DNA from: a virus | DNA: 44,115 bases | Reading direction: 5' to 3' (one strand) | Virus record (IMG/VR): IMGVR_UViG_3300022756_000002 | Location: 1 to 44,115 of that record | Shown: in pieces, positions 1-44,115 of the stretch | Layout: each line of letters opens with the position of its first letter | Numbering within the stretch: position 1 is the first letter of the stretch | The notes under the pieces: model-generated | Database searches by the model: none | Told to the model about the DNA's origin: nothing | What the model saw: the letters and a program-made list of their open reading frames with translations, nothing else | Translations under genes and position numbers: made by a program

Positions 1-127
1 AAAAAGAAGAAAAAAAAAATTCATTGGACGGGGCAGGCAATTTAGTTCCGAACCCGAGAGAAATTATCCGCAAGCATTATCAAGAAATGCAGAAGAAAAG
101 TATGGCGACTCGGCTGAAGAACGATCC
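1..127. repeat. Terminal direct repeat, left copy
   Basis: These 127 bases are identical to the last 127 of the window, and an open frame continues through the join. The simplest reading is a circular or circularly permuted genome opened at an arbitrary point. 127 is also a common largest k-mer in short-read assemblers, so the overlap length may be set by the software rather than by biology. Confidence 0.95.
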
Positions 128-236
128 CCTCACCTTTCACAAGATGGTGGCTAGGCGGGAGGAGTTGCGGGGCAGGCGGGGCAAGCCCGTCCGTTCCAAG
201 AAATTCGGTTCCGAGACCGGGGCGGTTTTGGAATAG
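1..236 (+). CDS. Small basic protein, 3' part of a gene crossing the join
   Basis: This is the downstream part of an 89-residue protein that begins at ATG 43955 and continues through the circular join to the TAG at 234-236. The visible part is rich in Arg and Lys (LRGRRGKPVRSKK near the C-terminus) and I do not recognise a family. Residue 20 is the TTG at 24-26, where three other copies of the same DNA motif have TAG, so the long protein may be a read-through fusion of a charged leader peptide and the original protein. In that case initiation could instead be at ATG 88 or 103. A tRNA lies 41 bp downstream on the same strand. Confidence 0.6.
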   Translation, partial: KEEKKNSLDGAGNLVPNPREIIRKHYQEMQKKSMATRLKNDPLTFHKMVARREELRGRRGKPVRSKKFGSETGAVLE

Positions 237-247
237 GACGGGGCAGG
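234..247 (+). repeat. TAGGACGGGGCAGG motif, copy at the end of the junction gene
   Basis: Begins with the gene's TAG stop and is followed by AAAATATG, which opens a three-codon frame only, then the tRNA. Confidence 0.7.
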
Positions 248-277
248 AAAATATGGTAAGATAAAAGTGTTCAAATT

Positions 278-365
278 GGAGGCGTGGCAGAGAGGTCTAA
301 TGCTCCGATCTTATAAATCGGCAAACCTTCCATAGGTTTCAGGGGTTCAAATCCCCTCGCCTCCG
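278..365 (+). tRNA. Class II tRNA, serine-like body with anticodon UAU
   Basis: The cloverleaf is complete. Acceptor stem GGAGGCG/CGCCTCC is perfect. The 3-bp D stem is GCA/TGC with GG in its loop. The anticodon stem is CCGAT/ATCGG with loop CTTATAA. The long variable arm is AAACC/GGTTT. The T stem is AGGGG/CCCCT with loop TTCAAAT. G365 is the discriminator, and no CCA is encoded. The long arm, GGAG acceptor start and G73 are serine-tRNA traits, but positions 34-36 read TAT, which pairs with the isoleucine codon AUA. It may be mischarged with Ser, charged with Ile, or a decoding adaptor. The RNA gene itself is secure; the amino acid is not. Confidence 0.9.
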
Positions 366-369
366 TAAC

Positions 370-398
370 TTGACATTCTTTTTTTACGGGTATATACT
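370..398 (+). promoter_or_regulatory. Sigma70-type promoter for a small RNA
   Basis: TTGACA at 370-375, a 17-nt spacer, then TATACT at 393-398. This is a near-consensus bacterial promoter beginning only five bases after the tRNA. The expected start is about A405, exactly where the tRNA-complementary sequence begins. Confidence 0.75.
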
Positions 399-404
399 TA
401 TAGT

Positions 405-478
405 ACCTATGGAAGGTTGGCATTAAATTGCTCAGCCAAAATAACGTTAGCAGAAAGTCCCCTTTTGGGGATTTTTTG
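405..478 (+). ncRNA. Predicted small RNA with 5' end antisense to the tRNA variable arm
   Basis: The transcript is bounded by a strong promoter and a Rho-independent terminator and holds no credible reading frame. Its first 14 nt (ACCTATGGAAGGTT, 405-418) are the exact reverse complement of tRNA bases 324-337. Both segments can also fold as small hairpins (ACCT/AGGT stems) with complementary five-base loops, so a loop-loop contact with the tRNA is possible. A second hairpin, TTGGC (417-421) with GCCAA (435-439), precedes the terminator. The RNA function is inference; the promoter, terminator and complementarity are visible. Confidence 0.6.
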
Positions 479-488
479 TTTAACGTTT
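443..488. terminator. Terminator hairpin between convergent units
   Basis: The core stem TCCCC (458-462) / GGGGA (467-471) with a TTTT loop is followed by a T run to 477 on the plus strand. An outer pairing, AACGTTA with TAACGTT, extends the structure. It ends the small RNA on the plus strand and probably also limits leftward transcripts leaving the gene at 505-882. Confidence 0.8.
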
Positions 489-504
489 TTTTCTAGCCGT
501 TCTT

Positions 505-882
505 TTAGTTTGAGAGCACGATCAGCACTTTTGCATCGTCATCATCCGGATGGACTTCCGGCTCCACTCTGTCCAGAGCAATTTTGATCGCTCCGTTTCG
601 AGCATGCCGGTCCACTTTCTCCTCGCTGTCTTGCCGGATGTTGTCCACCAAAAATTCCGCCAGCTCTCCCATTCCCATTTTATCCAGAAAATAATCTTTG
701 AAGTGTTCTTCGAGTGCCTGGTAGGGCTTTGTACGCTCTATTACCCGGTTAGTAGGACTGTAGCCGGCGTCGATCGCCGCTTGCCTTTTCGAGACGCCTC
801 GCTGCACCGCCAGGAAGTACTTCCCTACTTTGGTGTTGAGTGGCGGTATTTTACTTTTTTTTGATATCGGTTGTATTCCCAT
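505..882 (-). CDS. Terminase small-subunit-like HTH protein
   Basis: 125 residues. The central part (GVSKRQAAIDAGYSP, about residues 29-43) followed by a helical region and a late NGAIKIALDRVEPEV segment matches the usual pattern of Terminase_2-type small subunits, which bind the packaging site and recruit the large subunit. The family call is from pattern recognition. It is unusual that the gene sits at the far end of the early operon, away from the large terminase at 37-39 kb, so a role as another DNA-binding HTH protein is possible. It overlaps the upstream gene by 32 nt, and no clear Shine-Dalgarno precedes ATG 882. Confidence 0.6.
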   Translation of the reverse strand: MGIQPISKKSKIPPLNTKVGKYFLAVQRGVSKRQAAIDAGYSPTNRVIERTKPYQALEEHFKDYFLDKMGMGELAEFLVDNIRQDSEEKVDRHARNGAIKIALDRVEPEVHPDDDDAKVLIVLSN

Positions 883-1168
883 TTTCTAGTTGTTCAATTA
901 TCTGCCCGGCGATCATCGAATGCAGCCAGGCCCGGTCCGAAGTGGCGACTTTGTTCACTTCCCCTTTTAAAAAAACCACATCTTCGGCTTTTAATTCCAC
1001 TGTCTCTTCGGTGGCGAATTTTTTGCCCAACTGCCAGGCCAAACTGGGGTTAGCAGTGATGCCGGAGAGGATATTGGCTAAAATGACTCCCACCGTGATA
1101 GGAATATTATTTTCCTTCAAATCTTCGCCTTTTAAGTTTTTCAAAACTACTTTTGTATTTATGGTCAT
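851..1168 (-). CDS. Conserved phage hypothetical protein
   Basis: 105 residues with no transmembrane segment, signal peptide or Cys pairs. It opens MTINTKVVLKNLKGEDL and contains a middle VGVILANILSG helix and KAEDVVFLKGEV. I recall similar short proteins from phage early regions but cannot name a function. The start is well supported. GGAGG at 1176-1180, with a 7-nt spacer, precedes ATG 1168, and this ribosome site is supplied by the GC-rich repeat at 1175-1216. Confidence 0.75.
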   Translation of the reverse strand: MTINTKVVLKNLKGEDLKENNIPITVGVILANILSGITANPSLAWQLGKKFATEETVELKAEDVVFLKGEVNKVATSDRAWLHSMIAGQIIEQLENGNTTDIKKK

Positions 1169-1174
1169 TTTGTG

Positions 1175-1216
1175 TCCTCCGCCAGTTGGCAGATGTAGCT
1201 TTTTAGCGGAGGAGGA
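1175..1216. repeat. GC-rich dispersed inverted repeat, copy A
   Basis: The arms TCCTCCGC (1175-1182) and GCGGAGGA (1206-1213) face each other around a short loop region. A related copy lies at 1996-2053. On the minus strand the leftward arm provides the GGAGG ribosome binding site of the gene starting at 1168. Its style resembles dispersed repeats I recall from Patescibacteria genomes. Confidence 0.7.
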
Positions 1217-1224
1217 TTTTCGTA

Positions 1225-1320
1225 TTATACCACATCAGTTTTCGTGCTCCTGTATTTCTTAAGGTCTATCATTTTATTAAGATTTTTTTCCCACCCGCGA
1301 AATTTTATTTCTCTTTTCAT
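1225..1320 (-). pseudogene. YopX-like N-terminal remnant
   Basis: A 31-codon frame begins MKREIKFRGWEKNLNKMI, the typical start of YopX-family phage proteins, which usually run well over 100 residues. Here it stops after STKTDVV at 1225, next to the dispersed repeat. ATG 1320 overlaps the TGA of the upstream gene (ATGA), as expected for a once-coupled gene. It is probably a truncated leftover, possibly still translated. Confidence 0.55.
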
Positions 1321-1490
1321 TTTATCTCTTTATTAAGAACGGATTTAACTTTTGCTAATCTATCTACTAATCGGTAAAACTCTTTGTCTGTTACTTTTTC
1401 AGTGCTTTCCCATTTTTCTAATTCTTCTATCAGAATACGAGAAATTTTTACTCTCGGCGCTTCTGCAAATCTTTTTGGTAATTTCTTCAT
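1317..1490 (-). CDS. Small charged hypothetical protein
   Basis: 57 residues starting MKKLPKRFAEAPRVKISRIL, mostly helical and charged (IEELEKWESTEKVTDKEF). No family is recognised. It begins two bases after the stop of the gene at 1492-1701 and shares ATGA with the YopX remnant, so it fits tightly in a leftward operon. That packing is the main reason to believe it is expressed. Confidence 0.6.
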   Translation of the reverse strand: MKKLPKRFAEAPRVKISRILIEELEKWESTEKVTDKEFYRLVDRLAKVKSVLNKEIK

Positions 1491-1491
1491 T

Positions 1492-1701
1492 TTATCTTGT
1501 AATAATCCTTTTAACAGTTTCTAATACCGCATTAACTAATTTCTTTTCGTCATAAGTTCTGGCTTCCCAACTATCCATTCCTTTGCCGAAGATACTATCC
1601 GTTTTCAACTTGTCTATTTCTTGAAGCAAATACTTTTTTTGAGTGTCAAGGAAAGCTATTTTTTCAATTTCTTCTTCCATTTTACTTATTGATGGTTTCA
1701 T
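1492..1701 (-). CDS. Small coiled-coil hypothetical protein
   Basis: 69 residues. MEEEIEKIAFLDTQKKYLLQ suggests a helical or coiled-coil N-terminal half, followed by a short KGMDSWEART turn and a C-terminal helix. No family is recognised. It is immediately followed by the 57-residue gene at 1317-1490 and preceded by 14 bp of spacer, consistent with the leftward early operon. Confidence 0.6.
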   Translation of the reverse strand: MKPSISKMEEEIEKIAFLDTQKKYLLQEIDKLKTDSIFGKGMDSWEARTYDEKKLVNAVLETVKRIITR

Positions 1702-1715
1702 AAATCTATTTTAAA

Positions 1716-1976
1716 TTAGTCTATTACTTTTTTTGCTAAATTAAGCCGAATTTCTTGTATTATTTTATTCATTCCGCTATCGGAAAGCAGTTCCTCTTTA
1801 ATGTCCGCATATAATTCAACGGCAAGTTTATCGGCGACCATTTTTGAAATATTAGTAAGGACATCGTAAGATTTCAAATCTGACTCTATCAATTCGGCTA
1901 AAAATTTTACTTGAGTTATATCATTCACACCTTCTGCACCCTTACTCCTTTTAATTTCAAAATTTAGTATTTTCAT
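1716..1976 (-). CDS. Hypothetical early protein
   Basis: 86 residues, predominantly helical, opening MKILNFEIKRSKGAEGVND. No motif is recognised. The dispersed repeat at 1996-2053 lies just upstream and carries a GGAGG, but that site stands about 20 nt from ATG 1976 and is better spaced for a nearer ATG opening only a nine-codon frame (MKLYENTKF). That mini-frame could couple translation into this gene. Confidence 0.65.
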   Translation of the reverse strand: MKILNFEIKRSKGAEGVNDITQVKFLAELIESDLKSYDVLTNISKMVADKLAVELYADIKEELLSDSGMNKIIQEIRLNLAKKVID

Positions 1977-1995
1977 ATAATTTCATTTTACTGTG

Positions 1996-2053
1996 TCCCT
2001 CCGCACTTTGTCCGTCCGTAGCCTTTGGCGAAGGAGGAGCTTTAGCGGAGGGG
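1996..2053. repeat. GC-rich dispersed inverted repeat, copy B
   Basis: The arms TCCCTCCGC (1996-2004) and GCGGAGGG (2045-2052) enclose an inner GC-rich segment with its own pairing (GCCTTTGGCGAAGG). It overlaps the last codons and TAA of the gene at 2042-2233, so the insertion probably redefined that C-terminus (FFPLR). Compare copy A at 1175-1216. Confidence 0.7.
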
Positions 2054-2233
2054 GAAAAATATAGCCTCAATATCTTTTATTAATTGCTCATAATCCATCC
2101 CGCAATTTTTGCAAAAATACCTGTCATCCTTGTCTTGCAAATCTTTGTGAACTTCTAATAAGGCGGATTTTAGTTTCTCCCATGAGGTTCTATCTATTTC
2201 TTCTATGTTTTCAATAACTATTTTATCTTTCAT
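2042..2233 (-). CDS. Small protein with one CxxC, C-terminus in a repeat
   Basis: 63 residues. CKNCGMDYEQL near residue 41 forms a half zinc knuckle, preceded by a charged helix (WEKLKSALLEVHKDLQDKDD). The last five codons and the stop are contributed by the dispersed repeat, so the protein may be a shortened form of a longer ancestor with a second Cys pair. No family is recognised. Confidence 0.6.
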   Translation of the reverse strand: MKDKIVIENIEEIDRTSWEKLKSALLEVHKDLQDKDDRYFCKNCGMDYEQLIKDIEAIFFPLR

Positions 2234-2260
2234 AACAATTTCTTGTAATGTTCAAGTTTT

Positions 2261-2500
2261 TCAAAGCCAATTTCCCCCTCCAGACTGCATGCCTTTCAGA
2301 AGCAGCGTGGCCCACAAAGCCCCCCACCAGCCGAAGGCCAAAATTAGAACCGCATATACCCCGAGTGTAAGCGCCACATCTTTCCACAAAATAGCATTTT
2401 TAAAAGCTCGCCACTGAACCCTTAGATACTCCTTCGATGCCTCCCTCGCGCAAGATCCGGATGAGCATTCTTGACATTTTCCATTAAAGTTGTGGGCCAT
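2261..2500 (-). CDS. Small membrane protein with Cys-rich N-terminus
   Basis: 79 residues. The N-terminus holds three Cys (CQECSSGSC). Residues about 41-72 are strongly hydrophobic (ALTLGVYAVLILAFGWWGAL) and could make one or two membrane spans. ATG 2500 lies inside the end of the upstream 56-residue gene, a 17-nt overlap. No family is recognised. An inner-membrane location is inferred only from hydrophobicity. Confidence 0.6.
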   Translation of the reverse strand: MAHNFNGKCQECSSGSCAREASKEYLRVQWRAFKNAILWKDVALTLGVYAVLILAFGWWGALWATLLLKGMQSGGGNWL

Positions 2501-2654
2501 TATCTCTGCTTCCCAATAAGTCTTGGATGTCCTCGAGACCCGCTTCCTTGACGATATAGGTTATTTGCGCCCGGCGTTTCTGGTCATTGTAAATTATCGC
2601 CTTCAAAGTGCCTTCTTTTTTTATCGTCAACACGCCCTCCATAGAATTTTCCAT
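2484..2654 (-). CDS. Small hypothetical protein
   Basis: 56 residues opening MENSMEGVLTIKKEGTLKAI, with beta-like and then helical content. It fills the interval between the HNH-like gene (start of its downstream spacer at 2661) and the small membrane protein, and overlaps the latter by 17 nt. A second in-frame ATG lies four codons on. No family is recognised. Support comes from gene packing and plausible composition. Confidence 0.55.
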   Translation of the reverse strand: MENSMEGVLTIKKEGTLKAIIYNDQKRRAQITYIVKEAGLEDIQDLLGSRDNGPQL

Positions 2655-2661
2655 TAGTTAA

Positions 2662-3069
2662 TTATACATACTTTTTCAGCTCGCGTCTCAGATTGATAAT
2701 TTCCGCGGCCCAATCCATTTTATAAGTCTTATGCGCGCTACGAAATTCTTCCGCTTTGTCCCACAACTTAACTCTTTCTTTCGGGAGAATTTTCCTAACT
2801 AATTTTTCATATTCTTTTTCGTGATAGTGCTTCCATCCGTGGCAGCTGCGACAGACGCAGACGATCAGCCGAGTATCAGCGAAGGTGGCGGAGTTGGCGC
2901 GGCTTACCAGGTGATCTGCTTGCAAAACCGGATCGGCGCACAGGCGAATCGATCGCAAGATGCAATTTCCGTCTCTCGCTATGACAATAGCCCGGACCAG
3001 CTCTTGAATGTCACTTTTGAGCTCTGCAGTGCTAGAAACCCCCTTAACGCGCAATTTGCCCCGTCTCAT
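2662..3069 (-). CDS. HNH/NinG-like nuclease or recombination protein
   Basis: 135 residues. An ARDGNCILR segment is followed by ADHLVSRANSATF and CVCRSCHGWKHY, an arrangement of D-H, N and C-x-x-C/H residues like HNH-type and NinG (Rap) proteins, which cut or resolve DNA in phage recombination. The neighbours, an SSB-like protein, a YqaJ exonuclease and ParB, fit a recombination block. The usual first CxxC is reduced to a single Cys, so catalysis is uncertain. The C-terminal 50 residues are a basic helix. Confidence 0.6.
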   Translation of the reverse strand: MRRGKLRVKGVSSTAELKSDIQELVRAIVIARDGNCILRSIRLCADPVLQADHLVSRANSATFADTRLIVCVCRSCHGWKHYHEKEYEKLVRKILPKERVKLWDKAEEFRSAHKTYKMDWAAEIINLRRELKKYV

Positions 3070-3124
3070 AGTTTTCGTCCCTCTTCTTCCCCAAACTTCG
3101 TTTCATGGCTATAAATCGCTTTAC

Positions 3125-3160
3125 GGGGCATTTTGCCCCTCACAGAGGGTTTTAAAACCC
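3125..3160. other. Two adjacent hairpins between HNH-like and SSB-like genes
   Basis: GGGGCA/TGCCCC (3125-3139) and the perfect palindrome GGGTTTTAAAACCC (3147-3160) sit in the 94-bp gap. Neither has a T run, so an RNA-processing site or protein operator is as likely as a terminator. Confidence 0.5.
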
Positions 3161-3163
3161 GAC

Positions 3164-3628
3164 CTAGCCCGGAAAAGGGTCCGCTTCCTCTTCCGGATAT
3201 TCGATCTCCGGAAGATCCTCGGATTCCACCGGTTTAGATTTCCCGGGTTTAGTCAGCTCTCCGTATTCGTCGAGCTGCCAGCCGGCGGTCACGAAGTAAG
3301 CGATGATGACTTTTTTTCCGCCGATCACCGCCTTGTGCAAAAGACAGCGGACTTTCTTGCCGACCCAATTCTCTGAGTCCTGTCCGAACTCATCGTAGAG
3401 CACATTCAAAGTCGGCTGGTTAAAAGAAGTTTTTTTCTCACCGTTCCGGGTGCGGATTTTAAAATTAAATTGCTCTCCGCCGTAGTTGCTCGGTTCCAAA
3501 GTTCCCGCGTCAAGAATTGTAACGATGTCCAGATTTTTTAGATCGGGCTCGAACTTCGCGCCGTCGTATTCGTAAGGCATCTTTCTCGCATACGGAATTC
3601 CGCCGCCAGTTTTTTTTGTTATCAGCAT
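3164..3628 (-). CDS. Phage single-stranded-DNA-binding-like protein
   Basis: 154 residues. The core (TILDAGTLEPSNYGGEQFNF, then FNQPTLNVLYDEFGQDSENW and VGKKVRCLLHK) matches a small OB-fold protein common beside phage recombination exonucleases. It ends in a strongly acidic tail (residues about 134-154, rich in D and E, closing DPFPG), reminiscent of the SSB tail that recruits partner enzymes. Its stop is followed by hairpins, and its start abuts the YqaJ exonuclease stop. This makes it the likely ssDNA-binding partner of that exonuclease. The role is inferred from context and fold pattern. Confidence 0.65.
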   Translation of the reverse strand: MLITKKTGGGIPYARKMPYEYDGAKFEPDLKNLDIVTILDAGTLEPSNYGGEQFNFKIRTRNGEKKTSFNQPTLNVLYDEFGQDSENWVGKKVRCLLHKAVIGGKKVIIAYFVTAGWQLDEYGELTKPGKSKPVESEDLPEIEYPEEEADPFPG

Positions 3629-4237
3629 TTAGAGTTTTATTATCTCTGATAATTTCTCATCCACCTGTTTTAGAAATTCTTCCTGCGTCTCCCGGGCCTT
3701 TTGGATCTCCGCTTCGATGCTGGTCCGCTCGATCGGAATTATGTGAATGGGATGCTCCGGTATCTCCGGATTATAACCCACGAAATAGCGCTTCATAAGT
3801 TTCGGATTCACCACGAAGGCCTGCACCACCTGCCAGAAATATTCCTCCGGGATTTTATCGGCGAGCCACATGGCCACATAATTCTTCCCTCCCGGGCACT
3901 TCACTTCCAAATCCTCCGTTTCGGAAATAATTCCATCCGGGGAGTAGGCGATGAATTCATTCTCGTCGCTCTCGCACAGTCCGGCGCGCGTGACGGAGAG
4001 TCCGGTCTCGAACTCGAAGGCGGCGATCGCCTCTTCTTCCAGTCGCAGTCCCCTCTCCCTAGCATTCTCGTACTCGTCATCCTCCACTCCCAAGCTCAAA
4101 CGCTCCGCGATCGTTTCGTACATCGCCGATTGCCGGGTCTTCGGATTCATAATGCTTCGAAGAGAAGTTCCGGTGATCTTCCCTTTGCGCAACTGTTTCC
4201 AGACATCGCTCCTCTGAGTTACTTCATGCGTTTTCAT
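3629..4237 (-). CDS. YqaJ/lambda-exonuclease-family viral recombinase
   Basis: About 202 residues from ATG 4237. Conserved family features occur in order: KGKITGTSLRSIM (18-30), the RGLRLEEEA region (62-70), and the catalytic SPDG (Asp about 101) and EVKCP (Glu 111, Lys 113). These enzymes chew one strand of double-stranded DNA to prime annealing recombination and concatemer formation. It overlaps the upstream 147-residue gene by 14 nt and abuts the SSB-like gene. No separate Erf/Bet annealase is seen, so one of the neighbours may fill that role. An upstream ATG at 4249 is possible but less likely. Confidence 0.85.
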   Translation of the reverse strand: MKTHEVTQRSDVWKQLRKGKITGTSLRSIMNPKTRQSAMYETIAERLSLGVEDDEYENARERGLRLEEEAIAAFEFETGLSVTRAGLCESDENEFIAYSPDGIISETEDLEVKCPGGKNYVAMWLADKIPEEYFWQVVQAFVVNPKLMKRYFVGYNPEIPEHPIHIIPIERTSIEAEIQKARETQEEFLKQVDEKLSEIIKL

Positions 4238-4667
4238 GTGCTTGTGCAACCTCTTTAATTTCCGTAATTTCTGAAATCTCTGAAACTTCTGAAACCTTTT
4301 CTTTTTTCATCGGCGGAAAATTAAATTCATACTTCAAATCGTTCACCACTTTTCTCACCTGGTAGTCGTGCCTTTCATCTTCCGAGAGGCTTCGCCAAGC
4401 CGCTTTAAGCTCTTCGATATTCTTCGCCTTCTTCAATTTCTCAATCGACTCATCCTTGTCGTAGAGCACTCCGACTTTGGCAATCACCTTCTCGTAATAT
4501 TTTCGGTGTTCTTCCAGAAAATAGTCGCGGGATTTTTCGAAAGCCTTTTTGGTGAATCTTGTTTTCGGAAAAAGTTTCGTCAGTTCCATCGCGCAGTTGG
4601 TCGCGGAAAAAAAAGCGATCGACAAATTCTTTCGGTATTGAGCATTCTTGAGAAGAGTTTCCTCCAT
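4224..4667 (-). CDS. Hypothetical helical protein in the recombination block
   Basis: 147 residues from ATG 4667 (a TTG at 4673 is the alternative). Mostly helical and Lys/Glu rich, with ELKAAWRSLSEDERHDYQ at about 88-105. It ends with short VSEVSEISEITEIKEV repeats that look like a flexible acidic tail. No family is recognised. Its place between ParB and the exonuclease, with an overlap into the latter, makes an annealase or accessory recombination role possible, but nothing in the sequence proves that. Confidence 0.6.
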   Translation of the reverse strand: MEETLLKNAQYRKNLSIAFFSATNCAMELTKLFPKTRFTKKAFEKSRDYFLEEHRKYYEKVIAKVGVLYDKDESIEKLKKAKNIEELKAAWRSLSEDERHDYQVRKVVNDLKYEFNFPPMKKEKVSEVSEISEITEIKEVAQAHENA

Positions 4668-4685
4668 ACCCAAATAATAACACGG

Positions 4686-4844
4686 CTAATCTTCTTCCGG
4701 TAGAGGATTCATTATGTCAAACAATTCTCCGGCCACGTGCATCACCACCTCGTCTCGCTCCGTCACTCTTTTATTTTTCAAAGAACTGGCTATGTATCTA
4801 TTACGCCTCGCTTCTCTCATCTTTAGGCTTTCTCTTTTTTTCAT
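4686..4844 (-). CDS. Small basic hypothetical protein
   Basis: 52 residues, opening with a very basic helix (MKKRESLKMREARRNRYI) and ending acidic (MNPLPEED). It fits exactly between the ParB stop (4860) and the next gene start (4667). No ribosome site is obvious and no family is recognised, so confidence rests on packing and composition. Confidence 0.45.
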   Translation of the reverse strand: MKKRESLKMREARRNRYIASSLKNKRVTERDEVVMHVAGELFDIMNPLPEED

Positions 4845-4859
4845 TTCATCTATTTATTT

Positions 4860-5750
4860 TTATTCCCCCACTAAAGATAATATTTCTTTCAGCGTTCTTG
4901 CCGCCGCTTTAAGATAGGTTATGTCAGAATCGGTCATCGCCACATTTTTTAACTTCAGAAACATTTTCCCGTAGCTAGTTATATGCGCGGCGGAGAATAC
5001 CGCATTACGCAGCGAAGCTGCTCCCTGCGCCTTGCTGCCGATGTATTGCTCGTCGAGATCGATCGACTCTCCGTGGTCGAGAAACTTGTCAATCAATTTC
5101 GGTTCGCTGCGAAAGGAATCCTTTAGCCGAGTGTAGTCTCCGCGCTTGATTCCGATTTCCCCCCTGTTTATTTTTTCCACCAATATTTTCTCCATCTTTC
5201 CTTCCTGTGCCCTGGTAAATGGTTCATCCAGTACTTTCTCTTTGATGGCGCGAGTCGCAAGTTTCAATTCCTTGATGTGCTCCGCATTTTCCAGAGAAAT
5301 TTGATAACTTAAAAACTTTTCTTTGTTTTGAAGTTCGGCAAAAGCCAGATAGGTTCGCATTTGTCTTTCACCGATAGAAAGTATTTCGCAAACTTCCCTG
5401 ACTCCCTTGCCGGAAGTTTTGGAAATTTCCAGAATTGCCATTGCTTTCTCCGTCGCCGACCAGCTTTCGTGCTGCTCTTGGATATGGAATTGCTCCACCA
5501 TCCTCTCGAAATCTCCCTTGGCGATCACGATCACGACCGGCACCTCTTTTAATTTCAGATCGCTCGCCGCCCGATAGCGCCTCTCGCCATCGATCAGAAG
5601 ATACCCGTTCTTGTCCCTCTGCACCACTAGAGGCTGAATGATGCCGTGCTTCTTGATGGAATCTTTTAGTGATGCCATCTTCTCCACTTGGAAATATTTT
5701 CGCGGCTGATGTTTGTCCGGAATTATTTCCGATAATTTCAAGGTGGTCAT
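4860..5750 (-). CDS. ParB/Spo0J-family DNA-binding protein
   Basis: 296 residues. The N-terminus carries the ParB nuclease-like/CTP-binding fold: QPRKYF (15-20), HGIIQPLVV (35-43) and GERRYRA (55-61). It is followed by a helix-turn-helix region around GVREVCEILSIGERQMR. No ParA ATPase is encoded nearby, so classical partition is unlikely. Solo phage ParB-like proteins may act in DNA organisation, replication or recombination. A 293-bp hairpin-rich stretch with an inverted repeat lies directly upstream and could hold its binding site. A C-terminal stretch has no recognised domain. Confidence 0.85.
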   Translation of the reverse strand: MTTLKLSEIIPDKHQPRKYFQVEKMASLKDSIKKHGIIQPLVVQRDKNGYLLIDGERRYRAASDLKLKEVPVVIVIAKGDFERMVEQFHIQEQHESWSATEKAMAILEISKTSGKGVREVCEILSIGERQMRTYLAFAELQNKEKFLSYQISLENAEHIKELKLATRAIKEKVLDEPFTRAQEGKMEKILVEKINRGEIGIKRGDYTRLKDSFRSEPKLIDKFLDHGESIDLDEQYIGSKAQGAASLRNAVFSAAHITSYGKMFLKLKNVAMTDSDITYLKAAARTLKEILSLVGE

Positions 5751-5766
5751 ATTTTTATTTTATTTA

Positions 5767-6036
5767 TAGCGGGTGGGTCCCGCTAAGAGGGATGAAATAT
5801 TGGTAAATTTTGAATACCGAATACAATTTAAAATTTCTAGCTTTATATTTTTCCCGTTTCCCGTTTCACATTTAGGTGTTAAGTTTTTCGGATTTTAACC
5901 GATGATATTCTTTCAATAAGAATATTTGCAACCAAGCAAATAATGTTGATGGAAACGAAACTGGCCAGTTTCTGCGTGATTGAGGCTCACGTCCAGGCCT
6001 TATACCTCCCGTCCCTATTAGCAGGACTCACCCGCC
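5767..6036. other. Structured non-coding region with facing 26-bp repeats
   Basis: This 293-bp gap upstream of parB holds no credible gene. Its two ends carry related sequences in opposite orientation: 5769-5794 on the plus strand and 6035-6010 on the minus strand (GCGGGTGRGTCCYGCTAA core, 22 of 26 identical). Inside are the 14-bp palindrome AAACTGGCCAGTTT (5959-5972), the stem ATATTCTT/AAGAATAT and a TTTGC/GCAAA hairpin. Candidates are a centromere-like site for ParB, an operator pair or a structured leader RNA. Confidence 0.55.
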
Positions 6037-6043
6037 ATTATTT

Positions 6044-6337
6044 TTAAGTTATCGGATTTTCCTTTTCCGTAAAGTCGACCTCGAACTCCCAGTTCGCTTT
6101 CTGTACGGCCGCATCCAATTTTCGGAGAGCTGATGCAAACTTGTCGTATTCCTTGGTCACCTCAGAGAGAGTGATTTTAGGAATTTGGAATGAAACCTCG
6201 TCGATCTGCTCACTCACATTTTTACGGACAGTTTTTATCTCAAACATCCCGCCTTCACCCAGATGTTTGATCGGCTCCAGTTGTTTCACTTTAGCCTCGA
6301 GTTGTTTTCGCAGTAATAACGCTTGTGCAATTTTCAT
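6044..6337 (-). CDS. DUF6847/septicolysin-like small protein
   Basis: 97 residues. MKIAQALLLRKQLEAKVKQL at the N-terminus is the hallmark opening of a widespread small helical family annotated as septicolysin-like/DUF6847. The remainder (residues 28-97) forms further amphipathic helices, ending AAVQKANWEFEVDF. The family's true function is unclear. ATG 6337 lies two bases after the RHH gene stop, so the two are translated together. Confidence 0.55.
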   Translation of the reverse strand: MKIAQALLLRKQLEAKVKQLEPIKHLGEGGMFEIKTVRKNVSEQIDEVSFQIPKITLSEVTKEYDKFASALRKLDAAVQKANWEFEVDFTEKENPIT

Positions 6338-6339
6338 AA

Positions 6340-6486
6340 TTATTTCCCCCCATCAATTTTATCTTGTAATAGGTTCCGGACTATTTCGGCCTCCGAAATT
6401 TCCAGTTCCTTCGACTTTCTCTTCACCCAAGCCATTTGCTCCTTAGTCACTTGCCAGGCCGTTCGCACCAGCCCCATTTTCTTCAT
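6340..6486 (-). CDS. Ribbon-helix-helix (CopG-like) regulator
   Basis: 48 residues from ATG 6486. AWQVTKEQMAWVKRKSKEL, then EISEAEIVRNLL, reproduces the short beta strand plus two helices of CopG/MetJ-type repressors, which bind palindromic operators as dimers. An upstream start at 6537 would add a hydrophobic stretch and seems less likely. The gene precedes the DUF6847 protein and follows the repeat-rich origin candidate, so autoregulation of the replication block is plausible. Confidence 0.6.
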   Translation of the reverse strand: MKKMGLVRTAWQVTKEQMAWVKRKSKELEISEAEIVRNLLQDKIDGGK

Positions 6487-6636
6487 TGTTACCACTTTAT
6501 TGCACGCTGTTAAAAATAATAAAATCGACCCAGTCATTATATACCTGTGTCTACATAGATGTCAATGGAGGTGTGAATAACCATTTTCCTTGGGGAATTT
6601 CTTCCCGCATTTTTAGTTCGGATTTTGAGTTCGCAT

Positions 6637-6761
6637 TTTTTTAAAAAAATTCTCTTTATTATTATTATACTTCTTGTATTCTTGTACTTCTTATACTTCT
6701 TATACTTCTTGTTTGTGTTATGTTGTGGTTATGTTGTGGTTATGTTGTGGTTATGTTGTGG
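6637..6761. repeat. Iteron array with AT-rich stretch, candidate origin
   Basis: Four exact tandem copies of an 11-bp unit (TTATGTTGTGG) span 6718-6761, starting right after the TAA of the winged-helix gene. Next to them are five imperfect TATACTTCT-type units (about 6667-6712) and an AT-only stretch around 6637-6670. Iterons beside an AT-rich unwinding region next to replication-protein genes is the classic layout of a replication origin. Confidence 0.6.
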
Positions 6762-7112
6762 TTATTTCTTCCTGTGGATAGTGGGGACAAGTTGATAATT
6801 TTTCCAATTAAGTATTGTAATTAAACGGAATTTTGAATTCGTCTTTTGTTCAATCTGATGTTCCATTTCGAAGAACTTTAGAATTTTCTGAACAGTATTT
6901 TGGTTTATTCTCGTTTCCATACTAAGCTTTCTACGCCCTGTAACGAACTGTCCCTCCCTCACGATGATTGTTTTATCGTTCCATAAAAATTCCTCCGGCG
7001 CATGATTTACGGAGAGCAGAAGATGCACCCAGAGATGAACGTACCGAGAATTTTTATAGAATCCTTTTTTTTTAAATTTCCTATGAAGTTTTACCCACCC
7101 TTCTTTATCCAT
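6762..7112 (-). CDS. Winged-helix replisome-organiser-like protein
   Basis: About 116 residues from ATG 7112. MDKEGWVKLHRKF, then HLWVHLLLSVNHAP, then EGQFVTGRRKLS and FRLITILNW match the N-terminal winged-helix part of phage replisome organisers and DnaD-like helper proteins, which bind the origin and load the helicase. The longer frame to 7184 adds a poor N-terminus. The C-terminus is short, so a helicase-contact domain is missing or supplied by a partner. The gene's stop touches the 11-bp iterons, a likely target. Confidence 0.7.
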   Translation of the reverse strand: MDKEGWVKLHRKFKKKGFYKNSRYVHLWVHLLLSVNHAPEEFLWNDKTIIVREGQFVTGRRKLSMETRINQNTVQKILKFFEMEHQIEQKTNSKFRLITILNWKNYQLVPTIHRKK

Positions 7113-7253
7113 GCAATAAAAAAACCCCATTGCAAAGTGGAGGCCGAAACAGCTAGCAAATAACTGTTGGAGGTTTCCCCCCACTCCACTTAGCGATAGA
7201 GTTTTTAGTTTGCTATTCTTTCGACGAATATATTATATAAAAAATCGAAAAAA

Positions 7254-7940
7254 TCAATCGTGGGGAAAACCCGAAGGATCCGGATCATCCGTCTTTTCCT
7301 TGAGAATCCCCAAGCCTTCGAGCTCGGCCCGGAGTTGAGTAAATTTGTTTGTATGTTCACCCTCGGGTTCTTCTCCCGCATCTGCATTGTGCATCTCAGA
7401 TTTTTCTAATGAAAAATCACTCATCTTACTTATCTTACTTATCTTACTATCCTCGAGAACTCCTAGAGGTCTCTTAGAGTTCTCTTGGAGTTCTCTAAGA
7501 GCTGATTTTTCTATGTTTTTTAGCTCTGAGAGTTCTCTGAGAGCTCTCTTAGAGTTCTTCTGGAGTTCTCTTAGAGTTTCCTTAGAGCGCACTAAAGGGT
7601 CATCTTTTTTGAAATATTTTTTGTCCTGTAGCACCAGAAGGCTTTTCTCTTTTTGATATTCAGTTGCCTTAAACCAGCGTTTATCAAGCCAGTTATTTTT
7701 ATTCCAATCGGTGATTACAATTACGCCTTGTCCGCAGTGGATAATGTAACCTTTATTTTCCAGTTCAGTTAAATCTTCCTTGAAAATTTTATAAGTATTC
7801 AAGATACCCCGAGGGAAAATAAAACCCTCATCATCGGCAAACATACCCAGTAAAAAATATGCCGCAATATTGGAGGGGGAGAGATCCATGAAGTCATAGG
7901 TCTCTATTATATTTCTGTCGAACATTCGTTTCGATGCCAA
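7254..7940 (-). CDS. Phage replisome organiser / replication initiator
   Basis: 228 residues starting at TTG 7940, preceded by AAGGAAG. The N-terminal 100 residues (KRMFDRNIIETYDFMDL, YFLLGMFADDEGFIFPR, VIVITDWNKNN) match the winged-helix domain of Gram-positive-phage replication initiators. Residues about 122-160 contain RELQKNSKR-type repeats arising from tandem DNA repeats, and the rest is low-complexity and acidic. It is the first gene after the late-region terminators, so it probably heads the early operon. No replicative helicase or primase is encoded, so host enzymes would be recruited. Confidence 0.75.
   Translation of the reverse strand: MASKRMFDRNIIETYDFMDLSPSNIAAYFLLGMFADDEGFIFPRGILNTYKIFKEDLTELENKGYIIHCGQGVIVITDWNKNNWLDKRWFKATEYQKEKSLLVLQDKKYFKKDDPLVRSKETLRELQKNSKRALRELSELKNIEKSALRELQENSKRPLGVLEDSKISKISKMSDFSLEKSEMHNADAGEEPEGEHTNKFTQLRAELEGLGILKEKTDDPDPSGFPHD
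7459..7585. repeat. Direct and inverted repeats inside the initiator gene
   Basis: Variants of CTTAGAGTTCTC and GGAGTTCTCTAAGAG recur at least eight times, often as inverted pairs, within the initiator coding sequence. Repeats inside a replication gene can be the origin itself, as in lambda O. They also explain the repetitive RELQ/NSKR peptide. Confidence 0.6.
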
Positions 7941-7981
7941 TTTATTTTGCTTCCTTAGTTATGCTTTATAATTTAAAACGC

Positions 7982-8003
7982 AAAAACCACCCAAAAAGGG
8001 TGG
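7982..8003 (-). terminator. Rho-independent terminator for late leftward transcripts
   Basis: On the minus strand CCACCC, TTTTT, GGGTGG is followed by TTTTTGCG. The perfect 6-bp stem lies between the lysis genes and the early initiator gene, separating late from early transcription. Confidence 0.75.
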
Positions 8004-8139
8004 CGTTTACGTTGTTCCTCACAACAACAAAAAAACTCAGGTAAAAATTCTTTTGTTGTTGTTCGTTGTGAGGGAAACACTTCAAAATTATACTATAAAT
8101 TTTTCTCTGTCAAAAATTATCTGTTGATAACTTAAACCA

Positions 8140-8165
8140 AAAGGCCGACTTTCGCGTCGGCCTTT
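8140..8165 (-). terminator. Perfect 10-bp terminator hairpin
   Basis: AAAGGCCGAC (8140-8149) pairs fully with GTCGGCCTTT (8156-8165). The minus-strand product ends in CCTTTTGGTTT, a usable U tract. Confidence 0.65.
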
Positions 8166-8235
8166 GAAATACAAATTTGTATGGCATATCCCACAAGAGG
8201 GGAGTAGCATCTCTACTATATCACATCCTATAAAA

Positions 8236-8261
8236 AACGTAAAGCCCCTATGACAGGGGCT
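8236..8261 (-). terminator. Terminator hairpin with T-rich tail
   Basis: AGCCCCT (minus) pairs with AGGGGCT across a 5-nt loop and is followed by TTACGTTTTTTA. This is a credible Rho-independent terminator inside the hairpin series. Confidence 0.6.
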
Positions 8262-8411
8262 CTGCGTCGCGAGTCTACCTGGAGCCGTCTCCAGAAAAGT
8301 GGCAGTTAAAAATATAAACTTCTGCCACACTGAGTGAAATTAACAAACCGCTCAGCCCATTCATTATAGTACACAAATAGGTGAGAAGCTACGGAACTTC
8401 TCACCTAGAAC

Positions 8412-8585
8412 TCACTTCTTTGATTTTTTTTCCGGCTTAGGATCAATAAAGATAGCCGTCAGGTCGTAAGTCATCTCCTGCTTACACATTTTGCAAACCG
8501 CGTGCAGGATAATTTTCCTCTCCTCAAATTGTATAAAGAACGCCAGCTCGCGGCAGATACTGCACTCGTACTTAATCTTCGCCAT
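8412..8585 (-). CDS. Zinc-ribbon small protein
   Basis: 57 residues. CSIC (8-11) and CKMC (31-34) form a two-knuckle zinc ribbon, followed by a Lys-rich tail (PKPEKKSKK). A very strong AGGAGG with 5-nt spacing precedes ATG 8585, one of the best ribosome sites in the genome. It is the last gene of the late operon, just before the 11-bp-stem hairpin at 8378-8407. Likely roles are nucleic-acid binding or regulation late in infection; no family is named. Confidence 0.7.
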   Translation of the reverse strand: MAKIKYECSICRELAFFIQFEERKIILHAVCKMCKQEMTYDLTAIFIDPKPEKKSKK

Positions 8586-8669
8586 TTGTACCTCCTCTCG
8601 ATATTTTAAAATAAAAGAACTCCGTCGGGAGTTCTTTTATGCATGGTTGCATCAATTATATCAATATCA

Positions 8670-8912
8670 TTATTCCGATGCTACAGTCGCCTTCACGCCG
8701 GAATATAATCCCGCCGCCGAGAGACCGACCACTATGCCTTCTATTACCATCATTCCGGAAAACATGAAACCGCTAGCAGAATATACCCCGAGGATGCCAA
8801 GAAGAATGGCAAGAGTGGGAATATAGTTTGTAGAGACTCCCGTGAGCTTCACTGCTTGAACGACGCCCACTACCACCGGAACGAGAATCATAAACGTTGT
8901 AGAAATTTCCAT
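8670..8912 (-). CDS. Holin-like membrane protein
   Basis: 80 residues and almost entirely hydrophobic. There are two or three membrane segments (TTFMILVPVVVGVVQAV, IPTLAILLGILGVYSA, GMMVIEGIVVGLSAAGL) and a short polar C-terminus. Size, topology and location directly after the endolysin gene in the transcript make a holin the best call. Holins form lesions that release endolysin. Sequence alone cannot prove this, and no canonical dual start is seen. Confidence 0.65.
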   Translation of the reverse strand: MEISTTFMILVPVVVGVVQAVKLTGVSTNYIPTLAILLGILGVYSASGFMFSGMMVIEGIVVGLSAAGLYSGVKATVASE

Positions 8913-8942
8913 AAATATAATTAAATTATTATAATGACGACC

Positions 8943-9899
8943 TTAAATTAGCAGATTTAAAACCGCCCGGGTACGGGGACCGGCTATGCCATCTGCTACC
9001 AAATTATATTTTGTCTGGAAGGTTTTCACCGCCAGTAGTGTTTTCGGACCGAAGGAACCGTCCACCAATAAACCGCTGTCCAATTCCTTATTTAGAAGCT
9101 GCTGCAACTTTTTAATAGCATCTCCTTTAGTTCCTAGTCTCATCGTCTGCGTAAATTTAAAAGGAGGAACGGGAATCTCCGGAGTGAAGAAAATGCCTCC
9201 CGAGGCGCGTTTAGATAGAAATTCTTCCGTTAATAATCTCTGTCCCTTTCTATCCATCGTAGTGTTATGCCCCGTAGAATCCTCTACCAGCACGACTTTT
9301 TTACCCCCATGAATGAAGTAATCGATAGCGCATACCATGTGACCAAAATCATAATCGGAATCGTCCTTGCCGTTATAGGTAGGAATCGGCGCAGTCCATT
9401 CACTTTTATAACAATGCAGAGTTATCATGCAATGCTTTCTTGTTTCAATGGCCTCGGCCACCTCTTCAATGATTTTAGGATTCACAAAAAAATACCCGCC
9501 GATCTTCAAAAGAGTGTCCGCTGTCACCAGTGAGTCCATTTTTAGTTCATTGATATTTTGCGAGACATCTTCTTTCTCCAGGCAAGTGCCGAAATTTTTC
9601 AATACATAGCCGATATTTGCCAGATACATTCCGCCTTCCGGAAAATTACTTCTTCTCCTATAGGGTGGATGAGCAGACAGAACTTGGAATAAAAATGTTT
9701 CCATTGCCTTGGCCCCGCTTTGCCCCACACAAGAGAGGGAACCGTCCTGATATCTCGGAATATATTTCTTCCATTGTTCTTTTGGTTTTTCCGCCCAGGT
9801 AACCAGTAATGCATCTTCCGTTTGCAGATGATAGTCCTTCGCTTTTTCTTCTAGCGGTCGGGGGTCTTTAGCTAAACCATCCCTGAAGATTTTATCCAA
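8943..9899 (-). CDS. Endolysin: papain-like cysteine peptidase plus peptidoglycan-binding domain
   Basis: 318 residues from TTG 9899, which overlaps the upstream stop region. Residues about 50-235 look like a C1/C39-type cysteine peptidase: SCVGQSGAKAME with Cys57, GHMVCAIDY with His187, and VEDSTGHN as the third catalytic region. Residues about 253-318 are a PG_binding_1 domain (MRLGTKGDAIKKLQQLLN, VDGSFGPKTLLAVKTFQ). It probably cuts the peptide bridges of the cell wall. No signal peptide is visible, so a holin is needed. A cysteine peptidase in place of a glycosidase or amidase is uncommon among well-studied phages. Confidence 0.8.
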   Translation of the reverse strand: MDKIFRDGLAKDPRPLEEKAKDYHLQTEDALLVTWAEKPKEQWKKYIPRYQDGSLSCVGQSGAKAMETFLFQVLSAHPPYRRRSNFPEGGMYLANIGYVLKNFGTCLEKEDVSQNINELKMDSLVTADTLLKIGGYFFVNPKIIEEVAEAIETRKHCMITLHCYKSEWTAPIPTYNGKDDSDYDFGHMVCAIDYFIHGGKKVVLVEDSTGHNTTMDRKGQRLLTEEFLSKRASGGIFFTPEIPVPPFKFTQTMRLGTKGDAIKKLQQLLNKELDSGLLVDGSFGPKTLLAVKTFQTKYNLVADGIAGPRTRAVLNLLI

Positions 9900-10136
9900 T
9901 TATTTGATTTTAATCTGATAATTATTGAGTGTCTGTTTGATGTTAGAAATATCGTTCTGAATAGTAGCGATACTGACATTGATTTGATTTATCTGTGTGC
10001 TGGTTATTTCCAAAGTTTGAAGATCTTTTTCTAAGCTTGTAATACGGTTGGCAACATTGTTCCATGTCCAAACAATAGTTGCGAAGAAAACTATCAGAAA
10101 CCAATTATCCCGTAAAGTTTGTAATAAGTCAGTCAT
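9900..10136 (-). CDS. Single-span membrane protein with coiled coil, spanin/holin-like
   Basis: 78 residues. NWFLIVFFATIVWTW (11-25) is one membrane span. The rest is a heptad-rich helix (ITSLEKDLQTLEITSTQI onward) on one side of the membrane. It is immediately upstream of the endolysin, and its stop adjoins the endolysin start. The layout matches i-spanin or accessory holin proteins. For a Gram-positive-type wall an accessory holin is more likely. Confidence 0.55.
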   Translation of the reverse strand: MTDLLQTLRDNWFLIVFFATIVWTWNNVANRITSLEKDLQTLEITSTQINQINVSIATIQNDISNIKQTLNNYQIKIK

Positions 10137-10230
10137 AATCTTGTTTATCTTCCATATTTTTGCGTTCCTGTTTACGCATTAACGCATACCTTTTTCCAAG
10201 GCCATGAACACGAACGCAAATATACGAAAA

Positions 10231-10641
10231 CTAAGCGGAAAACCAGTCCTTTACGAGTTCTTCGTTATCTGACGGAGGCGGTAAGTCAATCTCGACTGCC
10301 TCTGCTTTAGCAGCTGCGTCAAAAGCGGCGTCTGCCTTATCGTACGTTCCCAATAGCTCTGCTAAAAGAGCGTCAGCAACTGTGCCATCAGTAACATGCT
10401 TTCTAACCACGCTTTCGGTATATGCGCGTCGAAACGAATTTTGAGCGGTAATTCCCGAAAGTACGTTGGCTATGTTTTCTTGAAGTTCACTTACTGTAAT
10501 TTCTTCTGCCATATCTTTATCATTATCTGAATCTAAGTCGAAATTAGAATCAGAATCTTTAACTCCTAATAATCCCACACCCTCGACTCCAGGATGTTTT
10601 TTCTTTGGTTTCTTTGTCTTTTTTACTTTCTTTTTCGGCAT
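10231..10641 (-). CDS. Hypothetical protein with Lys-rich tail at the N-terminus
   Basis: 136 residues in three parts: a very basic start (MPKKKVKKTKKPKKKHPG), an acidic linker (SDSNFDLDSDNDKD) and a helical C-terminal domain with Ala-rich helices. The mix suggests nucleic-acid or cell-wall contact, but no family is recognised. It lies between the spike gene and the lysis genes, so a late role is expected. Confidence 0.6.
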   Translation of the reverse strand: MPKKKVKKTKKPKKKHPGVEGVGLLGVKDSDSNFDLDSDNDKDMAEEITVSELQENIANVLSGITAQNSFRRAYTESVVRKHVTDGTVADALLAELLGTYDKADAAFDAAAKAEAVEIDLPPPSDNEELVKDWFSA

Positions 10642-10660
10642 AATTTAGTATACCAAAAAA

Positions 10661-13360
10661 TTAAATTCCTACCCAAGCCGCCCCGTTGTAAAACACCACA
10701 CAATTCACCGCTCCTCCGCCGGTAGGAGCAACGCCTTTGGCGGCGACTGCCGTCAGTTGATCAGTAACAAAAGCTATATCTCCCAGAACTCCCACAGGTA
10801 ACGATGCCACTGCATAGCCCTTTAATCTTAAGGTAGCCGCCGCTCCGCTTAAAACAAACTTACCTGTCTGGCTGATTGAAGCGAGAACACCAGCGCTACT
10901 TTTGAACTGCGCAATATCGCCGGTCGAAGAAGCATGGGTCTGCTGAAGAATAACAGCCGGATTAGCATCAGCGACGTTACGAGAAATAATTGTGCCTGCC
11001 GCCGCAACATTGACATAGGCATTACCTAAACTGGATGCGTTGGCCATCCCGTTAGGGGTGAAGATCGTCCCCCCGCTAGTTACAGTGAATTTAGTTGAAC
11101 CATTTAGGAGGAAGGCCAAAAAATTACCGGTGAAAGCGGTTAAAGCATTCACCCCCCAATAAGTACCACCCGCACTTAAAGCTGCCCAGCCGGAATAAGG
11201 AGTTGCACCAATATAGAAAAGAGGCTGGGTATTAGTGGAAGCGGAAGCATCGGTGTTTATAATGGCGCTTGGGACCGTAAGCACTCCAACATCATCAATA
11301 GTGCCAAGAGAGTTCTGAATAAGTTTTCCTGTCGCGCCGTCAAATCTGGCTAGAGCGTTATCTGTTGAGGAGCTTGGGCCAGATACATCGCCATTGCCTG
11401 TTTGAAACAAATGCGAAGCAGAAGCAAATCTAAGAGGAATGATGGCGAAGTTCTCGGCAGAAACAGTCGCCCAAGTTCCCGCCAGAGGTTCAACTGCTAC
11501 ACCACGTTTAATATCAAAAGTCCACGCACCGGTGGGGTTTTCGTTGTAGTTGTAAGCCCAACCTGATACTTCATTGAGATAAGCATTCGGGCCGATTGCT
11601 GGCAGGTCGCCAAATACTTGGTATAACGTTACCGCCATTGTCCAATGCCCGTTTTCCCTAAAGATACTTCGGGGAGCAACGCTCCATGAATAAGCTGAAC
11701 GTAGGGCGGCGCTATTAGCGGTCGTAAAGTTAGCGTTAGCTACATCTCTTAAAGTAATTTGCGTAGCGCTGTCAATGCTGGCTATCCGGCTCAGCATCGG
11801 TGTGCTGTCACTGTCGGCGATGTAAACATATTCATTGGCTTCAAAGACAGAAGTATCGGCTACGGTCACGACAGCTGAAGCGCTTAATGTGTTAGCCGTT
11901 AAATTCTGAACTTTGGTCGGAAGTCCGGTGAGAATTTGTCCTTGCTTGGTGTAGGTTCCTTCCGGGTTGGTGAAAGTTGCCAGACCAGTGGAAAAACTAT
12001 ATCGTCCCGCAACCGTAGTTGCCGCTCCATAAAACAGATAGTAAGTTGAACCCACTTTCTTGACATCGCCGGTCTGCAGAACGGTATCATCGAATTGTCC
12101 GATCGTTCCGACTGTTAAAACTTGCCCGAACTTAGTCCAAGTTATCCCATCCGCCGAAGTTGCATAAGCCAGATTCTCAACGTCCGAGCTGTTGCGTCCC
12201 GCGTACCACATCTTCCAACGCTTTGCAGGATTGACTTCGTCCGCTTCATAAACAACTGTGGGAAACATAGCTCGGCGTTCATCCACCGAACCGGCAGTAC
12301 CATTAGCGATTATCGGATTGCCTGAATATTTGGTAAATGTCCGGCCATAATCCTTAGAAATTGCCAAACCTATTTGAAAACGATCTGTAGAGGAACGCCA
12401 ACCGGCGTAATAGAGATAGATAATATTATTGACCACGACAACCCAGGGATCTTTTACAACATTCGCTTCCCAAGTGGCAGGTACTGGTGCTAGAAAAGGA
12501 TTATTACCATCCGCTATCCAATCCACCCCGTCAATGGAAAAAGCTTGACCTATACTGTAAGCATTACCGGCGGCGCCCCCATTATAAAAGGCCTGGTAAC
12601 CGGGACGGATGTTTCCGGAAACCTGTTCCTGCGTAACCGCTATTTCTTTAGTTGAAAGTAGATTAGTGACAGTAATATTGTGAAAAGTCTGATCACTGCT
12701 CGGCGCTTCCGCGATACGCAATTCATCGATTTGCCCCTGCAGACCCATAGCTAATTTGCGGAAGTCCGGCATCCCGTATGTATTGATATTATGTTCAAAG
12801 TTTTTGCCGAAGTCCGTGGACCATTCTTTTCTTAGTTCTTCCCGGAATGTTTTCAAATCCGGCGGTTCGGTAACCGTAATTCTCTCCAGGCGATCATTTA
12901 AAGATCCGATCTCTGCCATTATAGGAGAGGGATCGTACTCTACTCGCTCCGTGGTATGCATCGTTTCCTTAATTATCTGCGGAGGACTTTCTAATTTTAT
13001 TTCTTTGACGATCTTATTTATTACCTGCGGCGCTGTGATATATTTTTTAGCTACCGCATGCGCTATCTCTACCGCTTCTTCTTTTGTAACCCAAACTTTT
13101 TTTACTTCCTCGAGCGTGCTTTTCAATTCTTCAAAGCTCGGCCTCTCGCCGCGGCGTACCACTTCGGCCTCCGCCTTAGCCGCGCGATACTCTTCCGGCG
13201 TGTAGCCGAACTTTTTCAGGATTGCCTCCCGCGCCTTATCCACCATCAGGTCGTATTCCACACTGGTTATGCTCACTCCCTCCTTCAGCGCTTCGAGTTC
13301 CAGCTCCGCGTACGCGCGGTTTAAGATTTTGTATATTTTTTTTAATTCCTTCTGAGTCAT
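10661..13360 (-). CDS. Tail spike/fibre with five-bladed-propeller glycosidase-like domain
   Basis: 899 residues. Residues 1-220 are charged and helical, probably the particle-attaching stalk. Residues about 245-640 repeat a pattern typical of GH32/43/68/130-like beta-propellers and sialidase folds (RPGYQAFYNGG, SIDGVDWIADGNNPF, KDPWVVVVNNIIYLYYAG, SKDYGRTFTKYSGNPI, FDDTVLQTGDVKKVGSTYYL). The C-terminal 250 residues are beta-rich with Gly/Ser/Thr repeats, as in trimeric fibres. It probably recognises and may cleave a host surface glycan. Catalytic acids cannot be assigned with certainty. Start ATG 13360 is clear. Confidence 0.7.
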   Translation of the reverse strand: MTQKELKKIYKILNRAYAELELEALKEGVSITSVEYDLMVDKAREAILKKFGYTPEEYRAAKAEAEVVRRGERPSFEELKSTLEEVKKVWVTKEEAVEIAHAVAKKYITAPQVINKIVKEIKLESPPQIIKETMHTTERVEYDPSPIMAEIGSLNDRLERITVTEPPDLKTFREELRKEWSTDFGKNFEHNINTYGMPDFRKLAMGLQGQIDELRIAEAPSSDQTFHNITVTNLLSTKEIAVTQEQVSGNIRPGYQAFYNGGAAGNAYSIGQAFSIDGVDWIADGNNPFLAPVPATWEANVVKDPWVVVVNNIIYLYYAGWRSSTDRFQIGLAISKDYGRTFTKYSGNPIIANGTAGSVDERRAMFPTVVYEADEVNPAKRWKMWYAGRNSSDVENLAYATSADGITWTKFGQVLTVGTIGQFDDTVLQTGDVKKVGSTYYLFYGAATTVAGRYSFSTGLATFTNPEGTYTKQGQILTGLPTKVQNLTANTLSASAVVTVADTSVFEANEYVYIADSDSTPMLSRIASIDSATQITLRDVANANFTTANSAALRSAYSWSVAPRSIFRENGHWTMAVTLYQVFGDLPAIGPNAYLNEVSGWAYNYNENPTGAWTFDIKRGVAVEPLAGTWATVSAENFAIIPLRFASASHLFQTGNGDVSGPSSSTDNALARFDGATGKLIQNSLGTIDDVGVLTVPSAIINTDASASTNTQPLFYIGATPYSGWAALSAGGTYWGVNALTAFTGNFLAFLLNGSTKFTVTSGGTIFTPNGMANASSLGNAYVNVAAAGTIISRNVADANPAVILQQTHASSTGDIAQFKSSAGVLASISQTGKFVLSGAAATLRLKGYAVASLPVGVLGDIAFVTDQLTAVAAKGVAPTGGGAVNCVVFYNGAAWVGI

Positions 13361-13394
13361 TGATTTATTATTGTGTCTGTGCTAGTGTTGATAT

Positions 13395-13541
13395 ATGGAT
13401 AAAATTATCGGGTTTGGATTGTTGGTTGTATTTATGTTTGGACTATATTTCGTAGGGACTTTGTTCCGTACTGATCCGTCTCCCCGCGGAGTTCCCGATG
13501 ATATGGTTGGTAATTGCACAATGTACGGTGATTGTTACTAA
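13395..13541 (+). CDS. Candidate opposite-strand small membrane protein
   Basis: 48 residues, plus strand, inside an otherwise leftward region. IIGFGLLVVFMFGLYFVG (4-21) is a clear membrane span. The short tail ends NCTMYGDCY with two Cys. TTGATT-17 nt-TAGTGT lies just before it, giving an almost leaderless transcript. It overlaps the stop of the neighbouring ejection gene by four bases. It could be a moron-type gene acting on the host membrane. The promoter is weak and the frame short, so it may be spurious. Confidence 0.4.
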   Translation: MDKIIGFGLLVVFMFGLYFVGTLFRTDPSPRGVPDDMVGNCTMYGDCY

Positions 13542-16174
13542 TTTTTTTCATATACGGTCTGGAATCTATTAAGTCCTCCTCGCTTGATTAGCAAATCCTC
13601 GAGCTCTCTTCGCTGTTTCGTTTCTTTGATGCTTCGGTCTACTTCGAGGTCTTGCTGGATTGGTTTTAGCCCTGTAGTTAATTTTACAGCCTTCACAAAT
13701 CCTTTCATGTCTCCGCCGAATATCTGATCGAGGTAGGACACTCCACGGCTGGTAAATAGCGAGCGAGCTATCAAGAGTTTCACCGGATCCGCCACATATT
13801 CCGTTCTCTCTCCCACCTTAACCAGTTTTCCGTTCCCGCCTTTCTTCAATATATCTTTTTTCACTGGAGTGATTTCGAGTAAGTCTTTTAGTATTTGTGG
13901 AGCCATTTTATATTCATTCGCGTTATAGACATCTTTCAAATCCCTCTGGCGAAAAGACTCTTTGCCAATTCCGATTTCGATTGGAGTCTTCAGCAGGGGA
14001 TTCATCTGGCTGATACCTCGCAGTATTGGATTGCTGCCAAAGAGTTGCGCAAAGGTTTCGATCGGCGTGCCGAAGGATTGGATATATTGTTTCAGTCCTT
14101 CTGGGGTATCTTTCAATTTTATGCCTAGAGATTCTTGTAGGAAAGCAGGGAGAACTTTTTTCTCTTCATCTGTTAATTGGTCTCCCATATTAGAGAAGAA
14201 GGATAACACTTGGTTTATCCTTTGAGGATTTTCTCCGAGCGTAGCCAGTTGCAGCCCGATGTTTTTTCGAGTAAAAGAGTAGAAGGGGACGATGCGACGC
14301 ATTATCTGAGATTCAAACCGAGTCAAAGCACGATAGTCGAAACCGGCTTTCTCCGCGAGCAAGAGTGCTTGCGGAATAGAATATCCCTGTCCAAGTGCGG
14401 TCACATAAGCGGTTGCTTTCTGGCTATGTTCAATGAATTGTCCGGTTGCTCGTGCAAGCTTAAACGGTATTCCCTCTTGTCCCAGACCTGCGGTCTTCAA
14501 TGTCGTCAATGCTCTCGTTTTTGAAAATATACTTGCCGCGCTTTTGATGTCCGTTCCGGCTTTCAGCGCCGTGTCGAATTCCGCGTTATAGAAAGTATCT
14601 CCAGAGAATCTGTCTACAAATGGTCTCATCACATTTTTGAATTTCATTGTCTTCCCACCGAGAGTTATGGTTTCACCCGGTATCTTCGCACCTTTCCCCA
14701 TCAGGTATGCTATCTTCTGTCCGATGTTTATATTCTTCGGATTCAGCGCTTCCACGCCGAGAGTTTCGAAATTCTGGATATGTCCCGAAACATAGTTACG
14801 GATATGAAATGGCACAAAGAGCCCAGTCACTGCCCGCTTAAAGAGGGAAGTCACCGCGTCGAACCCTGTAGCCTTGGCTATCATGTTGATAGTCTGAAAT
14901 TCTGGTGTCAGCCCGTCTTTGATTAGCGCCGCGTCCCACTTTCCAACATAGCCGAGCTCCTTGCCGAAGACTCCTTTTTCTTTTATCAGATCATATCCGG
15001 CCGCCCTAGCTGCATCTCCGCTTTCAAAGGCGGCCAGTGGTTTGCCGTATTTCTTCACAAAGCCGTTGAGGAAGTCCCGGGTCATACGGTTGGTCACCTG
15101 CTGTGCTTCCGAGGTGAAGAAGGCTTTAGCTGGATTGGTTTCGATAGCGTCATTAGTTAGGAGATTTTTAAATTCTTTCAGATACCCTTCGGACCCTACT
15201 TGGATTCTCCCAGAGTTTATTTCTCCCACAAATTTATCCAGCTTATCTTTTTTAATAAAAGGGAAATAAGTTTCGTAAGGGTTCTCCAGCCCGAGTTGTC
15301 CTGCAAATTTTACCGTTCTCGCTTGTTGCGTTTTGATTGTTGCTTGGACTGCCGGATCAGTAGAAAAGGGGGAGACGATCGCCTCACCAGATTGTCGAGC
15401 GAGATATTCTTCTCGCTTCCCCGCGATCAGTTTGAGTGCAAGCTCTTCAGATTGTTCTTTTGTCAAGACCCCAGTGCCCAGGCGTGCAAGGTTTGAAGAA
15501 GCTAATCCAAGTTTTGCCTGTTGTTCTCGGGACATAAATGTAAGCACGTCTTCACTTGCTCCTTTACTAGATTTGTAGCCGAATTTGAATGCCCGACCTA
15601 AAGCGTCTTTTAGTCCAGTTCCAGCTATTCGCAAACCCACTTCTGATTCGGGGGCTAATTTGCCAAGAGTTTTCAACGCTACTTCCGTGCTTACTCCAGC
15701 GCCCCTGACCAGTCCCTTGGCGATTGTTCCACCAATATAGGTTGTCGGATCGAGCAATACATCGCCCACAAATCCGAGTCCAAATTTTGCTATCCCATTT
15801 TCCACCCCGAGCTTTTCTACCACTTCTTTAAACCCTCTTTGGGTGCCGCCGTAATCTGTGCCAGTAACAAAAGAGCCCACGCCCTGCACTATTCTTTTCG
15901 GGTATTCGATAAGTCCCGCGCCGAATCCTTTCTCTTGCCCGGTCAGTATAGCTTCCGCAGGATTAAAAGCCCCGAGTCCTTTACCGAGTCTCTGGAGGAA
16001 TGAAAGTTTTGGCACTGGATTAGCGATAGCTTCCGCTTGCGATCCGAGCCCGACAGTTTTAGCGTAAGCTGTCAACCCTTCAACAGTTCCCAAGTCAATA
16101 GAGCGAGAAGCTAATCTGCCTCCAGATGAGGTTTCTAATCGTCCACCTGTTCTTGTTGATACTAATCTTCCCAT
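13538..16174 (-). CDS. Large internal virion / DNA-ejection protein candidate
   Basis: 878 residues, rich in helices and Gly/Ala segments, with amphipathic stretches (GLIEYPKRIVQGVGSFVTG, GFVGDVLLDPTTYIGG). The stretch QIMRRIVPFYSFTRKNIGLQ (about 630-650) is a motif I recall from large phage virion proteins of unknown role. Size, place between tail and spike genes and lack of tape-measure features suggest an internal core protein injected with the DNA, as in podoviruses. The enzymatic function is unknown. Confidence 0.55.
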   Translation of the reverse strand: MGRLVSTRTGGRLETSSGGRLASRSIDLGTVEGLTAYAKTVGLGSQAEAIANPVPKLSFLQRLGKGLGAFNPAEAILTGQEKGFGAGLIEYPKRIVQGVGSFVTGTDYGGTQRGFKEVVEKLGVENGIAKFGLGFVGDVLLDPTTYIGGTIAKGLVRGAGVSTEVALKTLGKLAPESEVGLRIAGTGLKDALGRAFKFGYKSSKGASEDVLTFMSREQQAKLGLASSNLARLGTGVLTKEQSEELALKLIAGKREEYLARQSGEAIVSPFSTDPAVQATIKTQQARTVKFAGQLGLENPYETYFPFIKKDKLDKFVGEINSGRIQVGSEGYLKEFKNLLTNDAIETNPAKAFFTSEAQQVTNRMTRDFLNGFVKKYGKPLAAFESGDAARAAGYDLIKEKGVFGKELGYVGKWDAALIKDGLTPEFQTINMIAKATGFDAVTSLFKRAVTGLFVPFHIRNYVSGHIQNFETLGVEALNPKNINIGQKIAYLMGKGAKIPGETITLGGKTMKFKNVMRPFVDRFSGDTFYNAEFDTALKAGTDIKSAASIFSKTRALTTLKTAGLGQEGIPFKLARATGQFIEHSQKATAYVTALGQGYSIPQALLLAEKAGFDYRALTRFESQIMRRIVPFYSFTRKNIGLQLATLGENPQRINQVLSFFSNMGDQLTDEEKKVLPAFLQESLGIKLKDTPEGLKQYIQSFGTPIETFAQLFGSNPILRGISQMNPLLKTPIEIGIGKESFRQRDLKDVYNANEYKMAPQILKDLLEITPVKKDILKKGGNGKLVKVGERTEYVADPVKLLIARSLFTSRGVSYLDQIFGGDMKGFVKAVKLTTGLKPIQQDLEVDRSIKETKQRRELEDLLIKRGGLNRFQTVYEKN

Positions 16175-16183
16175 AATCCATAA

Positions 16184-17569
16184 TTATTGACCTGGATGTT
16201 CTCCGAATAAGAAATCCGATATCTTATTTATAAAAGTATTAAGACGTGGCGAGCCAAAATTGCCCACATGCGGTCGTGCCTGCGGAGTAGTGTTCGTAAT
16301 CGCTTCTGGAAGAGGAGTAATACCGAGCAAATCTTTCAACGCTTGATCTGTAACTTCGCTACGACTATACAATCTTCTTAATTTCGTGTAGACCGCATCG
16401 AGTGTTGTCACTCCAGCTACTACATCATCGAGAAGATCTACTGCATCCTCGCGCACGCTTGATTCTATTTTTGCTGATGAAAATCCTTCGGTAGTTCCGC
16501 CAGTTCCACCAGCAAGAACTGGTTTTTGGCTAATCACTCTCCCGCTGTTATCCGTAATGACATTAAAATATCCCGTGTCTGCCGATCCGATAATCTGACT
16601 GTTGGTGGCAGGATTAAATCCCACCTTCTGATACGCCTCAGTGAGCGTATCACTGATGCTTATGCCCGCTTGCGGATTATTCACCATTAAATTTCCAACA
16701 GCCGTCTTATCCGCCACCGATTGCTGATATTCTTTCTGCACCAAATCCAGTTTAGCTTCGAATGCCTTCTTATATGGCTCATCCAGCGCGTCAAAAATAT
16801 CTTTATTCCTATTATGAACAGTATTGTAGAGATCCATATTGTATCTCTGCTCCGCGGTGGCATCCTGGACCGCTTGGTTCACGAAGTTCTGGGCTGAATT
16901 GAAATTTCCCTGCAATGCCTGCAGAGTTGCCGCCTTCGAGTTAATGTTTGCGGACATTTGATTGAGCTGTATCGCCGCATCATTCTTTATTTTAGCTACT
17001 CGAGAATCTAATGCAGCCTCGAAACCTCCGGCTGAATTCTCTTGTACTTTCGCAATGAGAGCATCTCTTTTGGCCACTTCTTTATTGTAGTCCGCAGTCA
17101 GAGAATCAATTTCTTTTATGCGAGCCTGCTGATCGGCAAAATAATTCTTCGGGTTAATGCCGGTTTCCTTCTGGGCGGATTTTCTGGTGTCGGCCGGAGA
17201 TGGCGCGGAAAGAATTTTATCCAAAAATGATTTATCGCTTTTAGCGAGCGCTTCTTGTTGCTTGGCTACTCGTGCCGCTTCTTCATCGGCCGCCTGCATA
17301 GAGGTATCGATAAATTTCTGCGCCCCGGCGCTGGTAGCCGAAGCATCAGAAATATTACCGGTTTGGATTGAGTTATTCGGTATATATAGATTGCGGACCG
17401 GATTTACTCTATCGGCCGAATTCGGCGCATCAGCCGGCGGGAGAATGGTCGTTCCTCCCCTCTGAAGTCTTCTGCCGGTCGCCGCATCATACTCTGTCGT
17501 GCCAATATACTGACCAGTGTTCGTGTCGTATTGTTTTTCTCCTTGTTTTAAAGTTACTCCTGTTGGCAT
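16184..17569 (-). CDS. Virion structural protein with central coiled coil
   Basis: 461 residues. The N-terminus has beta-like repeats (YDTNTGQYIGTTEYDAATG). Residues about 90-280 are long Ala/Lys/Gln-rich helices (LTADYNKEVAKRDALIAKVQ, QAVQDATAEQRYNMDLYN). The tail is Gly-rich and then helical. Nine bases separate it from the large ejection-protein gene, so the two are probably partners in the internal virion core. No family is named with confidence. Confidence 0.55.
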   Translation of the reverse strand: MPTGVTLKQGEKQYDTNTGQYIGTTEYDAATGRRLQRGGTTILPPADAPNSADRVNPVRNLYIPNNSIQTGNISDASATSAGAQKFIDTSMQAADEEAARVAKQQEALAKSDKSFLDKILSAPSPADTRKSAQKETGINPKNYFADQQARIKEIDSLTADYNKEVAKRDALIAKVQENSAGGFEAALDSRVAKIKNDAAIQLNQMSANINSKAATLQALQGNFNSAQNFVNQAVQDATAEQRYNMDLYNTVHNRNKDIFDALDEPYKKAFEAKLDLVQKEYQQSVADKTAVGNLMVNNPQAGISISDTLTEAYQKVGFNPATNSQIIGSADTGYFNVITDNSGRVISQKPVLAGGTGGTTEGFSSAKIESSVREDAVDLLDDVVAGVTTLDAVYTKLRRLYSRSEVTDQALKDLLGITPLPEAITNTTPQARPHVGNFGSPRLNTFINKISDFLFGEHPGQ

Positions 17570-17570
17570 A

Positions 17571-19598
17571 TTATTCTTTATTCCTATTTAATATTACGGG
17601 CACGCTATCGACCGAAATTTCCTCGATCCGTACACCCACTCCTCTTAACTCAATTTTAAACTGAATAAATTTACCGACTACCTGACGTCCTAATGTAATC
17701 GTCTCATAACCCTTGGTCGTCGGATAAGAAATGACCTTTAGCTTGATCCAATTTCGAAATACCGCCCGCCCGATATCCCCTGTGACGTAATCCGCGTAAG
17801 CCTCGTCGATGGTAACAGTCAAGGTGGAAGTTCCGGTAATAGTCGTTATGTGCGCCAGAATGCCCGCCCCGCCGCCTCTTAATACTTCGACCTCATTTCC
17901 TACCACTGCATTCGCCCATTCCGTATCGGTTACCGTGAAAGTGGTTGTGGAAGTCCAGGTGATAGTGCCTTTGCTGATTGAAGAAATATCCAGAAATTTC
18001 TTCATATCATCATAAGTCCTGTACTTGATGATAATTTTATCGATATCCGATGTAAAACGAGAAAACTTTATGCCGAAAATACTCCAAGCCTCGCTCGCAT
18101 TACTAGCGAATATTTTGGGCGTTATAAAATATCCTCTTGCTTCCGCTCCGTCAGAGATAGTACCGAGAGTGGCGATCCCGGCGCTTGAATCCGTCCTTCG
18201 GCGCGTATCGGCTCCCCACAGAAGATCAGTTCCAAATTGGCGCGTCGCCACTGCTCTTTCGATGACATTTATGGAAAATGCGCGATTGGTGAAAAACTGG
18301 CCATAATCGGTATTTGGAAAAAATATAAATGATTGACTATCATTTCCTGTTCCGGTCAAATCTATCGGCGTTCCGGCAAGAGCAAGTGTTCTGGTTGCGG
18401 CCAGTTGAACATGAGTGGCATTAACTCTAATAACAAAATATTTTGTGTTGTTAACCAATTCCGGTATGGAAGTTCCGGCTGCATCTCTATAATAAACTTC
18501 GGTACCGGTAGCGTAACTGTTGGCTACTGTGATTTGATTCGTAGTGGTATTTACTGAAGCCGCTAGCACTGTCTCCGGCATCACTAGCGCATTTGATAAG
18601 GAATAGCGGTGATAAAGTCCTACGTCAGGATCGTAGCACCATAGCCCATCTGGCTGATTAAGCAGTCTCGAAGCGTCATTTTCTTGATTTTCAAAAAGAA
18701 TATAAAGCAGATCCCCGTTGCTTTTCATCACATTCTTGTACATTCCGATATTAGTTTCATCAGTTAACGCCTGATCGGTATAATAAATCGGAAAAGCGGT
18801 TAATAAATCAAATCCCGCTCCATTAAAGCGAAGTAGCGACCCATTGCCCGTAAAACAAACTACCGAATCTTTATGGACACAAATGCTGAATATTATATTT
18901 GAATCTACCTCGTAAGCGGATTGAACAGCGGTTCCGGTTCCGTTCCAGACATACATAAAAGCATGCCCTCCGTAAATATGCCTCGTTCCGATATATAGGT
19001 TTTGGTTGAAATAGCACATGCCAGTGATATAAAAATCAGACAAAATTGTCAGGGTTGAACCATAAACCGTCGGAGTCGCCGACATAGTGGAATATAATTT
19101 GATAGTATTTAAATCAGCTACAGCTAAAGCCGGTAATGATAAGAAATTAGCCATCGGATGCTGACCTCCGCTCGTACTTGCCAATGTAATATTAGTATCC
19201 GTCCAAGTATTCGCGACTGGATCATAAAATTTAACATCAACTCCCTGTGTTACGACCATCAGTCCTAAAAACCAAATAGCATCGGATTGAATATCGCCTA
19301 CTGGCACTCCGGCTGTCACTATTTCCGTCGGTCTTGCAGTCAATATATTTTGGTTAACTTGAAAAGCACTTTCGGGAGTTTCAACAAAATATCCATAATC
19401 CGAACTGAATAAAATTACCACCGGCTTGTTAAAATCCGTGTCTATTGATTCATCCATAATCGCTCTCGGAGAACCGGAGAGCGTAAGATAACCCATCAAA
19501 TCGAAGGTAATATTTTTGGTCTGCGCAACATTTCCCAACAAATCCGAATTGTTCGCTTGTTGCCACCTCTTCGTTTGTTGATCTGGAATAGTAATCAT
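17571..19598 (-). CDS. Large beta-rich tail protein, nozzle-like
   Basis: 675 residues, mostly beta-strand with short polar repeats (VVILFSSDYGYFVETPESAF, CVHKDSVVCFTGNGSLLRF), which suggest a propeller-like middle. The C-terminal third reads as jelly-roll domains (GRQVVGKFIQFKIELRGVGV). Position after the connector and fibre-like genes matches the tail nozzle (gp12-type) proteins of podoviruses, which also contain propellers. ATG 19598 overlaps the upstream stop (ATGA). The nozzle assignment is inference from fold style and gene order. Confidence 0.55.
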   Translation of the reverse strand: MITIPDQQTKRWQQANNSDLLGNVAQTKNITFDLMGYLTLSGSPRAIMDESIDTDFNKPVVILFSSDYGYFVETPESAFQVNQNILTARPTEIVTAGVPVGDIQSDAIWFLGLMVVTQGVDVKFYDPVANTWTDTNITLASTSGGQHPMANFLSLPALAVADLNTIKLYSTMSATPTVYGSTLTILSDFYITGMCYFNQNLYIGTRHIYGGHAFMYVWNGTGTAVQSAYEVDSNIIFSICVHKDSVVCFTGNGSLLRFNGAGFDLLTAFPIYYTDQALTDETNIGMYKNVMKSNGDLLYILFENQENDASRLLNQPDGLWCYDPDVGLYHRYSLSNALVMPETVLAASVNTTTNQITVANSYATGTEVYYRDAAGTSIPELVNNTKYFVIRVNATHVQLAATRTLALAGTPIDLTGTGNDSQSFIFFPNTDYGQFFTNRAFSINVIERAVATRQFGTDLLWGADTRRRTDSSAGIATLGTISDGAEARGYFITPKIFASNASEAWSIFGIKFSRFTSDIDKIIIKYRTYDDMKKFLDISSISKGTITWTSTTTFTVTDTEWANAVVGNEVEVLRGGGAGILAHITTITGTSTLTVTIDEAYADYVTGDIGRAVFRNWIKLKVISYPTTKGYETITLGRQVVGKFIQFKIELRGVGVRIEEISVDSVPVILNRNKE

Positions 19599-19912
19599 AC
19601 GATTGTAAATGTTTTAACTGTGCCGCCAAGAAAGATTTTTAAAGATGGCGTAGTGCTGTGATAGACAATTTCTCCTTCTACGGTCGGATTAACCGCGTTT
19701 CCGGTGGTTAAAAATAATCTTTGAACATTGAGTTTCCCATCGAGTAAATTCAATATTCGGACATTAAATTTATCGAATAGGGTTGAAATGAATGATTGAT
19801 TTAGAGCGCCGGCGCTGGCAGGACTTAAAGGCAATTTGAGAGCTTGTCGTTCCAGTATCGCAACTTTTCTTTCCAATTCGATTATTTTGTTTTGCAGTTG
19901 TTCAATGTCCAT
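19595..19912 (-). CDS. Coiled-coil adaptor plus beta tail protein
   Basis: 105 residues. MDIEQLQNKIIELERKVAIL is a clear heptad coiled coil. The second half (LDGKLNVQRLFLTTGNAVNP, IVYHSTTPSLKIFLGGTVKT) looks like a short fibre-tip or chaperone-like beta domain. It lies between the Gly-rich fibre gene and the nozzle-like gene and overlaps the latter by four bases, so it is probably a small tail-fibre subunit. Confidence 0.55.
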   Translation of the reverse strand: MDIEQLQNKIIELERKVAILERQALKLPLSPASAGALNQSFISTLFDKFNVRILNLLDGKLNVQRLFLTTGNAVNPTVEGEIVYHSTTPSLKIFLGGTVKTFTIV

Positions 19913-19930
19913 TTTATTTTTCTTCCATAT

Positions 19931-20827
19931 TTAAATATTCGTATCTAAACTTTTTACATTGGCTATCAAATTAGTATTGATAGATTTTATATTCGCAATA
20001 GCATTAGTATTCAGAGATTTTATATTTGTCGGTCCTGAAAGGAGTACTACCGTAAATGTTCCGCTGCCATTAAATGTGTGAATTGTATTCGCCCCGTTAG
20101 TAGTTATTGTTCCGCCTGTGCAAGTTCCGAAATTTGCTGTTACATAAGAAATTATTACTACGCCTGAACCTCCATTACCTCCATTGGCAGTTCCACCACC
20201 TCCTCCGCCTCCTCCCAGATTGGCTGTTGCATTTGCGCCGGCGCAAGGGGCAGAACCAACTCCGCCGATACCTCCTCCCGCATTTGATGTTCCATTTGGA
20301 CAACCACCTCCGCCTCCTGCGTAATTTACATTCACTCCGGTAATTGTTGAACCTACTCCCGTTCCACCTGTTCCTCCTGTATTGGATGCTCCGTTTGCTC
20401 CTGCACCTGCCGAAGTTCCTCCTCCTCCTCCCGATCTCGCTGTACTTGTATTTGAACCGAAACCAGTACCTCCACTAAATGTTCCCGTGCCTCCAGCGCC
20501 AGCTTGACCCGAAGTTCCTCCCGTACCTCCACCGCCTCCGCCACTAGCCGTATTAGAACCGGCCACGAACTGTCCGCTTCCGCCTCCTCCGCCACCTTTA
20601 GAAGTCAAACCTAAAGCGGTTGTATCTGTTCCATTTACACCATTAGCGGCTGTAGAAGTAGCGCCTCCTCCACCTCCTCCTACCGTAATGGTATATGCCT
20701 GAGCAGTTACAGTGACTGTAAGATTCTCCTGAACTTGTCCGCCTCCTCCGCCACCGCCTTGACGAGTTGTATCTCCTCTACCGCCTCCTCCACCTCCTCC
20801 TATTAATAATGCTCGGACTGTTGCCAT
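19931..20827 (-). CDS. Glycine-rich repetitive tail protein
   Basis: 298 residues dominated by GGGGGG tracts and short GGTG repeats (residues about 10-220). It ends in a repeat tail of NIKSLNT / NLIANVKSLDT units. Such glycine-rich domains resemble phage fibre-tip glycine-rich domains (polyglycine-II sandwiches) that bind the receptor. The coding DNA is correspondingly biased and creates long shadow frames. It is likely a receptor-contacting or fibre-linking subunit. Confidence 0.6.
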   Translation of the reverse strand: MATVRALLIGGGGGGGRGDTTRQGGGGGGGQVQENLTVTVTAQAYTITVGGGGGGATSTAANGVNGTDTTALGLTSKGGGGGGSGQFVAGSNTASGGGGGGTGGTSGQAGAGGTGTFSGGTGFGSNTSTARSGGGGGTSAGAGANGASNTGGTGGTGVGSTITGVNVNYAGGGGGCPNGTSNAGGGIGGVGSAPCAGANATANLGGGGGGGGTANGGNGGSGVVIISYVTANFGTCTGGTITTNGANTIHTFNGSGTFTVVLLSGPTNIKSLNTNAIANIKSINTNLIANVKSLDTNI

Positions 20828-20830
20828 AAA

Positions 20831-22189
20831 TTAAGCTACTGTGGATTGCTGATCTTGCGATGGATAAAAGTAGATGTAATCAGCATTCACCGCAAAACCC
20901 ACTACTCTAATAATTGCATCCGCTCCGGTCGGTATTGTTTCTTGCATAGCGGCTGGCGTTTCTCCTGCGTAAAGTGTCGCACCGACTGTCCAAGCCCACG
21001 CGTTCAGTCTCACGAAAGAGCCAGGCAAAGCTATCTTTACCGACGCTCCCGAAGCGGCTACGGTTAAAGCTATCCCCATTAAACCTTTACAAGTTGCTAC
21101 CGCATCAGCGTCTACTTTTTGCCAAGTTGCCGAAGCATCTAAATAAACCAAATCTCCAACTGCCGTACTTGAATAACCTGAATTGAATGCACTAGTTACA
21201 AATCCCGTAGCTGTAGCATCAGCGCTCGGAACGGTCAGAGATATTTGAGCCGCATCCGCTAATACGCTTACTGCGCTGAGCGTCTTATTTGTTATAGTCT
21301 GCGTTCCATCGGTCGTCAAAACACTAGTCGCTGCATTGCCGGGAGTGGTTATTTTTAAATCCGCTCCAGCTAAAGTTACGACATCAGCTACTTGCGTTAA
21401 AGTTGCATCACCATTATCCCAATTAATTACTCCGCCTTCGGCTAGGAACAAATCAGAAAATTGAAGAGCAGTCGTTCCCAACGCCGCTCCATCATTAGAA
21501 GTTGGCGTAATACCTGTGGTAATAGTCGGAGAAGTCAGAATCCAGGCTAAAGCTGTCGACGCTCCTGTAAAAGTATTAGCGGCATCGGTTCTGGCAATCG
21601 TAGCGGAAGTTGTAGGAAATGTCATCGTGGTAGAATCTGTCCCCGCAAAAATTAAGGTATTATTAGCTCTTAAAGTCTTGCCAGCCGCTATGTGCAGAGT
21701 ATTCGTTCCATTAGAGGTAATGGTAAGTCCATTTACGGTTGTCGGCGTAATTGCTCCCAATGTAAGAGTGATAGCGGGAGTCGTCGTGTCCGTAGCTACG
21801 CTTCCACTTATGCCGTTAGCGGTGACAACCGATACAGTTGTTACGGTTCCCGTTCCGACAGCTACATTTCCACTACCCAGCAGGCTGATTCCTCCCACTG
21901 TCTTTATATTCGTAGCAGAAATTAAAGTATCTTGTTTAGAAGCGGCTAAACCTGAATATTGACTATTAGTAGCATCGTCTCCTGTATTTATTCCAGTAGA
22001 AGTTCCTGAACCGCTAGGGTAGAGAGTATCGAAATATGTTTTTAGAAATGTCTTGGTATTCGTCCAAGTTATCGCTTTGGCTCGGTTGGAATCAGAAACG
22101 TCACCGACAATATTCAAATCACTATTAGCTAATGTTATATTATCTAGTGTATCCAAACCTCCCGCATTTTGATCTGATATGTAGGCCAT
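20831..22189 (-). CDS. Tail-fibre-like structural protein
   Basis: 452 residues of Ser/Thr/Gly/Ala-rich beta repeats (GTGTVTTVSVVTANGISGSV, TITNKTLSAV), the usual composition of phage fibre shafts. A more globular C-terminal domain follows (GDLVYLDASATWQKVDADAV, GATLYAGETPAAMQETIPTG). It sits four bases upstream of the Gly-rich gene, so the two may be one receptor-binding apparatus. The host specificity is not readable. Confidence 0.65.
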   Translation of the reverse strand: MAYISDQNAGGLDTLDNITLANSDLNIVGDVSDSNRAKAITWTNTKTFLKTYFDTLYPSGSGTSTGINTGDDATNSQYSGLAASKQDTLISATNIKTVGGISLLGSGNVAVGTGTVTTVSVVTANGISGSVATDTTTPAITLTLGAITPTTVNGLTITSNGTNTLHIAAGKTLRANNTLIFAGTDSTTMTFPTTSATIARTDAANTFTGASTALAWILTSPTITTGITPTSNDGAALGTTALQFSDLFLAEGGVINWDNGDATLTQVADVVTLAGADLKITTPGNAATSVLTTDGTQTITNKTLSAVSVLADAAQISLTVPSADATATGFVTSAFNSGYSSTAVGDLVYLDASATWQKVDADAVATCKGLMGIALTVAASGASVKIALPGSFVRLNAWAWTVGATLYAGETPAAMQETIPTGADAIIRVVGFAVNADYIYFYPSQDQQSTVA

Positions 22190-22194
22190 TTAAT

Positions 22195-22473
22195 TTATGA
22201 CTTGCTTTGATTATTCCAAGTGATTGGACTTGTTGTTGACCCTCCAATTTTTAAATGAAAAGAATTTTCGATCAGAAAAAAATGAGTACCATCAATTAAA
22301 AAATCAAAAAAATCCGCGGAAATAGATTTATCCTGACTATTGAAAGTTGTTGCATGCTTAGCCGTTACTGTGAAAGATGTCGTATTTTTTGTCTGCCCGA
22401 TAAAAGTTGCGGCGTTCTTTGTTTGTCCAGTAAAAGCAGATATCTTTTTAGTTTGTTCAGTCCAGGTCGTCAT
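22195..22473 (-). CDS. Small tail protein of tandem ten-residue repeats
   Basis: 92 residues from ATG 22473 (ATG 22488 is the alternative). The first half is five repeats of roughly (F/W)xxQTKNxxx: WTEQTKKISA, FTGQTKNAAT, FIGQTKNTTS, FTVTAKHATT, FNSQDKSISA. The rest is beta-like (FFDFLIDGTHFFLIENSF). Repeat regularity suggests a solenoid or multivalent linker. It overlaps the connector gene stop by a few bases and belongs to the tail operon. Confidence 0.6.
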   Translation of the reverse strand: MTTWTEQTKKISAFTGQTKNAATFIGQTKNTTSFTVTAKHATTFNSQDKSISADFFDFLIDGTHFFLIENSFHLKIGGSTTSPITWNNQSKS

Positions 22474-23168
22474 AGATAGTCTCTCCATCTTTTCTTGCCG
22501 GCCGGCAAGATCCGGGTTTTTAATTCCGCGCCTCGTTTTGAATAAAAGCCGATCATTCCTTTCTCCAACCGATCTTTCTGTAAAATTAAGAATTTCCTTT
22601 GCTCGAAGTCTTGAGTGAAATCAATCGAAGCGGCATAGGAAAGAATTTTGTGAAAAGGGATAGCGAAGCCGGGTTCGGTGGTGGCGGCCGTCAGGGGAAA
22701 TTCCGAAACGCTGCGGTTTGTAAATATCTGCAGCCCGGCGGAGAGAGTCACGCTGCCGGAAGCCGGAGTCGGATAGAGCATCAGCGAATTTCCGACCAGG
22801 TCGTAATAAATCGGCAACCCCGGAGTATTAAATTCCTGCTGTGTCGCCAAAGTCATGTCGAAGATGCTGATCGGGTCAAGTTTCTGCCACACTCCGGTAT
22901 TGTCTTTCACTTGCACTCGTTCGATTCTTAGCGCCGTAGTCGGCAAACTATAATCCTGCTGGTTATGCACTAGCGTTGTCTTGGCGATCGGCAGCGTCGA
23001 GTAATTCGAATCGTCGTATTCCCATCCATTAGCCGAAGTCCAAATCACCCGGGCAACATCCTGATAGGCATTGTTAATATTTCTAATCTTGCTTGCGTCC
23101 GGATAAGTAGCCGAAGTGCTCCCACAAAGAAAGTCCACGTCCGATTTTATCTGCGAAATATTCATCAC
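22470..23168 (-). CDS. Head-tail connector / tail tubular protein A-like
   Basis: 232 residues. MNISQIKSDVDFLCG, INNAYQDVARVIWTS, SLPTTALRIERVQVKD and a later LILQKDRLEKGMIGFYSKRG match the helical-plus-beta gp11/connector proteins that dock below the portal in podoviruses. It is the first gene after the glycan cassette, which separates it from the capsid and portal genes it normally follows. The frame is complete and starts at ATG 23168. Confidence 0.65.
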   Translation of the reverse strand: MMNISQIKSDVDFLCGSTSATYPDASKIRNINNAYQDVARVIWTSANGWEYDDSNYSTLPIAKTTLVHNQQDYSLPTTALRIERVQVKDNTGVWQKLDPISIFDMTLATQQEFNTPGLPIYYDLVGNSLMLYPTPASGSVTLSAGLQIFTNRSVSEFPLTAATTEPGFAIPFHKILSYAASIDFTQDFEQRKFLILQKDRLEKGMIGFYSKRGAELKTRILPAGKKRWRDYL

Positions 23169-23222
23169 AATAACTATAAGATTGTCAATGATTTCCAGTG
23201 AGAGGGGAAAACTACTTGAAAA

Positions 23223-23735
23223 CTACTTACTCGCAAAGATGCGCACCAGATGCGGATCTTCTCCGTGATATTTAGACAACCCGGTGCCAATTTCTTTTTT
23301 GAGAATTTTAAATTTAAAATGTTTCAGATCTTTCAATAATTGCTCCACCTCCACATAATTTCTTTCATGATTCGGATAGACTTTATAGGCTCCTTTATCG
23401 CCTGTGGTGCGCGCTTCGATGAAAATATATTTCTTGGCCCATTTGAGGATTTTTAGCTGCAGATCCCGTTCGATACAGTGCCAGAGGAATCTGGCATAAA
23501 CATATTTCGGGCTCTTATTTTCTTTAATGTGTTCCTCGATCGTCTGATCGTAAACCGAATCGATTCCGTCCGCGTTAATTTTATTGTTGACAAAAAAATT
23601 CGTATCGCGGTAATTTCCGCAGCCCAGATCAATGAGCTCTCCGTTTTTCAAGTAGGGAAGTACCTCGCGCGCGAAAGTGCTTTCGCGCAGCGTTAGCTGT
23701 TTCTTGTAAAATTCTTTCCAATAATTTTCATTCAT
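23223..23735 (-). CDS. SAM-dependent methyltransferase (class I)
   Basis: 170 residues. GELIDLGCGNYRDTNFF (32-48) is the SAM-binding motif I with its GxGxG-like turn. DGIDSVYDQTIEEH follows as motif II, then FLWHCIERDLQLKILKWAKK and FIEARTTGD. It shares ATGA with the LicD gene and ends the cassette transcript. It probably O- or N-methylates a sugar in the glycan. A nucleic-acid or protein substrate is not excluded, because no target domain is visible. Confidence 0.75.
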   Translation of the reverse strand: MNENYWKEFYKKQLTLRESTFAREVLPYLKNGELIDLGCGNYRDTNFFVNNKINADGIDSVYDQTIEEHIKENKSPKYVYARFLWHCIERDLQLKILKWAKKYIFIEARTTGDKGAYKVYPNHERNYVEVEQLLKDLKHFKFKILKKEIGTGLSKYHGEDPHLVRIFASK

Positions 23736-24298
23736 TGCGGATGTCTTTGCGGATATTGAGGAGCATGAACGCCCTTGCGCGGGGTCTTCCAGTCGCCATA
23801 GACATAAGTAAGATATTCCTTGACCGGGCCCGGAACCAGGAAAGTCTCTCCGTGCAATTTTATTTTATCCGGCTTTTCATAAAATTTTGCCAGATTGCTG
23901 ATAAGTTTAGTCCCGCTTGGCAAGGGCGTGCAAACCATTTCCTCGCCCTCCAGCTTATAGAAGAAAATGGAGAACTTAAAATTTCGCTCACAGACTATTA
24001 TGCCCGTTTCGCCATCTCCATTATATCCGATCCCGCCAGGCTCGATCCGCCCGAAAACATTGAAACCGATATCTTGCGGCTTAAATCCAAGATCGATTAA
24101 TGTCCAGCCGATCGCCTTGCGCGTCTTGTAGTCGCAAGTTTCTACCACATCAAAATCAACATCGTCGTCCCAAGGAATGAAGTCCCCGTCTCGCACCGCT
24201 CCGAGCACCGCTCCGAATGAAAGAAAAATTCTCACTCCGTGTATTTTGAAAGCGGATAAAATATCCCGCACGTCTTTCATTATTTTTTGATTGTTCAT
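23732..24298 (-). CDS. LicD-family phospho-substituent transferase
   Basis: 188 residues. SFGAVLGAVRDGDFIPWDDD, with further acidic residues (DVDF), is the nucleotidyltransferase metal motif of the LicD family. VPGPVKEYLTYVYGDWKTPR is its usual C-terminal signature. LicD enzymes move phosphocholine, ribitol- or glycerol-phosphate from CDP carriers onto glycans. Together with the HxGH cytidylyltransferase in the same operon, this predicts a CDP-linked donor. It is coupled by ATGA overlaps to both neighbours. Confidence 0.8.
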   Translation of the reverse strand: MNNQKIMKDVRDILSAFKIHGVRIFLSFGAVLGAVRDGDFIPWDDDVDFDVVETCDYKTRKAIGWTLIDLGFKPQDIGFNVFGRIEPGGIGYNGDGETGIIVCERNFKFSIFFYKLEGEEMVCTPLPSGTKLISNLAKFYEKPDKIKLHGETFLVPGPVKEYLTYVYGDWKTPRKGVHAPQYPQRHPQ

Positions 24299-25011
24299 AT
24301 TCTCGAATTATATCCGCGAATGAATTCCACCAGCTCCCGCATCTCCCCGGGATCCGCGCTCCCGGCTTGATCGCAGCCGGGAAGCCTTTTATCCAGAGTG
24401 AAATGCTTTTCAATGATTGTCGCTCCGCGCCGCACCGCCTCCTTGGCCCACTCTATGCCGATACTGTGATCCGAAAAACCGGAAAATCCACCATTCCTAA
24501 AAACTTTCGGAAATATTTCCTCGGTGATTGTTGCCGGATATTCGGAAATGCACCAAAGAAATTCCGCGTTCTTTATTTCAGGAATCGTATCTCCTTCTTT
24601 AAGCATACCGAGTGAAGCGATTATTGGTTTTCCGGTATTCTCCATCGCCCTGATTGTTTCCTTATCGTAGATGCTTCGGCTCGCGATTTTATGTCTCAAC
24701 ACCGCGACTTCTTCCAGCCAGCTGACCCGCTTTGGATCGAAAGCGCTCGCCATGAATTCTATGCCGACCTTCTTGCAATATTTCGCCAGTTCCTTGACTT
24801 CTTTCTTATCCAACTGGCACATTTTTAGTTCCATATATACCGGGTCATCCGCTGTCATTATCGTGTCGATGTCATAACACTGGAATTTTACCGCGTCAAC
24901 GCCGCACTTTTTGGCGGCGTCAATCTGCCGCTTCATGTGCTTCATCGAACCATTCGCGTTGTGCCCGCATTCGGCAATCGTCAAAACTTTATTTGTCGTA
25001 TCTTCCGTCAT
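24295..25011 (-). CDS. neuB: NeuB-like nonulosonate (sialic-acid-type) synthase without SAF domain
   Basis: 238 residues. TIAECGHNANGSMKHMKRQI, VDAVKFQCYDIDTIM, FMASAFDPKRVSWLEE, FSDHSIGIEWAKEAVRRG and IEKHFTLDKRLPGCDQAGS are the classic NeuB TIM-barrel motifs, which condense a hexosamine with phosphoenolpyruvate. Family members are normally about 340 residues with a C-terminal SAF (antifreeze-like) domain, and here the protein stops after the barrel. It could be a reduced enzyme or rely on a partner. A CMP-sugar synthetase two genes upstream in the transcript matches the pathway. Confidence 0.8.
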   Translation of the reverse strand: MTEDTTNKVLTIAECGHNANGSMKHMKRQIDAAKKCGVDAVKFQCYDIDTIMTADDPVYMELKMCQLDKKEVKELAKYCKKVGIEFMASAFDPKRVSWLEEVAVLRHKIASRSIYDKETIRAMENTGKPIIASLGMLKEGDTIPEIKNAEFLWCISEYPATITEEIFPKVFRNGGFSGFSDHSIGIEWAKEAVRRGATIIEKHFTLDKRLPGCDQAGSADPGEMRELVEFIRGYNSRI

Positions 25012-25082
25012 ATTTTCGAATGATAAAAGCCCTGGGCTTCACTATGCTGTAAAATCCTTTTAAGAATGCTTTAAGAAATTTC

Positions 25083-25763
25083 TTAAACTTCAGTAATTTT
25101 TCCGTTTTTGATTTTTTCATCGGCTACTTTTTCCCATTTTTTCCTTTCATCCGGATCATTAGTCATATTATTTTCATGTTGCCGGTACTTATAGAAGGGG
25201 AGCGGAAGATGATAACCGGGCCATTGGCGGATGTAGCGGCGCAAGAGATCGAAGTCCTCGGCATTGCGCAATTCTTTATCATACAAGCCAAGCGGCTCCA
25301 AGTAACTCTTACGAAATAGTATCCCCGCTCCGTGGCGAAATAGCAAATCCGGAGTAGTCAGATTTACCCGTTCAATGAAATTCTCCTCCTTGTCCACCCG
25401 ATAATGGTCCCCGTAAATGAAACCGAGATCTTTGTTGTGCTGTAAAATTTCCGTCATAAATAGAAGCGTGTGTTCGGAAATATAGTCATCCGAATCCACC
25501 CGGATAATAAATTCCCCCAGCGCGTTGCGAATGCCGACATTGCTCGCTTCACCCACCCCGACATTTTTTTCCAAGAAAATGGAAGTTATTTTTCCTTCAA
25601 AGCTATGAATTGTTTCCCGGCTGTTGTCCGTCGAAGCGTCATCCACGACAATTACCTCGAATTTATTTTTATCCATCGACTGTTTCAGGCAGGAGCGTAT
25701 AGCCCGGCCGACATAATCTTGATTATTCCAATTTGTCACTATCACGCTAGTGCTAATGCTCAT
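25083..25763 (-). CDS. Family 2 glycosyltransferase
   Basis: 226 residues. SVIVTNWNNQDYVGRAIRSC, EVIVVDDASTDNS and FIIRVDSDDYISEHT carry the nucleotide-sugar-binding Asp and the DxD (DSDD) metal motif of GT-A-fold GT2 enzymes. LRNAEDFDLLRRYIRQ holds the usual late ED acceptor-side pair. No membrane segment is present. It overlaps the CMP-sugar synthetase gene by 11 bases. The donor and acceptor are unknown, but it is probably part of the surface glycan assembly. Confidence 0.85.
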   Translation of the reverse strand: MSISTSVIVTNWNNQDYVGRAIRSCLKQSMDKNKFEVIVVDDASTDNSRETIHSFEGKITSIFLEKNVGVGEASNVGIRNALGEFIIRVDSDDYISEHTLLFMTEILQHNKDLGFIYGDHYRVDKEENFIERVNLTTPDLLFRHGAGILFRKSYLEPLGLYDKELRNAEDFDLLRRYIRQWPGYHLPLPFYKYRQHENNMTNDPDERKKWEKVADEKIKNGKITEV

Positions 25764-26307
25764 CGTACTGATTCTGATCCAGTGCTTCGTAATAATCTTT
25801 CTCTTCGTGAATATCGATCGAAGTGTCTTCTATTTTTATCACCGGTTTGGGATTATAGAAATCCTCGTAAGCCAAGAGTCGCTTGCGTTCAATGCCCCAG
25901 ACGCTTCCATAAATCTTGCCATTCGGGTGCACGGTAATCACTTCCTCGCAGAATTCCATCGCATGCTTCACTTTTTTAATTATTAGAGGATGGATAGTAG
26001 GGCTGTTGGCCTGCACCGCGATGATTCCATCGATATCTCCCATAAATTGCACCGCGTGCTTGTAGACCGGGATATTCGGGGTTAATCCACACAACTCCTT
26101 GGGTCGCTTGATAGTGATAGCGCCGCGGCTATCCGCCCAGTCCAGGATGTCTTCATTCTCGGAAGAAACATAAACTTTGTCGAAAATTTTCAGGCATTTT
26201 TTTACATTTGTCAGGAACATCGGTTCTCCATTGAAAGGCAAAGTATTTTTATTCTTTAAGCGTCCAGAATCAGCTTTGGCGATTATTAAGGCGCTGAGTT
26301 TCTTCAT
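25753..26307 (-). CDS. CMP-sugar (NeuA-like) cytidylyltransferase
   Basis: 184 residues. ALIIAKADSGRLKNKNTLPF matches the nucleotide-binding loop of CMP-sialate and related synthetases, though the usual ARxGSKR(L/I)P reads AKADSGRLKNKN. The later VYVSSENEDILDWADSRGA and AVQANSPTIHPLIIKKV are also family features. It would activate the NeuB product with CTP. It overlaps the end of the HxGH cytidylyltransferase gene by 38 nt. The altered first Arg leaves some doubt about activity. Confidence 0.75.
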   Translation of the reverse strand: MKKLSALIIAKADSGRLKNKNTLPFNGEPMFLTNVKKCLKIFDKVYVSSENEDILDWADSRGAITIKRPKELCGLTPNIPVYKHAVQFMGDIDGIIAVQANSPTIHPLIIKKVKHAMEFCEEVITVHPNGKIYGSVWGIERKRLLAYEDFYNPKPVIKIEDTSIDIHEEKDYYEALDQNQYDEH

Positions 26308-26710
26308 AGACTCTTTTTCTCAAATTCGAACTTGAATAATTGTGATCTCTTTTATTATAGACAATTTTTATCGGCAGGTCATCTCCGGTGAAGCGTTTTC
26401 CGCGCCAATCCTCTCCGACGAAACGCACATCCGGCAAAATATGCCGCAAGAGAAAATATAAATCATCCTCCGTGTCGTAAGTCCACAATTCTTGCACATA
26501 GCGGCAAGAGAGCAGCCTCATCTTCCGCTCCTCGAGCGTCTCAATCGGTTTATTCTTTTCGGGCCGGTCGATAGTGGGATCGCTTTGCAGTCCGACGATC
26601 AGATAATTACACTTTCGATAAATCTCTTGGAGCATCAGTAAATGGCCACAATGTAAAAGATCGAACGTCCCGCAGGTAAAGCCTCTAATTTTTTTCCTGA
26701 TATTTCTCAA
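26270..26710 (-). CDS. HxGH cytidylyltransferase (TagD/RfaE-C type)
   Basis: 146 residues. GFTCGTFDLLHCGHLLMLQE contains the HxGH motif (His20-Cys-Gly-His23) of glycerol-3-phosphate and related cytidylyltransferases. SDPTIDRPEKNKPIETLEER and the ISTxx-like tail are degenerate. It probably makes a CDP-alditol or CDP-sugar donor, which LicD would use. The start overlaps the HAD gene by 26 bases, and translation is probably coupled. Confidence 0.8.
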   Translation of the reverse strand: MRNIRKKIRGFTCGTFDLLHCGHLLMLQEIYRKCNYLIVGLQSDPTIDRPEKNKPIETLEERKMRLLSCRYVQELWTYDTEDDLYFLLRHILPDVRFVGEDWRGKRFTGDDLPIKIVYNKRDHNYSSSNLRKRVYEETQRLNNRQS

Positions 26711-27347
26711 GGATTTTCAGAATGTTCTTCGTATCAGCCGGCACCGTTTCCATTACTCCCACGACTGAATGATCATTACCGCCTTCCTGCAGATTGTCTC
26801 CGAAAAATACGCACTCATTTATTATTTTATATTTTTGGTGCCGGTGGGTATACAATTTTAAATTAGCGCCTTTGGTTCCGTTCTTCGACAGGTAATCGTA
26901 ACAAGTCGAGCCGGCTACTACCACTATCAATTCTTCGTCAACGAAAGGAATGTCTTCCAGGATTTTGTTTCGTATTTTTTTATCCGGATCAAAAAATTTT
27001 TTCACGTCTAGTGGAGCGTTGTGACCGGTAAAGCTGTAAGAGATTTGACAACCTCTATCTTCCGTGTCCCCCTTATATTTGAATTTTTTCCTTACTTTAT
27101 TAATGTGATTATAGATTCTATATTTCTGTGCTCTCCCCATATAACTGATCCATTTGTCGGTATCATTGCCGTTCTGCGCCAGAATCTTGCAATTCACGCC
27201 GTGAAGCTGTCTCTCCATCTGCTGCCTCTGCGCGCCGGAGATGACGTAGACATTCGGCAGTTTGTTAAGAGCATCGCGGATAGCATCGGATACCGGCATT
27301 TTCGATTCCGCCAGAGTCCCGTCCAGATCAAAAAAAAAGTGTTTCAT
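26685..27347 (-). CDS. HAD-superfamily sugar phosphatase / phosphomannomutase-like
   Basis: About 220 residues from ATG 27347 (ATGA overlap with the dehydratase stop). FFFDLDGTLAESKMPVSDAI gives HAD motif I with both Asp. YVISGAQRQQMERQL is motif II-like. FFGDNLQEGGNDHSVVGVM is the closing GDxxxxGGND metal motif of Cof/PMM-type (HAD-IIB) enzymes. It probably removes or moves phosphate on a sugar intermediate. Whether it is a phosphatase or mutase cannot be told from sequence. Confidence 0.8.
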   Translation of the reverse strand: MKHFFFDLDGTLAESKMPVSDAIRDALNKLPNVYVISGAQRQQMERQLHGVNCKILAQNGNDTDKWISYMGRAQKYRIYNHINKVRKKFKYKGDTEDRGCQISYSFTGHNAPLDVKKFFDPDKKIRNKILEDIPFVDEELIVVVAGSTCYDYLSKNGTKGANLKLYTHRHQKYKIINECVFFGDNLQEGGNDHSVVGVMETVPADTKNILKILEKYQEKN

Positions 27348-28339
27348 AACCATCGATCGTTCAAGAGCGTCCAATGAACATAACTTTTAAGAGATTTCTG
27401 CAGATCTTTCGGCGGAACCCAGCCGAGTTTCTTCATCTTCGCGCCGGAGAGAGCATATCTTCGGTCATGGCCTGGCCTCTTTATATGTACGTCGTCGAGT
27501 TCGTAAACGAGCGGTTTCATCAGAATGTCCGAGATCATCTTGGCAATGTTTAAATTATTTACTTCCTTTTCTCCGACAATATTGTATCGGTCCGGCCTGT
27601 CCGAGAGGGGATACATTGCCGGCTTAATTTTAATAAGAAATAAGATCGCGTCGGCCACATTTCTGGCGTGAATATAAAAGCGCGAACCGATTTTATTTTT
27701 GTCTCCATGCACGGTTATTTTTTCATCCTTCAAGATTTTTCGGATGCACATCGCCAGATATTTCTCCGGATCCTGGCGTTCTCCAAAGATATTCATTCCA
27801 TTGGTGATCACCACCGGCACTCCGTAAGTTCGCCAGTAGGAGATGGCGATAGCTTCCTGGCAGGCTTTGCTGGCCGAGTAGGGATTGGACGGAATGATGG
27901 GAGACCACTCCGGCCAATCCACGCCCTCCGGAGCGGGTCCGTATACCTCATCCGTACTAAACTGCAGAAAAATTTCCGGTTTCGCTTCCCGGGCAAATTC
28001 CAACATATTTAGCGCCAAGTTCACATTATTTTTTATGAAAGGTACCGGATCGGAGATACTGCGCTCCACATGCGAGTCCGAGGCAATGTTTACGATGCAG
28101 TCTATTTTGCCTATTCTTTTTTTCGTAATTTCCGTCAAAGGGGAGGAAAGATCATGGGTGATAATGGTCACTCTTCCTTTATTGGTTATGTAGTTCACAT
28201 CCTCCAATATCCTCTCCGGAGTTCCCTTGTGCTTCCAGGAGGCGATGCCGACAATTTCAAAATCGGTATTTTTCAACAAGTGGCTCATCACATGCGAGCC
28301 GACAAATCCTCCGATGCCGGTTAAGAGTACGCGCTTCAT
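27344..28339 (-). CDS. NAD-dependent sugar dehydratase/epimerase (RmlB-like)
   Basis: 331 residues. TGIGGFVGSH (7-16) is the Rossmann NAD loop. FSTDEVYG (128-135) supplies the Thr-Asp-Glu seen in 4,6-dehydratases. YSASK (154-158) is the catalytic Tyr/Lys pair, and RPGHDRRYAL a late nucleotide-sugar contact of RmlB-type enzymes. It probably turns an NDP-hexose into a 4-keto-6-deoxy intermediate, possibly for the nonulosonate or an amino sugar. Its start and stop overlap its neighbours by ATGA. An epimerase is the alternative. Confidence 0.85.
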   Translation of the reverse strand: MKRVLLTGIGGFVGSHVMSHLLKNTDFEIVGIASWKHKGTPERILEDVNYITNKGRVTIITHDLSSPLTEITKKRIGKIDCIVNIASDSHVERSISDPVPFIKNNVNLALNMLEFAREAKPEIFLQFSTDEVYGPAPEGVDWPEWSPIIPSNPYSASKACQEAIAISYWRTYGVPVVITNGMNIFGERQDPEKYLAMCIRKILKDEKITVHGDKNKIGSRFYIHARNVADAILFLIKIKPAMYPLSDRPDRYNIVGEKEVNNLNIAKMISDILMKPLVYELDDVHIKRPGHDRRYALSGAKMKKLGWVPPKDLQKSLKSYVHWTLLNDRWL

Positions 28340-29703
28340 TTTATTTTCTTTTTTCTGATTACTTTATCGTCTGATAATTGCTCCATCACCTGATAAGTGT
28401 AATCAAAATTAAGACCATATTCGCAGCAAAGCGCCGCAAGAGATCTTTTTCCGTCCATCGAATAGAAAAAATAATCATAAGAGAGATTCACCTGCGGGCT
28501 CTCCGTCTGAATCTTATAGCGGCTGCGCATCAAGGGACCCTTCCATTTTCGGACCGGAATATAGTCCTTCTCCCAGATCTCGATTATCTTCAAAATCGCC
28601 TCGCCCGTTTCTTTAATCCTCTGGTATTTGATTATCTCCGGCTTGTCCTTATTGGTGTGATATTCGTTATAGGGCCAGCGAGAGAGCAAAAGTCCCGGAA
28701 TTCCGATCAGCGGATCGTTAAAGGCATACTCGTCGCTCCCGATAGAATTCCGGAACATTCCCTGGCGATACGATTGCCCCATTCCCTGAATGGCTACATG
28801 CGCCACCCGATAAATGCGGTGTTCCATATCCCATGGCTTCTGCATCATAAGCGTATTTTCGTTTCCGCAGGCATCAACCGCGATCATAAAATCCACTTTG
28901 GAGAGATCCTGGGTGAGCGCGTAGGCATTCGATCCGATGGTTTCCGGACAGAAAATTATTTTCACCGTATGCTCGCATTTTATTTTAGTAGCCAAGTCCA
29001 CCAAGCAGGCTACCGCCGAGAGATTGTCGTTCGCCTGGAAGGGATGATCGAGATGGGCGAAGAGCAGTATCTCGCGCTCGCTCACCCCCGGTATGGTGTG
29101 CACCCCGAGTTTCATCACGCCGGGGACATATTCGGTATCGATGAACACTTCGTAATCTCCCTCTTCCAAAGCATCCTCGTATTTCGGAGTATAGTCGATT
29201 CCTTCGATCTGCACTTTGCCGACAGAGGGATCGAAATCTTTTAAGGCCGGAAGACAGAGTCCGTCTTCGCAGACGATTTCCCCCTGTTTGTTAAAAACGA
29301 GCTTTCTGCGCACTTGGAGCTTTGGCACGCAAAAACCCCAGTCTTTATCATAGTATTTGAATACATAAGGCACCGCTTCCGGATCGTCTTCGCTGTAGTG
29401 CCAGTGCTTGCGCAACTCGTTCAATTCCATGTGCGCGTGCTCCGGCAGAGATCCCACCACCAGGCTCATCGGTTCCTTCGCGTAATCGATTATTTTTTCT
29501 CCCTTCGGGTTCTTGACCCAAGCCTCGCGCACGATCCATTCATCCGGCACGGTCCAGGTTCCGATGGGGGTTCCGCTTTTAAATTCAAGAATCTCCAAAG
29601 GCATTAAGTGCTTGAGATATTCCAGGCGGTTGTCGTATCCCTCGCCGAGGAGACAAGCGTTTAAGGGAGTGAGATTTTTTATCAGTTCTTCCAGTGGATT
29701 CAT
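28336..29703 (-). CDS. Aminopeptidase-like protein (DUF4910/DUF2172 type)
   Basis: 455 residues. Residues about 210-380 hold an M28-like zinc site: FAHLDHPFQANDNLSA (about 215-230), FCPETIGS (about 252-259), SDEYAF and NEYHTNKD (about 356). The N-terminal 200 residues are beta-rich with W/Y (WTVPDEWIVREAWVKNP), and the C-terminus is winged-helix-like. Proteins of this type recur in bacterial surface-polysaccharide clusters, where their true substrate is unsettled. Here it sits between the glycerophosphotransferase-like GT and the dehydratase, coupled to both. Confidence 0.75.
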   Translation of the reverse strand: MNPLEELIKNLTPLNACLLGEGYDNRLEYLKHLMPLEILEFKSGTPIGTWTVPDEWIVREAWVKNPKGEKIIDYAKEPMSLVVGSLPEHAHMELNELRKHWHYSEDDPEAVPYVFKYYDKDWGFCVPKLQVRRKLVFNKQGEIVCEDGLCLPALKDFDPSVGKVQIEGIDYTPKYEDALEEGDYEVFIDTEYVPGVMKLGVHTIPGVSEREILLFAHLDHPFQANDNLSAVACLVDLATKIKCEHTVKIIFCPETIGSNAYALTQDLSKVDFMIAVDACGNENTLMMQKPWDMEHRIYRVAHVAIQGMGQSYRQGMFRNSIGSDEYAFNDPLIGIPGLLLSRWPYNEYHTNKDKPEIIKYQRIKETGEAILKIIEIWEKDYIPVRKWKGPLMRSRYKIQTESPQVNLSYDYFFYSMDGKRSLAALCCEYGLNFDYTYQVMEQLSDDKVIRKKKIK

Positions 29704-30653
29704 AAATTTTCGATGACATTTATTATTTCCTGCAACGGATTTTCTATATCCGTTCCTCCGTCTAAAATGGAAATTCGTTTACGCTCCGCCGACAATTTTT
29801 CCGGATTTCGAAGAGTCCTCATTATTACTTCGTTTAATTTTCCCAAATCTTTCACTCGTTCACAAGCATCGGAATATTCTCGGTGATATTCCCGATAGCG
29901 TTCATCCCCGTTGCAGGCTTTCGGCACCCAGATGTCGGCTATAACTACCGGAATATCAAGCACCTCCGCCAAGAGCTCGAAAGTAGACTCCGATACGGCC
30001 ACTAAAACGTCCGCGGTAGAGAGAACTTCGGCGCAAATTTCCAGATGCCCCGCTTCCTTGCGGTCGCTCCAGACCGGGTTCGGATAAGTATTCTCCGAAT
30101 GTTCGCCCAAGAGAAGTTTCGAAATCACCTTGACAGTTTTTCCCTGAAATTTAACGCCGTCGAGTTTTTCTAATTGGTTTTTAATAATGAAATTTTCGGC
30201 TACGTCGATATCCCAATGCTCCGGACTCCAGATTATATTCCATCCTTCGTGTGGGACTCTCGGTTTCAAGTGGCGAAATATCGTCGTGCCAGTCAGCCGA
30301 ATGCGTTCTGCGGGCACTCCACAGGAAGAGAGCCGGATAACGTCATTGATTCCCCAAGAACAGACAACATCGGAGATAAGATCTTCGTTGAAAGGTGGAA
30401 AAATACGCGAGGTTCCGCGCCGGCCATGCTGCATCAGGATGACGCGTTTGCCCGCATCTTTGGCTTCTTTTATCCAATCTCTCCAGCCACCGAGTTCCGT
30501 CTCATTCCAGACAATAATGGTATCTGCGGCCTTCCAAGTAGATTTTTTACCATCGATAGGCAGCAAGGTATGTCCTCGCTTGATAAGTTCCTCGGCCACA
30601 TCGATGAGCAAATTATTAAAGTCAAAGAGAAGAATTTTCATAGATTGCCTCAC
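29700..30653 (-). CDS. GT-B-fold glycosyl/glycerophosphotransferase-like protein
   Basis: 317 residues. The start is either GTG 30653 (GTGA overlap with the GT4 stop) or ATG 30641. VILMQHGRRGTSRIF, IIWSPEHWDIDVAENF and the C-terminal STADVLVAVSESTFELLAEV resemble CDP-glycerol glycerophosphotransferases and UDP-GlcNAc 2-epimerase-like GT-B folds. The SESTFELLA stretch is the typical donor-phosphate helix. With TagD-like and LicD-like neighbours, an alditol-phosphate transfer role is attractive but inferred. Confidence 0.65.
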   Translation of the reverse strand: MRQSMKILLFDFNNLLIDVAEELIKRGHTLLPIDGKKSTWKAADTIIVWNETELGGWRDWIKEAKDAGKRVILMQHGRRGTSRIFPPFNEDLISDVVCSWGINDVIRLSSCGVPAERIRLTGTTIFRHLKPRVPHEGWNIIWSPEHWDIDVAENFIIKNQLEKLDGVKFQGKTVKVISKLLLGEHSENTYPNPVWSDRKEAGHLEICAEVLSTADVLVAVSESTFELLAEVLDIPVVIADIWVPKACNGDERYREYHREYSDACERVKDLGKLNEVIMRTLRNPEKLSAERKRISILDGGTDIENPLQEIINVIENL

Positions 30654-31804
30654 CAGAAATCTTTTATTTTATCCATTATTTTTTTCTTTTGATTTGAAAC
30701 CGGCGGACCATCCGATTCTCTCTGGCATGCCTTTTCCCATTCAAGTCCGATCGATTCCAAACTATAATTATCGGCAACGAATCTTTTCTGCTCATTTAAT
30801 ATTTTTTCCCGAAATTTCGCATCCGTAATCAATTTCTCGAGCTTTTTATACCAATCATCAAATGTATTTTTAGCTTTGTAATTGACGCATTCCGCGTAAG
30901 GAGTTACATCGGAAGCCAGACAGACCGTACCTACGGCCACATATTCCAGAAATTTGATATTAGATTTTCCCCGATTGAATTCGGTGTCCTCGAGTGGCGC
31001 CAGTCCGATATCAAAATCCGCCCGGGAAAGAACCGATGCATGCAGTTCGGGAGGCATAAACGGAATATGCCACATGCGGATGCGTTTCAGCTGGGCGTAG
31101 AAATCCAGCGCGGAGCGAAAATAGGCATTCTTCTCCGGCTGCAGGTTCATGGACAGATATTTCTGATAGGCATACATGGCCGCTTCCATCGGCTCGCCGG
31201 TAATTCCGTAGATGGTAAAAACGAAGTCGTATTTCTCCGAGAGCTTGTCGATAACTTCTCCGATCAGCTGCAAATCTTTCCAATGGCTGGCCGCTCCCAT
31301 GTAACCGATAATCAAATTTCCTTCATGCTCATGCGGGCGCTCCCTGTATACATCATTTATATCCACTCCGTTCGGAGCGATAAAAATGGGTTTCTTGAAA
31401 TACTTTTTGAATTTCTTGGCGAGCACAGCAGAAGGCGTGATTACCGCGTCGCACTCCTTGATCAATCCTTCGTATTGATCTTTAAGCGCGTTGCTCACAT
31501 TCGCCGAGGGGTTGTCTTTGGCAACTTGCCAAAAATCATCATCCATGTCATAGAGCACTCTCTTTCCAAGCCTTCTGTACTCCCGCATCCATTTGATCGG
31601 ATCGAGCTGCGAAGGATAAGTTCTGCCAAAAATCACCGTATCGGGCCATTCCAGGAGATTCTTCGGTATTTCTGTTCCGAGCGCCACTTGTTTAATCCCA
31701 TGGCCGCGCTTCTCCAGTGCGCGGCTGGGCGTCTCCACCCGGTGGAACCAGATGCCACTCTGAAAGGACAGCACCGAATCGGTTATGAAGGTTATCTTTG
31801 ACAT
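30650..31804 (-). CDS. Family 4 glycosyltransferase
   Basis: 384 residues. Two Rossmann-like halves are visible. The N-half has ITFITDSVLSFQSGIWFHRV and VLYDMDDDFWQVAKDN. The C-half has GYMGAASHWKDLQLIGEVID and the donor-site LAPLEDTEFNRGKSNIKFLE, ending with the EYVAVG helix. These are GT4 (glycosyl transferases group 1) features. It is the first cassette gene. Its first 113 nt also code, in another frame, for the tail of the HNH endonuclease. Soluble; the substrate is unknown. Confidence 0.85.
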   Translation of the reverse strand: MSKITFITDSVLSFQSGIWFHRVETPSRALEKRGHGIKQVALGTEIPKNLLEWPDTVIFGRTYPSQLDPIKWMREYRRLGKRVLYDMDDDFWQVAKDNPSANVSNALKDQYEGLIKECDAVITPSAVLAKKFKKYFKKPIFIAPNGVDINDVYRERPHEHEGNLIIGYMGAASHWKDLQLIGEVIDKLSEKYDFVFTIYGITGEPMEAAMYAYQKYLSMNLQPEKNAYFRSALDFYAQLKRIRMWHIPFMPPELHASVLSRADFDIGLAPLEDTEFNRGKSNIKFLEYVAVGTVCLASDVTPYAECVNYKAKNTFDDWYKKLEKLITDAKFREKILNEQKRFVADNYSLESIGLEWEKACQRESDGPPVSNQKKKIMDKIKDFW

Positions 31805-32396
31805 TAGCTTTTCTTTTGTAATTATCTGTTAATTTATGACATTCAACACATAATGTAACTCCATTATTTATGTCATATCGCAATTCAGGATAATCAGACC
31901 ATCTTTTAATATGATGTGCCTCTAATTTTCCACCTACTTCACCACACATCTGACAAGTAAAATGATCCCGAATATAAATCGTAGCGCGCCATTCTTTATA
32001 TTCCCGAGAATTCCTAAGTTTTTCATTCTCAGATGTTATTCCTCCTTTCCAATTCGGATGTTTATTTCCCTTCAAAGAATTACTAATATTTATTCGGGTC
32101 TGTAAAGAACGTTTCTTACCCGTTTCAGCAACAGATTGTCTTAATCTTTGTTCTTCTGTACGCTTTTTACCCCGATTAAATGTATGTCCCTTCATTCGTT
32201 CAGTGACAGCTTTTTTATATTCATCTGTGTGTGTTTTACCTAATTTATATTTATTACCCATCATCAATAAACTAATTTTTTTAGAAAATCCCTCAGGCAT
32301 TTTTCCACCTTTATTCCAAGTAGGACGTCCTTTCAGAGAAGCACCTATTTTGCGCTTAGTTTCTTCTGAGCGAGGTTTACCTTTAGGATAAGACAT
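31692..32396 (-). CDS. HNH homing endonuclease with NUMOD3 repeats
   Basis: 234 residues. Residues 1-110 carry repeated KPRSEETKRKIGASLKGRP-type NUMOD3 DNA-binding motifs. Residues about 120-195 form the HNH nuclease (WKGGITSENEKLRNSREYKE, CQMCGEVGGKLEAHHIKRW, NGVTLCVECHKLT) with two Cys pairs. The DNA is visibly AT-richer than both neighbours, a sign of recent gain. The last 38 codons lie over the GT4 gene start in another frame, so the native C-terminus may have been lost on insertion. It is a selfish mobile element at the cassette border. Confidence 0.9.
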   Translation of the reverse strand: MSYPKGKPRSEETKRKIGASLKGRPTWNKGGKMPEGFSKKISLLMMGNKYKLGKTHTDEYKKAVTERMKGHTFNRGKKRTEEQRLRQSVAETGKKRSLQTRINISNSLKGNKHPNWKGGITSENEKLRNSREYKEWRATIYIRDHFTCQMCGEVGGKLEAHHIKRWSDYPELRYDINNGVTLCVECHKLTDNYKRKANVKDNLHNRFGAVLSEWHLVPPGGDAQPRTGEARPWD

Positions 32397-32398
32397 AT

Positions 32399-32665
32399 CT
32401 ATTTAAGTGATTTTAGAAAGTCTACCATTTTTTCAGTTTCTTTAAGTTCATTCTGTTTTTGCACTAAATCATTTCTCGATTTTCCCAAGAACTCCGCGCT
32501 ACCTCCGAGAAGAATCCTGGAAGTAATGTATTCCTCCAATATCGAATTCACTTCATTTAGGTATTCATAGCGTCGAATTAGTCTCCATTTAGCCAGACGG
32601 CGGTAATACCATTTTTTAAGTTTTTGCATAGGGTAATTCCCAGAATTGCCCTTTACATCTCGCAT
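32399..32665 (-). CDS. Small basic helical protein next to the capsid gene
   Basis: 88 residues from ATG 32665. ATG 32629 (MQKLKKWYYRRLAKWRLI) is equally plausible. The N-half is strongly basic and aromatic and the C-half a charged helix (LVQKQNELKETEKMVDFLKS). No family is recognised. It lies 32 bp after the major capsid gene and two bases before the HNH gene. A head-completion or capsid-decoration role is possible by position only. Confidence 0.55.
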   Translation of the reverse strand: MRDVKGNSGNYPMQKLKKWYYRRLAKWRLIRRYEYLNEVNSILEEYITSRILLGGSAEFLGKSRNDLVQKQNELKETEKMVDFLKSLK

Positions 32666-32696
32666 TCTGGTGTGAGTGCAAAGGGCGAACTACTGA

Positions 32697-33635
32697 TTAG
32701 TAAAATCCTGATTGGACACCGACGTTCAGACCGCGGGATCGATTCCTCGTAAACACGCTGGAACCGTAAACAGTCCAGGTGATGAAGTTGGATCCGATCA
32801 TGTCATCCTTCTTGCGGATTTCAAGCGTTGGCATGCGCTGCATGACCACATCGATTGTTCCCTTTCTACCGAAGTAGATAGATTTACAAGTCGTGGCCGA
32901 AACAGCTGCTCCAGAAATCGTGGTAGCGATTGCCGAACACTTTCCGGAAGGAAGGTTGTTGGAGATATAGACTTGGAAGCCCATGAAATCTCCAGCGTAC
33001 CCATTTCGCAGAGTGGCGTCTGCCACATTGAAGCCGACAGTAGCGGCTTTTGTTTCAATGTAAGCGGCGATTTGCGGCGTGATAACCGCAGCCCAGTCTC
33101 CCACTTCCTCCACATTGTTCTGGCGCAATACTTTCCTCGCGTTAGCGAAGAGGTTGATTATCGTGGCAGAACCTGCGGATACCGGGCGGTGCGCCGTACC
33201 TCCTAAGAGGCCGGCATCAGCTCCAAATGAAATAAATCCATCGGCGCCGGTGATGTTTTTGAAGACATCACTGTCGATTTGGTTCTTCAGTTGGTAAGCC
33301 GCTTCGGTTGCCAGTTCGCGGGCGGAATCGACGTTCAACTGCAAGTTCTTGGCATCATCCACATAGAAAGTGACGTGCTTGAAAGAAGATACAATTAAGG
33401 TGTCGTAGTTCCACTGTTGGTTGCTGGCGGAGAGGGTAGTACCCGGGGTATAAGTCTGCACGGAGAGCGATGCGAATCGCGGCACTTGCACGCGGTCGGC
33501 AAATTTCACCGTATCAGAGAGTCTCATGGAAGCCACTTCGAGAGCCACCAGAGATTTGTACAATGGCACTTGCACCATCGTACTCCAGATTGTCGGGGTA
33601 ATCCCAGACAATCCGTTACTTATTACTTGAGTCAT
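32697..33635 (-). CDS. Major capsid protein (HK97-fold type)
   Basis: 312 residues. VISNGLSGITPTIWSTMVQV, VQVPRFASLSVQTYTPGTTL, TLIVSSFKHVTFYVDDAKNL and AYQLKNQIDSDVFKNITGAD resemble the N-arm, E-loop and spine-helix regions of P22/N4-like coat proteins. DWAAVITPQIAAYIETKAAT and the VYISNNLPSG segment fit the P-domain. It follows a scaffold-like gene and portal in conventional order, so the shell-protein assignment is secure; the precise family is not. Confidence 0.85.
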   Translation of the reverse strand: MTQVISNGLSGITPTIWSTMVQVPLYKSLVALEVASMRLSDTVKFADRVQVPRFASLSVQTYTPGTTLSASNQQWNYDTLIVSSFKHVTFYVDDAKNLQLNVDSARELATEAAYQLKNQIDSDVFKNITGADGFISFGADAGLLGGTAHRPVSAGSATIINLFANARKVLRQNNVEEVGDWAAVITPQIAAYIETKAATVGFNVADATLRNGYAGDFMGFQVYISNNLPSGKCSAIATTISGAAVSATTCKSIYFGRKGTIDVVMQRMPTLEIRKKDDMIGSNFITWTVYGSSVFTRNRSRGLNVGVQSGFY

Positions 33636-33638
33636 TTT

Positions 33639-34298
33639 TTATCTCATTGTTCCAATATTCACCCTGTGCGGATTAGGTCGCGGCGGCTTATAAAGTCCAG
33701 CCTCGATCAGCATTTTTTCCTTTTCCACCAGAGAGGTAGTTGCTTCCAGCTGCTCCTCGAAATTCTTTGGAGCATCTTTCAGCATCTGGCTACTGGAAGG
33801 TTTGAGCGCTAGTTTTTCCTTCTCGACCTTGGCTTGATAAGCCGACTGCCATAAAAGGAAATTTTCGTCTTTTCTAATGTCTCGAAGGGATTTGCCAGTG
33901 AGCTTATGTTGTTCGGCGAGATATTCTTTCTCGCGCTGGTCCAGTCCCTCGAGCGATGCGCTGATGTCAATATAATCCTCCACGTCCAGCGCGGACTTAG
34001 AGGCATTTGATTCTTTGAGTTTAGCTTCCAGTTTGGCTTCGACTGATTTTCTCTCGGCCTCTTCCTTCTCAAATTTCGTCCGGTAATGTTCTTTCTGAGC
34101 CAAGGCTGATTCTAAATTTTTCTTGATTTTTTCATCCTCCTCGGATTTAATGGTTTTCTCCATTTGCTCGATCAAGCCGGGTAATTCGGCCAACCGAGAC
34201 TTTTGAGCTTCATCGAGCGCAATGCCCGTTTCGCCGCTCTTGGCGTCAAGATTTTGGAGTTCTTGCAACTCATCCTTTAATTCATCCATAGTTTTCAT
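33639..34298 (-). CDS. Capsid scaffold-like protein
   Basis: 219 residues, almost entirely helical and charged: MDELKDELQELQNLDAKSGE, EQMEKTIKSEEDEKIKKNLE and LEEAERKSVEAK-type coiled coils. It ends in a basic PPRPNPHRVNIG tail. It lies just upstream of the major capsid gene (3 bp), the standard place for a scaffolding protein. Such proteins template head assembly and leave or are cut. No protease domain is seen here or next to it. Confidence 0.7.
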   Translation of the reverse strand: MKTMDELKDELQELQNLDAKSGETGIALDEAQKSRLAELPGLIEQMEKTIKSEEDEKIKKNLESALAQKEHYRTKFEKEEAERKSVEAKLEAKLKESNASKSALDVEDYIDISASLEGLDQREKEYLAEQHKLTGKSLRDIRKDENFLLWQSAYQAKVEKEKLALKPSSSQMLKDAPKNFEEQLEATTSLVEKEKMLIEAGLYKPPRPNPHRVNIGTMR

Positions 34299-34370
34299 TT
34301 GAAGAGTTTTGTCTCTGTTTAATTTTTTCGTTTTTACTTCGTGAGGTTTATTCCTCAGAGTGCTAATAAT

Positions 34371-34601
34371 TTATGTGTACGACGACTTCTTAGGTTTGTC
34401 AACGGGGGGTTCTTCCATGAAATTAAAAAGTTTCTTCACCAATTTCACCGCGTGCTGGCGACCTAAGAGTTCTTCATTGCTTTTCACGGTCATAATATCT
34501 CCGATTAAAGTGTATTCTTCTTCCAGGAATTTAAAGAGAACTTGGCCGTATTGCGTCTTCGGAAGTTCTTCCAGTATTTGTTTTTCTTGAAAGGTAAGCA
34601 T
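34371..34601 (-). CDS. Small hypothetical protein between portal and scaffold
   Basis: 76 residues. FQEKQILEELPKTQYGQVLF and LGRQHAVKLVKKLFNFM are amphipathic helices, and the tail is Lys/Pro-rich. It starts at the base after the portal stop, so the two are co-translated. No family is recognised. Position suggests a small head protein or assembly factor. Confidence 0.6.
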   Translation of the reverse strand: MLTFQEKQILEELPKTQYGQVLFKFLEEEYTLIGDIMTVKSNEELLGRQHAVKLVKKLFNFMEEPPVDKPKKSSYT

Positions 34602-36407
34602 CTATATTGCTTTCTCTCCGGCGCCGACTAATTCTCCCGTCGGAGCGGAAACGCCTCCGCCGGAACCTTTAATTCCTCTCGCATTAAAAGGGGATACCAT
34701 CGGCTGCATCTCTTCAATCTTCTTATCCTCGGCTCCGAAAATCTCATTCGGGTTAATGCCTCCGTCCTCGGCCATCTTGCTGATTATTTTTTTCTTGACC
34801 GGATCGGTGGTAGCCGTCGGATCAGCGGTGATCGCCTGCAAGATGGCGAACAGGGTTGCGTAGCGCACTCGCGTATCGAGGGACTCCCCGGTAATATCGA
34901 TATCGACGTCGTACTTCACATCCTTGTAGAAATTTCTGGGGATGGTCAGGAGCTTCTCCTTGTGCTGTTTGATGGATTGCTCGATAGAGAGAGCAATCAC
35001 ATCGCGCTCCTGGTTGGTCGGGAAGGGTTCGCCATCCGTTATCTGCCGGATAATTTCCTTGATGACTAGCTCATTTTTTACCAGCGCCGTGTAAGTATCC
35101 AAATCTTCTCCGACCAGGCGCAGAGTGTGCTCGACCGTGTTTTGTTTTTCAAAATTCGGGATGATATCGTTGAAGAGCATTTCCTTTACATCCATGGCGA
35201 TGTTCTCCTGGATCTGCTCGAAGTAACTCATCGTCTGGTTGGCGGCGATTTGCGCGCTCCCTAAGGGCGTGCCGGCCGGCAATCTCTCTCCGGAAATCAC
35301 ATCATAAGAAAAGGTGAGTTCGGCGCGGTTTTGAAGCCAGATTTGTTTCTCTTCATTAAAAAAAGCCAGGTTGCGATCGGACATATCGATCTGAGTGATC
35401 TCCGAATCAACATTCATAATCTCACCATTCCTGGTATCGGTATATAAATTTCTATTGATCGACGCGTCGCGGGTCTGAAAAACCCGCAATCCCGCCCAGT
35501 AAGTAGCTTTGGCTTGCACATTAGATAGTTCATTCTCCCGGATCTGTGGCTCGATCAGTGTTTCCACCACTCCGATTCCAAGCCAGCGGCCCGGCATTTT
35601 CTCCGCGTGAAATTCGTAATAAGGCAATTCTTCATTTTCCCAATCATCCAACGCCAAAGTCACACCCGGATGCACCGTCACCATATTTCCATAAACGTCA
35701 AATTCATCTATTCCCACATCAGCTAAAAATATTCTTTTGTTTTTCCAGCTAGTCGATCCGTCGGGGGCGATATCCGCCACTTCTCCGTAGCGCTCGTAGA
35801 TGCGGATATGGCTCTGGTCCTTCATCTTATGATATTCATCGATCACTTTCTTTTGATCCGCATCGCTCCACTTCATCTGCCGGGCGACTTTACGAAATTC
35901 AGGAACGGTATAATCGTGCATTTCAATAATTGAGCGACTCTCCATCAGAGAGTCCGCGCCCTGATCATTGACCAGCATGCGTAGGTCCACGAAGTAGGGG
36001 ACTCCGTCGACAATTTTTATCACGCAGGATCCGAAGATCGGCAGGTCATGGAAGATGCGATTTAAAACTTTTCCGAATTGCTGATCGCGCATCCAGTATT
36101 TCAGATCGCGTTCCATAAACCAGGTCTTCAGGGGATTGCCACCGCCCGCGGTCAAGAGTCGAATATTCTTGGTATCAAAATCCACCGCCTTCGAAAATAT
36201 TTTGCAGGGATTCTTGACAATATTAAAAAAATATTTCCGGTCGCCGTCTTCATCGATCTCCCCGGATTTAAATTTGGAGTTGTAGTAAAAATTCACATCC
36301 TGCAGAGTCTGATACTGCGAAAAATACAGCATCGGAACTATCTGGATTCTCTTGCTGATAAAATCCTGCAACTCTCGGTTGATGTCTTTGATCTCTAGAT
36401 CTTGCAT
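34602..36407 (-). CDS. Portal protein
   Basis: About 601 residues from ATG 36407 (a TTG at 36428 would add seven). NIVKNPCKIFSKAVDFDTKN, WMRDQQFGKVLNRIFHDLPI and a long helical core with IREIIRQITDGEPFPTNQE match the large P22/T7-like portal ring subunits. The C-terminal region is Gly/Ser-rich (GIKGSGGGVSAPTGELVG). Order portal-scaffold-capsid after terminase confirms the call. It forms the DNA channel at one capsid vertex and docks the terminase. Confidence 0.85.
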   Translation of the reverse strand: MQDLEIKDINRELQDFISKRIQIVPMLYFSQYQTLQDVNFYYNSKFKSGEIDEDGDRKYFFNIVKNPCKIFSKAVDFDTKNIRLLTAGGGNPLKTWFMERDLKYWMRDQQFGKVLNRIFHDLPIFGSCVIKIVDGVPYFVDLRMLVNDQGADSLMESRSIIEMHDYTVPEFRKVARQMKWSDADQKKVIDEYHKMKDQSHIRIYERYGEVADIAPDGSTSWKNKRIFLADVGIDEFDVYGNMVTVHPGVTLALDDWENEELPYYEFHAEKMPGRWLGIGVVETLIEPQIRENELSNVQAKATYWAGLRVFQTRDASINRNLYTDTRNGEIMNVDSEITQIDMSDRNLAFFNEEKQIWLQNRAELTFSYDVISGERLPAGTPLGSAQIAANQTMSYFEQIQENIAMDVKEMLFNDIIPNFEKQNTVEHTLRLVGEDLDTYTALVKNELVIKEIIRQITDGEPFPTNQERDVIALSIEQSIKQHKEKLLTIPRNFYKDVKYDVDIDITGESLDTRVRYATLFAILQAITADPTATTDPVKKKIISKMAEDGGINPNEIFGAEDKKIEEMQPMVSPFNARGIKGSGGGVSAPTGELVGAGEKAI

Positions 36408-36411
36408 CTTA

Positions 36412-36582
36412 CTAATATTGCTCGACAACCGTGTCCGTACTATCCGCGTCCGCCATCGAGGGAGCTACCTCGTAATTCTTCGATTCGCATAAATTCTCCG
36501 TCTTATAGTTGTAGCGAAAATCTCCGAACTCAGATTTCATTTCGTCTGTCGTAGCGTATCTTTGTCCTTCTTTATAGCTCAT
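36412..36582 (-). CDS. Small acidic protein before the portal
   Basis: 56 residues opening MSYKEGQRYATTDEMKSEFG and ending with an acidic DADSTDTVVEQY tail. It stops five bases before the portal ATG, and its stop region supplies the portal upstream sequence. No family is recognised. The tight packing and absence of a competing frame support it. Confidence 0.55.
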   Translation of the reverse strand: MSYKEGQRYATTDEMKSEFGDFRYNYKTENLCESKNYEVAPSMADADSTDTVVEQY

Positions 36583-36601
36583 ATATTTATTCTTCGATTA
36601 A

Positions 36602-36739
36602 CTATCGACCGCGGCGCCTCAACATAGTATCAATCCTCACTAAACCCTTAGTTTTTCCCTTCACCCCGACTCCCTTGCCCATTTTGCTTCCCATTTTTGG
36701 ACGGCTAGAAGTATTTTTAGAACCTGTTAAACCATTCAT
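36602..36739 (-). CDS. Small very basic protein
   Basis: 45 residues, rich in Gly, Lys and Arg (MNGLTGSKNTSSRPKMGSKM, VKGKTKGLVRI), ending RRRGR. It lies in the same direction between two packaging-module genes. Such small basic proteins may bind DNA or RNA in the head. No family is recognised and no ribosome site is obvious. Confidence 0.5.
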   Translation of the reverse strand: MNGLTGSKNTSSRPKMGSKMGKGVGVKGKTKGLVRIDTMLRRRGR

Positions 36740-36754
36740 GTTTATAATTTAAAA

Positions 36755-37078
36755 TTATCTTAAGCTAATAATCATATCGACCACTTTATTCAAGTGTCCG
36801 GTCCATCCGGCCGTCGGTTCACGTTCGAAGCATTGCGGAATTTCTTTCTTCAGGAGCGCCAACAATTTTTCTTTTAAATCTGTTTCGCCTTTATTACCTA
36901 AAATTTTCTCCAGCACTTCGCGCGGAACCTCCGCCACCGGCGCAATATTGACGGAATTATTTATCGGAGCCACAGCGGGTTTTTCGGTTTCAGCGGTTTC
37001 AGTACTTTCAGTATTTTCTTTTTTTTTTATCGCCTTCGCCCGCGGCTTAGCTTTAGCTTTAGTTTTCTTAGCTTCCAT
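36755..37078 (-). CDS. Hypothetical protein with Lys/Ala-rich N-terminus
   Basis: 107 residues from ATG 37078. The N-third is low-complexity (KKTKAKAKPRAKAIKKKENT). A Thr/Glu linker follows, then a helical C-domain (VPREVLEKILGNKGETDLKE, WTGHLNKVVDMIISL). No family is recognised. It sits between the large terminase and portal, so a packaging or head role is likely. AGGA about 13 nt upstream is a weak ribosome site. Confidence 0.6.
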   Translation of the reverse strand: MEAKKTKAKAKPRAKAIKKKENTESTETAETEKPAVAPINNSVNIAPVAEVPREVLEKILGNKGETDLKEKLLALLKKEIPQCFEREPTAGWTGHLNKVVDMIISLR

Positions 37079-37132
37079 ATACAAAAAATAACATCCTGTT
37101 AAAAAATTTCGTCAAGGGGAAAACCCGCATAC

Positions 37133-38851
37133 TTACATATACTGAAATGATTTGCGGCGCACCGGGCGGGTTCGAGCCACTTCGATTTGCATAACTTTCT
37201 GCGGAGAGAATTCAAAGTAGGCGAGGAGTGTGCTCATCACGTCATCGTCATGAAATCCGCGGGCCGCGCCCGCGCCCTGCTGTGTGGCATCGTCATTCCA
37301 CAAAAAAGTTTTCATCTGCTCAATCGTTTTTCGGTCAAAAATTTTCACCGATTTATTGCGCAGCAAAACTTGGAAATGGGAGATGAGCTGCTGCTTGGTG
37401 TCCCAGCTCATCCGAAATCCGAGCTTCTCCGTTTCGATGTCCTGTTTATACTCCAGCTGTTTTCTCCGATAAACTTTTAAGTCACGAATCTCCCTAATCA
37501 GAGCCGCGCCGGCGGAGTTGCTTTCCGGAATTATCAGGCACTTGTTGTACATGTAATGCAGCACCTTGACTTTATCCGAAAGTCCTGTTATTGGAATTTT
37601 CCCGTTCCACTTCGCCACCTTGTGTCCGGAAGAAGAAACCACGGAGATGGAGCTCGGGTCGATGATTCCTTCGGAGGGATCCACTCCCATGATGTAATCC
37701 ACTCCCGGCACGGACTCTTCGTAAATTTCACAGCCCTCATGCATGCGGAGCGGTGTGATAATAAATTTTTCCAGCTGCGCGATATGCTCCTTGGCGAACA
37801 CGCTTCCTTTTAAGAGAATGTCCGTGGTCCATTCACCCTTGACGAAACGCCGCACATAATCTTCGCCCATCGCTTCCTGCTTGCGCAGATAATCTTCCGG
37901 CAAATTATCTCTGTTGTCATACATTGACGACTGGTACAATTTGAAGCCCGGCCTAGGATTGGCCACGAAATAATCGTAGGCCCAAAAGTTCGCCGGGTTG
38001 CAAGTCATGTTGCCCTGCCGCACCGGAACTTCCATTCTTCGCAGGCGTGAATTGGCGGCTTCGAAAACTTCGTACTCCACCTCTTCGAGCTGGTCGATGA
38101 AGTAAGCTCCGAGGTTGAGCGATTTTAATTTCTGCTGCGCTTTCTTGATATCGGCGGTTCCTCCGCTCTGCATCGCATCAAGTCCGAATAAAACCACTTG
38201 GCTGCCGTTTGAAAAATTTATCAGTCCGTCTTTGATGCGGTGCTCGTACCAACTCGAGGGAAGCATGGCAAAGAGTTCCGGTAAAATACTTCGATCGATG
38301 TCCGAGAGAGTTTTTCTTCCAAGCAAAACCCGGTTGCCCGGGAAGCACTTCACAAAAAGAATCAGCTTGACATAGAGCGCGCACGATTTCCCGGAACCGT
38401 AACCTCCCGCGTTTAAACAAAAATCATCTTTCAAGTTGGAAATAAATTCGCTCTGGATCGGATTGAATTTATAAACTTTACCGTTGAGTGTAATCTCCTT
38501 AATTTTTTTTCCGGCCAGAAGTTGTTCTCCCAAATGCACCCATTCGCTTTTGATCGAGCCTTCCGGTATTTTTTTTTCCTCTTCTTCTTTTTTTGTTTGC
38601 TCAATCGCTTTATCTAAAATTTTTTTCGCTTCCTCTTGTTCTTTTTTAAAATTATAAAACTCGAGACCTCTAGCTTTTAATTCTTCCTTCATATCTTTGT
38701 CTACGCAATCACGGCTACAATAATTTCCTTTTGTTTTTTTCTGAGCTATTTGTCGCAATTTTCCTTCCTTGCCGCAACCTTTTCTTCGGCAAATATAAAA
38801 AAGCTCCGGGTGCTTTTCCTTCGCCCGCAAATATTTTTCCTGTTCTGTCAT
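37133..38851 (-). CDS. terL: Terminase large subunit
   Basis: 572 residues. The N-terminus adds an unusual zinc knuckle (Cys21, 26, 45, 49) and a Lys/Glu-rich helix. The ATPase follows: GGYGSGKS Walker A (149-156) and YFIDQLEEV Walker B region (about 250-258). The RNase-H-like nuclease carries GVDPSEG with Asp391 and a late DDD cluster near residue 538. It packages DNA into the portal. The extra N-terminal zinc domain is not typical and may bind DNA or a small protein. A terminator stands just upstream, so it probably has its own promoter or read-through. Confidence 0.9.
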   Translation of the reverse strand: MTEQEKYLRAKEKHPELFYICRRKGCGKEGKLRQIAQKKTKGNYCSRDCVDKDMKEELKARGLEFYNFKKEQEEAKKILDKAIEQTKKEEEEKKIPEGSIKSEWVHLGEQLLAGKKIKEITLNGKVYKFNPIQSEFISNLKDDFCLNAGGYGSGKSCALYVKLILFVKCFPGNRVLLGRKTLSDIDRSILPELFAMLPSSWYEHRIKDGLINFSNGSQVVLFGLDAMQSGGTADIKKAQQKLKSLNLGAYFIDQLEEVEYEVFEAANSRLRRMEVPVRQGNMTCNPANFWAYDYFVANPRPGFKLYQSSMYDNRDNLPEDYLRKQEAMGEDYVRRFVKGEWTTDILLKGSVFAKEHIAQLEKFIITPLRMHEGCEIYEESVPGVDYIMGVDPSEGIIDPSSISVVSSSGHKVAKWNGKIPITGLSDKVKVLHYMYNKCLIIPESNSAGAALIREIRDLKVYRRKQLEYKQDIETEKLGFRMSWDTKQQLISHFQVLLRNKSVKIFDRKTIEQMKTFLWNDDATQQGAGAARGFHDDDVMSTLLAYFEFSPQKVMQIEVARTRPVRRKSFQYM

Positions 38852-38871
38852 ATTTTTAAATTAGCACAAAA

Positions 38872-38895
38872 CGAAAAATCCCCTCGATGGGGACT
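38872..38895 (-). terminator. Rho-independent terminator upstream of the terminase gene
   Basis: On the minus strand TCCCC, ATCGA, GGGGA is followed by TTTTTCG. The perfect 5-bp stem lies between the 60-residue gene at 38925 and the terminase start, splitting the leftward region into two transcription units. It resembles the stem of the small-RNA terminator at 443-488. Confidence 0.65.
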
Positions 38896-38924
38896 CTTCG
38901 CTAATAAGGATCAGAAAAATTATA

Positions 38925-39107
38925 TCACACCATTTCCTTTTGTTTGTTTTCTTCTTCGATGATAAGCGGGGCTATCATCTCTGCCCGAAATCTCGTCACA
39001 CAATTTTCCAATTCATCCAAAATATATTCCGAATCGGATAGGGGAGTGAATTGATTTAAAATTTCTTTGACCTCTAAAATAATTCTTTCACTTAAATTTT
39101 TTTCCAT
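38925..39107 (-). CDS. Small helical acidic protein
   Basis: 60 residues (MEKNLSERIILEVKEILNQF, then DSEYILDELENCVTRF). Mostly amphipathic helix, with no cofactor motif. It lies between the methyltransferase and the terminator before the terminase. No family is recognised. Confidence 0.6.
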   Translation of the reverse strand: MEKNLSERIILEVKEILNQFTPLSDSEYILDELENCVTRFRAEMIAPLIIEEENKQKEMV

Positions 39108-39142
39108 TTAAAAATTTTATCACAATTTTTATTTTAGTATTT

Positions 39143-39544
39143 TTATTTTTTAAAAATACAAATCATCGAAGGGAATGGCGCTGAATTCTTACTCCCTCCA
39201 AATTTCAATCTTCCTTTAATGAAGCGAATTTCCGCCTTGCCTAAAATAAATTCATGAAACCACTTCGTATCCGTTCTGGCAGGGAGGAGCGCCACTCCTC
39301 CCTCTTTTGCAATTTTTTCTACCCACTTACCGATCACACGTCCATAAGGGGGATTCATAAAAACACTCTCCTCCGTCCAGTCCTGTTTTAATCCATCCTC
39401 TTTTAGAGAAAAGAACTTTTTACATTTCGCATTTTTTCGGGTAGCGCAGGGATCCAGGGTAAAATGAAATTCCGAATCCAGGAAATTAAACAGCTCCTGT
39501 GGAGTTTCCCATTCAGCCGTCTTACTTGAAAAATGCACATTCAT
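39143..39544 (-). CDS. Phage N6-adenine DNA methyltransferase (Dam-type, PF05869-like)
   Basis: 133 residues. EWETPQELFNFLDSEFHFTL, DPCATRKNAKC, the catalytic NPPYG (about 64-68) and LLPARTDTKWFHEFI, GRLKFGGSKNSAPFPSM are the full set of motifs of short phage adenine methylases. It is compact but not truncated for this family. It probably protects phage DNA from host restriction. The target site cannot be read from the protein. Confidence 0.85.
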   Translation of the reverse strand: MNVHFSSKTAEWETPQELFNFLDSEFHFTLDPCATRKNAKCKKFFSLKEDGLKQDWTEESVFMNPPYGRVIGKWVEKIAKEGGVALLPARTDTKWFHEFILGKAEIRFIKGRLKFGGSKNSAPFPSMICIFKK

Positions 39545-39580
39545 TTAAAAATTAAAAAAAGAAATATATATTTTATTATT

Positions 39581-39757
39581 TTATTTTCTATTTTTTTTCT
39601 TAGAAGTCTTAGAAGTCTTGGGAAGTTTTTTCCCCTTCTTAACTCCGTTTTCACTCCGTGAGGCGCGGTCCCACTCTGCCACATCCACCCCTTGACGGGT
39701 TAGTTTTTTTCTGTTGGCGTGAAAATACTTTCTTTGCGCTTCGCTTTTGTAAGGCAT
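39581..39757 (-). CDS. Small conserved phage protein (MPYKSEAQRKYFHA type)
   Basis: 58 residues. MPYKSEAQRKYFHANRKKLT, then GVDVAEWDRAS, is a widespread short phage protein pattern of unknown function. The C-terminus is a Lys/Ser-rich tail. The gene is complete and lies between the methyltransferase and a basic protein in the leftward unit. Confidence 0.65.
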   Translation of the reverse strand: MPYKSEAQRKYFHANRKKLTRQGVDVAEWDRASRSENGVKKGKKLPKTSKTSKKKNRK

Positions 39758-39766
39758 GATTTTATT

Positions 39767-39961
39767 TTACTCTAAAAAGGTAACATATGTTACTTCACAT
39801 TTCTTCCCATTTCGCGCCCATTTAGGCTTCCACCATCCCTTGACAAAAATTCTCCGAATATGAGCGCGATAACCCTGGTTGTGCCTTTTGTAATGCATCG
39901 CACCATGGCAGAACTCAGTGGGCCGGGATCCAGGTGGTGAACCTTGGTCCGTTAGTTTCAT
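39767..39961 (-). CDS. Small basic hypothetical protein
   Basis: 64 residues from ATG 39961. The frame to 40003 would add a poor hydrophobic start. Single Cys, His and many Arg/Lys (HGAMHYKRHNQGYRAHIRRI, VKGWWKPKWARNGKKCEV) suggest nucleic-acid binding. GGGGCAGGCAG stands just upstream of the ATG, a relative of the motif seen before right-arm genes. No family is recognised. Confidence 0.5.
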   Translation of the reverse strand: MKLTDQGSPPGSRPTEFCHGAMHYKRHNQGYRAHIRRIFVKGWWKPKWARNGKKCEVTYVTFLE

Positions 39962-40003
39962 TCTGCCTGCCCCATAAAAGAACGTTACCACACTAGAAAG
40001 CAA

Positions 40004-40318
40004 TTAACCACTACAATTACACGAAGCGAAAAAACCCTTGTGTTTATTACATATATCAAAAGGGTTATGCTTTGTAACACTTTCTGCTTCTTTTGTAACA
40101 CTTTCCTTTATTTCTGTAACACTTTTAACCTCTTTTGTAACACTTTCGGGCACTTTTTGTAACACTTCTTCACTTTTCTGTAACACTTTCTCACTTTTCT
40201 GTAACACTTTCTCGCCCTTACGATGCAACTTAACCCGGCATACCATCGAACAAGTCTTTGTTTGTGGACGTTTATTAAGTAGAAATTCCCCACAGATGTA
40301 ACACTTTTGTCTTTCCAT
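40004..40318 (-). CDS. Zinc-finger protein carrying a tandem DNA-repeat array
   Basis: 104 residues. The N-terminus has CYICGEFLLNKRPQTKTCSM and VC, a treble-clef-like zinc site. Residues about 33-88 are repeats read as KVLQKSE and then as SVTKE, both produced by one DNA word. The C-terminus holds two more Cys (FFASCNCSG). It is the first gene leftward from the control region, so it could be an early regulator of that region. The repeats may matter as DNA rather than as protein. Confidence 0.6.
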   Translation of the reverse strand: MERQKCYICGEFLLNKRPQTKTCSMVCRVKLHRKGEKVLQKSEKVLQKSEEVLQKVPESVTKEVKSVTEIKESVTKEAESVTKHNPFDICNKHKGFFASCNCSG

Positions 40319-40360
40319 ACTAGAAATGTAACACTTTTCCCATAATTATGTAACAGTTTT
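40073..40360. repeat. TGTAACACTTTT array, ten copies at about 21-bp steps
   Basis: The word starts at 40073, 40094, 40115, 40136, 40158, 40179, 40200, 40297, 40327 and 40349 (the last reads TGTAACAGTTTT). Spacing is 21 or 22 bp in the main block, equal to two helical turns. Copies lie in all three frames of the gene at 40004-40318 and also upstream of its ATG. It is probably a binding array, as in iterons, operators or packaging sites. Confidence 0.85.
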
Positions 40361-40419
40361 GGATTTTCAGTTTGTGCAGAAAAGAAGTAGTGAATTTATA
40401 AAAATGAGTAGATTAAGTT

Positions 40420-40461
40420 TAAATTGCATAGATTTGGAGATAAATTGCATAGATTTCAGAT
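40420..40461. repeat. Tandem 21-bp repeat (TAAATTGCATAGATTT core)
   Basis: The 16-base word TAAATTGCATAGATTT occurs at 40420-40435 and 40441-40456, 21 bp apart. The step equals the TGTAACAC array next to it, which suggests stacked binding on the same DNA face. Confidence 0.65.
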
Positions 40462-40629
40462 TTTTAACCCTTTAAGATCCTGATTTCAGATTCTTAGTGG
40501 TTTCAAGTCATTATTTTAAGTCCTTAGTGGGTTCAGAAGTGTTCTCAGATCCTCAAAATGTGCGAGGGAGTGATGTCATAAATTTAAAAGATTTTCGGAC
40601 TCGGATACGCCCCCCCGTGTCTGTGTCGC

Positions 40630-40658
40630 ACAATAATCATTTTGCGACATAGTGTCAA
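40630..40658 (-). promoter_or_regulatory. Leftward promoter with an embedded operator
   Basis: Read on the minus strand: TTGACA (40658-40653), 17 nt, TATTGT (40635-40630). The inverted repeat TGTCGCA/TGCGACA (40624-40649) overlaps the spacer and -10, so a repressor there would block it. It would drive the first leftward gene at 40318. Confidence 0.5.
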
Positions 40659-40995
40659 AATACCATTGTATTATAAGCGTATTTTGGGAATAAGCGGGTC
40701 TAACAGGCATAATTTGTGCCATAAATGCCCGTTGCCCGTCAATACGCTCCGATTTAGGGGTCTGGACAAACTCCCAAAAACGTGGTCTTGTGCCGTGTAA
40801 TTTAACCTTGACAAAAATTAGAAAAAACCTTGACAAAAAAACGGGAAGAATGGCAGAACACGGACAAAAAAACGGATAAAAAATTCGTAAGAAAAAATTA
40901 AAAAAGAGTAAAACCACGAAAAGAAAAAAATCCTATTCCCTCTTTAGGGCTTTTCTTATCTCTTTATATATAACGCTATTATCCTTGTTATGATG

Positions 40996-41024
40996 TTGAC
41001 ACAATTAAAAACCATTGTGAAATA
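40996..41024 (+). promoter_or_regulatory. Rightward promoter-like site with CACAAT/ATTGTG inverted repeat
   Basis: TTGACA (40996-41001) is followed by a poor -10 (GAAATA, 41019-41024). CACAAT (41000-41005) and ATTGTG (41014-41019) form an inverted repeat between them. It may be an operator-controlled promoter for the right arm, but the -10 is weak. Confidence 0.35.
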
Positions 41025-41150
41025 AGGTTTTATCTTTACATCTAACTGCTAGTATGCTAACCTGTTTCTTGTAAGTAGGTTGGTAGGGTTGCAAAGTAGG
41101 TTAGGCGGTTTTTTAAGAATAGGGGCATAAGCCGTTTTTCTTCCCTCCAT

Positions 41151-41252
41151 AGGGCTTATACGCCTTGTAGAGAGCAGAAAAGCAGAGAAATTAACATAAT
41201 CGCCGACTGCTCGCATTACTGCTTGTCCGTAGTAGTGATGTACATTGAAAAT
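41151..41252 (+). promoter_or_regulatory. Repeated leader, copy 1, upstream of the first right-arm gene
   Basis: The segment carries GTAGAGAGCAGAAAA (41167-41181), an ATCG-containing GAAATTAACATA, a GCTTG and the ending GAAAATATG. A related leader precedes the gene at 43552. The shared order supports ATG 41253 rather than the upstream starts. Confidence 0.6.
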
Positions 41253-41735
41253 ATGAATAATGTAGATTATGCCATTATTTTTTGGAAAAAAAATAATGAT
41301 GATGATTGCTATTTTTTGAAGAATAATAACGGATCAATCCTAACAGGCAATGTTCTAGCTGAAATGGACAGGCAAGCCGAAAAATATGAAGCGGAAAGCG
41401 GTTTTGCTTGCAGAGTTATTAGTCTATGTAGTGTCCACGTAGTGTCCACGAATAATCCGATGACTAAAAAAGACTATGAATTGATAGCAGAAGCAATAAG
41501 ATTAAATACTGATAGCCAAAATAAAGATTATTTGCATTTGTTTCAATTTTTGCCGTATTTAAGCGAAAAATTAGCAAAAAATAATCAGAAGTTTAATTCT
41601 CAAAAGTTTCTCACCGCTTGCGGGGTAGAAAACGAGCTAAACCGCAAATATTGCGAAACACACGCAAACACATCGCTGGAATTGATAAAAAAGAACGGGA
41701 AAGACTGGTGGTATTGCGAGGATTGCAAAGAGTAG
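41253..41735 (+). CDS. Zinc-binding early protein
   Basis: 160 residues from ATG 41253, the start being decided by the leader shared with 43552. The N-half (MNNVDYAIIFWKKNNDDDCY, GSILTGNVLAEMD) looks beta-rich and may be a small alpha/beta domain. The C-terminus (YCETHANTSLELIKK, WWYCEDCKE) holds Cys/His pairs of a zinc ribbon. It is the first rightward gene, ended by a terminator. Probably a host-takeover or regulatory protein. No family is recognised. Confidence 0.6.
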   Translation: MNNVDYAIIFWKKNNDDDCYFLKNNNGSILTGNVLAEMDRQAEKYEAESGFACRVISLCSVHVVSTNNPMTKKDYELIAEAIRLNTDSQNKDYLHLFQFLPYLSEKLAKNNQKFNSQKFLTACGVENELNRKYCETHANTSLELIKKNGKDWWYCEDCKE

Positions 41736-41770
41736 TTTGATTTCATAACGTCATTGAGCGTTGAAAACAT

Positions 41771-41800
41771 AAAACACATACACGGGCGATGTGTTTTTTT
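41771..41800 (+). terminator. Rho-independent terminator after the first right-arm gene
   Basis: AAACACAT pairs with ATGTGTTT around a 9-nt loop and is followed by seven T. Strong terminator on the plus strand. Confidence 0.8.
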
Positions 41801-41883
41801 GTTTGCAAAATTCTGTTTATAAGATTAGTCGGACTTATAGGCGGAACATTATAAACAAAACAATGACGAGCCGTAAGGCGAGT

Positions 41884-41897
41884 TAGGACGGGGTAGG
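41884..41897 (+). repeat. TAGGACGGGGYAGG motif, copy before the 61-residue gene
   Basis: TAGGACGGGGTAGG begins with the stop of a seven-codon frame (MTSRKAS, ATG about 41863) and ends 6 bases before the next ATG. Relatives lie at 24-37, 234-247 and 42087-42101. Confidence 0.7.
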
Positions 41898-41903
41898 AAA
41901 ACT

Positions 41904-42089
41904 ATGCAAAAACAAAATGAAAAAGAGGCGTTGCTTTGCACTTATGGGAATTGCAAGGCATTACAAACGGAGGACGGGGAGTTTTGCGAAAGGCATTATC
42001 CGAAAATAAAGTGTGGAAATTGCGGTCGGGACGCAACACAGTCTATTGGAGAGGATATGAACAGATGTGATAGGTGTGCTTCATTATAG
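41904..42089 (+). CDS. Small zinc-finger protein
   Basis: 61 residues with up to eight Cys/His: CTYGNCKAL, FCERHYPKIKCGNC and CDRC. They suggest two tandem zinc knuckles. The TAGGACGGGG motif lies just before the ATG, and another follows its own TAG stop. Such proteins often bind host RNA polymerase or nucleic acid. No family is recognised. Confidence 0.65.
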   Translation: MQKQNEKEALLCTYGNCKALQTEDGEFCERHYPKIKCGNCGRDATQSIGEDMNRCDRCASL

Positions 42090-42101
42090 GAACGGGGCAG
42101 G
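42087..42101 (+). repeat. TAGGAACGGGGCAGG motif, copy after the 61-residue gene
   Basis: Starts with that gene's TAG stop; the next gene's ATG is 23 bases on. One extra A compared with the other copies. Confidence 0.65.
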
Positions 42102-42123
42102 CGATTATTAGAGAAATAAAAAT

Positions 42124-42867
42124 ATGATAAATAAAAATTTTGATGTGAAATACAGGTCAGTTGACGGGTTCTACACTATGATGCAAGCGGAGAGGGATCA
42201 AAATAGCACGAAATACGGGCAAATTGAGGTATCCGTCAGGTATAGCGGGGGCGGTACGAATTATTTTACCGGCGAGGTGCAACCTAGAGGATATAGGGTG
42301 GCTTGTTCTCCGGTAGATAGGTCAGAGACTGGGACTAGCCGGACACTTCTGGGCGGAAATTGGGAGTCCGGTTTGTCGTTCTTTATTAAGGGGGCGGATA
42401 GATACAACGCAAAAGAATTGCAAAGGATAGCAAACGATCTTGACTTTGAGCAATTAGCGAAAATGTATGCAAATGGCGAGAAAAACAGCATTTTTGCACT
42501 GGTCAATAAGGAAGCTCCGAAAATAGAGCAAGTGGAAGTGCCGAAAAATGCAGAAAATAAGCTGTTGCCGGCTCATATTCTGAAAAAGTTTGAAAAAGTG
42601 GGAACGCAGACGGATAAGACGCTGGGAGAAATGGAGATCGTGGCGAAATATTTTAATCCAACGGGGGCAGGCACTTGGTATGCGACTGCTTATGATCCGA
42701 AAAATAAAATATTCTCCGGCTATGTATCTATTTTTGGCGATCACAATGACGAATATGGCGATTTCTCGCTAGCGGAACTGCAGGAATACAAAGGGAGAAT
42801 GGGGCTTCCTATTGAACTAGACAGGCACTTCTCCGGCAAATTGCTGAAAGATGTAATGACAAATTAA
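42124..42867 (+). CDS. DUF2958-containing early protein
   Basis: 247 residues. Residues about 150-247 (LLPAHILKKFEKVGTQTDKT, YFNPTGAGTWYATAYDP, FGDHNDEYGDFSLAELQEYK, GRMGLPIELDRHFSG) match the DUF2958 family found on plasmids and phages. Residues 1-140 contain a beta-rich segment (IEVSVRYSGGGTNYFTGEVQ, YRVACSPVDRSETG) of no known family. It is the largest right-arm gene. Function unknown; DUF2958 proteins are often near anti-restriction or mobile-element genes. Confidence 0.7.
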   Translation: MINKNFDVKYRSVDGFYTMMQAERDQNSTKYGQIEVSVRYSGGGTNYFTGEVQPRGYRVACSPVDRSETGTSRTLLGGNWESGLSFFIKGADRYNAKELQRIANDLDFEQLAKMYANGEKNSIFALVNKEAPKIEQVEVPKNAENKLLPAHILKKFEKVGTQTDKTLGEMEIVAKYFNPTGAGTWYATAYDPKNKIFSGYVSIFGDHNDEYGDFSLAELQEYKGRMGLPIELDRHFSGKLLKDVMTN

Positions 42868-42881
42868 ATTAAAATAAAACA

Positions 42882-43094
42882 ATGAAAAAAGATCAGAATA
42901 GTATAAAAATGTTAAAACGCTTCCCTATCATATCTGCTTTTGTGCAAAAAAAGGGGCGTATGCCGAACAATTTTGAGATCGCAAAAATGTTCAAAATTGC
43001 AAAAGGAGGAGTTGGCGAAACTACAAAAAATGTGATTGACAATTATCAAAAATCATTAGAGGTCTGCATAGTTTGCGGACATAAATTGAATTAA
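42882..43094 (+). CDS. Small HTH/zinc-type regulator candidate
   Basis: 70 residues. MPNNFEIAKMFKIAKGGVGE resembles a helix-turn-helix, and the tail CIVCGHKLN is a lone CxxC. The start ATG follows TAAAACA with no Shine-Dalgarno, like the next gene. It could dimerise through zinc. No family is named with confidence. Confidence 0.55.
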   Translation: MKKDQNSIKMLKRFPIISAFVQKKGRMPNNFEIAKMFKIAKGGVGETTKNVIDNYQKSLEVCIVCGHKLN

Positions 43095-43098
43095 AACA

Positions 43099-43293
43099 AT
43101 GAAAACAATCAATGGGTATGCAGTTTTCAATCCGCAGACGGAACGGATAGCTGATTTTGTAGAGGAAAAAGAAACAGCAAAAATCTTTGTAAGATATTGG
43201 AAAAACAAAGGTCGGAAACATTATGTAGTGGCTAAATGCAAAATTACTTATGAAGAAAAAAACAATAAAGCTAGGGCAAAAAGTGCGGTATAA
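43099..43293 (+). CDS. Small basic hypothetical protein
   Basis: 64 residues (MKTINGYAVFNPQTERIADF, VEEKETAKIFVRYWKNKGRK). Mixed beta then helical content. Preceded by AAAACA-ATG. It overlaps the next gene by 44 bases. No family is recognised. Confidence 0.6.
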   Translation: MKTINGYAVFNPQTERIADFVEEKETAKIFVRYWKNKGRKHYVVAKCKITYEEKNNKARAKSAV

Positions 43294-43426
43294 GGACGGT
43301 GATCCTCGTATTTTCAAGGTATATGCAATATATCCGAATAATAGGGTATCGCTTGGATTATACGATTATCCGGACACAGAACAGGATTATCAAGTTAGCT
43401 TAAATGACTTGAAAATAGTCAATTAG
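43250..43426 (+). CDS. Small SH3/Tudor-like hypothetical protein
   Basis: 58 residues: MKKKTIKLGQKVRYKDGDPR, then IFKVYAIYPNNRVSLGLYDY, a short barrel-like pattern with a GxxVRYKDG turn, ending NDLKIVN. It begins inside the previous gene in another frame and fills space before the second leader. No family is recognised. Confidence 0.6.
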   Translation: MKKKTIKLGQKVRYKDGDPRIFKVYAIYPNNRVSLGLYDYPDTEQDYQVSLNDLKIVN

Positions 43427-43440
43427 CTTTTCTTTTCTCA

Positions 43441-43551
43441 CGGGGCTTTATAGTCGGTTATAGAGCTTCGTAGAGAGCAGAAAATAGAAATTATCATAGC
43501 GTTTTCTGCTTCAGCCAGCTTGCTTGTTGGCCGGCTCGTTGAAAATAAAAT
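43441..43551 (+). promoter_or_regulatory. Repeated leader, copy 2, before the last right-arm gene
   Basis: Carries GTAGAGAGCAGAAAA (43470-43484), identical to copy 1, followed by GAAATTATCATAGCG, GCTTG and GAAAATAAAATATG. Likely a shared post-transcriptional or promoter element for two distant genes. Confidence 0.6.
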
Positions 43552-43887
43552 ATGAAACTTTACGCAACGATCACGAGTGAGCGTGCTAGTAAGGGACAGG
43601 GGGGCAAATGGCTGAATATTGAAGTTATTGGCGAGAATAAAGTAGTTATTGCCCGCATCAAGGTTAGAAGCAATTATCCCTATGAATATGAAATGGACAT
43701 ATTCCCAGTGGTATATCCATATCCCGATAAAAGAATTGGAGCAAGCACATTGAAATTAGATGTGAAAGGACACGGGTATGTATTGAAACGGAAAGTATCA
43801 AAAGAGGAAGAAAAAGGCAAAAGTCAAAAAGGCGAGAATTGTATGTTCAATCACGAACACGGAAAAGATTGCATAACACACAACTAA
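43552..43887 (+). CDS. Small hypothetical protein with Cys/His tail
   Basis: 111 residues. MKLYATITSERASKGQGGKW and LNIEVIGENKVVIARIKVRS look like a beta-rich core. The tail (CMFNHEHGKDCITHN) has Cys and His that could bind zinc. It follows the repeated leader and is closed by a strong terminator. No family is recognised. Confidence 0.65.
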   Translation: MKLYATITSERASKGQGGKWLNIEVIGENKVVIARIKVRSNYPYEYEMDIFPVVYPYPDKRIGASTLKLDVKGHGYVLKRKVSKEEEKGKSQKGENCMFNHEHGKDCITHN

Positions 43888-43905
43888 AAGCCAAAAAGAG
43901 AAAAG

Positions 43906-43943
43906 CCATAAAAAATTAACAAGCGTTTTTTATGGTTTTTTTT
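43906..43943 (+). terminator. Rho-independent terminator, right-arm end
   Basis: CCATAAAAAA (43906-43915) pairs with TTTTTTATGG (43926-43935) around a ten-base loop, followed by a T run. It lies 12 bases before the ATG at 43955, so the junction gene depends on read-through or an unseen promoter. Confidence 0.8.
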
Positions 43944-43954
43944 ATTGATTTATT

Positions 43955-44115
43955 ATGGAATTATTTATGGAAAAAGAAGAAAAAGCAGAAAAAGAAGAAA
44001 AAAAAAATTCATTGGACGGGGCAGGCAATTTAGTTCCGAACCCGAGAGAAATTATCCGCAAGCATTATCAAGAAATGCAGAAGAAAAGTATGGCGACTCG
44101 GCTGAAGAACGATCC
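43955..44115 (+). CDS. Small protein, 5' part of the gene crossing the join
   Basis: ATG 43955 opens MELFMEKEEKAEKEEKKNS, an acidic/basic helix, then meets the TTG of the GACGGGG motif and continues into the 1-236 part (89 residues in all). A second in-frame ATG at 43967 is possible. No family is recognised. The frame break at the repeat motif argues for a stop-loss fusion. Confidence 0.6.
   Translation, partial: MELFMEKEEKAEKEEKKNSLDGAGNLVPNPREIIRKHYQEMQKKSMATRLKND
43989..44115. repeat. Terminal direct repeat, right copy
   Basis: Exact second copy of bases 1-127. Collapsing the two gives a circle of about 43,988 bp and completes the gene that starts near 43955. Confidence 0.95.

Follow-up and report, generated by a model that had tools for sequence, protein, structure and literature searches.

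At the lambda cosB site, several copies of a phage-specific word, the R sites, lie beside the terminase genes and are bound by the small terminase (TerS), and sites within coding sequences at terminase genes are already known from P22 and SPP1. The stoperators of cluster A mycobacteriophages are built on a short asymmetric word that keeps one orientation relative to transcription. In SPP1 pac, direct repeats span the promoter, the ribosome-binding site and the start of the coding sequence at the terminase genes, and are read by a packaging protein (PMC4737164, PMC6316719).

The window, meaning the whole stretch of 44,115 nucleotides analyzed here (IMG/VR record IMGVR_UViG_3300022756_000002), carries ten copies of a short word at 40073-40360, all on the plus strand and all with the core TGTAACA. 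Copies 1, 2, 4, 6 and 7 (40073..40084, 40094..40105, 40136..40147, 40179..40190 and 40200..40211) read TGTAACACTTTC, copy 5 (40158..40169) reads TGTAACACTTCT and copy 10 (40349..40360) reads TGTAACAGTTTT; the exact 12-mer TGTAACACTTTT is found only in the three copies at 40115..40126, 40297..40308 and 40327..40338 (copies 3, 8 and 9), and TGTAACACTT in nine of the ten. Successive steps are 21, 21, 21, 22, 21, 21, 97, 30 and 22 bp. Eight copies fall inside the gene at 40004-40318, where they are spread over three frames: copies 1-4 are read as ESVTK (SVTK in copy 1), copies 5-7 as KVLQK after the 22-bp step that shifts the frame to VLQK at copy 5, and copy 8 in the third frame as QKCYI, where the Zn ribbon begins, while copies 9 and 10 lie upstream of the ATG at 40318. 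An earlier, sequence-only reading had described this array, and its ten coordinates, the 21-22-bp steps of the main block, the three frame readings and the pair of copies preceding the ATG all proved correct.

Elsewhere in the genome TGTAACA occurs only once, at 20138 on the minus strand, so that 10 of its 11 occurrences sit within one 288-bp locus rather than being dispersed across promoters; shuffled sequences give an expectation of 2.6 for the whole genome. A blind 8-mer scan ranked the array locus first genome-wide, with eight copies of GTGTTACA versus five at the next site. The ten copies lie on one helical face at 10.5 bp per turn (R = 0.76, versus 0.31 at 10 bp and 0.30 at 11 bp, periods that were compared post hoc), a phasing seen in the window and in one relative, L201, and not general across the array family.

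The host gene (40004..40318, minus strand) is the first of a leftward late operon and encodes a 104-aa protein composed of a Zn ribbon (CxxC...CxxxC, N-terminal sequence CYICGEFLLNKRPQTKTCSMVC), the array-coded linker and a short Cys/His-rich C-terminus. AlphaFold (AF2) models the ribbon confidently (pLDDT 87-94 in the window protein, 87-96 across models) and predicts the array-coded segment to be disordered, at residues 41-93 in the window (40040..40198, minus strand; pLDDT below 50) and residues 35-76 in L300. Judged by these models, the protein is permissive exactly at the position of the DNA signal, and the gene would tolerate the array because the part that the array encodes is a flexible linker. 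The ribbon resembles phrog_6975, mycobacteriophage gene 1 (E 2.9e-5 for the window, 2.9e-9 for L290); the N-terminal CxxC...C...C ribbon of that family is present in the window protein, whereas its helical C-terminal domain is absent, with the short Cys/His-rich tail instead. In several mycobacteriophages gene 1 sits between the genome end and the large terminase gene (TerL), and cluster N phages have cohesive termini with 13-base 3′ overhangs (PMC6544188), so that the ribbon gene there adjoins cos. Gene 1 was rejected as an array carrier, the ribbon being all that the two have in common. The ribbon sequence had no match in the PDB, Foldseek returned only insignificant YacG/MYND/FCS-like ribbons, a search of NCBIfam gave nothing useful, and no HNH catalytic motif was seen in the array-bearing ribbon genes. 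In L279 (MW202692.1), L287 and L288, RecA carries a Zn ribbon of this family at its N-terminus; the RecA gene of L279 is near TerL and has a TTTACGCTAA array upstream.

The window ends in the same 127 bp with which it begins (1-127 = 43989-44115), an exact terminal repeat that identifies it as a circular genome, complete at 43,988 bp. Contig ends were rejected as evidence of genome ends, both the window (127 bp) and L305 (80-bp overlap) being circular. The leftward operon runs from the array gene through a Dam methylase gene to TerL (37133..38851, minus strand; phrog_2, E 9.3e-30), which lies 1.2 kb downstream of the array, and on into the structural genes. A weakly matching small-terminase-like gene (505..882, minus strand; phrog_641, E 0.0011 over 29 residues) is located elsewhere, adjacent to neither TerL nor the array. 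Upstream of the array by 270 bp is a sigma-70-like promoter match, TTGACA-17-TATTGT (40630..40658, minus strand; 10 of 12 positions, a consensus match only), the −35 element of which lies within a GACA-TAG-TGTC dyad; the surrounding 860-bp intergenic region (40361-41222) holds, besides this dyad, the paired repeats AAATTGCATAGATTT (21 bp apart), CCTTGACAAAAA and GACAAAAAAACGG. A perfect palindrome, GTAACATATGTTAC (39780..39793), lies 280 bp from the array and consists of two half-words pointing outward; it may be unrelated to the array. The genome also contains a tRNA-Ile gene with anticodon TAT (277-366), which may mark an attachment site or serve as a phage tRNA, and, in the tail/late region, a block of sugar and glycosylation genes (23223-31804) whose ORF translations include NeuB-like, nucleotidyltransferase, epimerase and glycosyltransferase proteins.

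Close relatives of the window are few, namely one near-identical contig, and no DNA-level similarity to it was detected in 50,697 phage records. Searches by protein and by DNA word nevertheless showed that at least 12 other lineages share the design, a small Zn-ribbon gene that bears a phage-specific word directly after the ribbon (TTAGCGTAACA, TTAGCGTTC, TTAGCGTGTCAAA, TTAGCGTTACA and TGTTACAGATAA among the lineages). A scan for helically spaced TGTAACA returned 95 stretches, versus 31 for the reversed word, and among the 95 was L201, whose Zn-ribbon gene has four TGTTACAGATAA-type copies in its leader (one of them inverted) and three right after the ribbon, and is followed by TerL. Scanning with the ribbon alignment yielded Zn-ribbon genes with different words in the same place: TTAGCGTAACA in L290 and L285, TTAGCGTTC in L300 and L293, TTAGCGTGTCAAA in L296, GGAACGGATAA plus TTAGCGTTCC in L286, and GTACGAGATAA in L289. 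More Zn-ribbon genes, in L325, L335, L393, L404 and L431, were recovered by a protein-blind DNA scan with TTAGCGT; L393 shares with the window a pair of copies around the ATG as well as a short tail (DICKEH..., compared with DICNKH... in the window). The first in-gene copy after the ribbon lies at +78 to +112 from the ATG in every case, and within each record the word is almost confined to its one array locus. As a check, the sequence-only reading had asked whether the word and its 21-bp step persist in related phages across changes of frame, and would have taken a kept peptide with a lost word as refutation; the outcome was a third one, in that neither the peptide nor the exact word persists, and what does persist is the architecture, with a DNA word specific to each phage.

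Its statement that the DNA rather than the peptide is kept holds up well. When the window gene was recoded synonymously with the codon usage of the phage, TGTTACA appeared 0.38 times on average and at most four times in 20,000 trials, compared with eight observed, and synonymous nulls failed for each of the main words tested, in relatives as well as in the window; the minor CGTTCC word of L286 was borderline (P 0.02). In-gene changes of frame occur in nine lineages (the window, L286, L289, L293, L300, L325, L335, L404 and L431); TTAGCGTTC, for example, is read L-A-F at the ribbon end and as S-V-P or S-V-L thereafter. The word shared by L290 and L285, TTAGCGTAACA, lies in L393 on the opposite strand of the gene and gives TVTL instead of SVT, and in the window, L201 and L393 copies extend into the non-coding leader. 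The in-gene copies of L285, L290 and L296 all share one frame, so that in these three the argument for DNA is synonymous identity only. Frame changes, the strand flip and identical synonymous codons, in the window and in independent relatives, thus strongly support selection acting on the DNA, with the protein linker tolerating the array.

The setting of the array genes points to DNA packaging. In 11 relatives (L201, L285, L286, L290, L293, L296, L300, L325, L393, L404 and L431) the array gene lies between TerS, or a candidate for it, and TerL. Both terminase genes have PHROGs matches in L285, L286, L293, L300, L393, L404 and L431; the TerS call in L201, L290, L296 and L325 is one of position or weak similarity (67% identity of the L296 protein to that of L300), and the TerL of L290 had no PHROGs match. 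L335 starts within the array gene, with TerL next, and in L289 the array gene follows TerL. All of these loci had been found via the Zn ribbon or the DNA word alone, the terminase never being a selection criterion. Among the functions offered by the sequence-only reading, namely origin iterons, an operator or a packaging site, the last is the best supported because of this placement of the module between TerS and TerL in 11 other lineages, and the first two are less likely. Comparative sequence analysis favors, as the best explanation, a recognition array of the pac/cosB type that overprints a gene of the packaging region, given its position at or next to terminase genes (1.2 kb from TerL in the window), its single locus per genome, its phage-specific word and the precedent of SPP1 pac; it is credited with about an even chance of being right.

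In the mechanism that we infer, as regards protein binding, the binder and the packaging role alike, the array would be a cis-acting, multi-copy protein-binding site laid over the leader and disordered linker of the Zn-ribbon gene, which is the first gene of the late, DNA-packaging operon. The word copies would collect a protein, whether the Zn-ribbon protein, the small terminase or both, and the resulting nucleoprotein patch beside the terminase genes would mark phage DNA for packaging. Several observations weigh against a packaging array: the word does not follow the terminase, the small-terminase-like gene of the window is not adjacent to the array, the ribbon genes beside cos in actinophages are without an array, and relatives of the window's TerL (L129-L144) show no array near TerL, for which reason they were rejected as array carriers.

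The first of these observations bears on which protein would read the word. L293 and L300 have TTAGCGTTC in common and unrelated TerS and TerL families; conversely, L296 and L300 are 67% identical in TerS and 83% identical in TerL, yet their words differ. Its lack of co-variation with the TerS family weakens the case for binding by the cognate small terminase, and because the word tracks neither TerS nor TerL, the Zn-ribbon protein, which is the constant partner of the array, becomes a serious candidate reader. An apparent covariation between ribbon residues and word (KRxTA with TTAGCGT and KRxDA with TTATC-type words, that is, T versus D beside the third Cys) first looked perfect but is a weak lead only, since both word halves are present in L290 and in L431, and L286 has a mixture of the two. 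It is possible, if still rather doubtful, that the packaging site is recognized by the Zn-ribbon protein, as a factor overlooked until now, and that the stretch of its gene encoding the flexible linker doubles as the array to which it binds; protein and array would then form a self-contained cassette with a fast-changing word, moving between phages independently of TerS and TerL.

A regulatory operator is the alternative that survives best and is somewhat unlikely. Here the Zn-ribbon protein or another regulator would bind the array and, much as at stoperators, control its own gene and the late operon from the leader and from the beginning of the first gene. Leader copies around the start codon in the window, L201 and L393 are consistent with such control, as are the promoter-like site 270 bp upstream in the window and the linkage of the array to the Zn gene rather than to the type of terminase. 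TGTTACA arrays also occur directly before TerL, at the head of the terminase operon, in the leader of an HTH gene with weak TerS similarity in L037 (4163-4240) and L101 (2045-2114). In L285, L290 and L404, however, the start of the Zn gene overlaps the end of the TerS gene, which places the array within an operon with no obvious promoter there, and the word is held at one locus rather than being spread over several promoters, as an operator network would be. A classical operator is less likely because in most relatives the array falls within the operon, roughly 80-200 bp past the start of a tightly packed gene.

Less probable again is a replication origin, a second origin or a partition site, at which an initiator or ParB-like protein would bind the copies as iterons. 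The repeats are iteron-like in their single orientation on one helical face, a ParB_N protein is encoded in the window, direct repeats are present at both origins of SPP1 (PMC6316719), and in other phages TGTAACA forms arrays in replisome-organizer genes (L019, L192, L212) or, close to primases, inverted arms that flank AT-rich cores (L109, L152). The window, however, has its own iteron module at 6.6-7.6 kb (6606-7578), with five TTGTGGTTATG units of 11 bp each, a Phage_rep_org_N (replisome-organizer) match at 6762-7184 (E 0.0013) and CTCTTAGAGTT iterons inside the next gene, 7254-7940; its word differs from that of the array, so one initiator would not read both. This is the only replisome-organizer match in the window, and the array stands instead in the late-operon Zn-ribbon gene, neither at nor in an initiator gene with an AT-rich unwinding region; the arrays of relatives are likewise at terminase genes rather than replication genes. 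The separate iteron/replisome-organizer module is the reason for ranking origin iterons lower.

An RNA-level element, in which repeated GUGUUACA motifs in the late leader would be bound by an RNA-binding protein, agrees with the constant orientation of the window word relative to transcription but is highly improbable, as L393 has the same word on the other strand, orientations are mixed in L404, no Rfam match was found and folding is no stronger than in shuffles (z 0.55). Equally remote, and already largely refuted, is a peptide repeat or neutral micro-satellite, that is, a disordered SVT/VLQ linker spread by local duplication with DNA identity reflecting recent copying: the linker is of low complexity and disordered, and the in-gene copies of L285, L290 and L296 are all in frame, but frame and peptide are not conserved between the copies of the window, which occupy three frames, and the frame changes of nine lineages, the flipped strand of L393, the untranslated leader copies, the non-homologous spacers between perfect words and the synonymous-codon nulls all speak against it.

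The scans also met repeats in other contexts. TGTAACA triplets in viral contigs were mostly TVTP/NVTG repeats of structural proteins with steps in multiples of 3, and were set aside, as were Bacteroidota genome loci with TGTAACACTT arrays (L162-L165). Two of the latter, the Chitinophagaceae MAG contigs L163 and L165, have TGTAACACTTC arrays in 21-bp steps that read LQSFLRCY/CNTSKIE in several frames, with L163 near a transposase. Inverted TGTAACA arms were observed in L152, L109 and L117 (also L193, L208 and L218), near primase genes and with AT-rich cores in L109 and L152, and these loci are origin-like elements of another phage class. Iterons of 21 bp or 10-11 bp lie inside replisome-organizer or initiator genes in L019, L192, L198, L205 and L212 and at the ACAATGT loci L255, L268 and L277, and one viral contig, L053, has TGTAACACAATA repeats in seven clusters across 14 kb.

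A recurrent Zn-ribbon gene with its own overprinted, fast-changing site array was not found in the literature searched, Pfam, NCBIfam or the named PHROGs. The cassette of Zn ribbon and site array by the terminase genes is a concrete candidate for a missing specificity factor, and its natural word variants among phages form a testable set. Beyond this, it clearly illustrates how a DNA signal can be overprinted on a disordered protein linker, one word recurring in several frames and on either strand.

Compared with known systems, the array shares with the stoperators a short asymmetric word in a single orientation relative to transcription; stoperators, however, are dispersed over the genome, whereas the array word is at one locus. 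HNH proteins beside cos, a packaging component, are similarly small zinc-binding proteins encoded next to the terminase, and some HNH families (phrog_1271) share the ribbon, but no HNH catalytic motif was seen in the array-bearing genes. Lambda O and SPP1 gene 38/oriL likewise have a site array overprinted on a flexible part of a gene with changing frames, whereas the array gene and its neighbors here are packaging genes and a separate module of the lambda O kind lies at 6.6-7.6 kb. Like lambda cosB, the array consists of a phage-specific word in several copies beside terminase genes; unlike cosB, it has no identified cosN-like cleavage site, its word does not follow the TerS family, and it lies inside an ORF. 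In SPP1 and SF6 pac, too, direct repeats extend over promoter, ribosome-binding site and coding start at the terminase genes, but the host of the array here is a Zn-ribbon gene rather than TerS, and where the SPP1 boxes are few and long, this array is made of more copies of one short word.
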